This document shows, one piece after another, positions 1-64,000 of a stretch of 64,000 nt of DNA. A model generated the notes under the pieces. The model made no database searches, was not told the DNA's origin, and saw only the letters and a list, made by a program, of their open reading frames with translations. The DNA is from Phlegmacium glaucopus. Taxonomy: Eukaryota > Basidiomycota > Agaricomycetes > Agaricales > Cortinariaceae. The DNA is taken from NCBI GenBank assembly GCA_015039465.1, contig MU130446.1, positions 133,677-197,676 of the forward strand. The letters are read 5' to 3'. The first letter of the stretch is position 1. Each line of letters opens with the position of its first letter. A program made the position numbers and the translations under genes.

Positions 1-420
1 TCCTATGTGGAAATATATAAGCATGGGATAGATTATCATATAGGTTCAACATCGACCCCAAAGTGAAAAGGTCACTAACCAATGGCGACATGGACCGGGG
101 TACGCTCCAGCTCGGGCCATTGCAGGACTAAGAAAGGTGCACAGTGTTGCAAGAAACATGAATATACATCCAAGTGTTTCTGCCTAGGTATCATCAATTC
201 TAGTCCAAGACGACGGCGACGGACAAAAATTGAATTACAATCCAGATGAACAAGATCTGCATATTATTTTGAATGAGTGATTTTATCTTTGGAAATGACG
301 TATTCTAACGCACTAGAGCTTTCATGCTTCTACTGGTACGTCTGGACTGGGAGCGAAAGTACCAGATAGCCTGGCAACATGTAACACCGCAGAGTCTGAA
401 AGTGCTGTTCGGTCAAACGG
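1..420 (-). pseudogene. DUF6534 gene fragment, inverted (copy 0)
   Basis: The reverse complement of this stretch matches, almost base for base, exons 2-4 and introns of the DUF6534 gene at 24.65-26.6 kb (copy B). Exon 2 (VTCCQAIWYF), the AQTLGCIFMF exon and the following donor are all present. Differences from B are few: for example GCG to GTG in the TLRTFL exon and an 11-bp indel after exon 2. Similarity stops near base 420, just upstream of exon 2, so exon 1 is absent here. The other end runs off the window. It lies opposite to copies A-D, so it and copies A/B form an inverted pair around the housekeeping block. Confidence 0.85.
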
Positions 421-788
421 CGTCGAATTGACTGTGATACTGGTGCTGGGTTAGTGAGGGCTACATGTGGAAGATTCTATTCAGACAAACCTTCACAAGG
501 AACCATCATGAATGGTGAGATTGATACAATCCAACTCAATTTCGTGGTCTTCAAACGGATGCTTATCTCTCGTATGCATGTCACATATTGTGACATCACA
601 AAAACCCAACTGAAACCCATGATAGGCTACAATAATATTATCAATTCAACCAGGAGACAAGAAATCTATCAACAACAGCAGTCCATCGAAAACCGGAAGT
701 AGATGACTTAGTGGAGATAATAGTCTTTTAGGTATATGAGGAGGGGGCAAATTCCACAAACAACACATATATGACCAAGAATATAACA
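421..788. other. Intergenic, no gene seen
   Basis: This lies between the end of the truncated DUF6534 repeat and the stop codon of the SNF2 gene. It probably holds the 3' untranslated region of the SNF2 gene. The short open frames here show no recognisable domain. Confidence 0.5.
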
Positions 789-3700
789 TCAATCAAATTC
801 CTCCTCGTCATCATCTCGTCCTCCAGGTCGGAAAAGCGCAAGGAGGTCGTCCATACCAAGACGCATATCCTTGATCTTGTCTCCACTCAGCGCAGCAGCA
901 GCCATAGCTCGCTTCTTGTCTTGCAACTAAAAAAATTCAACTCAGAATTAGCGCGCCAGGCAATCTATCCATAGAGAAGCAGGAAAAACATACAAGCAGA
1001 ATTCGGTCTTCTACGGTACCGTCAATCTTCAGCTTGAATATGTTTACATCGCGTGTTTGTCCGAAACGATGAGATCTGTCGAAGGCTTGGTCCTGGAAAC
1101 AAGACAAAGAAACATCAGGCAAAAGCCAGGTACCAAACATCTACTTCTGCGTACCTCGAGGGCCGGATTCCACCATAAATCCACCAAGATAACGTTGTTG
1201 CAAGCCGTCAAGTTGAGACCTACATCACATATCATCAACGAAATCCTATCCTTTTACAATATAGGAAGACTACGCACCAGTGCTCCCTGCCTTGAACGAA
1301 ATCAAGATAACCCGAGTTGAGGAACTTGACTTGATCTTAGCAAGAGACGCCTCCCGATCCTTTGGGCTCATCGAGCCATCATCTATATTTAAACCTAATC
1401 AGAAATTGCACAGAACAAAATAAAGGAGATTTCCAGTAAAAAATGGGGCTTACATCGAACGTATTTAACGCCCTTCTCATTCAAGAACGGTTCAATCAGA
1501 TCCAACATACTCGTGAACTGTGAGAAAATGATAGTCTTTTCTTCATTTTCCGAGCGCTCGTCGATCTCTTTCAACAATTGGAGGATCATCCGAATCTTGG
1601 CCGAAGAAGGTCTATCTCGTTCCGCACGTTGAGCTTCCTTGGCTAAAGGCACACAACTGCGACAATGAGTGCTCCATTCGTCAGCGCCAGCGTTATCGCT
1701 ATTGATCCTAAAGAAAGACACTCTTCAAGTTCAAGCTCGATTGTGAACGAAGACGACCGCTTACTCGGTAGTACACATTTGGCATTTACGTGTCACGCCC
1801 ATCTGGCCAAAAGCAGCAGCGAGGTCATCACCGTCAGCATCTTTGTCGTCTTGACCCTTCGCAACGGCCTTAGGGTCAACTGCATCCAGGTCGTTTTTAT
1901 AGTCCTTCGCAACAAGGATGGGGTGATTGCAGGCTTTACACCAGAACAGTCAGAGACTTGTTGCAAAAGAAAAAAGTTAAAAAAATTAAAACCTTGACGA
2001 AGACGAAGCAACAGAAGCAAAACAGATATATAACTGCTGTTGCCCTTACTCGTTGCCATCAGCTTCTCAATGACGCTCTCCATTTTCGTCTCCAATGAGT
2101 CGTAGAAAAACTTCTCGGATGGATCAAAATTACAAGAAATCACATTGACAGTACGCTTAGGAAGTTCGATTAGAGCTTTCCCGTTGAGTAGGTGATCTTT
2201 TCGACGTCTCAGCATTATTTGTTTCAGTACAACCTGTTCAGTTCTTAGTAGTGAGCATCTATTATTGAGAGAATGGGAAGCGCTTACTTGAAGGCGCTTC
2301 ATCGCACGTGCCGCACCTCGACCACTGTTGACAGGCTTGGCGATCTGGACATTGAATGTGTCCCAATTGGACAAGGGTTTGATGCGGAGGAACTTGATGA
2401 GGGAGTACAGCTCGGTCACATTATTCTGCCTATAATAATTCAAAAGTAAGTAAATGAGATATAAAAGATTTGAACAACTGACATAGGTGTACCAGTAAGA
2501 CACCACTTGAACTTGCTTTGTAGTTCGCAACACGCGATAGCACCTTTGGTCTTCACGTTCTTGATGTTATGAGCTTCATCTAAATGCAGAACGATAATAA
2601 GACTTTTTTGTGCCTGAGACAAGATAGGGCGGGTTTGAGAGAACGAACCCAAAGCAATTCTCCACCACTTGACGCCAAAGAGAGCGCATCTCTTCGCGCC
2701 GGGTTTAGCTCTAGACTTCTTTGCTTTTCCAACGCTGTCTGATTCGGAATCATCATTATTGGAGTCAGCTGCCGCCTTCGACGAGGCCTTCGACTTCTTG
2801 GATTCATCCTTTGCAGAAGAACTGTAAGATACATATTCGGACTTGACGGTATCGTAGGTCGTGACGACGATGTGATACTTTTGCAAAACCGCAGGATCTA
2901 CATAAAATAACAAATGAGCGAGAGTAAGATAAAGTAACAATAGCGAGGATGCAGTTTTTACCTGTCGTTCTCGAGGTTCCTTGGTGCTTCAGAACCCTCA
3001 AATTCGTCATTTTCTCAACCTCGTCTGCCCATTGACCAACGAGAGCAAGTGGGCATACGACTCTGCGAAAGACATTTGTAAGAAACAAGCCAAAGGGATG
3101 AGAAGCAGATGTTTACAAAGTGGAAGCACTCCAGCCGTCAGCTTTGTCGGATTTGCGAGCACGACCATCCACAATTCTTGTGAGCGTCTGTATGGTCTTC
3201 CCAAGACTGTCCAATCAAAATTAAAGCTTGAAAGATGGAATATGAAACAAAATATGTACCCCATATCATCTGCAAGGATACCACCAGTTCGTTTCTTCGT
3301 CAAATCCTCTCGGTCTTTCATCCAAGCACGACCAAGAACTTGATGGGGTAGTAACGTGATTCCCGCCTTGAAGCCCTCAACGGTAGCTTGCGACATGTCG
3401 ACTTCAACATCAGCATCGACTTCTTGGTTCATGCCTCCACCCATCAAATCGCGAAGGGCCTTCTCAGCATCACCAGCTGACATCCAGGTTTGTTCGTCCC
3501 TAAACTCAGGAACATTGATCTCCTCTCCGTCATGATCATCCTCAACGGTAAGAGTCGCAATCGGCGGCGGAGGCACAAAGCCACCTTGATAAACATTTCT
3601 ATTGGCGGGGATTGGGATCGGGACTGGGACGCCGGTTGACTTTAACTTGGAGGAGGGAGGAATGTTGAAGGGAGCTTTGGGAGGTTGGTACATAGTAGGG

Positions 3701-4133
3701 GCGCGAGGTTGCAAAGGGATACGGTTAGTCGGAACAGCTGAGCTTTTATTGTGTTGCCTGAAAAAATAAGGGTCAGTGGTCATAAGGGCGACAGGGACAA
3801 CTATTAGCTTACGGAGGTTTTACAGTCACCTCATCATCCTCTTCGTCGGAGGATATTACGACTGTGCTCCTCTTTTGAACTCTGGTCGGCGCTTTTTCAA
3901 CGGATACCACGGAGCTTGAAGAACTGCTTGAAGCTACCGACTACATTGAATCTCTTTCAGCAAACATTCGATAACAAAGGTTAGCGGCCTACAATGACTT
4001 CTGGTTGCCCTGTCTTGCGAGCGCCTCCGAACTCAGGATATATATTTACGTCTTCGGCTAATCGTTTTCGACTGCATCGTGGGGTTGGTTAGCCTATCTT
4101 CGTAATGGTTTCTGTCACGTACATGTGTTCCAT
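789..4133 (-). CDS. SNF2-family DNA-dependent ATPase (Rad5/Rad16/Uls1-like)
   Basis: Chromatin or repair translocase of the SNF2 superfamily, expected in the nucleus. I start it at the ATG at 4133-4131: an 11-nt exon (MEHI..) splices from 4123 to 4071, then 3993 to 3940, then 3813 to 3757. Motif I is split by an intron (LADDMG then LGKT). The Walker B box reads LDEAHNIKN, followed by KFKWCLTGTPM, LRRRKDHLL, TIIFSQFTSMLDLIEP, VILVDLWWNPALE and DQAFDRSHRFGQT. A short cysteine cluster (CQMC...HCRSC) sits between the two helicase lobes, where Rad5/Rad16/Uls1 members carry a RING; it is too small to call a full RING. The N-terminus is Ser/Pro-rich and acidic, and the protein ends in an acidic DDDEEEFD tail. 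About ten or more short introns. The subfamily is not certain. Confidence 0.85.
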
Positions 4134-5633
4134 GGGTATGATGTTGGAATTCAGTTGAAAGTGGCACTGGCAAAGTGGATACAACTTTAAATCAAAGTCG
4201 CGTCGCCAATATGAACGGTCACGTGCCTAATTGAACATAAAATATCAAATATATTATGTCATTATTGTTCGGTTTCCCTGCTTTCTGACTCCAGATTTGA
4301 ACATTGAAATTGAAAACCTTGGCGATGACCTTTTTGGAGACCAAAATTGCAGGACCCAGGTACGGCGGCCTCCGTCACGGAATAGTCTAAAAAACAGGGT
4401 TGTCATACGCGTTGCGATGCGCCACAACACTGTAGAGCCCGAGAAATAAACCTAAAGTCTTTTACTCTGAACCTATGGCTCTTATGTAAACCGCTCGAAG
4501 GTCTTAAGAAAGGTCTCGCTAAGTTTACAGAAACTTGCAAGAAGGAACTCAGTGCGAAGCTAAGTAGGATGGAAACCATTTCATCATTGGACGAACATTG
4601 GTTTTGCTTACCCAGAGAAGCAAGTTTAAAGTTAAGGTCGAAGAATCGAATGGGGATCGAACATTTTCTCATCCAAACCGGCGAATCTCAGGCATGTAAG
4701 ACTCTAATCGAGATAAACGCCGTCAACCAGGATACACCCATCGAGCCTCATCCCACTCGATATGATGTTCTCAAGGCAATATCGACCATCGGTAGGATGA
4801 CTTAAACAATCCCATTGTTTTGGACTCATTCAACAGGCAGCTCCGCCTCGTAGGAGTAAGTATGAAAGAAGTTTAACTGACTCGCTTTCAAAGATTATAA
4901 ATGGTATTATTCAAATTAGTATATACAACATGCCATAATTTACTTGAATTTTCCAAAACTGAACCTTTCATGCAACCCTAAATTCCGCCGATTATTTATT
5001 TGAATTGTATTTGAAAGAGAAAATTTTAGTATTACATATATGCACGCCACGCTGCCCCGTTGAAATCATAAACTATCAATCGGAACACAGCGAATTATGG
5101 AGGCCGGGTGGGCAACTTTGAAACCAAAGGCTCCCAGCAGTGTATGGAAAGCGCCCTTTAGATCTTAGACTCGACCAACAGAAGAGTTGGACCAATCAGG
5201 TTCGTATTTTCTTTTTCTTTTTTTTTTTCACTGGTCCCAGGAATGCTTTACTGGCCGGACTGAGCACCACCACCATAAATCAACAGATAGTCACTTCCTA
5301 GAACACAAGAGTAAACATAGAAACAGTCGATCATCCAACAGATAATACGCTTCCTGAAGTTTGGACCCGTTATGCATGGTTAGGGAGAAAACCGGGCTTG
5401 AATAAGTACACACTCCGTGAATTCCATTGGTCTTGAGAAATCCACTTTCTGTCTCCGGTAAGACAGCCAAAAAGACCTAAGTAGTTGAGGGTTGGTGAGC
5501 CAATCAACAAACCCTCTCTACGAGAGATCGGGGATAGCTCGGCCATTCAAGTTTACCGTGGTACAGCAAGGTAAAGTAGCTTCGAGGATGAGCCTATACA
5601 CATTTTTCAAGATACAAATACAGGTTATGGTCA
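4134..5633. other. 1.5-kb intergenic region
   Basis: Upstream region of the SNF2 gene and downstream region of the carbonic anhydrase gene. The open frames near 4.4-4.8 kb have no intron signals, no recognisable domain and biased composition. A T-rich tract lies at about 5210-5230. I see no RNA gene or repeat shared with the rest of the window. Confidence 0.5.
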
Positions 5634-6379
5634 CTAGACAGTTTCGGGTTCTGTTACAGGTACGATCTAGAGAAATCTTCAACGTTACTAAACTTGCTTT
5701 TTGGCAATATCATTAAAGCAGAATCACAAACCTTTCCAGTAGTCACGTCATAGATCCAACCGCTTAGGTGCGTCCCTTCCTTGAGAAGTTTGCTTTCTTT
5801 CAAATAGTGAATGTCATCCTGGACGCTTTCCTTAAGGTTAGGAAATGTGAGGAAATCGATTTTATCAATGGCCTCTGCGACTGCAATGTTGCCTGGTTCC
5901 TCGGCCTTGACTTTCTGGCGGATGTCATCGTTGGTAAAGGTAAGCATTCCACAATTAGTGTGGTGGAAGACCGCAACTTCGGTGGTGCCAAGAAGACGTT
6001 GAGAAATCACGATACTCCTAAGCGCCTCCTTGCTGAAACGATTGATGAGAGAGGGTAAGTAAACGACAAGGGATGGACACATACGCGGAGCCACCAGCAT
6101 TACGAATGACATGAGCTTCCCCGAGGTTGATTTGAAGCTGGGCAGCTGGACTGAAACGCTATGTTTGTTAAGGCATGAAAACAACCTTGAATTGACATAC
6201 TCGATTCGAGCATCCATACATGTCACTTAGAGAGTCGTTATAAGCGATTATAGATACTTTTGATTACTGATGGACATACCGACTACGAGCTTCTTAGAAG
6301 GAGGCAAAGGCAAGTTGCCTTTATCAAAAGTTGAAGCATAACGCTCGTTTTTGAGAATTAATTCCTGATAGCTGGCCAT
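5634..6379 (-). CDS. Beta-carbonic anhydrase
   Basis: Reversible hydration of CO2 to bicarbonate. Five exons (6379-6280, 6225-6201, 6150-6085, 6032-5732, 5666-5634) give 525 nt, or 174 residues. The zinc-site motifs are in place: CMDARID across the second intron, and HHTNCGM in exon 4. The core also shows LGEAHVIRNAGG and ALRSIVISQRLLGTTE, typical of small single-domain fungal/bacterial-type beta enzymes. The length suits that group. No signal peptide is obvious, so it is probably cytosolic. The second exon is only 25 nt and splits the zinc-ligand motif. Confidence 0.93.
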
Positions 6380-6636
6380 TGAAAGTGAGCACCAAGAGGG
6401 TGATGAATCAATTCAGTCATTCGTTTGTATGAGACTCACAGTGTTCTTTATAGGGATCCCCCGGAAACGGGCCTTCATAAGGATCCCACGAAATTGCGCA
6501 ATTGGCACACCACAATAGCTCATTGAATTGTTTTTTGACGATGAAGAGTGGGAATGAAACTTGGGCTGATTATGTCAGCACTTCGGTATTGAACTTAACC
6601 GATGACCGGAACATCCAAGACTGTTCTCCTACTATC

Positions 6637-7982
6637 ATGTCAGTGAATCTCGCCCAAGTTGTCGGATACAACCTTCCAGACAAACCTGTTCGTCATGCTC
6701 TTATTCAATAACCAACTTTAAATTGACTTTTGTACATAGGTCGCATGGAACAAGCGCGACTTACTGACATACGCCGTTGGGGTTGGAGCTAAGAACGATG
6801 AGTTCCCGTTTATTTACGGTAAGGCTACCATCAACTCTCATGTTTCAGCTTCAGCTGAATGATTTCTTGTAGAACTTGGTAGGTTGCTGTCTTTCCAGAT
6901 ATGCTCAATGGCTAGCATTATGTGCTCAAAAGCGTTAATTTAGACCCCAACTTTGCTGCGCTACCAACCTATCCAGTCGTTCTAGCACTCAAAGGTGCTG
7001 ATGCTGATGTTAATCTATTCAGCCAACGGGTCCAAGGCCGTCCTATCCCCGGCATGCCTCCCATGAATCCCAACCGTGTCGTCCGTCCTCTCCCTCTAAC
7101 TCTAATATCCTATTTATATAACCATCGATGAAATAGGTCCATGCAACTCAATCTATCGAAATTTTAAAACCTCTTCCACTTGTTAGTGGTGACGGCTGGA
7201 CATACAAGACACGGTACACAGGCGTCTCCGAAAACAGTAAGTTGAATCCATCTATAATCCCCGCCTACAAACCATTTTGACCTTTCCACTTATAGAGAGT
7301 GGTATAATCCTGACTGCTGAAAATACTCTTGTCGACCCAAATGGTGTCGTTTACGCCAGGCTCTTCGTCAGTATCAAGTCCTCCGCTTTCCATCACCCAC
7401 TGACAACCATTACTCCACCCTGAAACAGTCTTCATCCTTTAGCCTAGGGGCCAAAGCCACGGGCGAAAGATTCTCCAAAATCATTGCCGGTCCTCCTCAA
7501 GGCAAGCCTATTCCCAAAGATCGCAAAGCCGATTGGGTCGTCCAGGACCAAACCACCCCAGAACAAGCTATAATATTCCGTTTAAGTGGCGATTACAACC
7601 CTCTTCATATCGGTATGTTCTTCCCTCCTTGTCTTAACTTTAGTTTTACGTTCATATTCACCTCTCCATAGACCCTAAAATCGGCCAAGCAGCAGGTTTC
7701 GGCGGTGTCATCTTGCATGGTCTCTCAACATACGGTTTCGCCGGCCGAGCGGTGCTCAAGTCAGTCGGTGGAAGTGACCCCAACTCTCTCAAATTCCTCG
7801 GTGTACGATTCACCGCGCCTGTCAAGCCTGGAGACAAATTGGAGACTAGTATCTGGGAGGTAGGCAAAGGTCCTAATGGGACCGTTGAAGTGGCGTTTGA
7901 GACCAAAAATCTGGCAACCGGCAAAGTCGCTCTAGGTGGGGGTATAGCCTACGTTGTGAAAAAGAGCTCTGCGAAGCTGTGA
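6637..7982 (+). CDS. MaoC-like (R)-enoyl-CoA hydratase, peroxisomal
   Basis: Hydratase-2 type double hot-dog protein of fatty-acid beta-oxidation. The ATG at 6637 opens exon 1 (MSVNLAQVVGYNLPDKP, 17 codons), which splices at 6687 to 6740. The catalytic block LSGDYNPLHIDP is followed by GFGGVILHGLSTYG, the usual hydratase-2 motif. The protein ends in SAKL, so it carries a C-terminal AKL peroxisomal targeting signal (PTS1). To keep the conserved YELDPNFAALP segment, a 6-nt microexon at 6873-6878 has to be used (see findings). It is tandem to nothing related and head-to-head with the carbonic anhydrase gene (starts 6379 and 6637), so the two may share a promoter of about 260 bp. Confidence 0.92.
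6873..6878 (+). other. 6-nt microexon in the MaoC hydratase gene
   Basis: The sequence AACTTG is flanked by ttcttgtag upstream and gtaggttg downstream. Splicing exon 2 (ending TACG at 6818) to this and then to ACCCCAAC at 6944 gives Tyr-Glu-Leu-Asp-Pro-Asn in frame. The flanking introns would be 54 and 65 nt. Skipping it would also keep the frame but lose Glu-Leu. Confidence 0.65.
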
Positions 7983-8032
7983 TTCTTTTGTACATATATT
8001 TCCAAGTTATAATTTAAACAATTTCAACCAAT

Positions 8033-9411
8033 TTAGTGGTTCGGAGCTCCATTTTCAAGCTTCGCCCTCAACACTCGTACTCGGTCGACTAAAGCGTCGG
8101 CTTCGAGGTAGCATCCTTTCAACCACCGATTAATCTCGCCCTGCTTCATCTCCACACCTGGTTTATCTCTGAATGCCGTCCGAGCATGTAACACACGTCG
8201 ATTATCAAACAGAACTGCATCCCCTTCTTTCAAAGTATACTTATAAGTATTCATAGGATCATCCAGCATCTCCGCAAAGCGTGCAAGAGCGGGATAAAAC
8301 TCTATAGGAGTGTTCAAAGGAAGTGGTGCTTGGAAAGGAGGAGAATAATTGATATGTGAGATTTGAAGTTCGGATGATGATGATGTTGAGAATATGGATG
8401 GGGGAGCAAGCTCGATGGTGAAATGTTCGCGATGGAGGTGATGACCGTCAACTACGTAGTGAAACGCGACTGGGGTTTTGGTGAGGATGTCAAAGTCTGC
8501 TGGATGGGATTCCCGAAGTTGGCGAGCAACATGAAGAGCGTCAACGAATATAGATGTTCCTCCTATGACTTGATTTCTGAGACAATGGAGTATTTGGTAT
8601 CGAGGTGGATGTTGAAAGTACCTATAATAATAATGATAAAATTGCAAATCGTGAAAAAATGAAATTGAAAACCGCAACAAGGCAGGCGAAAGAAAAAGGA
8701 AGAAACATACAATAAATCCATATGTAATCCCAGAGCCAGATTCGTGTAAGCAATATTCCGACTATCATTGTTAAGATTCACCACATCCCACAGAGGACCA
8801 TAAAACGTCTGTCTGATCTCTCCAAATCGTTCAGCAAGAGGACGGAGCTCACATGTACCATGTGAAGTTTCTTGATTCGGAACACCCGAGACGAATAACA
8901 GACCATATTTTGAGAGCTGAGTAATAGCTTCGACAAGTCCTGATGGTGTGTTTATTTTGTCATATGGGATGAAGAGGTTGGGGAGATTCGATATGGATGT
9001 AAGAGTCCAAGCTTCTTCGGTCAGATGTTGATCAAGGTGCCATTCCATCAATTTAGAAGTCGATGCATGTCGTTGCAGGAACGCCTGATCAAAACTAGAT
9101 TTATGCCCATCGTTCCAAGTGATATCGATCCCACTGGAAGTGACTTTTACCCCTTGTTCGGTGGGAACGATGTTGAGAGGGATATCTGATGAACGATGTA
9201 ATTTCTGTTTTGAGTTCTGATGGATGCATTCAGATGATTGACAGGAATCTCGTAGCCATATGTAGGGAAAGGATATGTTGTTGAGTGCGTGGATGGTGAG
9301 AGCATTCGTAGTCTGTGTATATGTTGTCCAAGTTCGGGTCTGCCAGTGCCAGGGAGTACGAGATGCAATAAACGGTGTCCTTAAGTAACCTGCACGCTTT
9401 ACAAGCAACAT
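8033..9411 (-). CDS. Gamma-butyrobetaine/trimethyllysine-type 2-oxoglutarate dioxygenase
   Basis: Fe(II)/2-oxoglutarate hydroxylase of the carnitine-biosynthesis type. Exon 1 ends at 8711 and exon 2 runs from 8621 to the stop at 8033; the join restores LHMDLLYFQHPPRYQ. Iron ligands are the HxD in LGLHMDLL and the distal His in RRVLHARTAF, whose Arg would bind 2-oxoglutarate. The N-terminal part (WNDGHKSSFD, LRDSC) is the small substrate-side domain found in BBOX1/TMLHE proteins. I chose the ATG at 9411 (MLLVKRAG), which gives about 429 residues and a basic, mitochondrial-type N-terminus. An in-frame ATG at 9507 would add 32 residues. Substrate not proven. Confidence 0.87.
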
Positions 9412-9691
9412 TGGCAAGTGCCTTGATGGTTCAATTATTGGAATCCACTTTATACATGTACCAGACGATATCCGAACAGTAACCGGCACTCTATTTCCTT
9501 TTGTCATCACTTTATTATTAGGTCTGTATTTACCTGTTTGCGTTGAACTTCATTCATCCGTTAGGTTTGCACCTTTCCTTGCCATAGAATATGCTTAACA
9601 GTTCAAAAATGCCCTGGGCTGGTGTATGTATAACGAATAAACTTTTTGACCTGGACTTGGATACAAGTTAAACATGTAAAAGAATCCACTT

Positions 9692-10919
9692 TCAAGCAAA
9701 GATGAAAAGCGTGCCGAGGTACTAAAAAAATCACCACAATTATTAGTTCCAAAAAACACTCGAATCAAGAAAAGATGATAAAAAAAGAACACATACATCA
9801 GGAGGGTCATTGAACCTCAACCCGCCATCCAGCGCGGAAATAGCATTGAGCTCATTCTCCGTCAAGTCAAAACCCTCCGAGTTCAGATTCTCCAGCAGCC
9901 TATGCTGGGAGTTGCTCTTGGGGATGACGGCGATGCCGCGCTGGGTACACCAGCGCAGGATCACCTGTGCGGGTGTCTTGTTGTGGGCGGCAGCGATGGG
10001 GACGATGACGCTGTGCTCGAAGAGCCCGGAGGCGTCTCTGGCTTTGGACCAGCCTAGTTCGGCGAAAGATTGGGGGCCGAAACTGGGTAGAGGGGGGAAG
10101 ATTAGATTAAGAGATTGAGGGGGTGGGAAGGAAGAGGGGAAACGAACGATGAATAAGAAGTAACAGCAATTCCCTCCTCCTTCGCTAACCTCAACAGCGC
10201 AGTCTGCACCAAATAAGGATGATACTCGATTTGCAGCACAGCAGGACGGATGCGGGCATAACGCAATACATCTATTATCAGTGCGCCTTGGAAGTTGGAC
10301 ACACCAATGGACTTGATCAGGCCTTTGTCGACGAGGGCTTCGAGGGCCTGGTAGGTCTCCTGGATGGTCGCTTTGGATTGGACAACCTTTCCTTGGAGGT
10401 TGGTCCAGCCAGAAGGGTAGGAGTCGGCGGGATCGACGTATTCAAGGGCGACGGGGAAGTGGATGTGGAAGAGGTCAAAGTAATCGAGACCCCACCATTC
10501 GAGCTGCTTCCTCACGATGGGCTCAACGCGCTCCTTCTCATGGAAGGTGTTCCAAAGCTTAGAGGTGATGAATAGATCAGAGCGCTTGACAATTCCTTCG
10601 TCGATAGCGCGTTTGATACCCTGGCCGCACTCTTTCTCATTTCCATAATCTAAGCCCATCATTGAATGTACGTCAGATATAGACTCGTGGTTTATTTTTG
10701 GGAATGAGATTGGACCCACCGAAAGCACCGTCAAAGAGCCTGTAGCCAAGTTTGATAGCGTTGTAAATGGTTTCAGGTGCGGTTTCGGTGGGGACTTTCC
10801 AGACACCGAAGCTGCAACGATGAGACGAACTGATTAGATGATCATTCTCTGAATATCCTTATCACGTACCCGATGATGGGCATCTCCTGTCCATTGTATA
10901 GCTTGATATTCGTAACCAT
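9692..10919 (-). CDS. Aldo-keto reductase, D-xylose reductase type
   Basis: NAD(P)H-dependent reduction of aldoses such as xylose to the polyol, cytosolic. The start at 10919 gives [17 protein letters not shown] before the first intron. The catalytic tetrad is visible: Asp and Tyr in FDGAF/DYGNE, Lys in ITSKLWN and His in FHIHFP. GVSNFQG, the IEYHPYL strand, [10 protein letters not shown] and [13 protein letters not shown] (NADPH phosphate-binding loop with Lys/Ser/Asn/Arg) follow in order. The last exon, after an intron near 9736-9810, adds YLGTLFIFA and stops at 9692-9694. About 320 residues, normal for the family. It could act on other aldehydes. Confidence 0.92.
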
Positions 10920-11445
10920 TGTGATGATTGTTTTTGTGGGGTATGGACAGATGGAAGGAGGAGAGAAAGCTACTCTGAATTCCAAGCAGTTACCGGGTCT
11001 TGAATCCTCGGACCGGGCTTGCTATCACAAGCCATGATCTAGGGAAGTTGGAAATAACAAAACAAAGTCAGGCTTTAAAAACCGCCCAAAAAAAGCCAAA
11101 AAAGCCGTCAAAAAAACGTAGGTTCAATCAAGACCCCTCTCCACGTATGGAGGACCTTGGTACGACACTACAAAAACAAAACGCTAAAGCAGAGTGTTAA
11201 ACTCTGAGTCACGAGAGTGTCACGCGTCCGTTACCATTTGCAAGACCGGCCCGCTCTCGTTCCGGCCCGGTCCGCGGAAGTGTGCCTACTTTTTGCCCTT
11301 ACATAATATCAGTGTTATGATGCAAGTCCTTCACGGTAACGAAGGTTCGAAGCATAATACCGTTTCCGGAAAATCACGTTTGTACAGCTCGGACTTTCAC
11401 TAACTAGTCAAATCAGAACCTAGAAACAGAAGAAACCAAATTGAA
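10920..11445. other. Divergent intergenic region between the reductase and DJ-1-like genes
   Basis: About 525 bp separates two divergently transcribed genes and must hold both promoters. It contains A-rich tracts around 11050-11120 and GC-rich runs around 11260-11280. No further gene is supported. Confidence 0.5.
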
Positions 11446-12444
11446 ATGCCTGCAGCTCTCGTCTTGATTGCAGATGGTACAGAGGAAATGGAATTGTATG
11501 AAGCTTCCATAACTTGAAGTTAATGCCAATCTCACAAACGGTTTGAAGCACCATTACATATGACACCCTTGTACGGGCAGGCGTGAACACCACCTCTGCA
11601 TTTGTCCCAGATCTATTCAGTACTAGCGGTGTAGAGTCTCGCATCAGTCCACCTGCAGCAAAAGGATCGCGGGGAATCAATATCCTACCTGATGTTTACT
11701 TTGAGTTGTCTCTATGTGGACCGGTGAGCCTACTATAACTAACTTCGCCCTTACTGCCATCCCCCTCTCTCAATTGGCATGAAAGTAATGAGCTGGCCCT
11801 CTTCTTTTCCTGCAAAGGATAAATACGATCTTCTGGTTATCCCTGGTGGTGCAAAAGGCGCTGAGACAATGTCTAAACATCCATCTGTACAAGAACTCGT
11901 GAGGCGTTATATACAACAAGGGAAACTGGTTGGAATGATCTGCGCTGGTGCGTCGATTGACCCTCTTCATTTAAAATTGTATCAATAATTTTGTATTTTT
12001 GTTATACAGGCAGCCTGGCGGCACTCACAGCCAAATTACCCTCCCAACCGTTGACGTCACATCCAAGCGTTCGGTCTCTTCTAGAGAATGGTAAATGACT
12101 CAAAATATGCTTTAGCCCATCATACCTTTAATCGAAACCATGCTTCTACACCAATAGAATTTGAATATTCTGAAGAGTCAGTCGTGGTATCTGACCATCT
12201 AATAACCAGGTACGCTTCATTGAACATAATTTATTAGTCGCTGCTTGATTCAGTAATGATTTTTTTGTAGTCGTGGCCCAGGCAAGTAAATATTAATTGA
12301 GCAGGCGTCCCATGTGCCTTAATCGTCTTTCAAACAGGGACTGCATTTCCTTTCGCTCTGACGCTTGTTGAGCTGCTATGCGGGAAGGAAAAACGCGACG
12401 AAATTTGTGGTCCCATGGTCTTCCCGCCAAACACTCCATATTGA
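11446..12444 (+). CDS. DJ-1/PARK7-like protein (glyoxalase III / deglycase family)
   Basis: Small stress-related protein of the DJ-1/PfpI superfamily; members act on methylglyoxal or protect against oxidative damage. The ATG at 11446 opens MPAALVLIADGTEEME, whose Glu is the conserved partner of the active cysteine. The elbow motif GKLVGMICAGS (split by the intron starting near 11946) supplies the nucleophilic Cys. YDLLVIPGGAKGAE and the C-terminal TAFPFALTLVELLCGKE helix are also typical. Six or so exons, about 200 residues in all. It converges on the dipeptidase gene with 284 bp between the stops. Confidence 0.9.
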
Positions 12445-12728
12445 CCAGTCGCTATTCATCCGACCCAGTGTAAGACCGTGCGCTTGAATATTTACAATAG
12501 CTTTGTCTTCACTTATATGGCCTGTGCGAAATACAACTTGACCTTATACAAAAACATGTTCCGAAAAGATAGTAGAAAGTGGTACAGAATCGACGGTGGT
12601 GCAAGGCGACACCAGTACTTTTACAACTTTTTATATACAATGAGTCAAGGTTCGTCATTCCTCCCGATTGTGACAGTGAATAAATCAAGCACATATCTTT
12701 ACTGACTTCATCGACTTTATTCATTACT

Positions 12729-14685
12729 TCAGGACACTTCTGCTAGCTCGTACAGGTAGGTTCCGAGGAGTTTTGTCTTGTTGGAATATGAGATACATAA
12801 AAATAAGTTGCAAAAGCACGTACCCCTTCGATGAAGTTTGATCTGTCCAGTTTTTCATTTGTTGAGCTGAGAGAAAGATATTTGTTGTCAGTATTTCACC
12901 ATTGAACGAGACAGAGAAAGCGAGAGAGAAAAGAGGCATTCGAGGAGGAATTGAGATCCGCTCTCTCCCATTTTGAATTAAGAAGGAGCACTTACTGAGC
13001 ACCATCGTCGCCACGTCCCATTGGGAGAAGAAGGACATTAACTCCCAAAGACTCTGCAAAAGTCAGCGTAACAGGAATCGAGCCACCTTCTCGTGTTAGA
13101 TCTGGATCCTGTTTATACACGGCCTGTGGTGAATTGGACATATGGTCAGAAACCATATCTGGTGATATAATCAACGGTTTCGAGGCAAACCTTTGTAGCT
13201 CTTTTAGCAGCTTCAAAGTTCCAATGACGATGATCCGTAACCCAAGGCTTTCCACCATGCAAGTTCTCCACGGCGAGCTTGTTCTTGCTACCAAGGGCAG
13301 CGAACGCCTTTTCAAGATGTGCGATCACCAATGGATCTATATTGTCTGGAGTTTGGGGAGGAACGAGGCTGGCAGGGAGGAATGTTAGTTGCTTCAGAGG
13401 TGGATGTCCAAAGGTTGACGTACCGGATACTGAATTTGCCAGATACTTTAGCTGGGATGACTGTCTTTGCACCCGCCGCGCTAAATGCACCTTCGATTCC
13501 GTGAATAGAGAGACTAGGATAACGCATTCTTCCCATGAGTACAATGACTTTATCATCCGATAGCGCGATGGCCGCGCCTGCGGATTGCTCGACATCAGCG
13601 ATCGAATAATCGAGAGCTGCATAGATAGCTCTTGAAGATCAATGTTCAGCCCAAAAGATCGATTGTTAGAAGGGTATGACCTACTTCTCCTCTTCATCAG
13701 GTCCTTCAACCATCTCGTCTACACCTTTGACAAGGATTTTCCCATCTGGAGCCACCAGGGTACCAAGAAGGCTTATCAAATCGGTCATGGGTTCATGAAC
13801 GGTCCGTCCAAAAACACCTGAGTGGAGATCTCGAGCAGGTCCAGAAATGGTAACTTTATAGTACGCTAGACCACGTAACCCGTATGTAAGAACCGGAGTG
13901 CGGGTGTTGAGCCAGTAGTTATCGGACTTAATCCTCGGAGTGAGAGAATGTAGGCGGATTATAAGGATAGGAATTGGCTTACGATGCAAACGCACTCTAC
14001 ACCATCGAAGTATCCTCCTTTGAGAGATTCACGACGAACGAGGTCGTCTAGGCCTTCACTGCCACTTTCTTCCATGCCTTCAAAGCAGCAGACGATATTT
14101 ACCGGTAGAGGAATATTATGCTCATGGTGGTATTGCAAAACGTTAAGCCATCCTAGGATAGGACCCTTGTCGTCAGTACTGCCTCGACCAATGAGCTGCC
14201 CGGTTTCTTTGTTGATGGTAAGTGTGAAAGGTTCAGTGTCCCAGCCATCTGACTTATTTGCCTGCCATATTGATTGAGCGTATGCCCGATGTTTACCGAT
14301 CCGACTAATAACGTACTGGCTGAACGTCAAAATGACCATAGATGAGTACAGTCTTCTTAGTACTATCATTGCCGATGCGTCCGAGGATGGCAGGAGGGAG
14401 AGGCAAATCCTCTCCATCCATGATGTGTCGCCCTAGATCAACCACCTTGGTATCCACGCCGACTTGCTTCAATTGAGAGTTAAGCCATTCCGCCATCGCG
14501 AAAACGTCCTTTCGGTGAGTAGCATCACCACTTATCCTGTATAGATTGCCCAAGTTAGGTTCTGGGATATCGATGAATGAATATGACGGGATTTACGATG
14601 GAATTGCCACTGCATCGGCCAACCTATTTATGAAGGCATCGGCATTAGAGTCGATGTAGCTGAGAAATGCTGCTGGTGCTGGCAT
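12729..14685 (-). CDS. DUG1: Cys-Gly metallodipeptidase, M20 family (Dug1-like)
   Basis: Zinc- or manganese-dependent dipeptidase that cleaves Cys-Gly in glutathione turnover. The start at 14685 gives [18 protein letters not shown]. Metal-site motifs follow in order: YGHFDVQPA (His, Asp), RGSTDDKGP (Asp), [11 protein letters not shown] (catalytic and metal Glu) and the central dimerisation domain from [11 protein letters not shown] to [12 protein letters not shown]. The C-terminal part reads [10 protein letters not shown] and [13 protein letters not shown]. It ends YELAEVS at 12729. At least eight exons; total near 480 residues, as expected. It is divergent from the SUZ gene, with only 138 bp between the start codons. 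Confidence 0.94.
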
Positions 14686-14823
14686 CGATGTTAACGTTGT
14701 TGTAGAGATAAGATAAACTTGTGTCGCTTATGTCATCAATTGGCTGAGTGCGTCGCTCTGTGGCCAATCTGTGGCGTCCAAGTACTTATATCAAGGAGTC
14801 CGATTTGCGCTAACATTTGCAGG
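14686..14823. promoter_or_regulatory. 138-bp divergent promoter between DUG1 and the SUZ gene
   Basis: Both start codons face outward from this stretch, so any core promoter for either gene must lie in it or inside the first exons. A pyrimidine/purine-mixed sequence with no clear TATA box is seen. The bidirectional role is inferred from position only. Confidence 0.5.
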
Positions 14824-15569
14824 ATGAACATGTCGACGATGGCTGATACCTGGGACGATCAAAATGTGCGCCAAAATCTGACTGGAAAGGCTTTCTATTG
14901 ATGACTTTTGACCTCTAGACTCGTTCTACTCCTGGTGTTGCCTCGGGATCTACGAGCGCCAGCAAACCAAAGATATCTAAAAATATTGTAGTACCTGACG
15001 ATTGGGAGTTGGACGAGGAAGAAGAGGAAGACACGAGTCGATCAGTGGATCTCTGCAATAAACAACTCTGGGAAGACGCGTGAGTCATTCCAAAATCTAT
15101 ACAGTGATACTCTAGGTTCTCAAAGTTCTACAGAAATACAAAGATTCACCATCCAATGCCCTCCTTAATCATATCGCGTGGAACATCTTCCACAAGCGTT
15201 GCACTACCGAGTCTACCATTGAACCAGCCACCGCAGATGCGTATCCTGAAACGACCATCGCCTTCAATACCTTCTACAGCTTCAACGACCTCCGGTACTA
15301 CCGGAGAAACATTGAAAGAACGAGAAGCACGTTATCACGCTGCGCGTGAACGAATATTCGGTGCTTCTACCAATGAAGAACCAGCGCAACAGGAGAACGA
15401 TGACAAGAAGAAACCACCTCCTTTCACCCCTCAACCTGCTGGTAGTGTTAAATTAGTGCGCGAGCCACGCGGACCTGATACGAATGGAGGAAATAATATC
15501 GATACCAAAGGTTTCGGTGAACGGAGGGCAAAGCGGCCGCCGGCAAACAACGATATCCCCACTGAATGA
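14824..15569 (+). CDS. SUZ-domain protein
   Basis: Likely RNA-associated protein. The first ATG at 14824 (MNMSTMADTWDD) can be used; the ATG at 14839 (MADTWDD) is the alternative. An intron (donor AAT|gtgcgc, acceptor ctctag) joins to TRSTPGVASG, and another near 15080-15135 joins WEDA to NTKIHH. The SUZ motif is ILKRPS ... EREARYHAARERIFG, and the C-terminus carries KLVREPRGPD and a GFGERRAKR stretch. Acidic and Ser/Thr/Pro-rich linkers surround it. In other species SUZ proteins bind mRNA or mRNA-decay factors; no enzymatic role is suggested. Confidence 0.85.
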
Positions 15570-15733
15570 AAATTCAACTTTCTAATCACCCAGAGGCCGT
15601 ATATACTCTATGTTTTTTGTACAAAATGTTTGCTTTAATAAGTATGTACCGAATAAGGTCACTGGTTTCAAATTTGTACATAATCCTTTCTTCACTACAA
15701 CCTCCATCTCTTTACATTTTCTCTCCCCGCTCA

Positions 15734-17656
15734 ATGGCCCCAATAAAAGTATCCAAGATCTGCTGTAGTGCGTATCCACTCGCCGCTGAGCGCGACAGAG
15801 ATATCTACTAACATTTCCTTGTCAACCACACGCGTTTCACAGTCGGTGCTGGATACGTCGGTAAGAATCTCTTTCTGGAATGTCCACATGGCCACGTCTA
15901 GCTCGTGCTCGTCTTTGGCGGGCGAGGGGGGAGTATAGACATAGGCTAATCTGTTTTCTTGTACGCAGGTGGTCCAACATGTGCCGTCATCGCCTTGAAA
16001 TGCCCTCATATCAACGTCACCATCGTCGACCTTAACAAGACTCGCATAGACGCCTGGAATAGTGCGGACTTTTCTCTGCCCATCTATGAACCTGGCCTGG
16101 AAGACGTTGTTCGCCAGGCGCGGGGGCGTAACCTCTTCTTCTCAACCGACGTTGATAAGGCAATCGAGGAGGCTGACCTCATCTTCGTCAGCGTTAATAC
16201 ACCCACGAAGAAGAGTGGAGTAGGAGCTGGGTTCGCTGCAGACCTCAAGTAAGTAGAAGGCAACAAACGTCGTTTCCTTGACACCGTTTGGCGGCTGACA
16301 TAAGTCCTGTCCCCTCCTAAAATATTTCGTTTCCGCAGCTATGTCGAACTCGCCACGCGCCGCATTGCTACCATTGCTCGTTCCTCCAAAATTGTCGTTG
16401 AAAAATCAACTGTACCATGTCGTACCGCCGAGTCCATGCGTACCATCCTCGAAGCCAACTCCAAACCCAATTGCAGATTTGACATTCTCTCCAACCCTGA
16501 ATTTCTTGCCGAGGGAACGGCTATCAGCGACCTCTTCACGCCAGATCGCGTTCTTATTGGCTCTCTGCAGACACCCGAAGGTATTGACGCGTGTCATTCC
16601 CTTGCCGCAGTGTACTCTAATTGGGTTCCGTACGTATCTTTATTTTCAGCGATGAAGTCATCTCTGATGTGTGATTTATGAATTCAGAAAAGAACGCATT
16701 CTCACCGTCGGCCTCTGGTCTTCCGAGTTGTCCAAGCTAGCCGCCAACGCCATGCTTGCGCAGCGTATCTCTTCTATCAACGCGCTCTCTGCTATTTGCG
16801 AAGCTACGGGTGCCAACATTGATGAAGTCGCCCACGCTATCGGATACGATTCGCGTATTGGGCCAAAGTTCCTCAAAGCAAGTGTTGGGTTCGGTGGCTC
16901 GTGCTTCCAAAAAGATATCCTCAATCTAGTTTATCTAAGTGAGAGCTTGCATCTGCCTGAGGTAGCTGCATACTGGAGACAAGTCGTGGATATGAATGAA
17001 TATCAAAAGAGGCGATTCTCGAAGAGGGTTGTGGATACCCTTTTTAATACGATTACCGGCAAGGCAATGCCAGCTCATTTTGTTTGGTTAGTGCTATACT
17101 GATTACGACATCTCTAGCGAATCGCCGTCCTCGGGTTTGCATTCAAGGCTGATACGGGAGATACTCGAGAGTCAGCCGCAATCACCTTGATCAAGGACTT
17201 CCAGAGCGAGAAAGCATTGGTCAACATTTACGATCCTCAAGTCTCGCATGACCAGATCTGGCTCGACCTCGCCGAAGCCAGCCCTCTTGTGCCATTAGAT
17301 ACTAGTGGGTTTCAAGTCTCAACCTGTCCTTCTATTTGTTTCACTCACCCTTCTTTCTCCAGTCAAGAAACAAGTTACAATATGTAGCTCCGCCATGGAA
17401 GCGTGTAAACATGCTGAAGCCGTGGTCATCGCAACCGAATGGAAAGAATTCAAGGAAATCGATTGGGAGAAAGTATATGAAGGCATGAACAAGCCTGCGT
17501 TCGTATTTGATGGACGACTTTTGGTGGATTCGGAAAAGTTGAGCAAGATTGGGTTCAAAGTTCGTGTCGCTTCCCTTTTTACTTTTGCCTTTGCTGACTG
17601 AACTTACTTTTTTTCGTTCTCAGGTCACCACCATTGGCAGGCCCGCAATGGTTTAA
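15734..17656 (+). CDS. UDP-glucose 6-dehydrogenase
   Basis: Oxidises UDP-glucose to UDP-glucuronate with two NAD+, feeding UDP-xylose and wall or capsule sugars. The ATG at 15734 starts [11 protein letters not shown]; the nucleotide motif IGAGYVGG is split over two short introns. Later blocks are [46 protein letters not shown], the catalytic Cys in [13 protein letters not shown], and [15 protein letters not shown] in the C-terminal domain. It ends TTIGRPAMV at 17656. About 465-470 residues, as usual. The intron at 17064-17117 appears to use GC..AG ends (see findings). The GGSCFQKD cysteine and all key blocks are intact. Confidence 0.95.
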
Positions 17657-18154
17657 TTTTATTCCTTTCAAAAAATCAAGGACTCCCTTTTTCTTGGACT
17701 ACACCTCCATCTTCCATATACCAAACTATACATTTTGATTCCCTTTCTTTTTCCAATATACCCCCCCAAAATGGACTCTTTATTACCATTACAACAATTC
17801 TTTGTGTTTGATTTTGGTACTGGCATGCGCAACGAGTGAAGGAAGGGAAACTCTATAATGATACTTAGATCTGAAGAGGATAGTCAGCTAGATATTAGAT
17901 AGATATTAGATAGATATAAGGAAGATTGTACTCGGCGTAAGCACCACGTAATTATAACGATGGATATTGAATATTGAGGCCTTCACCACTCATCAGAGTA
18001 GTAGAGCGAATATGACCAGCTACTTGTTTGTTCGTGCAGCTACTTCGCAGAGGTGAACCTTATATGTATCGCCTTCCTGACAGTGCACTGCCATGGACAA
18101 GAACCCTTTGACTAGTGGCAATCGTATAAGGTTGAATCGTTTCTCCCCTGTAAC
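17657..18154. other. Intergenic, 3' region of the UDP-glucose dehydrogenase gene
   Basis: About 500 bp with pyrimidine-rich 3' UTR-like sequence, a short imperfect TTAGATAGATA repeat at about 17890-17925, and no supported gene. Confidence 0.5.
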
Positions 18155-20690
18155 ATGTTCGCAAACCCTAGAAATCTGGTCATTACTGGTGGACGATTTA
18201 ACAACAGCAATGTCACCAATGAATGGACAATTGGTAACCATGGTGTGTCTGACTTAAACCTCTCTCCATGGAAGATAATGATGCTGATGAGAGTGCCAGG
18301 AATTGGTCTTCTTCACAAACACAGCGTGCCTGGGGCAACTCATGACTCTGGGGAACGCTTCGACCCTCCAAAATGCGACGCGAATACTCGTATATTGATC
18401 ATTCAAAGACTCACGGCGTGGGTGAAGAGCAAACAACAATCGTCCTCCATGTTGTGGCTCCGTGGTTCTGCTGGAGTTGGAAAGTCTGCGCTAGCTCAAT
18501 CCCTTGCAGAGCTGTGTGCCTTGGAAGCTATTCTAGCTGGTACTTTCTTTTTCTCTAGGACGTCTCCAAATCCAAAACGAAGCGACGGTCGATCAGTCCT
18601 CCTAACCATTGCGTCCCAACTTTTATCATCTTTTCCGCGTATAAGAAAGTTCGTCAACAAAACCATCCAAGACGATCCCTCTATCTTTGACCGATCCCTC
18701 GAAACACAGATGCGAGAATTAATTATTAAACCCCTTACTTGCCTTGCAAATTCCCCAACGCAGAGATTTCTTCGACTCTTCATTCCGCCACCCGTCCGAT
18801 TGATTATTATTGATGGCCTCGACGAGTGTTTAGACCAAGCCATCCAATGCGAGCTGCTGAGAATAATTGGAACTTCCCTTAAGAAGTTTCCTTTTCCGTT
18901 TAGGTTCTTGATCGCTAGCCGTCCCGACGTTCATATCACTCGAACATTCCAACTTGACTTGATGGCGATGCGATACACCGAAATTGACTTGTCCGAGGAA
19001 ATTTCCGCATCCTCAGATATTCACATCCTGCTAAGGAAACGTTTCGATGATATAAAACGGACACATATCCTCCGCCAATACATCCCTTCTTCTTGGCCGA
19101 GCGAGGATGAGATCAACGAGCTGGTTCGCAGGTCATCTTGTCAATTCATCTATGCATCGACTGTGATCAAGTACATCAGTTCTCCCAAGCATCAGCCGAC
19201 TGAACGGCTTAATGTCATAATGGGCCTCTCTCATCCAGTAAAGGATAATCCATATGCTCAATTGGATGCGTTGTATATGCATATTTTCTCATGCGTCGAT
19301 GACATCTCAACTGCATTAATTATCCTGGGTGTTCTCTTTATCTCGATGGAGGGAGACCTTATTGCAACTCCGGCCAAGCTTGAAAAATTGCTTTTTTTGA
19401 AACAGGGAGAGGTGGAACTTGTTCTCAGCGATTTGCGCTCGGTTTTGACAGTGGAAGATCAATCTATTCGCATCCTACATGCCTCTCTTCCTGATTTTCT
19501 CCTTAATCCTTCGAGGTCAATAGATTTTTATGTCAATTTGGGCGTGTCACATGCTGCGCTGGCTAGAGGCTATATGAGAGATGCCTCCGAAGTGACATAT
19601 GACCTCGGTAAGTCTATTCCTTTCCAGTGAGAACGCTTTTCACATCTTTCGGATCGGTAGATTCAATGTGTCATTCATGGGACCTAATCCTTACCCATCT
19701 CAACAAAGCTGTCCTGACAGAAGGACTTCATCGCGACCTATTATACTTCAAATTCACTGCCATTCTACGTCGTTCCAACTTTCGGATCAAGCGACCTGAG
19801 ACTGGAAAGGTAAACTGGTCATCAACTATAAAATTTCAGGGCTATGTTATGCACTGGATATGGTCCTTTTTGCGTTGCATCGAGGAAACAGAGGTAGATA
19901 ATTACTCGGACAGAAATTGTGTTAATATCTCATTCTCAAACAGGCATTTAAACACTCGAAGGACATATATGATCGACATATGAAAACATTTGATGAACAC
20001 CTGAACCATAAACTCCTCGTCTATCTCTCGCATCAAGATTTGGCAGATGTGCTTACTTTTCTCTCCATCTACGAAGATGGGCTTGACGCACATGCCATTT
20101 CCCATTGCATTCCCGCATTGTTGAAATCAGCAACTGATTATTTGGCGGTCACCAGGATCGACGAAAATGCGTTGCATTTCGGAGCATTGTGCTCACGTGA
20201 GGAGGCAGGGCATACTTCCGACTCAACGTCAGGACAGCAGCGTTACCTGGTAATGTTACGTTGCTTTCTTCAGGATCCCAAACGATCTGGAAGATACTTT
20301 GTTGACGGTGTGAAGTATGCTCGTGCTGCAGTCAGGTGTTTCAAGGTTGTCTGCCCTCCTACTCCAGAACAGGAACTCCCTTTAAAAACAAAAGTGGACA
20401 ATCCAGTTACTTTGACGGGGTATATCAAAATGATGACGGAAATTGCATTCTTGCAATGTATAGCAGCCCTCCTCCCCAGAGCCGCTATTGCTGACGACCT
20501 CCTCGCCTTACTCGCCAACAATGAAATGCTAATTAAACGGAGGAATAGAATACTGCATGGGAAGAAGGGAGTGGCTGCCCCCGAGCTGGCGGCGCAGATA
20601 GGAGTATATCTACAGGCAAGTTATCTCTCTTTTCTTGTGGGCTGCGGCGTGGCTGAAAGTGCCACAGCGCGGAGCCATCGCGAAGAGTAA
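18155..20690 (+). CDS. NACHT-domain STAND NTPase (fungal NLR-like)
   Basis: Signal-transducing P-loop NTPase of the kind linked to fungal non-self recognition. The start at 18155 gives MFANPRNLVITGGRF, the usual N-terminal motif of the basidiomycete family. An intron is likely after NHG (donor gtgtct, acceptor gtgccag before GIGLLHK). The Walker A is GSAGVGKS (about residue 104 if read through), the Walker B RLIIIDGLDEC, and the sensor region FRFLIASRPD. The C-terminal half after the intron near 19606-19660 (MCHSWDLILTHL..) is helical and has no WD40, ANK or TPR repeats I can recognise. Probable stop at 20690, but a donor-like gtaag-free end makes the last exon uncertain. It borders the DUF6534 repeat region. 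Confidence 0.85.
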
Positions 20691-21561
20691 CAATGAATAC
20701 TCTAGTATTCAAGCCAGAACAGGAAACCGATAACGATTCGCTAGATTGCGCAAAGCCACCAACCAGCAAACGTCAAGCCAGTCTTTAGCTTGATCTACCT
20801 GTGTCAACATCCTGACGGATTCATGGAAACATAACCAGCGTGCTGCTAATTTCTAATGGGAGGTGTGAATCAAGTTTTGAGTCGATTTAAGTATAATACG
20901 CTAGTAACTATATGTAGACTACAATAAGAAAATTAATGGGGCTCAGTTTACGTACCTAGTTAAATGCATTCCGGCATGGCAATTTAGATTATAGATTAGA
21001 TTATCGGACCCTGAAAGCGAATTTATTAACTCCTTCAGCTTTCCTTGTTCCTTATTCCTTTAATAAAAAGAATGCAGAAGAGTAAGAAAATCGCCCTTTT
21101 CGGATGCCCTGTTCAAAATTAGCGGTCTTTGCATATCAGATTAGGCCTAATTGACTGACGTGTGCCGAATACAGAACACGGCGTTTCTTGGCACATATTT
21201 ATACTGTCTGTCATAATTGGGATCTGGATCCTGAGTATTGAGCAGCGCAGAGCTTAAAGCTATATTTCTGTGGTCGTGCAGAGTAACAAGTTAAAAATCA
21301 CTTTGCAGTGGAACCAGTTATTTCCCAAAAATGCTTTGTCCATCACTGAAAACTTTGCTCTTGATGGTGGATCTGCAAATGTTCGAGGAACGCGAACGCC
21401 GAGCCTTGTGGCCCTGAGTATTGACTTCAACGTTCCCATCAACTATCTTCCCTGTGCCGAGATTTCATGAGTCTCCATTCAGTTCACTGGCACCTCCCTT
21501 CTAGGCTCTTTTCTTACCGTCAACAAATCGTCTCAACGAATATCGTCATTTTGCGCTCCCA
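20691..21561 (+). promoter_or_regulatory. Upstream region of DUF6534 gene A, shared with gene B
   Basis: From about 21120 to 21561 this matches the region 24170-24647 in front of gene B, with indels. The shared blocks include a ttatttcccaaaaatgcttt stretch and cttgatggtggatctgcaaa. It is probably the duplicated 5' flank and promoter. 20691-21120 shows no gene. Confidence 0.6.
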
Positions 21562-24030
21562 TGGATAAGGCCATCGAGGATGAACGGATAGTGCTTGGCT
21601 CTATGTTCATTGGGACGACTATCTCCTATGTGTAAGTTCCCTCCCGCTTTCGACAAGAGGCTGAACATTTGACCGAACAGCACTTTTTTCAGACTTTACG
21701 GTGTTACATGTTGCCAGGCTATCTGGTACTTTCGCTCCCAGTCCGGACGTACCAGTAAAAGCATGAAAGCTCTAGTGCGTCTCATTGTCAAATTTGTCAT
21801 TTCCAAAGATAAAATCGCTTATTCAAAAAATAATACGCAGATCTTGTCTATCTGGATTGTAATTGATTTTTGTCCGTCGCCGTCGTCTTGGACTAGAATT
21901 GATGATACCTAGGCACAAACACTTGGATGTATATTCATGTTTCTTGCAACACTGCGCACCTTTCTTAGTCCTGCAATGGCCCGAGCTGGAGTGCACCCCG
22001 GTCCATGTCGCTATTGGTTAGTGACCTTTTCACTTTGGGGGTCGATGTTGGATCTATATGATAATCTATCCCAAACTTATATATTTCCACATAGGACTGT
22101 ACCGGTGTGTAACTTTAACCATATCTTGGGGCTCAGGCTGAATATATCTTGTTACTAGCTTTCGAATATAACAACAGTACGCGGTCGAAAGCCTATTAGC
22201 TGACTCACTTTCCTCATTGTCTGATTTCGGATGATCTAGGCAGTGTGCACGTTTTCCGTTGAAGGGTGCGTTAACATCGACTCGGCCTCCCACAATCCGT
22301 TGTACTTATCATTGATATTGTCCAGCTTTTTCATCATGCGAATGTGGAGGTGTACGGTAATTTTATAGCGCAGTGGTGTCTAGTCGTTCAATTCGAATTC
22401 TTCTACAGTATCGGAGCAGAAGAGATTAACAGCGCTGGTGGTAAGCATCCGGATTCATCGTTGAGGTAGCTTCTCACGTTCTCTTTCCGCCAGTTCATTC
22501 CGTATCTATTAGCCCTTGGTCAGTCTTCTCGTGCTGAATAAATCTTCCTTACTAATGTTCTACAGGTTTCGGTTTGGGTACGTAGGCCCAGTGACGTCAA
22601 TCCTGCCTTGCTAATTCCCGTCTGAAATAAATTTCGATTTCCAAAAGCTCAAATAACCCAAAGGTACGTGAGGAGGGCCTTAGTTCGAGCAAAGGATTGA
22701 CTTATGGTTACACTTTCAGCTTCAAAGTACGGTGTAACCTTTCTGTCCCACCCCTTAACACAGTACGTACCCACATACTGGAAACGACCTACCTCGAGCC
22801 TTGTCACAGCTTTTTGTTCTCGTGACCTCCAGCTGTAGACTATTCAGCGATAGCATTGTCGTCTTCACCATGTGCTACATGCTCTATGTCAGGAGCTTAG
22901 GTCTCACCCGACAGTAATTTCAAGTTTTTTCCACAATCATTTATGCAATGTATCAATATAATGTGTTAACAGCACGAACACCGTAAAGATTCTGCGGGGG
23001 CTTATCCTATGGTCGATCTCAACTGGCGTGTTGACTTGGTAGGTGCCTCCTCACCTTTTTTATAAGACCATCCTTATCATGAAGTATTGATTCGCAGGCT
23101 TAGCAGTATACTATTCCTGGCTTCTGTAAGTATTCCTTCAACTCGGAATATTGTATTGTTCCCTCACATTCTTCATAGTTTCTGGATATAGGTACTTTAC
23201 CGAATGCCGTTGGGATCTTTTATGTTCGTAGTGGACGTGCGTCATTTTTCGCTCTCCCATGAATTTTATGGTTATTAACCATACCTTCCAGTCTATGTAA
23301 ATGCCATGCTTGCGCAGTACGTTTTACTTTGTAGAGACAATACTGTCTGCTTATATCCAATCATATTCGAAGGCTAAATGCTCGTACCCGATTTCGGGCG
23401 ATGGCCGATGCAACATTACCGCTCACTCTGAACTTGGATACAATATCATCGGCCCAGCAAATCCCTTGCGAGTCACAACCAGTGAGAATCTCATTTACTT
23501 GCATCTTTAAGAGAAGGAGGTTAATTTTGCGCGGCGTAACAAGCTTGAACCGATAGGCTGAGCAAAATAATACGGTATTAATTTCGACTTTTTTTTTGCT
23601 CACACAGCCTTTATCGAGGAGGTGGCTGTGGGATTGCGGATTTGTGGTAGCAGCGTAACGAGAGAAAGGACACAGATATAATGTTTGATGAAAGTCATCA
23701 AGACTTTGAACATGTCATGACTCACCCTCCGCGCAGAATATGTACATAGGAACGGAACTCTAGGGGAGGCAGACACAGACATTCACCACCTTGTTGGATA
23801 TATTGATGCAACGAGAATGTATATACAATTACTTGGTGAGGTAGAGATATGGATTACTTATATCTGGCTGCATGCCAATACGTTCGTTTTGGAATAAAAT
23901 ATGTTGTATATAGTTACTTAAAAGGACTTTTCAAAAACTGACAGTGCTATAGTAGTAAGTCATATGCTTGGCTGGAAGACTTTGACATCTGCAAATCCGA
24001 TATTTTCAATTTTGATTCGCTGTCCCCCGC
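21120..24030 (+). repeat. Tandem duplication unit A (about 2.9 kb)
   Basis: This unit and the next (24170-27060) are alignable along their whole length: 5' flank, all exons and introns of a DUF6534 gene, and the 3' flank up to an attttgattcgct motif. They are direct neighbours in the same orientation. Confidence 0.8.
21562..23481 (+). CDS. DUF6534 multipass membrane protein gene A
   Basis: Member of the large agaricomycete DUF6534 family of predicted seven-helix membrane proteins; function unknown. Exons can be followed by sequence: 21562-21632 (MDKAIEDERIVLGSMFIG..), 21693-21774 (LYGVTCCQAIWYFRSQ..), 21841-21858, 21913-22016 (AQTLGCIFMF..), several microexons, then FFIMRMWR joined to VSEQKRLTALV, VVFTMCYMLYVRS, ILRGLILWSISTGVLT, and VYVNAMLAQLNARTRF. 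The last block is the family's C-terminal signature. The frame stays open through the first four exons. The end given is that of the last clear exon; one more short exon probably follows. Introns are about 50 nt each, more than ten in all. No stop was found in the exons I traced. Confidence 0.75.
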
Positions 24031-24169
24031 AAACAGCGCCTGCACTCTTCACCAAAGAGGATTACCATTGAAACCAGCAACGTTGTCGTACACTCACCTG
24101 ACAGTCTTGATGTCAAAAAGACCATTGAAATGCAATTAAAGTTGTTGGAAAGCGGCAGTCATCTTGATA

Positions 24170-27060
24170 TCGATCGTGTGACTGGCGTGTGGCGGATACA
24201 GAACACGGCATTTTTTGGCGCACATTCATATTGTTCCGTCATAAAAGGTGGGATCTGCATCCGACTGACCGCCGAGCAGCGGAAAGAACTGAACAGAGCT
24301 CTATATTTCTTCGGTCTTCCAGAGAGTAACAAGTGTGTTAACACTTTGCAGTGGACTCGGAACCAATTATTTCCCAAAAATGCTTTATCCATCAAAAGCT
24401 TTGCTCTTGATGGTGGATCTACAAACGAGGAACGCCTAGCCCTGTGGCCTGATGTATGACGATGAGGCCCTGAGCCTGAGTACTGAGTATGCATTGACTT
24501 TAACGTTCCCATCAACCACCTTCCCTGCGCCAAGATTTCTCCTATCTATTGCGTTGAATTCCCATTTTTCTACAAGCTGGCAGCTCACCCCCTCTTTCCT
24601 CACCGTCAACAAATCGTCTCCACGAATATCGTCGTTACTGCAATCCCATGGATAAGGCCACCGAGGATGAACGGATAGTGCTTGGCTCTATGTTCATTGG
24701 GATGACTATCTCCTTTATGTAAATTCCTTCAAGTCACTTTCGACAAGCTGAATATTTGACCGAACAGCACTTTCAGACTCTACGGTGTTACATGTTGCCA
24801 GGCTATCTGGTACTTTCGCTCCCAGTCCAGACGTACCAGTAAAAGCATGAAAGCTCTAGTACGTCCCATCATTGTTAGAATACGTCATTTCCAAAGATAA
24901 AATCACTCATTCAAAATAATATGCAGATCTTGTTCATCTGGATTGTAATTCAATTTTTGTCCGTCGCCGTCGTCTTGGACTAGAATTGATGATACCCAGG
25001 CAGAAACACTTGGATGTATATTCATGTTTCTTGCAACACTGCGCACCTTTCTTAGTCCTGCAATGGCCCGAGCTGGAGCGTACCCCGGTCCATGTCGCCA
25101 TTGGTTAGTGACCTTTTCACTTTGGGGTCGATGTTGAACCTATATGATAATCTATCCCATGCTTATATATTTCCACATAGGACTATATCGGTGTGTAAAC
25201 TTCATTATACATACCATATCTCGGAGCTGAATATATCTTGTTACTAGCTTCAAGAAATAACGACAGTATGCGGTTGAAAGCCTATTAGCCGACTCACTTT
25301 CCTCATTGTCTGATTTCGGATGATCTAGGCAGTGTGCACGTATTCCGTTGAAGGGTGCGTTAACATTGATTCAGCCTCCCACAATCCGTTGTATTTATCA
25401 TTGATATTTTCCAGCTTTTTCATCATGCGAATGTGGAGGTGTACGGTAATTTCATAGCGCAGTGGTGCCTAGTCGTTCAATTTGAATTCTTCTATAGTGT
25501 CGGAGCAGAAGAGATTAACAGCATTGGTGGTAAGCATCCGGATTCATCGTTGAGGTAGTTTCTCACGTTTTCTTTCCGCCAGTTCATTCCGTATCTAGTA
25601 GGCCTTGGTCAGCCTTGTCGTGTTTGAACAGAACTGCCAAGTTACTGATAGTTTACAGGTTTCGGTTTGGGTACGTAGGCCTGGTGACGTCGATCCTGCC
25701 TTGATATTCCCCGTCTGAAATAAAATTCTCTTTCCAAAAGCTCAAATAGTCCGCAGGTACGTGGGGGGGCCTTAGTTCGAGCAAAGGATTGATTTCTGAT
25801 TACACCTTCAGCTTTAAAGTACGGTGTAACCTTTCTGTCCCAGAACTTAACCAAGTACGTACCTGCATACCTGGGAACGACCTACCGCGAGCTGTCCGCG
25901 CTTGTTACAGGTTTTCATTTTTGTAACCTGCGCCTGTAGACTGTTCGGCGATGGAATTGTCGTCTTCACCATGTGCTACATGCTCCATGTTAGGAGCTTA
26001 GGCTTCACCCGACAGTAATCTTTTTTACCGCAATCACCTATGCAATGTATCAATATAACTTCTTGTTAACAGCACGAACACCATAAAGATTCTGCGTGGA
26101 CTTATCCTATGGTCGATCTCAACTGGCGTGTTGACTTGGTACGTGCCTGCCCACTTCACCAAAAAAACCACCCTAATCATGAAGTATTGACACGCAGGCT
26201 TACCAGTATGCTATTTCTGGCTTCTGTAAGTATTTCTTCAAACCCGGAATATTGTCTTGTTTCCTCTCATTCTTCATAGTATCTGGATATAGGTAATTTA
26301 CCCAATGCCATTGGGATCTATTATGTTCGTGGTGGACGTGCGTCATTCTTTGCTCTTCCAGGAATTTTCCGTGGTTATTAACTTTCATACCATATCTTTC
26401 AGTCTATCCGAATGCCATGCTTGCGCAGTATGTTTTACCTTGTAGCGGTGATACCGATTGCTTATATCCAGTCAATCATATTCGAAGGCTAAATGCTCGT
26501 AACCGATTTCGGGCGATGGCCGATGCATCATTACCGCTCACTCTAAACTTGGATACATTGTCGTCGGCCCAGCACATTCCTTGCGAGCCACAACCGGTGA
26601 GAATCCGATTTACTTTTGGGTGTTTAAGAGGTTAATTTCGGGCGGTGTAACAAGCTTGAACCGATTGCGAAATAATGTGGTATTGAATTCGACTTTTTGC
26701 TAACACAGCCCTTATCGACGTGGTGGCTATTTTGTGGTAACAGCGTATCGAGCGAGGAAGCACAGATATAATGTTCGACGATAGTCGTCGAGACTTGAAC
26801 ATGTCACGACTCACCCTCCGCGCGGAATATGTACATATTAGGAACGGAATTCTAGGGGAGGCAGACGCAGACATTCACTACCTGCCAGTGTCGATGCAAC
26901 GATCGGAATGTATATACAATTACTTAGTGAGGGTAGATGATATTGATTACTTATAGCTGCATGCCAATACCTTCGTTTTGGTATAACGTATGTTGTACTT
27001 ACAGTGCTAGTAAGGTCAATAGTAACAACAAACATGCACCTTCAATTTTTGATTCGCTAT
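24170..27060 (+). repeat. Tandem duplication unit B (about 2.9 kb)
   Basis: Second copy of unit A, directly downstream in the same orientation. It is also the closest relative of the inverted fragment at 1-420. Confidence 0.8.
24648..26596 (+). CDS. DUF6534 multipass membrane protein gene B
   Basis: Paralogue of gene A. The ATG at 24648 gives MDKATEDERIVLGSMFIG; exon 1 ends at a gtaaat donor and joins ILYGVTCCQAIWYF. The later blocks are the same as in A: AQTLGCIFMF, FFIMRMWR plus a VSEQKRL-type exon, and the C-terminal VYPNAMLAQ / RFRAMADASLPLTLNLD. Asn-Ala-Met-Leu-Ala is the start of the family signature. The upstream 480 bp are also shared with A. Coordinates end at the last exon that aligns clearly. 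Because exons are tiny and introns carry many substitutions, I cannot exclude a splice-site loss. Confidence 0.72.
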
Positions 27061-28096
27061 CGCGCCAATCATGATGCCATCACTGTCAGTGGGAAGGATT
27101 CCGAGGGATCTTTGATATCCTCCTGTCGATTTTTCGCTTCATATGTTGACTCAGGCTGGTCTAAGTACTACTACTAAGTACTTACCACTAGGTGAGCAAT
27201 GTACACCGTTAAAAAAATAACAGAGGAAAGCTCTGTGAATTATTAAAATTACGTAGCAGCTGACGTTTAATTCATATCTTTATTATAAGTAAACACGTGT
27301 ATTAGTTATTCGAAGTACGTGAGCACCGAAAGCAACCGGTAAGCTAATTATTTGACCGGATAACTTCTAATATGGCAAACCTATGGGGTAACCTTGCGTG
27401 CGCAGCTAACCAAATTAGATTTCAATAACACTGGTGTCCGCTGGTGTCCGTCCGATAGTCATCGAGGTAGAAGTACCGGCGGCACAAGCCCTCTATCGTA
27501 AGTAATAGACTTTAAGTTAAACAATTGTGAGTAGTAGACTCAGAGTCACAATACATACTAAGAATGAAGAAACTAATGGTACAAGAATGGAGTATCTTGG
27601 CAACTCCGTTCGATTCGAGGCGGAAAAATAAGGTTCGGATGGCTAACGTATTAAACGTAATTGATAAAAGCTTTGATAAACCAATTGAAGAAGATTGAAG
27701 ATCACAATTGAAAAGGGGCCCGGCGGCTTTTGCCTTCGGCAATATGTAAGGTCACATCGAGCGGTTTTTCATTTTGAGCATTATTTTGTTCAGGGAGTAA
27801 TAAGTACGTGAACAATCACTTTTGAAACAACTCTGAATTCAATTCTTTTCTTCATCTTCAGACATCTTGCTCTGGATGGTAGGCATCTTAGTTCGAGAAC
27901 TTGAAACTGTTCCTAACTTGAAGTAGATTCCCCAATTGACTCCGATGACATTCACCTCAACCCATCGTCCGTCTGCCGGGATTTGTCCTTTATATATCGT
28001 GAACCCCACAATGCTTCCACTTCCGTGAAGCTGGTAGTTCGCTCCCTTTTTCTTTGCCATCATCATCTCGAGGAAAAATCGTCGTCCGCCACTTCG
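26600..28096. other. Spacer between DUF6534 genes B and C
   Basis: The first 460 bp are the 3' flank of unit B. From about 27323 the sequence matches the 5' flank of gene D (from about 50543). Apart from these duplicated flanks I see no gene, RNA or transposon end. The protein-like frames here are not conserved between the copies. Confidence 0.5.
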
Positions 28097-30012
28097 ATGC
28101 CTGAAAGCACCGCCATTACACAAGGAGTGCTTGGTTCCATGTTCATTGGGGCAGCTGTCTCCCTCATGTAAATTTCCTTGTCGCTTTCTGCAGGCTTAAA
28201 CCTTTGAGCGAACAGCACTTTCAGACTCTACGGTATTACATGTGGCCAAGTGATCTGGTACTTTCGCTTCCAGTCCAGTCGTAGCAGTAAAAAGATGAAA
28301 GCTCTGGTGCGTTTCATTATGTATTAAACTTATTTTATTAAAATCACTCATTCCAAAAAATCAAATCTTATGCAGGTCATGTTCATTTTTCTTGTATTTT
28401 TTTTCCACCGTCATCTTCAACTAGAATTGATGGTATCCTAGGCCGAATCATTCAACTGCATATTCATGGCTATTGCATTGATGCATCAGTTTCTTGGTCC
28501 TGCGGTTGCCCGAGCCAGCATGCACAGCGATTCATGTCGCCCTTGGTTAGTGGCCTTTTTGCTACACTTTGAAGTCAATTGGAACTATATCGTGATCTAT
28601 CTCATATATATCCGCATAGGAGTGGGACGGTACAACTTTATTATACAGATCGTATCTTAGAGCTGAATATATTTTGTTTCTAGGCTCAGGGAGCGACTTC
28701 GGTACGTGATTGAAAGCATACTACATAGCCGACGCATTTTGACTAACTGGGGTTTCGGATAATCTAGGCAATGTGCACGTTTACCGTTGAAGGGTACGTT
28801 TATTCGGCTTCCCACAATTCTTTGTATTTATATCAAGGATCATATATCTCAGCTTTTTCATCATGCGAATGTGGAGATGTATGATGATTTTTTCGCACAG
28901 TAGTGTCTGGTCATTCAACTTTTCTCCTGCAGTGTCGGAACAGAAGAAATTGACAGGGCTTGTGGTATGCGTTCTGAACCACATCGTTACCAAGGCGACT
29001 TCTCACCTCTTCTCACCGCCAGTTCATTCCGTATATAGCAGGCCAGGGTCAGCCCTTTCCTCTCTGAATAGGACTGCCTTACTCATGTTTCGCAGCCTTC
29101 GGTTTCGGTATGTAGGCCAGGCCCGCTTTTCCAGGGTCTCTTATCTGAATCAAAATTTCCTTTCAAAAGCTCAAGTGATTCGAAGGTACGTTCGCATGGC
29201 CTTAGTTCGAGCAAAGATTTAGACTTGATTACATTTTCAGTGCTATAATACGGTGTAACCTCGCTATCTCAGACCATAGCCCAGTACGTCCTTACATACC
29301 TGAAAAGAGAACCACCGTGTGCAAGCTTTCCTAACAGGTTTTTGTATTTGGGACCTACGCCTGTAGATTGTTCGGTGATGGAGTTGTTGTTGTAACTATG
29401 TGCTATATGCTACATACCAGGAGCTCAGGCATTACGCGACAGTGAGTTTAAAAATCCTCTCCGCGATCCTTTATGCAAAGTATAACCTCCTGTTAACAGC
29501 TCTAATACCATAAAGATTGTGCGCGCGCTTATTCTATGGTCGATTTCAACTGGCATGTTGACTTGGTATGTGCCTCTCCACCTCTCTCGTTACCCTACTT
29601 ACGAAGTATTGACTTGCAGGCTCTGCACTCTGCTATTCCTGGTTTCTGTAACCCTTCCTTTTGATTCGGAATACTTGTCTCATTGTCTCACATATATCTA
29701 TAGTATTTAGGTGCCTTACCTGGCACTGTCAGTGTTGGAATCTTTTATGTTCGTGGTGGAGGTGCGTCATTTTTTCACCCTCAGGTTTTTTTTAATGGTC
29801 ATGAACTATGTCTTCCAGTCTATACAAACGCAATGCTTGCGCAGTACGTCATTCCTTTGTAAATATGAAGCCAACTGCTTATTTCCAATCATATCGGAAG
29901 GCTGAACGCTCGTACACGATTTCAGGCGATGGCTGACGCGTCGTTACCGCTCGCTTCTCTTCACTTGAGCTCAACGTCGTCGGCCCAGCAAGTCCATCCA
30001 GAATTACAATCA
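28097..30012 (+). CDS. DUF6534 multipass membrane protein gene C
   Basis: Paralogue in a second subfamily with D. Exon 1 at 28097 reads MPESTAITQGVLGSMFIGAAVSL, and exon 2 LYGITCGQVIWYFRFQSS. Small exons include a 10-nt one at 28620-28629 and an 18-nt one at 28684-28701 (AQGATS), then AMCTFTVEG, FFIMRMWR, VSEQKKLTGLV, GVVVVTMCYMLHTRS, VRALILWSISTGMLTW and LNARTRFQAMADASLP. The frame is kept across these joins. A last exon with IDVAVCG may follow near 30140. Function unknown; the topology of the family is seven membrane helices with the C-terminus in the cytosol. Confidence 0.75.
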
Positions 30013-30373
30013 GTGAGAATCTCAATTGTTTCTGCATTTGTAAAAGAAAGAGGTTGATTTTTGGTTGTAACAAGCATGAATCAAGAGCGGACTAATTCGC
30101 TTTGGAAAAACAACTTTTCATGAATGCTTTGCTCAATTTATCGACGTGGCGGTTTGTGGGCTTTGTCGACACTCCAACAGCGTACTGAGCGAAGAAATAA
30201 TTGACAGAAAGAAAAAAGACAGTTCGACGAATAATGTCAACATGTCACCTACCCTCGAAATATGTACATACACATGGGACCTCTTGGTCGTTTCCTTGGA
30301 TTATATCTCACCACTCATTCGTTTATCATAATTTTAGGTTATTTAACAGTAATTGTACTAGACACTTCAAAGA

Positions 30374-31010
30374 TATTATTATGATGACCCTATTCTTTTT
30401 TGTAGGAGCAGTCGATTGACTTGGAGGTGCATCCTATACGGAGGAATCAGTGTATACTTTTTATGGCTTGGTTCTAAATAAAAAGAATATACATTCAATG
30501 CCTCTTGTTATTGGGGATTTTGTCCACGTTCCCAGACTCAATGAAATCCTTCAACTGAGCAAACGTCAAGACATTGTCTCATCTATGTCTGGAGAGCCCG
30601 GTTGTGCGCTATCATAGTATCAACAGTAGATGCAGCACGTAATCTCTGGCTTCATTAATCGTTCATGTTGGTCGGGCTTCCTGTAATTTGACTGGCGAAA
30701 GATACACCAATCAATGGGGTGCATATGCGTGTATTAAGGACAAACAAACCCTATATTTACTTGTTGAAATGGAAGACGCGTGTCGGTCTTTCCAGCTCTT
30801 TTTGTACTTCAGGGGGAGAGTTGGCACCTACCTGCAAGAATGCTTGCGCGTCAGGGACGAAATGGAGTGACTGAGAACAGAACTAGATTCTAAAAAACGC
30901 TCACCTGGTAAGTTCCATCCGAACAAGGATGGGTAAGCCCCATAAGTGCCAATTGAAGTAGTTGCATAGTTGCATTGTTATTAGGGACCTCACTATCTGT
31001 CGACATTAAG
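30374..31010 (-). pseudogene. Broken copy of the PEX39-like gene
   Basis: This corresponds to the intact gene at 53541-54183. The start MSTDSEVPNNN is kept, but an 8-bp insertion soon after shifts the frame and destroys the GAYGAYPFSSDE segment. The Asp/Glu-rich and ESGNVDKIP parts are still recognisable. Near the 3' end a short deletion removes the Lys-Pro-Trp-Glu codons, so STAPTKK runs into an unrelated frame. The intron splice sites are partly altered. It lies between DUF6534 gene C and the copia insertion and is clearly the non-functional member of the pair. Confidence 0.85.
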
Positions 31011-31112
31011 GGATATCCTCTATTTATGTTACTTGGGGAGTATAATTGGGCTGGCATTATGAGAACAACCTGTCAGAATCATGAATGACAACAGTTCATT
31101 ACTATATCTACA

Positions 31113-31172
31113 TAGTGTTGCGATGGTTGCTAGCCAGCAACCGGTTTCATGTAGCCGGGTTCGTATCACTAC
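31113..31172. other. Short TAGTG..CACTA segment beside the copia element
   Basis: A 59-bp piece begins TAGTG and ends CACTA, with an internal hairpin (ggttgct..agcaacc). It could be a remnant of a small TIR element, but there is no second copy in the window and no clean target duplication. The copia target duplication actac covers its last bases. Confidence 0.3.
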
Positions 31173-31457
31173 TGTTGGACTGGTAGTCTATAGTCAGGAC
31201 GTCTATCACGTTCTATATCACGTGCCTCAACACTCCTTTATATACCGCGTTTCGGCTCTGTTTACACTTTTCCTCAGTTGTCATCTTTCTTGTTTCCCGA
31301 CACTGAGGACGTAAGTTTACTACATCGTTACCTTCATATATGTATGTAGCTAACTCTGTCACTAGCACACTCCGTCGTGTCTAGGTGAATATCTATTAGT
31401 TGTCATCTTTCTTGTTTCCCGACACTGAGGACCACACTCCGTCGTGTCTAGATTACA
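31173..31457 (+). repeat. 5' LTR of the copia element
   Basis: TATA-like tatata at 31239-31244. A leader unit 31276-31310 is followed by a 55-nt intron-like segment 31311-31365 (gtaagt .. ctaac .. cactag), then 31366-31384. After a 13-nt spacer, 31398-31451 repeats the same leader without that segment. The LTR ends at 31457 immediately before the primer-binding site. Confidence 0.96.
31311..31365 (+). other. Spliceosomal intron inside the 5' LTR
   Basis: 55 nt with donor GAC|gtaagt, branch point gctaact (ctaac at 31350-31354, 11 nt before the end) and acceptor cactag. The copy of the leader at 31398-31451 lacks exactly this segment, which is direct evidence that it has been spliced out of an RNA that was then copied. 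The same intron is at 37115-37169 in the 3' LTR. Confidence 0.85.
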
Positions 31458-31472
31458 GGTTATGGGCCCTGC
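31458..31472 (+). promoter_or_regulatory. Primer-binding site, half initiator-Met tRNA
   Basis: ggttatgggccctgc starts directly after the 5' LTR. It is complementary, with one mismatch, to the anticodon stem-loop of initiator Met tRNA (5' half, ending in the CAU loop). This is the type used by Drosophila copia and some fungal relatives, in which a tRNA cut in the anticodon loop primes DNA synthesis, not the usual 3' CCA end. Confidence 0.75.
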
Positions 31473-31623
31473 CTAATACTGTCTCGACAGGGTGTCTCGG
31501 GAAACAGACAACTCAAAAGGTTTCGTTATTTATTGGCTTCTTCTGCTCGTTTGTTTTTCCGAACGCGCATATATTCCACTTTGCCCGTTTTCGGTTTCCG
31601 AGCGCGCATATATCCAACTTCTC

Positions 31624-34600
31624 ATGCATCGTACTCCTCATGTCAATGAGCAACACGAATGGGGAGGTGTCATGTATCACCCAAATTCACCCTCGCCTTC
31701 GTCAGCTACTACTTTTGTTGGGCAACATGGACCTGATGGCTATCAACACGGGACTGGCGTAGCTTCTTCATCCCAGGTCCCTATTCTTGCTTCGTATTCT
31801 GATGACTTATTCAATCCCGCCGGTGGCGGCCCTTCTTCTCGTACCTTTAATTTACCAAATATACCTTTTCCCCCAAATCCACGTTTTGACCGTTCATCTC
31901 CTGACACTTTTCAACGTATTCGCAATTTTCGGCGTGATACTCCTCCACACTTCACGAACCATCCTCTACGCAATCCATCCACACATCCTCCTCCCATACC
32001 ACCTCGCCCTCGTCAAAACGTATCCACTTTTCCTGTTCCATCTTTTAATCCTTTATCAATCCAATTGCCTCAGCGATCCTCTTCTTTTCCACCTCATTTG
32101 CCTCATGGTGTACCACATCATACTATTCCGAATGTGCCACCTCCTTTTGCACCACCCCTTTCTTCCCAGCATCCTGTTCAATATGTTTATTGTTTGCCTC
32201 CGCCGTTGACTTCATCAACGCTTTCTTCTATTCCTGGCTCGCATACTTCCTCCAAAGCTTTACCTTCTGTTACCCACATTTCTCTTCTTAATTCCAAGTC
32301 CGATTTTTATACCTGGGATGAAGGAGTTACCTCGCTACTACGTCATCTGGGATTATTAGGTCACATTCTGGATCCTACTGAGCCTGTGGATCCCTCTCGT
32401 CCAGATTGCATACCTATTCCAGAACCCCTCTTGCCTACCTCACCGACGCCCGTTGAACTCGCTGCCTTTACACGTTGGTGGGACGACGACAATGTGGCTC
32501 AGCATGTTCTGATTGCCAGACTGGGAGGTACTCCTCGAGGACTTCTTCCTTCCTCAAATATCACAAACCGTACTGCATTCATGATATACTCAACCCTTGC
32601 CCACTACTATGGTCTTCGTGGTTGGGCTGATGGAGCGGAGCTTTTGAACTCTTTGAATTCCTCAACCTGTACTCCTGGTCGTGTTCACAAGTATGTTTCC
32701 AAATGGCGTACTGGTGTTTCACAACTTCGGTCTGCCCAGTTTCCTTTGAGCATGAAGCTTCTCATTAGCAACTTCACACGTGGACTTCCTCTTTCTGCCG
32801 CCTTTAATACCTTGCGAGCGGACCTCTCTTCCCGTATCACTTTAGCTGGTGATCAAGATGTTACTGCCTTCATTGCGCTCACAGAGACTGCCTTAGATCT
32901 TGAGGCTACTTTTCGAGCCGCCATTCAAGCCCAACCCTCTCGCCCACCTCGTTCTCATCCCTCTCTTGTCTCTCCCAGTGTCGTCCCTTCATCCATGCCA
33001 GTCTCTACTGCCAAACCTGTTGTTTCGGCTCCTCTTCCAACTACCGTTAACTGTCATGTCCATTCTGATTTGCATTGTTCCAACTGTGGCCACCCTGGTC
33101 ATGTGTCTGGGACGTGTTTTCAACCTGGGGGTGGTATGGAAGGTCGTCGCAACGAGTACCGGAGTAACAAAGGTCAGACCTTGGCCATGTTGGCTGATAT
33201 GATTGAAGATGTGTTCCTATCATGCGACACACCTCCTCCTCTTCCTGAACTTTCCTCCTCTTCGGATCCATTGGACACCTTAGATGATGCACCTATTGTA
33301 CCGTCGGCACATTTGTCAGTAGCTCCTTTCGTAGCGTTGAATCCTACTCTCCATCGTGATGTGTATCTCATGTGTGAGCCTTCTAAGTCTCCTTTGGCTT
33401 TTGTAAGCCATTCCATTGCGGATTTCACCTCTCTCGCTTTTCTTTCTCTGGGTGGTCGATTCAACTCTGCTCTGGACTCTGGTTGCACTGACCACATTAT
33501 TCGTGATCGTGCCCTTTTCCAGTGTTATGACACTTCTAAAGCTGTTTCCATTGGGACTGCGAACTCTGGGTCGCTAGCAGCTCTTGGAGGTGGTGATGTT
33601 ACTTTCCGGCTTCCATTTGTTGATGGGACTGGTCAGGCTCGTCATATTCACTTCACACTTCAGAATTGCTTGCATGCACCAGGTGCACCAATTAATCTCA
33701 TCTCCATCGGTGCTCTTACAGAACATGGTCTCAAGGTGATTTTTCATCCCAATGCAACCACTACCCTGTCTCTTCCTCTAGACGACCCTGATCTTCCTGG
33801 CTTCACATTTCATGCAACTGTTATTCATTGGCTTTCTTTGCTTACCTGTGATTTTGTGTTGCCTCATGACGATCCTTCGCCCCCGACTTCCTTCCCCGCT
33901 ATCTCTTTCCCCAACATCATCCCTTCTCCATCACTTTGGCATCGCCGCTTTGGTCACCTTGGTAAGGAGGCTACACGGGCTGCTTTGACCCAGGACTATG
34001 TTAGGGGGGCTCTTTACAAAGGTAGCTTTGACCATGACCATTGCATAGCCTGTATTATTGGAAAAAGTCCTCAACATTCGTACTCGCATCATGGTCATCG
34101 TGCTTCTTGTATTGGGGAGCTCCTTCACATGGACTTATGTGGTCCCTACCCTACTCTAGGCCCTCGTGGCGAACTTCATTTTCACGTTATTCTCAATGAT
34201 TTTTCAAATATGGGTTTCACTCTTTGCCTTCGCAAAAAGAGTGATGCCTTCCCTCATTTTGAACGAACTACTGCCTTTATCGAGCGCTCTACCGGATGCC
34301 AGGTCAAGGCTGTTCGTGTTGATGGTGCTTTGGAGCTGACCACGGGTCAGATGGGTGCTCATCTCACTTCTCGAGGTATTGCAATCCAGAAAACCGCTCC
34401 ATATGCTCATCCTCAGGCTGGGAAAATTGAGCGTTATGTCCGTACCATCGAGGAGGGTGGGCAAACTCTGCTTGCAGATTCGGGCCTTCCCATGTCCTTT
34501 TGGTGCGATGCCGTCCTCACATCCCAGTATTTGCGGAATCGTCTCCCTACTTCTACTCTTGCTGTTAATACTACTCCTTTCGAAATTTTCACTTGCACAA

Positions 34601-36939
34601 AACCTGATGTCTCTCATCTCCGCGTCTGGGGGTGCCAGTGTTTTGTTAACATTCCTGCTGAGCTCCGGACTAAAGCTGGCTTTCGCCGCTTTGAGGCTAT
34701 TTTCGTGGGATATGAAGAGCATCGTTTGGGCTGGCGCGTTCGCGACCTATCTGGCAAATACCTTTTCTCGCAGGATGTTATTTTCAATGAAGATTTGTCT
34801 GGTCGCCTGGGGGTGCCTCGCTCGTTGCCGCTTCCTGCCCTGTCCTCCCCTATTTCAGTGATACCTACTTCTTCTCCTCGCCCTCTCCGAAATCGCACTC
34901 GTACTGCTGCTGGCCGTCTATATGATGATATACTGAACTTGAAGGAGTCTCGTCGTCTGGAGCGTGAGCAGAGGAGGCTTGCTGAGCGTCCCAATGGGAG
35001 TGCTGTTGTTGTTGATGGGGATGTTGCTGCGGATGTCGATGATGTGGTTGTTGCGGATGGGGGTGCAGTTGTTGCAGATGGGGGTGATGCTGTTGCTTTT
35101 CTTGCTTCTTCGGATCTCTCACCGGCTATGGATGCTATTGAGGATTTGCTGTCTTTTCATGCGATCTCCTGTTTTCCGGATTCTCCTACTGTTACCACAG
35201 ACTCTCTTGCATTTTTCACTCCTGGTCTTTTTCCTGCGTCTTATCTCGCTGCGCCTTCCCCACCATCCACTAAAGTCTATGATCTTGCGAAGTGTCCCTC
35301 ATCTTACTGGGAGGGGATTGCGTGCCCTGATGCTGCTGTCTGGAAGGCGGCTATGGCTCGGGAGGAGCAGAGCTTGCGGGAAATGGGTGCCTTTGAGGAG
35401 GTTGACCTCCCTGCTGGTCACACTACAGTTGGACTCATCTGGGTTTTTGATTACAAGACCGATGCTGATGGTGTGATTATCCGTGGCAAGGAGAAGGCGC
35501 GTGTGGTGGCTCAGGGATTTAGTCAGCGTGCTGGTCAATTTGATGAGACTTATGCTCCTGTTGCAAAATTGGCAAGTGTCCGGGTTCTCCTGGCTTGGGC
35601 CACTAGTCAGGATCTAGAGGTTTTTCAATTCGATTGTAAAACTGCTTTTTTGCATGCGAAAATTTGTCACCCTATTTACGCGCGTCCTTATCCTGGCTAT
35701 GCTTGCTCTCATCCAAAATCTGTCCTCCGCATCCTCGTTGCTCTCTATGGTCTTCGTCAGTCGGCATATGAATTTTATATGCTTTTCCTTTCCCTCCTCC
35801 TTGATCTTGGGATGATTCGATGTGAGGTAGACCATGGTGTCTTTTTTGGCCGTTGGACATCCCCTCCTGATTCATCCATCATGATGCCAGCCGACGGTTC
35901 ACCCTTAGTTCTCTATGTTCCTCTTCATGTGGATGATGGCCTCGCCATTACCAATTCTCCTTCTCTCTATCTCTGGTTCATCACAACTCTGCGGAATCGT
36001 CTTCTCATTGTTGATATGGGACCATGCGAGAAGTTTTTGAATATTCTTATTCTCCGTGACCGCCCTGCGCGCCGTGCATGGCTCTCCTCCCATGTATATG
36101 TTGCGGATCTTCTTGCTGAGTGGAATTTGACTCAGTGTAAGACCGCCTCTACCCCGTTTCCTTCCAAATATATGGAGTTACCGCCTGCGCCCCCCAACGC
36201 TGTGCCTGATGTCCATGACAACGATCTTGTCCTCAAGTATCAACGATTGGTTGGTTGTCTCCTGTACCTTGCCATCACTACCCGTCCCGACATTTCTTAT
36301 TGTGCCATGTGGCTTGGTCAATATAATGCGACACCCACTCGCTCCCATTTCCTTCTTGCCAAACATGTACTCCGATATCTTGCTGGCACTCGAACCTTAG
36401 CTCTGCAGCTCGGTGCCTCATCGCATACGCTTCCTTCATCCATATCCGGCTTTATGCAAAATGTTGGATGTTCTGACGCCGACTGGGCCTCGGATTCTAA
36501 AGATCGGAAGAGTATCTCTGGCTACTCTTTCTATTTCGAAGGGTCTTTAATCTCCTGGTCTGCGGTTAAACAGAAGTCCATTGCCCTGTCTTCGACTGAA
36601 GCTGAATATTATGCGATGACGCATGCTTTCAAAGAGGGTCTTTGGTTGCGTGCATTCCTTTCCTTTTTGCAATTTCCTATTCCTCGTCCTTTTCCTATTC
36701 TTTCAGATAATCAGGCTGCGTGTTCTCTTTCTCATTCCCCTGCCATTTCAGCACGTTCGAAACATATTGACATTCATCACCATTTCATTCACTCTCACGT
36801 CCAAGATGGGAATTTTTCGACTACTTGGATACCTACCGCCGACATGCCTGCGGATATTTTTACTAAATCCCTCCCCACTATTCTTTTTCTTTGTCATCGC
36901 ACTGCTCTTGGCCTTTCCATTCCTCCTTCTCTCGCATAA
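31624..36939 (+). CDS. Copia Gag-Pol polyprotein
   Basis: 1771 residues from the ATG at 31624; the frame is open further upstream, to 31492, but without an ATG. Residues are counted from this ATG. Pro-rich Gag, then a zinc knuckle CSNCGHPGHVSGTC (485-498), an aspartic protease ALDSGC (Asp618), GAG-pre-integrase HH..CIAC block, and integrase with Asp837, Asp900 and Glu936 (DD35E spacing). The integrase C-terminal part has RVWGCQCF. Reverse transcriptase shows QFDCKTAFLHA (Asp1337) and HVDDG (Asp1437-1438), and RNase H CSDADWASD (Asp1618) with SSTEAEYYA and HIDIHHHF. The Asn of the usual PQxNGxAE motif is Ala here (PQAGKIE). Domain order protease-integrase-RT-RNase H defines Ty1/copia. No frameshift is needed between Gag and Pol. 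Confidence 0.97.
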   Translation: MHRTPHVNEQHEWGGVMYHPNSPSPSSATTFVGQHGPDGYQHGTGVASSSQVPILASYSDDLFNPAGGGPSSRTFNLPNIPFPPNPRFDRSSPDTFQRIRNFRRDTPPHFTNHPLRNPSTHPPPIPPRPRQNVSTFPVPSFNPLSIQLPQRSSSFPPHLPHGVPHHTIPNVPPPFAPPLSSQHPVQYVYCLPPPLTSSTLSSIPGSHTSSKALPSVTHISLLNSKSDFYTWDEGVTSLLRHLGLLGHILDPTEPVDPSRPDCIPIPEPLLPTSPTPVELAAFTRWWDDDNVAQHVLIARLGGTPRGLLPSSNITNRTAFMIYSTLAHYYGLRGWADGAELLNSLNSSTCTPGRVHKYVSKWRTGVSQLRSAQFPLSMKLLISNFTRGLPLSAAFNTLRADLSSRITLAGDQDVTAFIALTETALDLEATFRAAIQAQPSRPPRSHPSLVSPSVVPSSMPVSTAKPVVSAPLPTTVNCHVHSDLHCSNCGHPGHVSGTCFQPGGGMEGRRNEYRSNKGQTLAMLADMIEDVFLSCDTPPPLPELSSSSDPLDTLDDAPIVPSAHLSVAPFVALNPTLHRDVYLMCEPSKSPLAFVSHSIADFTSLAFLSLGGRFNSALDSGCTDHIIRDRALFQCYDTSKAVSIGTANSGSLAALGGGDVTFRLPFVDGTGQARHIHFTLQNCLHAPGAPINLISIGALTEHGLKVIFHPNATTTLSLPLDDPDLPGFTFHATVIHWLSLLTCDFVLPHDDPSPPTSFPAISFPNIIPSPSLWHRRFGHLGKEATRAALTQDYVRGALYKGSFDHDHCIACIIGKSPQHSYSHHGHRASCIGELLHMDLCGPYPTLGPRGELHFHVILNDFSNMGFTLCLRKKSDAFPHFERTTAFIERSTGCQVKAVRVDGALELTTGQMGAHLTSRGIAIQKTAPYAHPQAGKIERYVRTIEEGGQTLLADSGLPMSFWCDAVLTSQYLRNRLPTSTLAVNTTPFEIFTCTKPDVSHLRVWGCQCFVNIPAELRTKAGFRRFEAIFVGYEEHRLGWRVRDLSGKYLFSQDVIFNEDLSGRLGVPRSLPLPALSSPISVIPTSSPRPLRNRTRTAAGRLYDDILNLKESRRLEREQRRLAERPNGSAVVVDGDVAADVDDVVVADGGAVVADGGDAVAFLASSDLSPAMDAIEDLLSFHAISCFPDSPTVTTDSLAFFTPGLFPASYLAAPSPPSTKVYDLAKCPSSYWEGIACPDAAVWKAAMAREEQSLREMGAFEEVDLPAGHTTVGLIWVFDYKTDADGVIIRGKEKARVVAQGFSQRAGQFDETYAPVAKLASVRVLLAWATSQDLEVFQFDCKTAFLHAKICHPIYARPYPGYACSHPKSVLRILVALYGLRQSAYEFYMLFLSLLLDLGMIRCEVDHGVFFGRWTSPPDSSIMMPADGSPLVLYVPLHVDDGLAITNSPSLYLWFITTLRNRLLIVDMGPCEKFLNILILRDRPARRAWLSSHVYVADLLAEWNLTQCKTASTPFPSKYMELPPAPPNAVPDVHDNDLVLKYQRLVGCLLYLAITTRPDISYCAMWLGQYNATPTRSHFLLAKHVLRYLAGTRTLALQLGASSHTLPSSISGFMQNVGCSDADWASDSKDRKSISGYSFYFEGSLISWSAVKQKSIALSSTEAEYYAMTHAFKEGLWLRAFLSFLQFPIPRPFPILSDNQAACSLSHSPAISARSKHIDIHHHFIHSHVQDGNFSTTWIPTADMPADIFTKSLPTILFLCHRTALGLSIPPSLA

Positions 36940-36966
36940 TTTGTTCTTTTCACTTCTTTCCGTCCT

Positions 36967-36976
36967 GATGGGGGTG
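36967..36976 (+). promoter_or_regulatory. Polypurine tract of the copia element
   Basis: gatgggggtg lies directly before the 3' LTR, where plus-strand DNA synthesis is primed. Confidence 0.6.
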
Positions 36977-37261
36977 TGTTGGACTGGTAGTCTATAGTCA
37001 GGACGTCTATCATGTTCTATATCACGTGCCTCAACACTCCTTTATATACCGCGTTTCGGCTCTGTTTACACTTTTCCTCAGTTGTCATCTTTCTTGTTTC
37101 CCGACACTGAGGACGTAAGTTTACTACATCGTTACCTTCATATATGTATGTAGCTAACTCTGTCACTAGCACACTCCGTCGTGTCTAGGTGAATATCTAT
37201 TAGTTGTCATCTTTCTTGTTTCCCGACACTGAGGACCACACTCTGTCGTGTCTAGATTACA
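36977..37261 (+). repeat. 3' LTR of the copia element
   Basis: Same length and structure as the 5' LTR, including the intron (37115-37169) and the intron-less second leader (37202-37255). Two differences from the 5' LTR, both C to T at CpG. Confidence 0.96.
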
Positions 37262-37266
37262 ACTAC

Positions 37267-37806
37267 TAGTCAAGGGTAACCCCAGGGTGGAATTAGGCTG
37301 ACCCTTACCCTTACCCTCCAAAAACCCTTACCCTTGGCTGAGGGTAAGGGTTTTGGAGGGTAAGGGTAAGGGTTTCTGAGGGGTTGGAAGGTAAGAAACC
37401 CCAGCAGGGTTTAGTGCAAGGGTTTGGTCCAAATCCTTCCTCAAGCTTTGTAATCCAAAGGAGCCTTCAAAGTAGCTATTATTTAAAACATGTTCAGAGT
37501 GTTAAAGGTGTTTAGCAATAGATTTTAAATGAAATAGAGAGGGTTTGAGTAGTATTTTAAGCTACTGATTGTTGTGAAAGCAGTGAGGCCTCTTTAGATT
37601 GCTTTTTCTCTGATTTAAAGTCAATTTTATAGATACACAACAGTTAGATCACTCTGATATCAGAGAAATAAAAATTCCCAAAAATACCCTGACCCCTCCA
37701 GAAGGGTAAGGGTTTTTCAAGGGTCAAAAAATCTGCACCCTGACCCTGACCCTCCTTACCCTTACCCTTGTACCCCAGGGGTTTCCCAAACCCCTGCCCA
37801 TCACTA
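37267..37806. mobile_element. CCCTTA palindromic MITE-like element, copy 1
   Basis: Starts near tagtcaagggtaacccc and ends acccctgcccatcacta. It contains an arm of CCCTTA repeats (37302-37334) facing its reverse complement (37341-37372), with a 6-nt loop. About 540 bp and no coding frame. The first 370 bp match the element starting at 44274, and its right end is the reverse complement of that element's left terminus. The left end has been altered, and no target duplication is clear. Confidence 0.6.
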
Positions 37807-37990
37807 AAAAGGACTGCCAAACCATTCCAATGTTCATAAATTACTGAAGGATCACTTTCCAGAAAATGTTAAGTCAAAAGAAGAGAATTGCCTGGCCTTC
37901 TAGGACCTAATGGTTCAGCAGTTCAGTTCAGTTCAAACTGCATGAACCATAAATCTTTAAATGCCTGAACCTGAACTGAACTTTGGTAAC
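37807..37990. other. Short remnant with GTTCAG repeats
   Basis: Contains ggttcagcagttcagttcag and its near inverted form cctgaacctgaactgaac, as at the end of a small hAT-type element. The last eight bases (37983-37990, ttggtaac) are the target duplication of the outer hAT. Confidence 0.4.
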
Positions 37991-38396
37991 TAGTGATGTT
38001 CTGGCCCAGCTTTGGCCTGCTGAAATCCTGGGCCGAGCCAAAGCCACCACTCACAGCCTGGCTTTGGCCTGGCCTGGCCCTAGTGTTTTGGAAGTCCAGT
38101 TGCAGGACTGGAAAAATACTGCAAAAAGACCAGACCAGACTGCAAAAGACTGGACCAGCAGTCCATTTTTTTGGTTTTTGAGAAGCAAAGACCGGTCTTT
38201 GGTCCTAGGACTGGTCTGAACTGGTAGTTTTGTAGCCCTGATTTTTCCCTTTCGAACGACATAAAGACCGTATTTATTGGTCAAATATTCACTGAGAAAA
38301 GAATAAAACAGTAAAAATGTACACAAAATAGTAGAAAACAAATACTATCATCATAAATTGTCAATTCCCAACAGAATTTAACGTTCTTGGGCTTAT

Positions 38397-38425
38397 TTTA
38401 TTTTTTTTATTTTTTTTTTAAATCC
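38397..38425 (-). repeat. Poly-T tract, probable LINE 3' tail
   Basis: Read on the minus strand this is an A-rich tail about 270 bp beyond the end of the LINE ORF2, where a target-primed LINE would end. Confidence 0.5.
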
Positions 38426-38694
38426 TATTTTATTCTCCATTGTGGTGAACCATATGTCAGAGAGTACATACACTGTGATAGACTACTGTAGGAAGAATAC
38501 TGGCATTAACTGTATAAAAAGGACTGTAGCAACTGCGTGAAGGTCCCATGCAAGGACTTTGATGTGAAAATAGAGCTATAAGGATAAGGGATGCTAAAAT
38601 TGGGGATATGAGTAAATTAGATAGTGAATAATATATGCAAAATGAAGGTGTCGTTGAATGGGTGTGCAGGGCAAGGAGTGGTATTAGACAGGAT

Positions 38695-40500
38695 TTAGCT
38701 GGCTGGGTGACAAAATCTTTTGGTGGCTTTGATGTAATGGAAGAGTGGTTTCAGCACAATGGGGGAGTTGAGTATCTTTGATAGGTCATGTGCTATTGGT
38801 CCCAAGGAGGCTTGCATTGCAAGCCTCGGTGCTGTGAACGCTGGGCATTGGAGAATGTAATGTAATACTGTTTTGCTGTATAGTTGGCACATAGGGCATA
38901 ACGGCGAGTCTATCTTGCCCATACAATGTAAGTGCTTGGCGAGGGGTGCGTGAGCGGTTCTGAGTTGGGTGAGAATAGATGTGTGTTTACGTGAGAGGGG
39001 ACGTGTCAATGTGAGATATTTGTTTGAAGGTGCTGATGGTAGGATGGACTTGAATCAGTCATATCTGGGTGAATCCTTCCATTCTATCTGCGCGATTGAT
39101 TTTAGTTCTGCATGATAGGTTTGGCATAGTGCCAACTTGCTATGGGGTAACTGTTTGCGAAGAAGTTTGGGTAGATTGGTGCAGCTGCCATGCCTCTCTG
39201 TTGAGGCTTTTTTTGCCTCTTCGTCTGCTCTCTCGTTCCCTTCTATACCCTCATGACCTGGCATCCATTTGAAAGTGAGTGAGATGCCTCTATGTTTGTT
39301 GTGTATGGCGTTGACTTCCTGAACCAACTTGTTGATGAGGTAATGGCTCGGCGCCGGTTTTGTGAGCATCATCGCTTTGATAATAGCTTGGTTGTCCAAC
39401 CCTATCATTGCTGTTCTGATGTTATGTTCCTTTCCCAATAGTCTGACTCCTATGATAGCCCCTACCCTCTCTCCTTCATAGACCATATGGTGTTCATCTG
39501 TACCCAAGTAGTAGTTTGTTGCGTGTTTTTCTCAATCTCTCCTGAATAGCACAGCCCCTGCCCCTATATTTTCATCCAGTCCTGAACCGTCTGTATACAC
39601 TCTCACATCCGCTCCATCCTCCCTGTCTTCCTCGATAGCTTCCTCCTTTGTCTCTGCTATTCTGATATTGAAATTTGGTATCCATTTGTTGTTGTGTCAA
39701 ACTGTGTTAATATTTTTGATTAGTGTAGGTTTGATATTGTATTTATGAAAAAGAATGTGTAAGGGGGTGGGATGATGCTTAACCAGCCGTAACACTGCAT
39801 TTTTAATGGGTTTGTGCAGGGCATGGTTTGAGGGGAGCGTTGCCATACGTAGAGTGGCTCGATGTAAATGTTTGTCAACTAATAAATGAAAGGGTAAAAG
39901 GTTAGCCATAATGTCTAAAGTATCTGTAGGCGAAGTACACATCGCGCCTGTGATCATGATGGCTGCTTGACGTTGGATACTAGCAAGTTTTGTAATAATA
40001 GGAGTGTTCTTACCCCTACCCCCTGCGCTCGTGGTGACTTTACGTTGTGGGGTGAGGAAGATGTCAGCGGCGTATAACATTCTGGGAATAGTGATGGCGA
40101 GAAAGAGACGACATAGGTATGTTGCTGAAATGCCATGCAATTTATGAATGAGGCAATGGAATTGGATAATCCAATCCTGTCCTTTGGCGAGTGCGGCTGC
40201 ACCCTGGGCTTTCCACATAAGCTTGTTATCAACTAAGACTCCTAAGAATCTAGCTGTTTCGGCAGATTTGATACGGTTTCAACCTAATATAAGGTCGTGT
40301 CTTGGTATGGGAACTCGTTTGTTACGCATGAAGGTGTGCGGAATGGTACATTTTGTTAAGTTGAGCAGCTGAAATTTGTCAATACCGAATTCGCAGTTGT
40401 GCATCTTGGCCCAGTCTAAGATGCCATGGGATCAGTTCATGATGTGTTGTAGTTTATGATGTGTTTCTGTGAAGTCCTTTCCTATTCATCATCATGGGCC
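38695..40500 (-). pseudogene. Tad1-like LINE ORF2, C-terminal part (RT thumb, RNase H, zinc finger)
   Basis: Reading from 40.5 kb leftwards gives DFTETHHKLQHIM, ILDWAKMHNCEFG, ARFLGVLVDNKLMW (end of the RT), then RNase H with VYTDGSG (Asp), YEGERVG (Glu), GLDNQAIIKA (Asp) and WMPGHEGIEGNERADEEA (His/Asp), and finally CPMCQLYSKTVLHYILQCP, the C-terminal zinc motif. Four TGA stops interrupt it, at 40432-40434, 40279-40281, 39697-39699 and 39532-39534, each where Arg (CGA) or Trp would fit. The endonuclease and the first RT blocks are not in this piece. Confidence 0.85.
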
Positions 40501-40536
40501 GATATGGACCTGGACGACCACAACTTAGGACCACTG

Positions 40537-40952
40537 CTGTTAGGGCAACTGCGATGCTGACTTAGTCAAGCTAGCAGAGGATCCAAAGTTAATAATATTT
40601 TCAAAGGGATATCTACAAGTGACTCACCTAGCAGGGGATCCAAAGAGGAAAGGATGGGGATCCCTGCTAGGCTGTGGGGTATTTAAGTACTAATATGGAC
40701 ATAACAGAGATATAAAATAAATAAAGGAATGATACGATAATAATTAATTAATTAATTAAGAAGTGGTGTGATGTGAAAAATAAAAATAAAAGATGGAGCA
40801 AACCGGAGGATCGGAGTCGGATCGGAGTTACAGAGTTCCAGAGTAGACTGGTGACGGAAGCGGAGTTGGACAGAAGGTCAGAGGTCGTTGGAAAGGCAGG
40901 ATGTATGATTCTGCAGTTGAGGTTTGGGTTGAAATCAGGTGTCCCCTAACAG
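40537..40952. mobile_element. Solo LTR candidate in the LINE
   Basis: Inverted ends CTGTTAGGG / CCCTAACAG, about 414-416 bp, flanked by actg on both sides (40533-40536, 40953-40956). It contains a BamHI-type ctagcaggggatcc motif in both orientations and a TTAA(TTAA) microsatellite. The 4-bp duplication is one base shorter than is usual, so the exact edges are uncertain. Confidence 0.6.
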
Positions 40953-41153
40953 ACTGTGTAACCGACAAACAACGATCAGTTTTGATAATCACAAGACAGC
41001 TCTTTTTGCGGTCAATAATGGCCTAGATCAAGGGGACCCCTTCTCAGGGGTCTGTTACCTTCTATATAATGCCGACATCCTTAAAATTCCAGACCAGAAG
41101 CTAGGTGAATCAATTCTCCTGTATGTTGATGACGCTGCAGTCATTGTTATGTG
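40953..41153 (+). pseudogene. LINE RT palm fragment in inverted orientation
   Basis: Plus-strand frame with CNRQTTISFDNHKTA, NNGLDQGDPFSGVCYLLYNAD and LLYVDDAAVIV, i.e. RT blocks up to the catalytic YVDD. The flanking LINE pieces are on the minus strand. Its last residues continue directly into the first residues of the ORF2 piece at 40.49 kb. Confidence 0.85.
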
Positions 41154-41158
41154 TTTGG

Positions 41159-43095
41159 TTATGGTGGGTAAGTCCCTTTGTGAGTTGCTTGCTTCTTTAC
41201 TGCGTTGCATTTGCGAGAATAACCCTGGTAAGGTTGTTGTACCGGTTTAGTTGGCCATCTGGGGGAGGGCGCATCCTTCCTGGTACCTAATGGTTCCGAG
41301 TTAGGGTTTTGATGGCCACGATGCCACTTTACTTGTTGCCAGTTGTTCGAGGCAGAGGGATACAGGATAGAGTTGGAGTAGGCATTTGCTGCGCGATGTG
41401 GGGGGGGGCTGATGTGGGTGGGAATATGGTGAGTGTTGTTAAAGTGTGGCTGTGTCGCTGGGAAAAAGTTAGGTTCCATTGCTTGCGGGTTTGGATCGAG
41501 AAGTAGTCTCCACATTTTCGGTTTGTGTGTTGGGAAGAATCTATATTTAGTTTCTGGGATGCGTGAGTGGAGCTTCTCGGTTTCTTTAATGAAGAAAGGG
41601 CAGCCTCTGTTGGCTGTGCCATGCCCCTTGGCTGCGTCAGCTGGGCAGTTAGTACAAATGAAGTTAGATGTGTTGTTGATGGTGCAGTCAGCTGTTCTAT
41701 GGTGACCCCTGCATCTTCCACATGTGTCCATCAGTGCTTTGCACTCCGTGGTAAGGTGTCCAAATTTCTGGCACTTTAGACACCTTTTGGGCTCTGGGAG
41801 GAGTTTACATATGGCGATGTGTTTACCTTCGATGAAGAGCCTGTGTTCGATAGCGTGGTTAGCTGGTTGTTTGGAGTTGAAGGCAAATATGACATGGGCT
41901 ACGTGTTGTTACGAACTATTTTTCTTTTTCTTTAACTCCACCGAACACATGCCCGTTTCACTTACACATGCCTTACTTATTCTTTTCATTCCCGCTCACA
42001 CATGCATTCCTCATTTCTTTCATTGTTTCACCTATTTATACATATGCACACCTTCTTACATGCGGACATCTCACCTTATGCACGACTCCCTTTACTTACT
42101 ATAAATACCTTAGTTACACCGGATGTAACCTTAGCTAATTCTTGAGACTTTAACCTTGGTTACCTCGCTCTCAAACATGTTCGAAGTTGTAACACATGTT
42201 GTGTCTTGCTTCATAGTTGTCTAGGTTTGATATATTTGGAAGATGCAATGGTGCCCGCGCTGATGCCACTGTCGTCCTCTATTTTTGAGTGGGTAAAATC
42301 TAGCCCGGGTTCATAAGTGGTCAGAACAAATTCTGCCAGGACATAGAAGAGTCGACTCTTGATATTGGAAGTCCCGTCAAAATGGGCTTCGAAGGATTCC
42401 TGTATCTCTGGCTGTCTCAGCCAGTCGACTGCTTCCTTTGATGCAAGCTGGTATAAGATGTTGCTGTTTCTAGCTACCTTTGCTCCAATGGATTTGACGT
42501 TAGTAGGTTTGTCATCTGAATCATCGCCCATAAGATCCAGGGCCATGTTGGCCTTAGCGACTAGTTCTTTTTCGGTAAGTCTGTCTGTAGTCAAAGTTAT
42601 ACCTTTGTGGTTCCTTTGTACAAGGAGTTGGCGGTCATTGGTCTGACTCCATGTGACGACCGTAAGGTGCAAGTTTGGGACAAGTTGGGTTTGTGCTATT
42701 TCCGAGTAAGAGCGTGGTGATGTAGAGGTAACTGTGGCGCTTGGTGGTGTTTTGTCATTTAATTCTTGAGTAGCTTGGGTGAATTTGTCTGAGATCTCTG
42801 TACATTCATCTTTGAGATCGGCCATGGTGGATGTGATTTCTTTTGCTACTCGTGTGACATTTTTGACTGCGTCCCTCATTGTTTCCACTTGCAAGTTATA
42901 AATATCCATCTGTTCAGTTAGCTGCACTTTAACGGTAGAGACCAAGTCCTCTGCTGTGTGGTGTGTACCAATATCTGTGATTAAGAATGCAAAGGCTCTA
43001 ATGATATTGGTTGTGGTTTGTGCAAGCTTCGTCCCATGGGCGAACTGTAGCATGGCATATGAGAGGTCCGAAGAATTGACTGGCTCACCCGGCGG
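41159..43095 (-). pseudogene. LINE ORF1 (Gag-like), interrupted
   Basis: N-terminal part (42211-43095) is coiled-coil-like (IYNLQVETMRDAVKNVTR..EITSTMADLKDE), followed by an RNA-binding-like region, then CCHC knuckles: KCQKFGHLTTEC, CGRCRGHHRTADC and CTNCPADAAKGH. A 288-bp solo LTR splits it; joining across one target duplication restores the frame, except for one TGA at 42211-42213. The right end has no native ATG, because it joins the hAT terminus. C-terminal residues are Pro/Gln-rich. Confidence 0.8.
41907..42194. mobile_element. Solo LTR (288 bp) in LINE ORF1
   Basis: Termini TGTTAC / GTAACA, flanked by cgtgt (41902-41906) and catgt (42195-42199), a 5-bp target duplication with one CpG transition. 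Removing it with one duplication restores the ORF1 reading frame across the site, which fixes the edges. Confidence 0.88.
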
Positions 43096-43154
43096 TCCTG
43101 TCCAAAAATACCAAAAAACCGGACTGGACCGGACTTCCAAACACTACCTGGCCC

Positions 43155-43308
43155 AGGCTGCGGCTTTTGGCACATAGAGTTGATTTTGATGCTGGGGCAT
43201 AGAAAGGGGGGTATAGGGATGCATTGGTCAATAAAACCAAATTAATGCATGATTTATAAATCAGTGCATTGAACCAAGCAGGATTAGTGCATGGCACCAT
43301 TGTTTTAA
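43155..43308. other. Internal part of the outer hAT
   Basis: Non-coding sequence between the inner hAT and the tandem repeat; no feature seen. Confidence 0.5.
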
Positions 43309-44092
43309 TCTGCTACATCTAATTTACTCATAAGATTGCTATATTCAAAGAACGCAGCTGCATATTCCTCTCATTTTATCAGATATTATGTCTGTGATGA
43401 AAATTGGTTAAAATACATCCAAAATTTAGCCTGAATGATGCACAACTCACCTAGTAACATTACTTATCCTGGTATATCTAGCTTTCTTGTAAAATCAATA
43501 CATTGAGAGAATGCTGTAGTGTGTTCCTCTCATCTTATCAGATCTGAAATCTGTGGTGAAAATAGGTTAGGAACGACCCAAAGTTGAGCCAGAACAATGC
43601 CCAACTCACCTAGTAGAATTACCTATCCTGCCATATTTAATTTATTCATAAAATCACTATATCAAGAGAACACGGTGGCACATTCCTCTTGTCTCATCAG
43701 ATATGAAATATGTGGTTAAAATGAGTTAGGAATGATCCAAAGTTGAGCCAGGATGATGCCCAATTCACCTAGTAGAATTATCTATCCTGGTATATCTAGC
43801 TTTCTTGTAAAATTGCTATATTGAGAGAACGTGGCAGCATATTCCTCTTGTCTCATCAGATCTAAAATTTGTGGTAAAAATAGGTTAGGAACAACCCAAA
43901 GTTGGGCCAGAACGATGCCCAACTCACCTGGTAGAATTACCTATCTGCTATATCTAATTTGCTTATAAAATCACTCTATTGAGAGAACACAGTGGTGTGT
44001 TCCTCTAGTCTCATCAGATCTAAAATTTGTGGTGAAAATTAGCTAGGAACAATCCAAAGTTTAGCCTAAACAATGCCCAACTCACCTAGTTA
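43309..44092. repeat. Tandem repeat, about 159-bp period, five copies
   Basis: A ttcctct landmark recurs at 43364, 43524, 43683, 43842 and 44000. Each unit contains tcatcagatctaaaatttgtgg, a cactcacctagtagaattac-like stretch and a tatatctagctttcttgtaaa-like stretch, differing by scattered substitutions. It lies inside the outer hAT, just before its right terminus. Confidence 0.92.
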
Positions 44093-44273
44093 TAAGAAAT
44101 TTTGATGAAAATCTAGTACAGCTAAAGCCATGGCCTGAGGCTGCCAGCTTTAGCTTTCAACTGCTCTGAGCCAGGCCAAAGCTGTTGCTGGGCTGTCACC
44201 AATGGCCAGGCCACACACATCACTATTGGTAACCCTAGCCAGAGCAACTTGGCTTTCTTGATGAGGTCTCCAA

Positions 44274-45132
44274 TAGTGATGGGCAGGGGTAACCCTGGGG
44301 TGGAATTAGGCTGACCCTTACCCTTACCCTCCAAAACCCTTACCCTCCCCCAAGGGTAAGGGTTTTGGAGGGTAAGGGTAAGGGTTTCTGAGGGGTTGGA
44401 GGGTAAGAAACCCCAGCAGGGTTTAGTGCAAGGGTTTGGTCCAAATCTTTCCTCAAGCTTTATAATCCCAAGAAACCTTCAAAGTAGCTATTATTTAAAA
44501 TATTTTCAGGGTGTTCAAGATGTTTATCAATAGATTTTCAATGAAATAGAGAGGGTTTGACTAGTATTTTAGGCTACTGATTGTTGTGAAAGCAGTGAGG
44601 CCTCTTTGGATTTTCTTTTTCTCTGATTTAAAGTCATTTTTATAGATACACAACAGTTAGATCACACAAGCATTCATGGCAGCAAAGTTCACTGAGGAGG
44701 AGGACTATCGCTACTTACACAAGCTTGCATGGGAGGCTAATGGGGAGGAGAGGAAGCGACGAAAGGAACTTGTTGATTTCCATGACAAACGACAAGCAGA
44801 TAAAACTGCATGCAAGGAGGTCTGAGAGAGAAATGCTAAGGCAACTGCAGAGCAGATTGCACAATTGGACCTTAAATTTGACAAAGAAAAAATTCCAAGC
44901 CTCAAAGGCTTGGCCCTGAAGGACCAATTAAAGCTTTTCAAGAATGCAGGTGCCCCAAATCTAAAGCAGGGAGCACTGCCAACCAAAGTTGGTGACATCC
45001 ATAAAGCACTCATAGATGCTATTGATCTGCATACAAAAGGCACTTGGAAGCTTGTCCCTGATGAGGATAGTGATACTGAGGACACAGATTATGAGGAGGA
45101 GGAGGAGGAGGAGGAGGATTGGGAGGACATAG
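44274..45132. mobile_element. CCCTTA palindromic element, copy 2 (5' part with an ORF)
   Basis: Starts tagtgatgggcaggggtaaccc and runs through a perfect 32-bp inverted repeat (44315-44346 and 44353-44384, loop 44347-44352) made of CCCTTA units. It matches copy 1 up to about 44660, then carries a coding frame that copy 1 lacks. The left flank is gtctccaa; no matching right terminus is found, so the element is incomplete or its right end is elsewhere. Confidence 0.6.
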
Positions 45133-45149
45133 TGTTATGGCAACTATAA
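44676..45149 (+). pseudogene. ORF with SAP-like module and acidic tail, one stop
   Basis: The ATG at 44676 starts MAAKFTEEEDYRYLHKLAWEANG. A TGA at 44823-44825 breaks the frame; then come a basic/amphipathic stretch (LKDQLKLFKNAGAPNLK .. PTKVGDIHKALIDAIDLH), which resembles SAP-type DNA-binding helices, and a long Asp/Glu tail. A solo LTR lies at the extreme C-terminus; without it the frame would end two codons after EDI. I do not recognise the protein. It may be an accessory protein of the element that starts at 44274. Confidence 0.55.
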
Positions 45150-45568
45150 GCTTGCACTCGTGTTTGGTGCTGGGCCAATACACCAGATAACTAAGGACTG
45201 TTGCACAGTTGCAATTGTATTCCCACAGGTAGGACTGAGGACAGCAGGTTCTGAGCAAGCTAGTAGATTAAGACTGTATGAGTACTAAGGTCTAAACTAA
45301 GGAAGACCTAGCTAGGGAAGATGCTCTTATATAGGTAAAGGTATGAGTACTGTAGCAGTCCACAGTCTGGGTACCATAGCAGTCCATGGTCATAGTATCG
45401 AGTCAGGAGGAGTCGTAGGGTCAAGGGTAGTCTAAGTATATTACAGAGGAAAGGTGAGGCACGGGGAAGTGGGAACAAGGCAGGAATGAGGCAGTGAATG
45501 AGACAGTAAGAGATAAGGGAGAAAAGAATAAGGGGGCTGCTTGGTGAATGTCCCAGATGTTCATAACA
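45133..45568 (-). mobile_element. Solo LTR (436 bp)
   Basis: Termini TGTTATG / CATAACA with a perfect catag duplication at 45128-45132 and 45569-45573. The TATA-like tatataag lies on the minus strand, so the LTR is read leftwards. Confidence 0.92.
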
Positions 45569-45770
45569 CATAGAGTGACAATTTAGTGATGTGCCGGCTC
45601 AGGCTTGGCCCAAAATCCCTGGCTTTGGCCTGGCTTTGGGTGGCTCAGGCTTCACAAAATCATGAGCCAGGCCCAAGGCCAAAAAGGCGGCTTGGCTGGG
45701 CCTGGGTTTGGCCCAGGCCAGGGCTTATATGACATTTTATACTGAACAACCAAAACAATAGATTTAAAGC

Positions 45771-48700
45771 TTAAGGCTCGTCATCTGAATCCTCAACATC
45801 AATTAATAAACTATCCCAGCTCTCACGTTCATCCTCATCCACCCAATCCACATCACCATCATAATCAACAACCTCAAGATCATGCTCTAGAGTGGAGATA
45901 GGTAGGGGTTCCCGGAATATTAAGTTCTTTCGAAGGAGGCACTTGATAAATTGTAATGCCTCAACAATATCACCTTTCAAACAATTTCAGTGCTTAGTAA
46001 TGGTGATCCCAGCAGATGAGAATGTGCGCTCGCTTGAAACTGAGGAGCCCATGATCGCGAGGTGGTCACAGGCCAGTGAAGCCCAGACAGGGAGACGTGA
46101 AGAATGGATCTAGAGAAAAAAATTCAGCTGAAAGCAAAACCTCAATGTGTAAGATAGAACTATTTACCCCCCACCATCATGGGAGCGACATCCCATTAGG
46201 CACCTCATCACTTCCATCAAGATACCAATTAAATTCATTTTTCCATGGTTTTGACACATCGGCAGCAGGGGTAGGTGTACCAAGTTCCTCCTCCTCATCA
46301 GTTGTGTCTTCAGCTAAGAGCTTTGCCAGATTTTTATTGCCCTTTACATGAGTACTCTTTGGTGGGCCCTCCTTACCATACATCTCAAAGTACCGTTCCT
46401 TAAACTCAATTATAAAATTAGTATACGGTAAGTTATTTGGGAGATTAACATGCTTAACATACAATTTCTTCGGCAGAACGAAGAATTTCCTTCTGGAGGT
46501 CTGAACTCCAGTGTTTCTTAAAATGTGACATCTTTGTGTCGGGGTCCAGCACTAAACAGCAAATTCTTAGCAATATATCACACGGATAGAAGATGTGAGT
46601 TTACGCATGACAAATGTATATGCATGGGATGTTGAAGTCTTATCATAGTATTCTTCCACCTTTGCGAGTGCTGCTTCCAGGGCATCCACAAACGGAGAAT
46701 ATTTGGGAACACCTGCCTTTGTTTTCCATGATTTATGCAGTGCTTCAAGTGCTGGAAGGCCAGTATGAAGAGTTGGGGTACTATCATATGAAAAAGCCTG
46801 TTGTGCGAGATCTGCACTCTAAATATACACAACAATTAATATTTTTAGGTACGAAAACAAGCAATCTTACCTCTAATAAATTAATAAACAACTTTAAACG
46901 CTTCCATTCTTCTTCAGTCAGCTTCAGTGCATCAATTTTGGCCCGTTTATGGAGATCTGGTTCCTCTCGCGCAATCTCATAAATAAATTTGTCAAGAAAC
47001 TGCCAATTTATAAGTTATATAAAAAGGATTTAATGAAACTCACATCTTTAAGGGTGTTGGCATGCCTGAGCATAACATATGTTGATGACCAACGAACTTT
47101 CATGTCGAGAAGGAGCATGAGTACATTCCTACCACTGCGCTTCTGGATTTTGAGTAGCCGTTCTTTACGTTTTGCTGATGACCGAGCCTGTTAAAACATA
47201 GTTGGTCCCCTCCCCAAAAAGAATAAATAACAACTAACCTTCACTGTAATAGAATGTATAAGGCCAACCTCATCCCTTTGGAAGGCATCAATGTCTGGTT
47301 CATGGTCATTTGGCTCCTTTGGATCGAAATGCTTTGTCTTGCTGTAAGTCGAAATCAAGGCTTGTGTTGCCAAGTTAATAACATGGGCGAGACATCTATA
47401 ATAAGTTTAGGACATGAGAAACAGTTGGAAATTAGAACGCACCGGATATGATAAGTTTCCCAGTCCCAGTTCTTTTTGCAATCCTTTCACATTGTCAATC
47501 GATTGAGGATTGTTCCAAAATGTTGCAGCATGGTCCGGTTATTTGATGCATTGTCGCAAGTAATCCACCCAACCTATAGATGTTATCATTTAAAAAATAG
47601 GATAGAACCAAGAGCGAACACATACTTTGTCTCCAATTGCTAGCTGTTTCACAATTTTGAATAAGGCCCTTCCAAGCCACACACCATCATGGGATGAGTT
47701 TAGCTGGGTAAAGCCAAACAGCGCACTATGCTCTTCCCAATCGCCATTCACTGTTGTTTCTGTCCAGTGTCCTGTAACGGTGAAGTACACATCCTGATTG
47801 CCTGCTTGCCATGCATCACACGTGAGGCTAATAAGCCCAGTTTTATCACTCTAGAGAGTCGGACATCAGGTTGACAGAAAATAAATATATAGGTGGCAGA
47901 TTGTCACCGTTAGCCTGCTCCGAAGATTTGTTAAGTTTTTCTTGAATAGGTCCATGATATGCTTGCGAGTTGCCTTGCGATTTGGAATGGTGACGCCATG
48001 AGTTGCCCTAGCCGCAACACTGATCATCTCCTTGAATTTTGGGTGGTCAAGGGCTTTGATAGGCTGATTCATGTGGTAAATAAAAGATGATGCAACAGTC
48101 AAGCGAAAGGGTACCTGATCCGTTTCAATTAGCCACTCAAGGGCTGTTTGTTGGAATAAACTGTCTGAGTATGGAATGACACGCTCTTTTGGGACCCTTT
48201 CTTGAAGGTGTGGGTCAATTGACATCTGCTTTGATCGATCCTCGGCGAGCTTTTGTTCTCTTCGAGCTTTCAAAACTTTTGGGAGTTTTGTTTCGAAATT
48301 GTTCTTCGCACACCAAGAATTATAACTGGCCTAAAATTGAATTGAAATTAATACAAGAACACTGGTTAATCAAGAGAGCATTCAACGTACGAAGTGCTCG
48401 GCCTCAATATGTCGACGGTGGTAGCTTCACAAACAATCATTTTGAGGATTCCCTTTTTCCTGTATCGAGAAGGTAAGTATTAGAGTAATAAATGAGAAAA
48501 ACAAGAGAGGTGGCATACCTGCAAATTTTGCACCCCCGCTTTGGCTTGGTACTATCCTTTACTTTTGCCGGCTCATCAAAAAATGTGTCAATGTCACATG
48601 AACGGTCCTTCATTGTTGGTTTGGGGGTTTCTGGCTCTATCTCTGATGAATCTTTGTCTGATGGTGATGGGCTTCGTGTTGTGGTTGTCTTGGGATGAGG

Positions 48701-49982
48701 TGCACCAACCTCAACCTCGTTGTCTGAGATAACGTGACAGCATGGTTTTTTTGATAAAGAAGCTGTAAAGTAGTAAGTACATTGAATAAATAATTTTAAA
48801 GGTCCTGGAGAATAACTGGCCTTTAGGCTGGGTATCAGCTTCATCATCACTATCGAGAACTTCGGTTGGTGGCTGCTTTCGTTTGGTAGGGCTGGGAAAA
48901 AAGGAAGATGTTGAAGCAGCCGGTGATAGGACCCATATAACCTCTAGGTTCGTAAACTGGTTATTTTTGCGTTTTAACAACTTCGCAGTATACGTGGATA
49001 CCTCGCGGGTACCAGTTTTGTTTGCACCATCATTTGCGGTTCTCGCACATCCTTCGCATCTTGCACAACATACTATATTCCTCGCATGACCTCCGCACAT
49101 CACTCCTACGACCTTCTTAACTATCCAACACACCCTCATTCCTCTTCACTTTTCATACTTCAACATATCTTCAGCTTTCTCTATCAATACTGGACTTAGC
49201 CATTTCTTTCCTTCGCAACCACATCTTCGCACAGCTTCTCTTTGATCTCGCGGTCTTTCACGGCTCGCATACACATCCCTTTCACTGGTTTGATCATGGT
49301 CCGTGTTTGTTTTCAACTTACTTTCTTTTGATTTTCCATATATATTATTATTTTATCCTCTCCTTCGAAACAGGAGGTCATTCAACTGACCTCCTTACTC
49401 ATCACTTTTATTTTTATTCTATCCCCTATTTCTTCATTACCAAACTACTGGGCCCATGTGACTTCGCATTAGCTCAATTTTTACATTACTGTTTCGCATA
49501 TCCGCACCTGGCTTAGCTTGTTACTCTTGTATTAAGTACCTGTAGCAAGTAGGAGGGAAGGTGAACAAGAGACGGCCAGAGTTTTGATCCCATAAACTTT
49601 GCAGCAATGTTCTAAGTCAATAGTCTCATCCTTTAAGCTATTTCGCGTACTGCGTTATTGTTCGCGAACTTCGCAGCCTACTTGTCTTGCGTATTTCAAT
49701 ACTGCGAACTTCTCTTTAATTCTATCGAGGAAAACTACATTAACCCCTCTGAACTACGTTACTACTTGCGGTCTGATCCCACCGCTGGTACATCACCGGC
49801 GCTAGGGTGGTTGCAGTCGTGGAAATGGATGTCTGAGCTTTAAGTTTGGCAGACGCCACGGCCTCGGCAATGGCAGTATTTTGGACATGCTGGTGGGACT
49901 TTACTTGAAGCTCGCTTCGATTGTTGGCATCTTTGAGTTTTGCTGAAGGCTTGGGTTGCCACTTCTCGGGGACTGTCGACAT
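45771..49982 (-). pseudogene. hAT transposase gene, interrupted
   Basis: The start at 49982 gives MSTVPEKWQPKPSAKLKD. The coding part then passes through a BED-type zinc finger (CKIC .. HRRHIEAEH), YNSWCAKNNFETKLPK, HPKFKEMISVAARA, the catalytic-domain blocks LTCDAWQAGN and WITCDNASNN, and the C-terminal hAT dimerisation block SSERTFSSAGITITKH..LKGDIVEAL. Three TGA stops are seen: 48427-48429, 47487-47489 and 45987-45989. An 872-bp solo LTR sits in the first exon. Introns are short. The gene cannot make a functional protein. Confidence 0.88.
48924..49795. mobile_element. Solo LTR (872 bp) in the hAT transposase exon
   Basis: Starts TGAT and ends ATCA, flanked by ccgg on both sides (48920-48923 and 49796-49799). 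It contains many CGCA/CGCAT motifs, unlike its surroundings, and no coding frame. Transposase coding sequence is present on both sides. Confidence 0.75.
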
Positions 49983-50263
49983 GAGGACCCGATGAATAAA
50001 TTAGGTTTACACCCTTCAGTAATGCCCTCGCAAAGATGGAAACTTGAAATTTTGAACTGTATAGTAAAGGCAATATTGAAACTCAGATTCAGGAAGTCTC
50101 AGCATACCAAAGCCCCGGCCTAGGCCAACGGCTTTGGCTTTCCCATATTCCAGGCCAGGCCAAAAGCCGTCTCAGGCCAATTTTTAGGCCCGGCTTGGCC
50201 CGGCTTTTTTTGGCCTGGCTTGGCCTGGCTTCTGGCCTGAGGCCAAAGCCGGCACATCACTCA

Positions 50264-50542
50264 GTGACATTAGAATTTATAAGATCTTTGTTATGGCACT
50301 GCATTTTTCCAAGACTTTTTCATGTATTTAGAGTTATTGTACCATTTAAATGTATCCTATAGGCTATAATTTGTCTTCTATACAAAAAAAAATCAAGGGA
50401 AACGGTCAAGAACTCATGGAATAATATTTGTGACGCTTGTGGCTGTGTCACGTGATGTGACTGGACCCAGCTGTTACTTACCGGTGATTGTTCATCTCCA
50501 GTGACATACATGCCGGCAGATGCCGAATGAGTTGTCATTCGT
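50264..50542. other. Spacer between hAT and segmental duplication
   Basis: A/T-rich, with a short A run; probably the remnant of the element that starts at 44274. No gene is seen. Confidence 0.4.
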
Positions 50543-51346
50543 GGCACCGAAAGCAACTGGTGAACACATTATTTGACCATATAACTAAGGGACTGTGTCT
50601 AATATGGTAGGCAAATCTATGAGTTTTGCCTGCGCAGCTGACCAAATTAGATTGCAATAACGCCTGCCTACTGTAACTACTGTTCGTCCGATCATCGATG
50701 TTGACACAGGCAGACGTTGGGCAGAAGTACCGGCGGCACAAGCCCGCTACCGTAACAGACTTTGAGTTTAAACAATTGTGAGTAGTAGATGATATATGGA
50801 ATGAAGAACTCAGGCTAATGATACAAGAATAGAGCACATTAGCAACTCCGTTCGATTCAAATTATTTCAACATACACTTCATAATGGTGGAAACAAAGGT
50901 TCGGATGTTTTGCTAGTAATATGAAGTGATTGAAGATCACAATTGAAAGTGGCCCGGTGGCTTTTGCCGTTGGGCAATATGTATCGAGGAGTTTTTCATC
51001 TTGAGCTCATTTATTATTATTTTGTCTACTAGGAGTAATAAGTGCGTAAAAAATCACTTCGAAATAACCTTGAAATCAGTCTCCCACCCACCCCCGAAAC
51101 CACAAGGTGCTCTGGATGGTAGGCATCTGACTTCCAGAACTTGAAACTGTTCCTAAGTAGATCTGCTCCCGGCGAATTCCGATGACATCTGTTCACCTCA
51201 ACCACCTTCCGTCTGCCGGGATTTGTCCTCTATTTATTGTGAACCCCACAATGCTTCTACTTCCGTGAAGCTGGCAGCTCGAACTTTGTACTCCCTTTTT
51301 TCTTCGCCATCATCGTCTCGAGGAAAAATCGTCGTCCGCCACTTCG

Positions 51347-53255
51347 ATGGTTGAAAGCTCCGACGTTACACAAGGAGTGCTTGGTTCCATGTTCATCGGG
51401 ACGGCTGTCTCCCTCATGTAAATTCCTTGTCGCTTTCTGCAGGCTTGACGTTTGAGCGAACAGCACTTTCAGACTCCACGGTATTACATGTGGCCAAGTG
51501 ATCTGGTACTTTCGCTTCCAGCCTGAGTACGGTCTTACCAGTAAAAGGATGAAAGCTCTGGTGCGTCTCACTATTAAACTTATTATTAACATCACTCATT
51601 CCAAATATTATGCAGATCTGGTTCATTTGGCTTGTTGGTTTCTTCAGTTCGGCATCTTCAACTAGGACTGATGGTATCCTAGGCAGAAACATTCAACTGC
51701 GTATTCATGTCTGCTGCAACGCTGCATGGTTTTCTTAGTCCTGCGATAACCCGAGCCAACATGCACAGCGATTCATGTCGCCATTGGTTAGTGTCCTTTT
51801 CGCCACAATTTCAAGTCAATTGGAGCTATATTGTGATCTATCTCATCTATATCCGCATAGGAGTGGGACGGTATGTAGACTTCATCATACACATCGTATT
51901 TTGGAGCTGAATATATTCTGTTCCTAGGCTCAGGGAGCGACTTCAGTACGTGATTGAAAGCATACTAGCCGATGCATCTTGACTCACTGTGGGATTTCGG
52001 ACGATCTAGGCAATGTGCACGTTTTCCGTTGAAGGGTACGTTTATTCAGCTTCCTACGATTCTTTGTATTATCACGGATCATATCTCAGCTTTTTCATCA
52101 TGCGAATGTGGAGATGTATTATGATTTTTTCGCACAGTAGTCACTCAACTTGAACTTCTCTCCTGTAGTGTCGGAACGGAAGAAATTGACAGCACTCGTG
52201 GTATACGTTCTGAATCACATCGTTGAGGCGACTTCTCACCTCTTCTTACCGCCAGTTCATTCCGTATATAGCAGGCTATGGTCAGCCCTTTCCTCTCTGA
52301 ATATAACTGCCTTACTCATGTTTCGCAGCCTTCGGCACCGGTGCGTAGGCCTGCTTTTCCAGGGTCTCTGTCTGAATCAAAATTTCCTTCCAAAAGCTCA
52401 AGTAATCCGAAGGTATGTACGCGTGGCCTTAGTTTGAGCAAAGATTTAGACTTGATTACATTTTCAGCGCTCTAGTACGGTGTAACCTTGCTGTCTCAGA
52501 CCATACCCCAGTATGTCCCTCCTACATACCTGAAAAACGAACCACTGTGCAAGCTTTCCTCCCCTGTGACAGGTTTTTGTATTTGGGACCTACGCCTGTA
52601 GACTGTTCGGCGATGGAGTTGTCGTTATAACCATGTGCTATATGCTACGTGCCAGGAGCTCAGACTTCATGCGAAAGTAAATTTAAAATCCTTTCCAAGA
52701 TCCTTCAATATTCAAAGTATAACCCACTGTCAACAGTTCCAATACCATAAAGATTGTGCGCGCGCTTATTCTATGGTCGATTTCAACTGGCATGTTGACT
52801 TGGTATGTGCTTCTCCACCTCTTTTGTTGGATTTTACCCTTCTCACGAAGTATTGACTTGCAGGCTCTGCGCTCTGCTATTCCTGTTTTCTGTAACCCTT
52901 CCTTTTAATTCGGAATACATGTCTCGTTATCTCACATATATCTCTATAGTATATAGGTATCTTACCACAGGCTAATTTTGGGTTCTTTTATGTTCGTGCT
53001 GGAGGTGCGTCATTTTTTCGCTCTCAGGGTTTTTTATATGGTCATGAACTATGTCTTTTAGTCTATACAAACGCAATGCTTGCACAGTACGTCGTTCCTT
53101 TGCAGATATGAAGCCGATTGCTTATATCCAATCATATTGGAAGGCTGAACGCTCGTACACGATTTCGAAGGATGGCCGACGCGACGCTACCGCTCGATTC
53201 TCTTAACTTGAGCTCAACTTCATCGGCCCAGCGAGTCCATCCAGAATTACAATCA
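51347..53255 (+). CDS. DUF6534 multipass membrane protein gene D
   Basis: Closest to gene C. Exon 1 reads MVESSDVTQGVLGSMFIGTAVSL and exon 2 LHGITCGQVIWYFRFQ with an Asp/Glu-rich insert before LTSKRMKAL. His replaces the Tyr that the other copies have in LYG. Later blocks include FFIMRMWR, VSERKKLTALV, the C-terminal VYTNAMLAQ-type exon and RFRRMADATLPLDSLNL. The final exon seen in C (IDVAVCG) is not recognisable downstream. Function unknown; the exons remain in frame where I could trace them. Confidence 0.72.
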
Positions 53256-53540
53256 GTGAGAATCTCAATTATTTCTGCATTTGTAGAAGAAAGAGGTTAA
53301 TTTTTGGTTGTAACAGGCATGAACCAATAGTGGACTAATTCGCTTTTGAAAAACGACTTTTCATGAACACTTTGCTTACGATGAACAGAAAGTTCGACGA
53401 ATAACGTCAACATGTCACCTACATACACTTGGCACTCTGGTCGTGTCTTATGGATTATATCTCAGTACTCATTCGTTTATCATGATTTTAGATTATTTAA
53501 CAGATGTGGAACAATAGTAATTTTACGAATCACTTTATTA

Positions 53541-54183
53541 TTATGATGACCCCATTTCCCAAGGTTTCTTTTTTGTAGGAGCAGTCGATTGACTTGGAGG
53601 TGCATCCTATATATATAGAGTCAACGAATCAGCGTATACTAGGTTCTAAATAAAAAACGAACATACATTCAATGCCTCTGGAATGATCTTATTATTGGGG
53701 ATGTTGTCCACGTTCCCAGACTCAATGAGCTCCTTCAACTCGGCAAATGTCAAGACACGGTTCTCATCTATGTCTTGAGAGCCTGGTTGTGCGCTATCAA
53801 CAGTAGATGCAGCAAGGGACAACTCGTAATCTCTGGCTTCATTTATGGTGATCGAGCTTCCCGTAATTCTGGCGAAAGATACACCAATTCAATGGGTGTA
53901 TTGAGGACAAACAAACTCTACTTACTTGTTGAAATAAAAGACGCGGGTCCGTCTTTCCAGCTCTTCTCGTACTTCTGGGGGAGAGTTGGCATCTAGTGTG
54001 TTACCTGCAAGAATGCTTGCGAGACCTTGCTTCCGGAACGAAATGGATGTCATTGAAAACAGAACTATATAGATTCTAAAGAATGCTCACCTGGTAAATT
54101 TCATCCGACGAGAATGGGTAAGCCCCATAAGCGCCAATTGAAGTAGTTGTATTGTTATTAGGGACCTCGCTATCTGTCGACAT
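53541..54183 (-). CDS. PEX39-like small peroxisomal protein (KPWE motif)
   Basis: Four exons (54183-54091, 54029-53926, 53868-53667, 53606-53541) give 154 residues, beginning MSTDSEVPNNNTTT. The middle contains VLTFAELKELIESG and IPNNKIIPEALN, and the C-terminus ends in KKKPWEMGSS. A FAEL..LIESG helix followed by a KPWE motif is the pattern of a conserved small peroxin-like protein (PEX39 type) that I recall as helping PTS2 import; that assignment is from memory. It lies tail-to-tail with DUF6534 gene D. Its duplicate at 30.4-31.0 kb is broken, so this is the only intact copy here. Confidence 0.7.
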
Positions 54184-54509
54184 TAAGGTTGCATTAAGGG
54201 AGAGTTTTCAGCAATAGGGGATGATTACTTCATTGCCGGTCCGGAACATGTCATGTGACATGCTAAATATCTCATTGTCAACTCTCTACTTGGAAAGTAT
54301 ATATTGGGCTGGGATTATGAGAACAACCGTCAGAACAACCACAGTTCATTACTATATCTATGGACCCAATGGAAGACCCAACGCACGCAAGAGATTCAAG
54401 CCAAATAACGCAAGCTAGTAAGTAACAGAGCAGTGATAAAATAAAATAATACTCGTTAGTATCTAAATTCCTCTCTACACCTTCCTCTGCCCTCCCAAAC
54501 AATGGAAAG

Positions 54510-56771
54510 TCAAATATTCGCCAACTCTACCGCACTCTTTACAACTCTCTCAATCCCCCATCTATCAACACTTCTAATTCCATGTTTCAAATCCAACACA
54601 TCTCCAATCTCATCACATGCTTTTAACACGCAATCTATATCGTCTTTTGTGTGAGCTGCACTGACGCAGAACCTCACTCTGCCTGTCACGAGTGGTGTTG
54701 CGGGATAGGCTACGACGACCACGACGATGGGCGTTGATCGTTCTTTCATCATTCGGTGGAACATCTTCATTTTACCAGGGTTGAAAAGGAGGAGAGGGAC
54801 GATAGGCGAGGCTGGGTGACCGTAGGTGATGAACCCCAGCTTAATGAGCCCATTGTGTAGGTATCGGGAGTTAAATGCGAGACGGTGAAGTCGAGATGAA
54901 CCTTCTTTACCAGAGGAAAGAGAGTCAGGTAGGTTAACCCATTGAGGAAGAGAGGAAGGAGGTACAGGTCCTGGATGTTGATATTCCTCATCTTGCGTCG
55001 ATCGGATCGTGGGCGAAAGACTGGAGTTATTCGATGGTACAGCAACACCCATGATACTCGCCATGCTGGCGATAATCTGAGTCAAGACAGGTGGTGTCAT
55101 CGATTCCGCATATGCACCAGAGTGGCCAGATACCCGAAGTCTATCTATGAGCAATTTGTTTCCGGCGATGTAACCTCCGGCCGCACCGAATGATTTCGTG
55201 AATGTGCCCATAAGAATATCGATTGACCTTGGGTTGACACCAAAGTAGTCCGCAACACCCCGCCCATGAGGACCAAGCGCGCCGATCGAATGAGCTTCGT
55301 CAATGAAGAGGTAGAACTAACAAAAAAAAAAGTTGGAAAGGGGTTTGATTTTGTGAAACAGTTAGAAAAGGAGCTTGCAAACCTTGTATTTTCGTTTGAG
55401 CTCTATAATCCCGGGTAGATTCACCAGCGTCCCCTCCATACTATACAGCCCTTCAACGATAATCAAAATCTTCTTCCAGGGTCGATGCGTCTTGGGCTGT
55501 CCTTGACTGATAACCTCTTTTAAGAGAGCCTCCAAGCTCTGCATATCGTTATGTTTGAACATCCTCACGTTGGCATTACTGATCCTCACTCCAAACCTAA
55601 TCGACGCGTGATTTAGTTCATCCGATATCACCAAACATCCCTTGCCGACCAAGGCAGGGATAAAGGTCGAATTGGTGGCAAACCCCATAGAACTGATTAG
55701 CGCGTCCTCCATACCCACGAAATTGGCCACAAGTGCTTCAGTTATGCTGTGGATGTCACTGGAGCCACCTTCCAACCTCGAACCGCACGTCGAGATCCCA
55801 TATCTCTTAATGGCCTCCTCCACGGCATCTGCACATCCTCCGCGGCCCTGGGCAAAGCCCAGATAATTATAAGAGGAGATATTAAGTGCCCGTGTACGGG
55901 AACCAGTGAAAATTTGGGTGAGGTTATAGTCAGGAGAAATGCGGTCGAGGAGGAGGATAGTGCGGCCAGCTACACCAGTGACGGGTTGAGAGAAGCATTC
56001 GTCCATGCGGGTTTTAAGCCTGCGGGTATAAAAGGAGTCGAAATCAGAGTTGAGGGGTGCATAGCCCTGTAATTGATGATAATATGTGAGTTTGATATGC
56101 ATCGGAGACGGACAAATAGAAATTTGGCGGATGGGAAAACAAGGAGCATCGCTTTCACAAATGCAGGGAACACCGAAGCAGAAAAACAAGTCCTGAAACT
56201 GGATTATAAAGGGGAAACCAAAAAAACTCACATCGCGAGGAACTAAGTGTTTGTAAGAAGATGGGCTGAGTCGCTTGCCAATAAAGTCCCGAACATGGCC
56301 CATGCATATTAATATGAGATAACTGATGTAGGTTGAGAAAAGGATGTAGTATGGTGGGTCCTGATCGACATGGGCTGGAACAGGAGGAGTACCTGGGACA
56401 TGTTGTGACATGGTTCGAAAATCCTCATTCGCACAGTGACCAAACTCAGTGTGAATAGTGGTAAAGACTTGCTCTGAAGTGGGTGGTACGGCAGGTAAAG
56501 CCAATCCATCCGCGTTGTTCTCGAGTTCGTATTCATGCAAAACTGTGTCTTCTGACGAAGAGGTGACAGATGACGAGAGAGACAAAGCTGGAGTGGATGT
56601 AGGAGACCTTCCACCCGTTCTGGCACGCGCGTCTGCTTGTGATAGAGCCGAAAGATAAGACGCAGCGGAGGTCATAGGAGCGAGGGTAGCTGCTGAACGT
56701 TTCTTGAACATGGAGGTAGAGTGCGGTTTGTTGATGGCCATTGGGGATGGTATGGGTGAGGTGAGAGGCAT
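54510..56771 (-). CDS. LCB2: Serine palmitoyltransferase subunit LCB2
   Basis: PLP-dependent condensation of serine and palmitoyl-CoA, first step of sphingolipid synthesis, in the ER membrane. Three exons (56771-56232, 56066-55383, 55316-54510) give 676 residues. A Ser/Pro-rich N-terminus precedes the membrane segment YYILFSTYISYLILICMGHV (about 141-160). The catalytic domain shows NYLGFAQGRGG, GSRLEGGSSDIH, LIIVEGLYSMEGTLVNLP, FIDEAHSIGALG and the PLP lysine in GTFTKSFGAAGG (Lys449). The C-terminal GRVRFCVSAAHTKDDID is typical. This is the lysine-bearing subunit (LCB2), not LCB1. The end lies 150 bp from the D duplication. Confidence 0.96.
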
Positions 56772-57656
56772 GTTTGCTTTCTAACGCCACGAATGCAACG
56801 TCGTCGTCGTCGTTACGGCCGTCAGCGAAGGTAGAAAAGGAAGAAATTAAAAACTGAATAATTTATATTTTCGAATCTTTTTTCTCGTAATGCGCGTTTC
56901 GTATCGTTTGGTGGCGTGGGATTTCTAGAACAAGACAAGTCTTGAAATTGAACTATATTGCTGACTACACTTGCAGGGTTGATTACACCACAAAATTGAC
57001 ATCACCACAGTTTGCACTGATTCCTACTCTTTTGCCTGGTCATTAGGGCTAGTAGATCTTTGGGCATTCGGACCTGATCTGACTACGTCCATGAGTTTTT
57101 TTAATAACTTTTACTCTGGTTCTAGCGGTCCTGGAATTAGCACAATCTCAAAAGTAATCTCCTCGCTTACGATCAGGGGTGGGACCCTCAGTTGTTATTA
57201 TCCTTCTGACATAAACTGGCGATGGTTGAAATGCGAGGGGGAAAGCTCCAGTACTTCTGCAATATGTACATACAGCATTAACGTTATCGTGGATTTTGGT
57301 TCCTCGCCACTAGGAAAAGAATATCTTGTATCGATATCATTTTGGGTTATTTGATGATTCCATTTCCATCCGATGTGGACGTGCTTGTGCTTGAGACAAC
57401 CTTTTCTCATAGAGAATCACGGCATGAACTTCTGCCCCAAGCTACTGTACGACAGACCTGGTAAAATTAGAATGTATTCGTAATATTAAGGAGCACATAT
57501 CCATTTCAACGGCCTCTTAATTCCGATAAGATTACAAACGAACAAAGGAGGATTCCATTGGCACAGCCACTACGTCGCTTGAGGCGACATACCATCTAGG
57601 CCTTGTACGCCTTCACCTCAAACCTTCTGCACTATTCCTCATAGAGCAAAGACAAA
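56772..57656. other. Divergent intergenic region
   Basis: About 880 bp upstream of LCB2 and of the USP-like gene. Short open frames here show no domain. Confidence 0.5.
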
Positions 57657-60238
57657 ATGCAACTAATCAGTAAGCAGGAAAAGCAGGAAAAGGAAAACGG
57701 TGACTATCTCGCGTCAGTCGTAAATGTCGATACCTATATCGCGAGACGAATGTTGAGGAAGCATAATGGAGATGTAGACAAAGCAGCTGATGCCATCTTA
57801 GCTGGAGATTTGGGAGAAGATGTTTGGCATCAGCATAGAACAACCCCAGAACCCATGTACTCTCAGGACGGCTTAGATATGGCCACACCGACAGCATCCT
57901 CGATTGTCACACCTATTCCTTCTTCATCTGTGATCGACCTCACTACGGATGATGAGGAGTTGACTCGTGCGATTCAAATGTCGATGGAAGATTCTTCTCA
58001 GACTGTACCCACGTTCACCGCCAGCCAAAGAGCCCCGCACCCAGACTGGCAGATGGTACGCTCAAACGTAATGTATAATTTCTCGGGAGCATTTTCGCAA
58101 AATCCTGCTCAAAGCACCATATCCCTAGGCTCCAGTGTCCAATTCAACGACGACGCATGAAGATCATTCTTTGAACGAAGCCATTCAAGCTAGTCTCAAG
58201 GATTTCACCGAAGATGTGGATGTACCTCACGTTAAACAGTCAATTCGCGAAGGAGGCCGGTCTGTACCTTTCGGTTCTCTGCACACTTTATACAGTCGGG
58301 TTGATCTCAATTTGCGTCAATGTAGGCCAATTGCACTTTGTCCATCGATCCCGTCTTTTGCATATGCGGCCCTGGTACGGAGCCTCGTTGCTCGGAGATG
58401 CAAAAGAACTAAAACAATGTTTCTGCCTATGATAGGTGCTTCAAGCACTGTATTTTGTGCCCCAAGTCAGATCTGCTGTTGCCATCCTACGGTTACCCGA
58501 AATTGATCCCCAAGCTCCATTTGGAGACTCTAGTAAAGCATTCGGTTGGCTCCTTTTAGTGTCTATTAATTCATTTATTTCTATGAAGGCCGCGCGATGC
58601 GGGACCTTATCGAACTTTTTGCGAACATGGATCTGGCTCAGCTTGCTACTCTTATTGACGTTGAGCTTCTTCCCTCCTTGGGAGTCGGCCAACTTGAAGG
58701 GCTATCAAGGATAGGTGAGGCAGCTGCTGGTAAGCAACTTTTCACCCCTACACTTTGCTTCACTACTTGAAAATTTTCTCCCTAGATGTCGTCGCAAAAA
58801 TGGCAAAGTTGATTGAGGATCATATTGAGGCAGAGTCATCGGGGAACGAAGAAATCGAGTAAGAAATTCCTTCATCAAGTGTTATCTATTTATAGACTAA
58901 CAAAACTTGGACAGTCGCCTATTCTCGTTCTCATACAATACTGTGAAGCTCATCGATAAACTTCCTCAAATAAACAACCCTCCGCAAACTAGTACAGTCG
59001 TCGCCGTTGATTTTGGAGGTGATAGTGTTCACAACGACCTCATTTCGTGCCTCTCGGATAATTTGAATAAATTTTATCGCAACGGTTCGCGGCACGAAGT
59101 CATTATCAAACCCTCGGAAGTATGCACTTTCCACCTCAGGCGAGCACCTGTTATCGCAGGCCATGCTAAAGCATCCCCGGATCCCTTCGTATTTCCAAAG
59201 TCTATTTTCCTCGACCGATTTCTGTTCCATAATCTTGAATTCACCAATGAAAAACGGGAGTTGGAACAGAGAATGACAGATGAAATCAAAGAGTTAATGA
59301 CTCACAAGGCCACACTAACCCGTTTCAATGTGAGTACTATTCCCATACGGAGGATCGATTGTCTTCATGAAACTCTAGGATCGGGATACTGTGCGAGACC
59401 TTAGGGCAACTATTCATTATTATGAACATGTAGCTCAAGCTGGCGATGATCCTGATCGACAACAACTCTTAAAACGTACTATTATGCATTTGCAGGACGT
59501 CATGACGATGATCATGGGCAAAGTCGAAGGTTTGCTTTCTAAAGAAACGGAATATATGACACAATACTGATTCCATCTGCGTAGACATTGACCACGAAAT
59601 TGAGAGATTGCAAGCAGAAGTGGCTACTCTGTATGACTGCCCAGAACTCCAACAATACCAGGTTTGTCACATTCCTATATATAATCCTCCGTTCTACTCA
59701 GCCCACGTCGATTAGTATGATCTTCGCGCAGTCCTAGTACACACTGGATTCCCCGGAAGAAAGCAAATATATTCTTATGTCCAGGATATTGAAGGCGTTT
59801 GGTGGAAGACCGTTGACCACGAGGTGACGGGGGTGAGTCTTCAAACTACTGCTGGTTTCGCCAAATTACTAATACCTTTTAGGTACCTGAGGAAACAGTT
59901 TTGACTGACCCAGCGGGTTTACATTTTGGATCAGGCCCCTTCTTGATATTCTACAGTCGCCACCTTACAGACGAGCAACTCCACGAACCCCTTATTTGGC
60001 CAAGTTTATTCTCGGTAATTCATCATCGACCTATATAATATCCCTTGTACTAACACACTTGTAGGAATCTGTGGAAGAAAACAACAAGAAATTACTGGCA
60101 GCTTTGCATCCTGAACTTGAAATTTTCTCAAGGATATCCCCAGAGGTTCCTGTGGATGTCACCCAAGCGCATGGCGGAAGGGAGGGACAACCGGTTTCTC
60201 GACAAAGTTCACGAGTAATGACAGCTTCCCATGATTGA
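57657..60238 (+). CDS. USP25/28-like protein with degenerate catalytic boxes
   Basis: The ATG at 57657 opens an N-terminal UBA-like region (NVDTYIARRMLRKHNGDVDKAADAIL, about 15-50 in outline), then two UIM helices (DDEELTRAIQMSM, about 97-113; EDHSLNEAIQASL, about 144-157). The USP part follows: RPIALCPSIPSFAYAALVVQAL takes the place of the GNTCY box; LFANMDLAQLATLIDV, then DLRAVLVHTGFPGRKQIYSYV and WWKTVDHEVTGVPEETVLTDPAG form the end of the fold. Exons include 57657-58055, 58129-58259, 58326-58374 and 58436 onward. The Cys position appears to be Ala, and the usual GHY is missing. The domain order UBA-UIM-UIM-USP matches animal USP25/28. Probably an inactive, ubiquitin-binding scaffold. Confidence 0.7.
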
Positions 60239-60501
60239 TTTATTTGTTTTTTTTTTAGCAACATTTCTTATTTATTACCTATCGCTTTTTTTTGTGTATT
60301 GTACATGTATAGGATTCAATTTGTGTTCTTCCATGAGCGGCGAGCCTTATATTAAGTTATAACTTTATTTAAACTTGCGGGCGCAGCCAAATAGTTCCGT
60401 AATTGAACACTGGCCAGTGGTCTCGAACTGTTCTTCTCCATAATTGTAACGCAATCTCGCAACAAAGTTACTTGAACGTGATTTTAATCCACCGAACCGA
60501 G

Positions 60502-62216
60502 ATGGTCTCTGCGGACAATCTAAATCTCGACGTGCTAGAGCTGATATTCGCCTTTCTTTCTGGCAATGACCTAACGTCGGTAGCATCTGTAAGCAGGTCG
60601 TTTCTTGCGGGGGTTATCCCTAGACTGTACAAAACGATATCATATCGTCTGAGGCAGGGGAAAGGATATGATGCGGTGAGCTGCTATTACTGCTATGCCT
60701 GCATGTGTATCTTGGTGTAAAAACTCAAGTTGTCGGATTGAAAAGGGCAAAACCATGTCGCCTTTCGCCACGTTACTGGCCCATCCTCATCTAGCGATTC
60801 ATGTTCGAAGTATAGGTACATGGACGTTTTTTTTCTACTTCGAGTGTACTCCTGGAATATAAAATGCATTTTTCATTTTTTAGAACTGCGAACAGCTCCT
60901 ACTCTGAAATCTCATCTACATCCGATCTTTGTACGCGAATGCACCCAGGCCATTCAGCGATGTAAAAATCTGAAACGATTCCACTGTACCGTTCCCAATA
61001 TATTGGCTATCTTTCTACCATCTTTGCGAGAAAAGGATCAATTGGAACATGTCAGGATCCATGCGAATCTCACGACAGATCAAGCAAAGATGCTCACCAA
61101 TTTTGAGAGGCTGCAATATCTCAGTCTGGAGTTCGCGACATGGAACGTTGTTGACTTACTTCCCTCGTGGGCAGGAGTTTTAAAGACGACATTGACCAGT
61201 CTTACTCTCTATGTGAGTTTCTACACCTTTTGTTGGTGTTTTCTCTCTCTTACAACGCGACCTCCAGATGATTAATGACCTCAACGAAGTGGTCCTGGAA
61301 TCAGCACTTACTTCTCTTGCAAATTTGGTTGGTCTGCATGTTGTTGGCTGTCCGAAAATAGACCATATTACCGTTCTGCGGATGGTCTCCCACACACCGC
61401 TCTTGGAAAGTCTATCACTGACAACAACGGTTGGTTGTCCACTCGGGTCATTCTATCTCAAATTTCAACTTTTTTTTACATCGTCCAGGAAAATACCCGT
61501 CCACTAGTCTTTCCACCTGCGCCGCTTCGCAAATTGAAACATTTAGCTCTCGATACCAGATATCGTTCCTCACCATCACCTTCCCCTGCCATTCTCACAG
61601 CCATTCTCGCCAACCTCAGTTCTTCATCACCCCCACTAACATCATTCACTATCAAACTCCCAGAACGAAAAGTGGTCGTTGGAGAGCCTTTCATCACACA
61701 GTTACTTGAGCAACATTCTCATAGTCTTCGAAGGCTAACCTTCCTCGACTGTGGCGTCACTCAAGCGTCGATAGCAGAAATATGCAAATCGTGTCTGCAT
61801 CTCGAGAGACTTGATGTTGCTATCATTATGAAAGAGATTGTAGGTCCTTCTCGTCCCTATACCATCTCCTACTCATCGGTGGAAAAAAGCCCCTTTTCAC
61901 AAAAGGACTATCCCAATCAAAGACCCTTCAAACCCTTGTAGATGTGGATAACCATGTGGATCATGGCATTCGAATACCTTTCACTGCGGACAACGCGCAG
62001 TTTATCATGTCACAATGTCAAAGTCTGAGAAAGATCGTAACAAACCAAAGGATATGGACGGTGAGGCGTTCTGAAAATATACTTTCCTCATTGTACACTG
62101 AACGCAAGTGTTTTTTACAGGGCCGGTCGCCAGACGATGGTGGTTTTTTTACGGTAAATCTTGAAAGGCGCAGTTCAAACAAATATGGTTCCCTCTGGTT
62201 TATTCCTCGAGAATAA
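60502..62216 (+). CDS. F-box protein with leucine-rich repeats
   Basis: Substrate adaptor type of SCF ubiquitin ligase. The ATG at 60502 gives MVSADNLNLDVLELIFAFLSGNDLTSVASVSRSF, a clear F-box in exon 1 (ends 60675). Downstream exons carry leucine-rich strands such as LTSLTLY, LHVVGCPKIDHITVLRM and LESLSLTT, and the C-terminal exon near 61944-62216 ends YGSLWFIPRE. LRR spacing is irregular. Six or more exons. Target unknown. It lies behind the USP-like gene in the same orientation, 264 bp from its stop codon. Confidence 0.8.
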
Positions 62217-63613
62217 AAATTCGGAATAAATCATGTGTTGACAAGTTCCCAGATGGTGTTGCTAGTATGTAAATAATTCTGGTAAGCATACATTGTAAAT
62301 GTTGTTTCCTAGAACTCGCCACTAACCGAAATTCATTGTATCAGTGCAAAAAATATCAAGTACACTTAATAGACAAGACGTCGTAATTTGTAAACTCTTT
62401 TTTTTAGTGGCATTGCAAACTGACTTGGATCTTGTCACTAATATGGGAGTCCCCGCCCCTAACAGCGTGTATTCTTCAAGATACAGGACGTCCGATCGAA
62501 CATACAACATTGGACCTTAGACCTTTGAATCGTCTCAACCGAGGGGCGTAACTGGTCAATTTATCTGTCAGGCTCTCAATTCCCGAATATTTGTCGCGTT
62601 TCGACTTCTTTTCACCCAATAAACCACTCAATAAGCTAAATTTTGAAAATTTAGGCTTATAAGACGCTCCCATGCCCTGTCAGGGCATTATTTAGCTCCA
62701 TGTCTCTCGGGGCATCTGCCATCGATATCCTGAATGCGGCTGTCGTCTTTCAACCCAAGAGATCGCACGGTGGTTTGCTACCGAAACCTCTCTTGCCAAC
62801 ATTATCATTCGTGGGATAGACTTCTTGTGGATAAATGCATCTCTCGTTTGCCCAGTGGATGTTGTGCCTATATTGGATATGGGTTATCATGTCTGAGACC
62901 GATACACAGTTACCGCTATGGCGATGGGGAAATCTTCTTCCACGTTTTCAAGAGATGATTGATATTTAGGCATTGCTTTACAGAACCTACTTTCAAATCC
63001 CTTGCGACCCCTCATCAAATCGCTCGAAGGCCTCTCTATTCTCATAGCAATAGTACTATTACTTTCAAAGTGACATCCGGATCATTAGCCTCCTCGCTAG
63101 CCGCCGGCCCTTGCCATCGGGTTTATATTAGCTCCTATGTCAACCGTAAGTCTGTTTCATACATTCTAACTGCCTAACATACGCTCTAATAATTTTCCCG
63201 ATATTCCAGCACAGGATCTCTTCAAACATAGAATCAAAGGTTTTTTCTATTCACCTTCAACAATCGGGATACTGCCAGCGTTTTATTTATTTAAATAAAT
63301 TCACTGAGACTGTATGAAATTCCGCCGTATGGTCCCTCACCGTCTCAAAATTACAGCAACGATACGCATCACATAGATTGCAGGGCTGATTGACAGCCCG
63401 AAGCCTTGAGGCACACACGTGTTGGCCCTCGTGCCTACATAAGAAATAAGTGACACTGACGCATAACATGCGTACTGTAACTGACCTCTTGCATGCATCT
63501 GTCTGTTTCATTTACAGCACCATTCAAGTTGCATGAGGATGATGTGCACTGGATCATACAAGAACTAACTCTCGCCCCTCCGATTTCTTTCCCGACCTCA
63601 CCCATAGTCAAAA
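62217..63613. other. 1.4-kb region with no gene I can identify
   Basis: A coding-like stretch near 62750-63060 has frames such as TQEIARWFATETSLAN and ALQNLLSNPLRPLIKSL that could be exons of an unrecognised or broken gene, but the splice signals do not give one clean frame. A perfect hairpin atgccctgtcagggcat lies near 62670. Confidence 0.35.
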
Positions 63614-64000
63614 ATGCTCTCTAATCCTCATGATCTCAACGCAGAGATCCCTTTACCACAATGCGGCTTCGGAGACGATATTGATTTCAATAGCTTGATC
63701 AAATCCAACCATTTCCTCTTCCGAGTCTACTCTCCGAAAGAGAGGTCACCCTTCTCTGATCCCTCTGATCCCTTCTTTGTTGCTCCGAAATTCGACGAAC
63801 AATTCACTCGTTCTCCTGTGGATCTTCCCGATGCTAGTACCCTCAAGTTCCCGGAACCAGTGGCCGGCTCCGAGTCGTATTCGGAGGTTGCTCGGCATAT
63901 GGAGTGGACGACTAGGTCGACCTCTCCATATATCTCCACATCTTTCAGTTTCAGCTGGTCAATCTGGGAAGCTGTCAGGCGTTACCATTTTGGAGTTAAA
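63614..64000 (+). CDS. DUF7587-domain protein, 5' end only
   Basis: The ATG at 63614 begins MLSNPHDLNAEIPLPQ. The frame is open to the window edge (129 codons) and shows HFLFRVYSPKERSPF, then SYSEVARHMEWTTRS, SPYISTSFSFSWSIWEAVRRY, which I recognise as the DUF7587 core of fungal proteins. Function unknown. The rest lies outside the window. Confidence 0.75.
   Translation, partial: MLSNPHDLNAEIPLPQCGFGDDIDFNSLIKSNHFLFRVYSPKERSPFSDPSDPFFVAPKFDEQFTRSPVDLPDASTLKFPEPVAGSESYSEVARHMEWTTRSTSPYISTSFSFSWSIWEAVRRYHFGVK

Follow-up and report, generated by a model that had tools for sequence, protein, structure and literature searches.

A split repeat in the LTRs of Ty1/copia elements of Phlegmacium glaucopus points to splicing as a probable regular part of element copying

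RESULTS

The element in the window

The window (the whole 64,000-nucleotide stretch of Phlegmacium glaucopus contig MU130446.1 that was analyzed) contains an LTR retrotransposon whose parts are collected in Table 1. By its sequence, this is a young Ty1/copia element with an unusual LTR and what appears to be a variant mode of replication. We filed it under Ty1/copia because the features tested were found, namely, the domain order, LTRs running from TG to CA, a short target-site duplication, a tRNA primer-binding site (PBS), and a polypurine tract. The Pfam matches in the gag-pol open reading frame come in the order Pol_BBD (661 to 746), gag_pre-integrs (804 to 859; 25.4 bits, under its cutoff of 28.4), SH3_retrovirus (1036 to 1102), and RVT_2 (1301 to 1556); no match to rve was listed in the Pfam search of this frame. 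The single frame holds no env domain, and its reverse transcriptase (RT) is of the copia type (RVT_2), so the element does not belong to the foamy viruses. GGGCCCATAACC, the complement of the PBS GGTTATGGGCCC, is found in three tRNA-Met(CAT) genes elsewhere in the assembly, and we take this tRNA to be of the initiator type. Priming by half a tRNA is used by Drosophila copia and Ty5.

A protein search with pol returned 2377 relatives, and among the best 120 the named hosts were mushrooms, e.g., Lyophyllum, Hypsizygus, Coprinopsis, and Candolleomyces. Among these best 120 of 2377 (P0001 to P0120), many come from "jgi" or "ena" contigs roughly 5 to 7 kb long, about the length of one element. When viral_contigs was searched with pol, we obtained one pattern match and zero confirmed relatives. 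The window also holds short repeats of AGGGTAAGGG and CCCTTACCC units, which adjoin the 3′ LTR and recur 7 kb off, a tandem array, and an open reading frame with a NACHT/nephrocystin-3-like P-loop domain of the kind known from NLR-like fungal proteins.

Table 1. Features of the window (positions are those of the window, forward strand)
Feature	Position	Strand	Remarks
Open reading frame with NACHT/nephrocystin-3-like P-loop domain	18155-19627	+	
Target-site duplication, left (ACTAC)	31168-31172	+	Identical five bases after the 3′ LTR
5′ LTR, 285 nt, TG..CA	31173-31457	+	2 differences from the 3′ LTR
TATA-like motif	31239-31244	+	−37 to −32 from putative start; read by eye
Hairpin CCTCAGT..ACTGAGG across putative start site	31272-31308	+	3′ arm stops 2 nt before int1 donor
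E1, putative first leader exon	31276-31310	+	Putative transcription start, A 31276 after TC; repeat begins at TC/A
int1, 55 nt, GTAAGT..GCTAAC..CACTAG	31311-31365	+	Exactly the segment absent from the second copy
E2, putative second leader exon	31366-31384	+	Ends CTAG; repeat boundary
Linker GTGAATATCTATT, 13 nt	31385-31397	+	Donor end of putative int2; GT at end of homology
Putative int2, 67 nt (linker plus joined copy), GTGAAT..CTAG	31385-31451	+	GT/AG borders
E1′E2′, intronless second copy	31398-31451	+	54/54 identical to E1 plus E2; in the 3′ LTR, functional R under the model
U5 (ATTACA)	31452-31457	+	LTR end ahead of PBS
PBS GGTTATGGGCCC	31458-31469	+	Complementary to tRNA-Met anticodon arm
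gag-pol open reading frame, 1815 codons	31492-36939	+	Copia order; Pfam domains in sequence
Polypurine tract GATGGGGGTG	36967-36976	+	Purine-rich run adjoining the 3′ LTR
3′ LTR	36977-37261	+	Same layout as the 5′ LTR
E1 of 3′ LTR	37080-37114	+	
int1 of 3′ LTR	37115-37169	+	
E2 of 3′ LTR	37170-37188	+	
Linker of 3′ LTR	37189-37201	+	
E1′E2′ of 3′ LTR	37202-37255	+	
Target-site duplication, right (ACTAC)	37262-37266	+	
Short repeats of AGGGTAAGGG/CCCTTACCC units	37301-37382, 37683-37770, 44352-44394		
Tandem array	43308-44090		159-bp unit, about five copies

A split repeat in each LTR

In both LTRs, two pieces (E1 and E2) that are separated by a 55-nt segment recur after a short linker, joined without a gap (E1′E2′). 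The two versions are identical throughout in the 5′ LTR and at 53 of 54 positions in the 3′ LTR. An original prediction made for the 5′ LTR had given the boundaries of the two pieces and of their joined repeat, and these were correct. It had also read the intervening segment, with its gtaagt, ctaac, and cactag motifs, as an intron, and both the segment and its spliceosomal type are borne out by the families described below; it had placed the repeat start just below a TATA-like motif, which indeed sits 32 to 37 nt above position 31276. Its views that the second copy resembles a reverse-transcribed spliced leader and that the structure had been inherited are supported as well; exactly a GT..AG segment is missing from the second copy, and the 3′ LTR has the same layout. 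What it overlooked is that the linker starts with GT and the second copy ends with CTAG, so that, by its borders, the linker plus the second copy reads as a second intron.

We scored such layouts with a split-repeat detector, which searches for two pieces lying 25 to 140 nt apart that recur downstream as one uninterrupted stretch and does not require GT-AG. The window LTR scored 54, and 100 single-base shuffles peaked at 17; none of 500 dinucleotide shuffles reached a score of 20 (maximum, 18). A score of 20 was reached by 5 of 114 segments in an internal-segment control (maximum, 32.5) and by 17 of 100 in a reverse-complement control (maximum, 40), with no GT..AG gap in the forward sense among those 17.

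The layout is widespread in the genome

The window LTR had 29 matches in its own assembly (60.5 Mb, 259 contigs), and the diverged matches, down to 71 to 77% identity, displayed the same layout by eye. A search with the PBS pattern found 156 places in the assembly; among the first 100, 99 had usable upstream sequence (L041, at a contig end, was left out of the upstream reading). Once repeats and other loci were included, 110 occurrences had 200 nt or more of upstream sequence; these collapsed to 100 distinct segments (maximum length, 340 nt) and then to 99, because the window LTR and L001 are the same LTR. The detector score was 20 or more in 45 of the 100 distinct segments. Removing L128 (a simple repeat) and the duplicate left 43, to which L038, L039 (minus strand), and L141 were added by eye, so that the layout is present in about 46 of 99 distinct LTR ends adjoining a PBS, among the first 100 of the 156 PBS places. 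For counts of unadjusted boundaries, we used 40 PBS-adjacent LTRs, namely, the 45 minus L128 (simple repeat), L011 and L050 (three copies), L135 (mis-parsed), and L001 (window duplicate).

A scan of all loci yielded 81 candidates, from which 17 were removed (reverse-strand shadows, simple repeats, and mis-parsed three-copy LTRs); the 64 LTRs kept fell into 12 families under single linkage at 75% identity of E1-int1-E2. Because the filter and the boundary trimming of the 64-LTR set favor AG ends, raw counts from the 40-LTR set are given alongside. The layout is thus a widespread architecture within this one genome and not a peculiarity of the window element. Two of the loci, L031 (C173) and L032 (C226), have identical printed flanks on both sides, which reflects either a recent segmental duplication or redundant assembly.

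We also placed the layout on an RT tree of 19 fragments (12 layout and 7 nonlayout, with LTR and RT matched by distance on the contig). The sampled layout elements have RT identities to the window element of down to about 36%, and the layout families are distributed over deep branches distinct from one another (the window clade, C9/C78, the AACTT clade, C132, and C7/C140/C147). Nonlayout rows form a subclade beside C7/C140/C147 and two long single branches. The layout label needs at least 3 changes on this tree, in which long branches may join falsely, and the count predates the finding that C61, scored as nonlayout, belongs to L073, which has the reduced form described below. The tree is compatible with one gain and two losses of the layout.

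Repeat boundaries coincide with a putative start site and two candidate introns

Three features predicted from the sequence fall at the boundaries of the repeat: the presumed cap site, int1, and another donor (E2 followed by GT) together with another acceptor (the AG of E2′). At the upstream boundary, TCA, an initiator-like context, lies within 3 nt of the repeat start in 39 of the 40 PBS-adjacent LTRs. TC/A marks the first copy in 60/64 LTRs (11/12 families), and TC precedes the second copy in 5/64 (3/12). Similarly, a TATA-like motif was found at −50 to −20 of the first copy in 21/64 LTRs and 7/12 family representatives and at the same distance from the second copy in 3/64 and 0/12. A transcription start at the second copy was considered and is disfavored because both the TATA-like motifs and the TC context go with the first copy.

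The int1 borders are GT..AG in all 12 family representatives, and each has a branch-like YTNAY motif within the last 38 nt. In the raw gaps of the 40-LTR set, 31 are GT..AG and 5 are AT..AG, the latter being, to judge by their sequence, decayed donors; the 4 that as placed are neither (L068, L080, L095, and L111) have junctions displaced by mismatches. In our judgment, int1 is almost certainly a real intron.

Downstream of E2, the GT that opens the linker lies exactly where the unadjusted homology stops in 34 of the 40 LTRs and within one base of that point in 37, and E2 and E2′ each end with AG in 35 of 40 (raw). In the family representatives, with boundaries normalized to AG, the linker GT is present in 11/12 and the terminal AG of the second copy in 12/12; L108 has no GT directly downstream of E2. 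Neither U5 nor E2′ starts with GT in any of the 64 LTRs. The linker plus E1′E2′ measures 54 to 72 nt in the representatives, int1 48 to 62 nt, and E2 14 to 28 nt. Because the linker starts with GT and the second copy ends with AG, the linker plus E1′E2′ reads as a second GT..AG intron. Its putative donor is weaker than that of int1 (GTANNT, rarely G at +5), and the one branch-like motif that most of these segments share is YTGAG, unlike the classical CTRAY. We consider that the linker plus the second copy probably constitutes a second intron (int2), and the arrangement suggests that the 5′ R would form by splicing.

The two copies are probably re-made together

Within one LTR, the two copies have a mean identity of 97.7% (minimum, 91%; identical in 15 of 40), compared with a median of 57% between the first copies of different LTRs in the 40-LTR set. 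In 37 of 40 cases, no first copy from another LTR was closer to an LTR's first copy than that LTR's own second copy, which was strictly the closest in 33. Across 19 LTR pairs with equal exon lengths and at least 60% identity, which are not independent of each other, 95 sites had changed in both copies, 26 in one only, and 4 otherwise. The differences between copies were mostly transitions, C/T or A/G (77 of 87), as expected of decay after insertion, and no difference predating insertion was found in the two elements whose LTRs were both compared (the window element and C210, whose LTRs were paired via the duplication ACTCT). Because the layout spans about 46 of 99 ends and 12 families and the copies match within LTRs, the second copy would have to be re-made recurrently. 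From these comparisons, it was very probably derived from spliced RNA, and it is quite likely that E1′E2′ is rewritten time and again from E1 and E2.

The original prediction had favored a single event, in which strong-stop cDNA of a spliced RNA was joined end to end to an unspliced R in one element and then inherited as ordinary sequence. The exactness of the structure in both LTRs of the window element agrees with this account, and the RT tree allows a single origin if its three changes are one gain and two losses. A single joining in one element did not hold up against the spread of the layout over many LTR ends and 12 families, and after a one-off event the copies should have drifted apart, yet they agree within LTRs far better than between LTRs and most changed sites have changed in both. 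As sole explanation, one ancient duplication or one such joining is contradicted by the within-LTR agreement across families, and we regard the one-off account as quite improbable.

Gene conversion or selection might instead keep the copies alike while unspliced RNA replicates and splicing plays no part in reverse transcription. An intron in R can indeed persist without a second copy, as L089 and L104 (below) demonstrate, and the E1 hairpin looks selected. Conversion would tend, on the other hand, to spread the intron or delete it, and a mirror scan for an intron in the second copy gave 17 matches in 100 and zero GT..AG gaps; the exon bases that differ between LTRs agree within LTRs, and the copy begins at the putative start site rather than upstream of it. 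Given these points, we think this account very unlikely.

Reduced and aberrant forms

Since two-copy forms without int1 are beyond the reach of the split-repeat detector, we scanned the 55 segments scoring under 20 directly for two direct copies, the first of which is followed by AG/GT or AG/GC and the second of which is not followed by GT. Five segments matched (L038, L039, L073, L106, and L083), and 0 of 220 shuffles did. L038 and L039 have the full layout and had been missed by the detector; L073 and L106 (one family) and L083 have two R copies and the borders of the second intron without int1. The donor is CAG/GCAAGT in L073 and L106 and CTAG/GTGAGT in L083, followed by a linker and a second copy ending with AG before U5. 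Two LTR families beyond the 12 thus hold the putative second intron alone, and they are separate support for the predicted int2.

In view of these three LTRs, which hold two copies but no int1, the two-copy form may have come before int1. The original prediction had named related elements in which the two copies predate the intron as evidence against itself; two-copy LTRs without int1 do exist, so the objection may hold in part, and that order of events would also be compatible with re-copying. If int1 entered the first copy of a two-copy element, re-copying via spliced RNA would still keep the second copy intron free. The same three LTRs also fit an account in which two copies arose first and an intron later entered one of them, the copies not being re-made from spliced RNA. 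That account shares its order of events with the reading we prefer, but without re-copying it leaves the within-LTR agreement of the copies unexplained, and int1 lies in the first copy in 12 of the 12 families that have it (the orientation sought by the detector, with zero GT..AG gaps in the mirror scan). We find it hardly credible.

Other LTRs have three copies (L050, L130, and L011), one copy with the intron (L058, L082, L105, L089, and L104), or one copy without it (L035 and L094). L089 (minus strand) and L104 are diverged insertions of one family with E1-int1-E2-U5, no linker, and no second copy. Because they carry the intron in a one-copy form, an R intron can persist without the layout. 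Failure of single steps of the cycle proposed below would yield three-copy, one-copy intron-bearing, and one-copy intronless side products. DNA recombination or slippage could make them as well, and the LTRs of one element on C63 suggest slippage there, so the aberrant forms are weak support for the cycle. On that contig, L011 (about 6260 to 6629) and L012 (about 507 to 791) are both flanked by the duplication ACTTT and are probably one element. Its 5′ LTR (L011) is three-copy-like, with int1 cut after about 30 nt, filler, and two joined copies, and its 3′ LTR (L012) has the usual two-copy layout, although a newly inserted element is expected to have two LTRs of the same sequence. Among the three-copy LTRs, L050 (C21) and L130 (C237) are nearly identical and lie on separate contigs. 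The sequence before L050 and the sequences after L130 and L132 have CCAGC in common, hinting at a rearranged single insertion.

A rival account builds on slippage throughout: only int1 would be spliced, the strong-stop DNA would be E1E2-linker-E1′E2′-U5, and RT slippage or recombination would trim the units back to two, with no second intron. The variable number of tandem units and the unequal LTRs on C63 (as read by eye) speak for it, and it also accounts for homogenized copies. It offers no reason, though, for a GT where the homology ends or for an AG at the end of the second copy with no GT in U5, and L073, L106, and L083 show the borders of the second intron in LTRs that lack the first. 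We therefore hold this account to be unlikely.

A hairpin across the putative start site

In 11 of the 12 family representatives, a hairpin has a 5′ arm that spans the start and a 3′ arm that stops at the int1 donor or no more than about 2 nt from it; the exception is L048, which folds weakly and whose homology has a later start. Folding was computed for those LTRs in which E1 is preceded by TC, 60 of the 64 (11 of 12 representatives, L048 being left out). The computed energy of the window hairpin was −12.7 kcal/mol with 4 upstream bases and −4.0 kcal/mol from +1, and the means over the 60 LTRs were −11.7 and −3.1 kcal/mol, respectively. Shuffled means in the representatives were −2.1 to −4.7 kcal/mol, and the second copy with its linker folded at −5.2 kcal/mol. 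In 59 of the 60 LTRs, the CTC at −3 to −1 is base-paired with the final 6 nt of E1. A hairpin likewise crosses the copy start in L073 and L106 (−11.4 and −9.4 kcal/mol, respectively, when upstream bases are included; −0.1 and −0.3 kcal/mol when they are not).

The hairpin would be strong only in 3′ LTR RNA because RNA of the 5′ LTR would lack the upstream arm. It would be complete only where the bases above the start are transcribed, and there it may hide the donor and spare the introns. The computed accessibilities point both ways. For the window element, the computation gave no switch: the donor was unpaired with a probability of 0.33 in the 5′ leader versus 0.35 in the 3′ context, and the last four exon bases with 0.26 versus 0.24; the donor of its family representative gave 0.41 versus 0.44. 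For the whole donor region, the values were 0.31 (5′) versus 0.21 (3′) across families (8/11) and 0.29 versus 0.25 across all LTRs (37/60). For the last four exon bases, they were 0.23 versus 0.04 across families (10/11) and 0.30 versus 0.15 across all LTRs (46/60). We propose only tentatively that a hairpin switch hides the donor in the 3′ LTR alone.

DISCUSSION

The layout, its boundaries, the GT..AG signatures, the homogenized copies, and the hairpin were all read in the DNA; from them, we infer splicing, strand transfer, and, tentatively, the hairpin switch. We put at about three in four the probability that an intron interrupts R and that splicing restores an intact R in every replication cycle. 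Transcription would start at E1 of the 5′ LTR, and int1 and int2 (the linker plus the old E1′E2′) would be spliced from the 5′ leader to leave E1E2-U5-PBS. Strong-stop DNA primed at the PBS would be the complement of E1E2-U5; because the linker plus the second copy is taken as a second intron, the strong-stop DNA of an element that already has two copies could once more consist of E1E2-U5 alone. The LTR at the RNA 3′ end would be kept unspliced as U3-E1-int1-E2-linker-E1′E2′, the strong-stop DNA would pair by ordinary homology with the contiguous E1′E2′, and extension would restore U3-E1-int1-E2-linker-E1E2-U5. The intron would survive passage through spliced RNA, and the second copy would be rewritten from the first exons in each cycle, which would keep both alike. 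A stricter version makes splicing obligate for reverse transcription, with R assembled by removing LTR introns, one of which holds the previous R, and with the hairpin allowing splicing in the 5′ LTR and retention in the 3′ LTR; on the sequence evidence, we rate this version an even bet at best.

That the two copies stay matched within each family points to splicing as an integral part of how these elements multiply. The usual view of retroelement life cycles leaves no place for introns in R and requires the genomic RNA to be unspliced. In this genome, many diverged families seem to have passed through spliced RNA and yet kept the intron, with the splice recorded in the DNA of each LTR, so that the layout would be a natural genome-wide record of splicing and of the first strand transfer. 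If this is true, each LTR records the spliced RNA of its parent, a record renewed at each transposition, and introns are inherited via spliced RNA, against the usual scheme, in which they are deleted. The layout also offers a new route by which repeats may evolve in concert. In the literature searched, which lay mostly outside subscription journals, the matches listed included no LTR with an intron plus its own spliced copy and no spliced strong-stop DNA.

Like the Ty1/copia elements with a half-tRNA-Met primer (Drosophila copia and Ty5), the window element has RT last, TG..CA ends, a 5-bp duplication, a polypurine tract, and a PBS matching an anticodon arm. Unlike theirs, its LTR holds two intron-like segments, and whereas R in those elements is a plain repeat of the RNA ends, the 5′ R of the window element would exist only after splicing.

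Introns occur in the RNA of other LTR retrotransposons as well. Those of copia and BARE1 (PMC3735527) and of EVADE and Ogre (PMC12786077) are reported to serve subgenomic mRNA, and the BARE paper argues that an element has to keep its spliced RNA from being reverse transcribed (PMC3735527). For the window element, by contrast, the proposed template is spliced RNA, and copying would bring the intron back. In intron-marked Ty reporters, passage through spliced RNA deletes the reporter intron (PMC12786077); the window LTR would keep its intron, although under the cycle proposed here both pass through spliced RNA.

In foamy viruses, as one report describes (PMC3694450), a splice donor lies inside R, downstream of the start site. 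SHAPE models of RNAs from +1 and from −13 are given there, and RNA that includes the bases above +1, as in the 3′ LTR, folds differently from RNA that begins at +1, as in the 5′ LTR; presumably, the 3′ LTR fold hides the donor. The donor logic in that system governs polyadenylation, and the part of that report consulted describes no spliced copy of R (PMC3694450), whereas the fungal element is of the copia type by its domains. The hairpin of the fungal LTRs would offer a testable case of discrimination between 5′ and 3′ LTRs in fungi, parallel to that of the foamy viruses.
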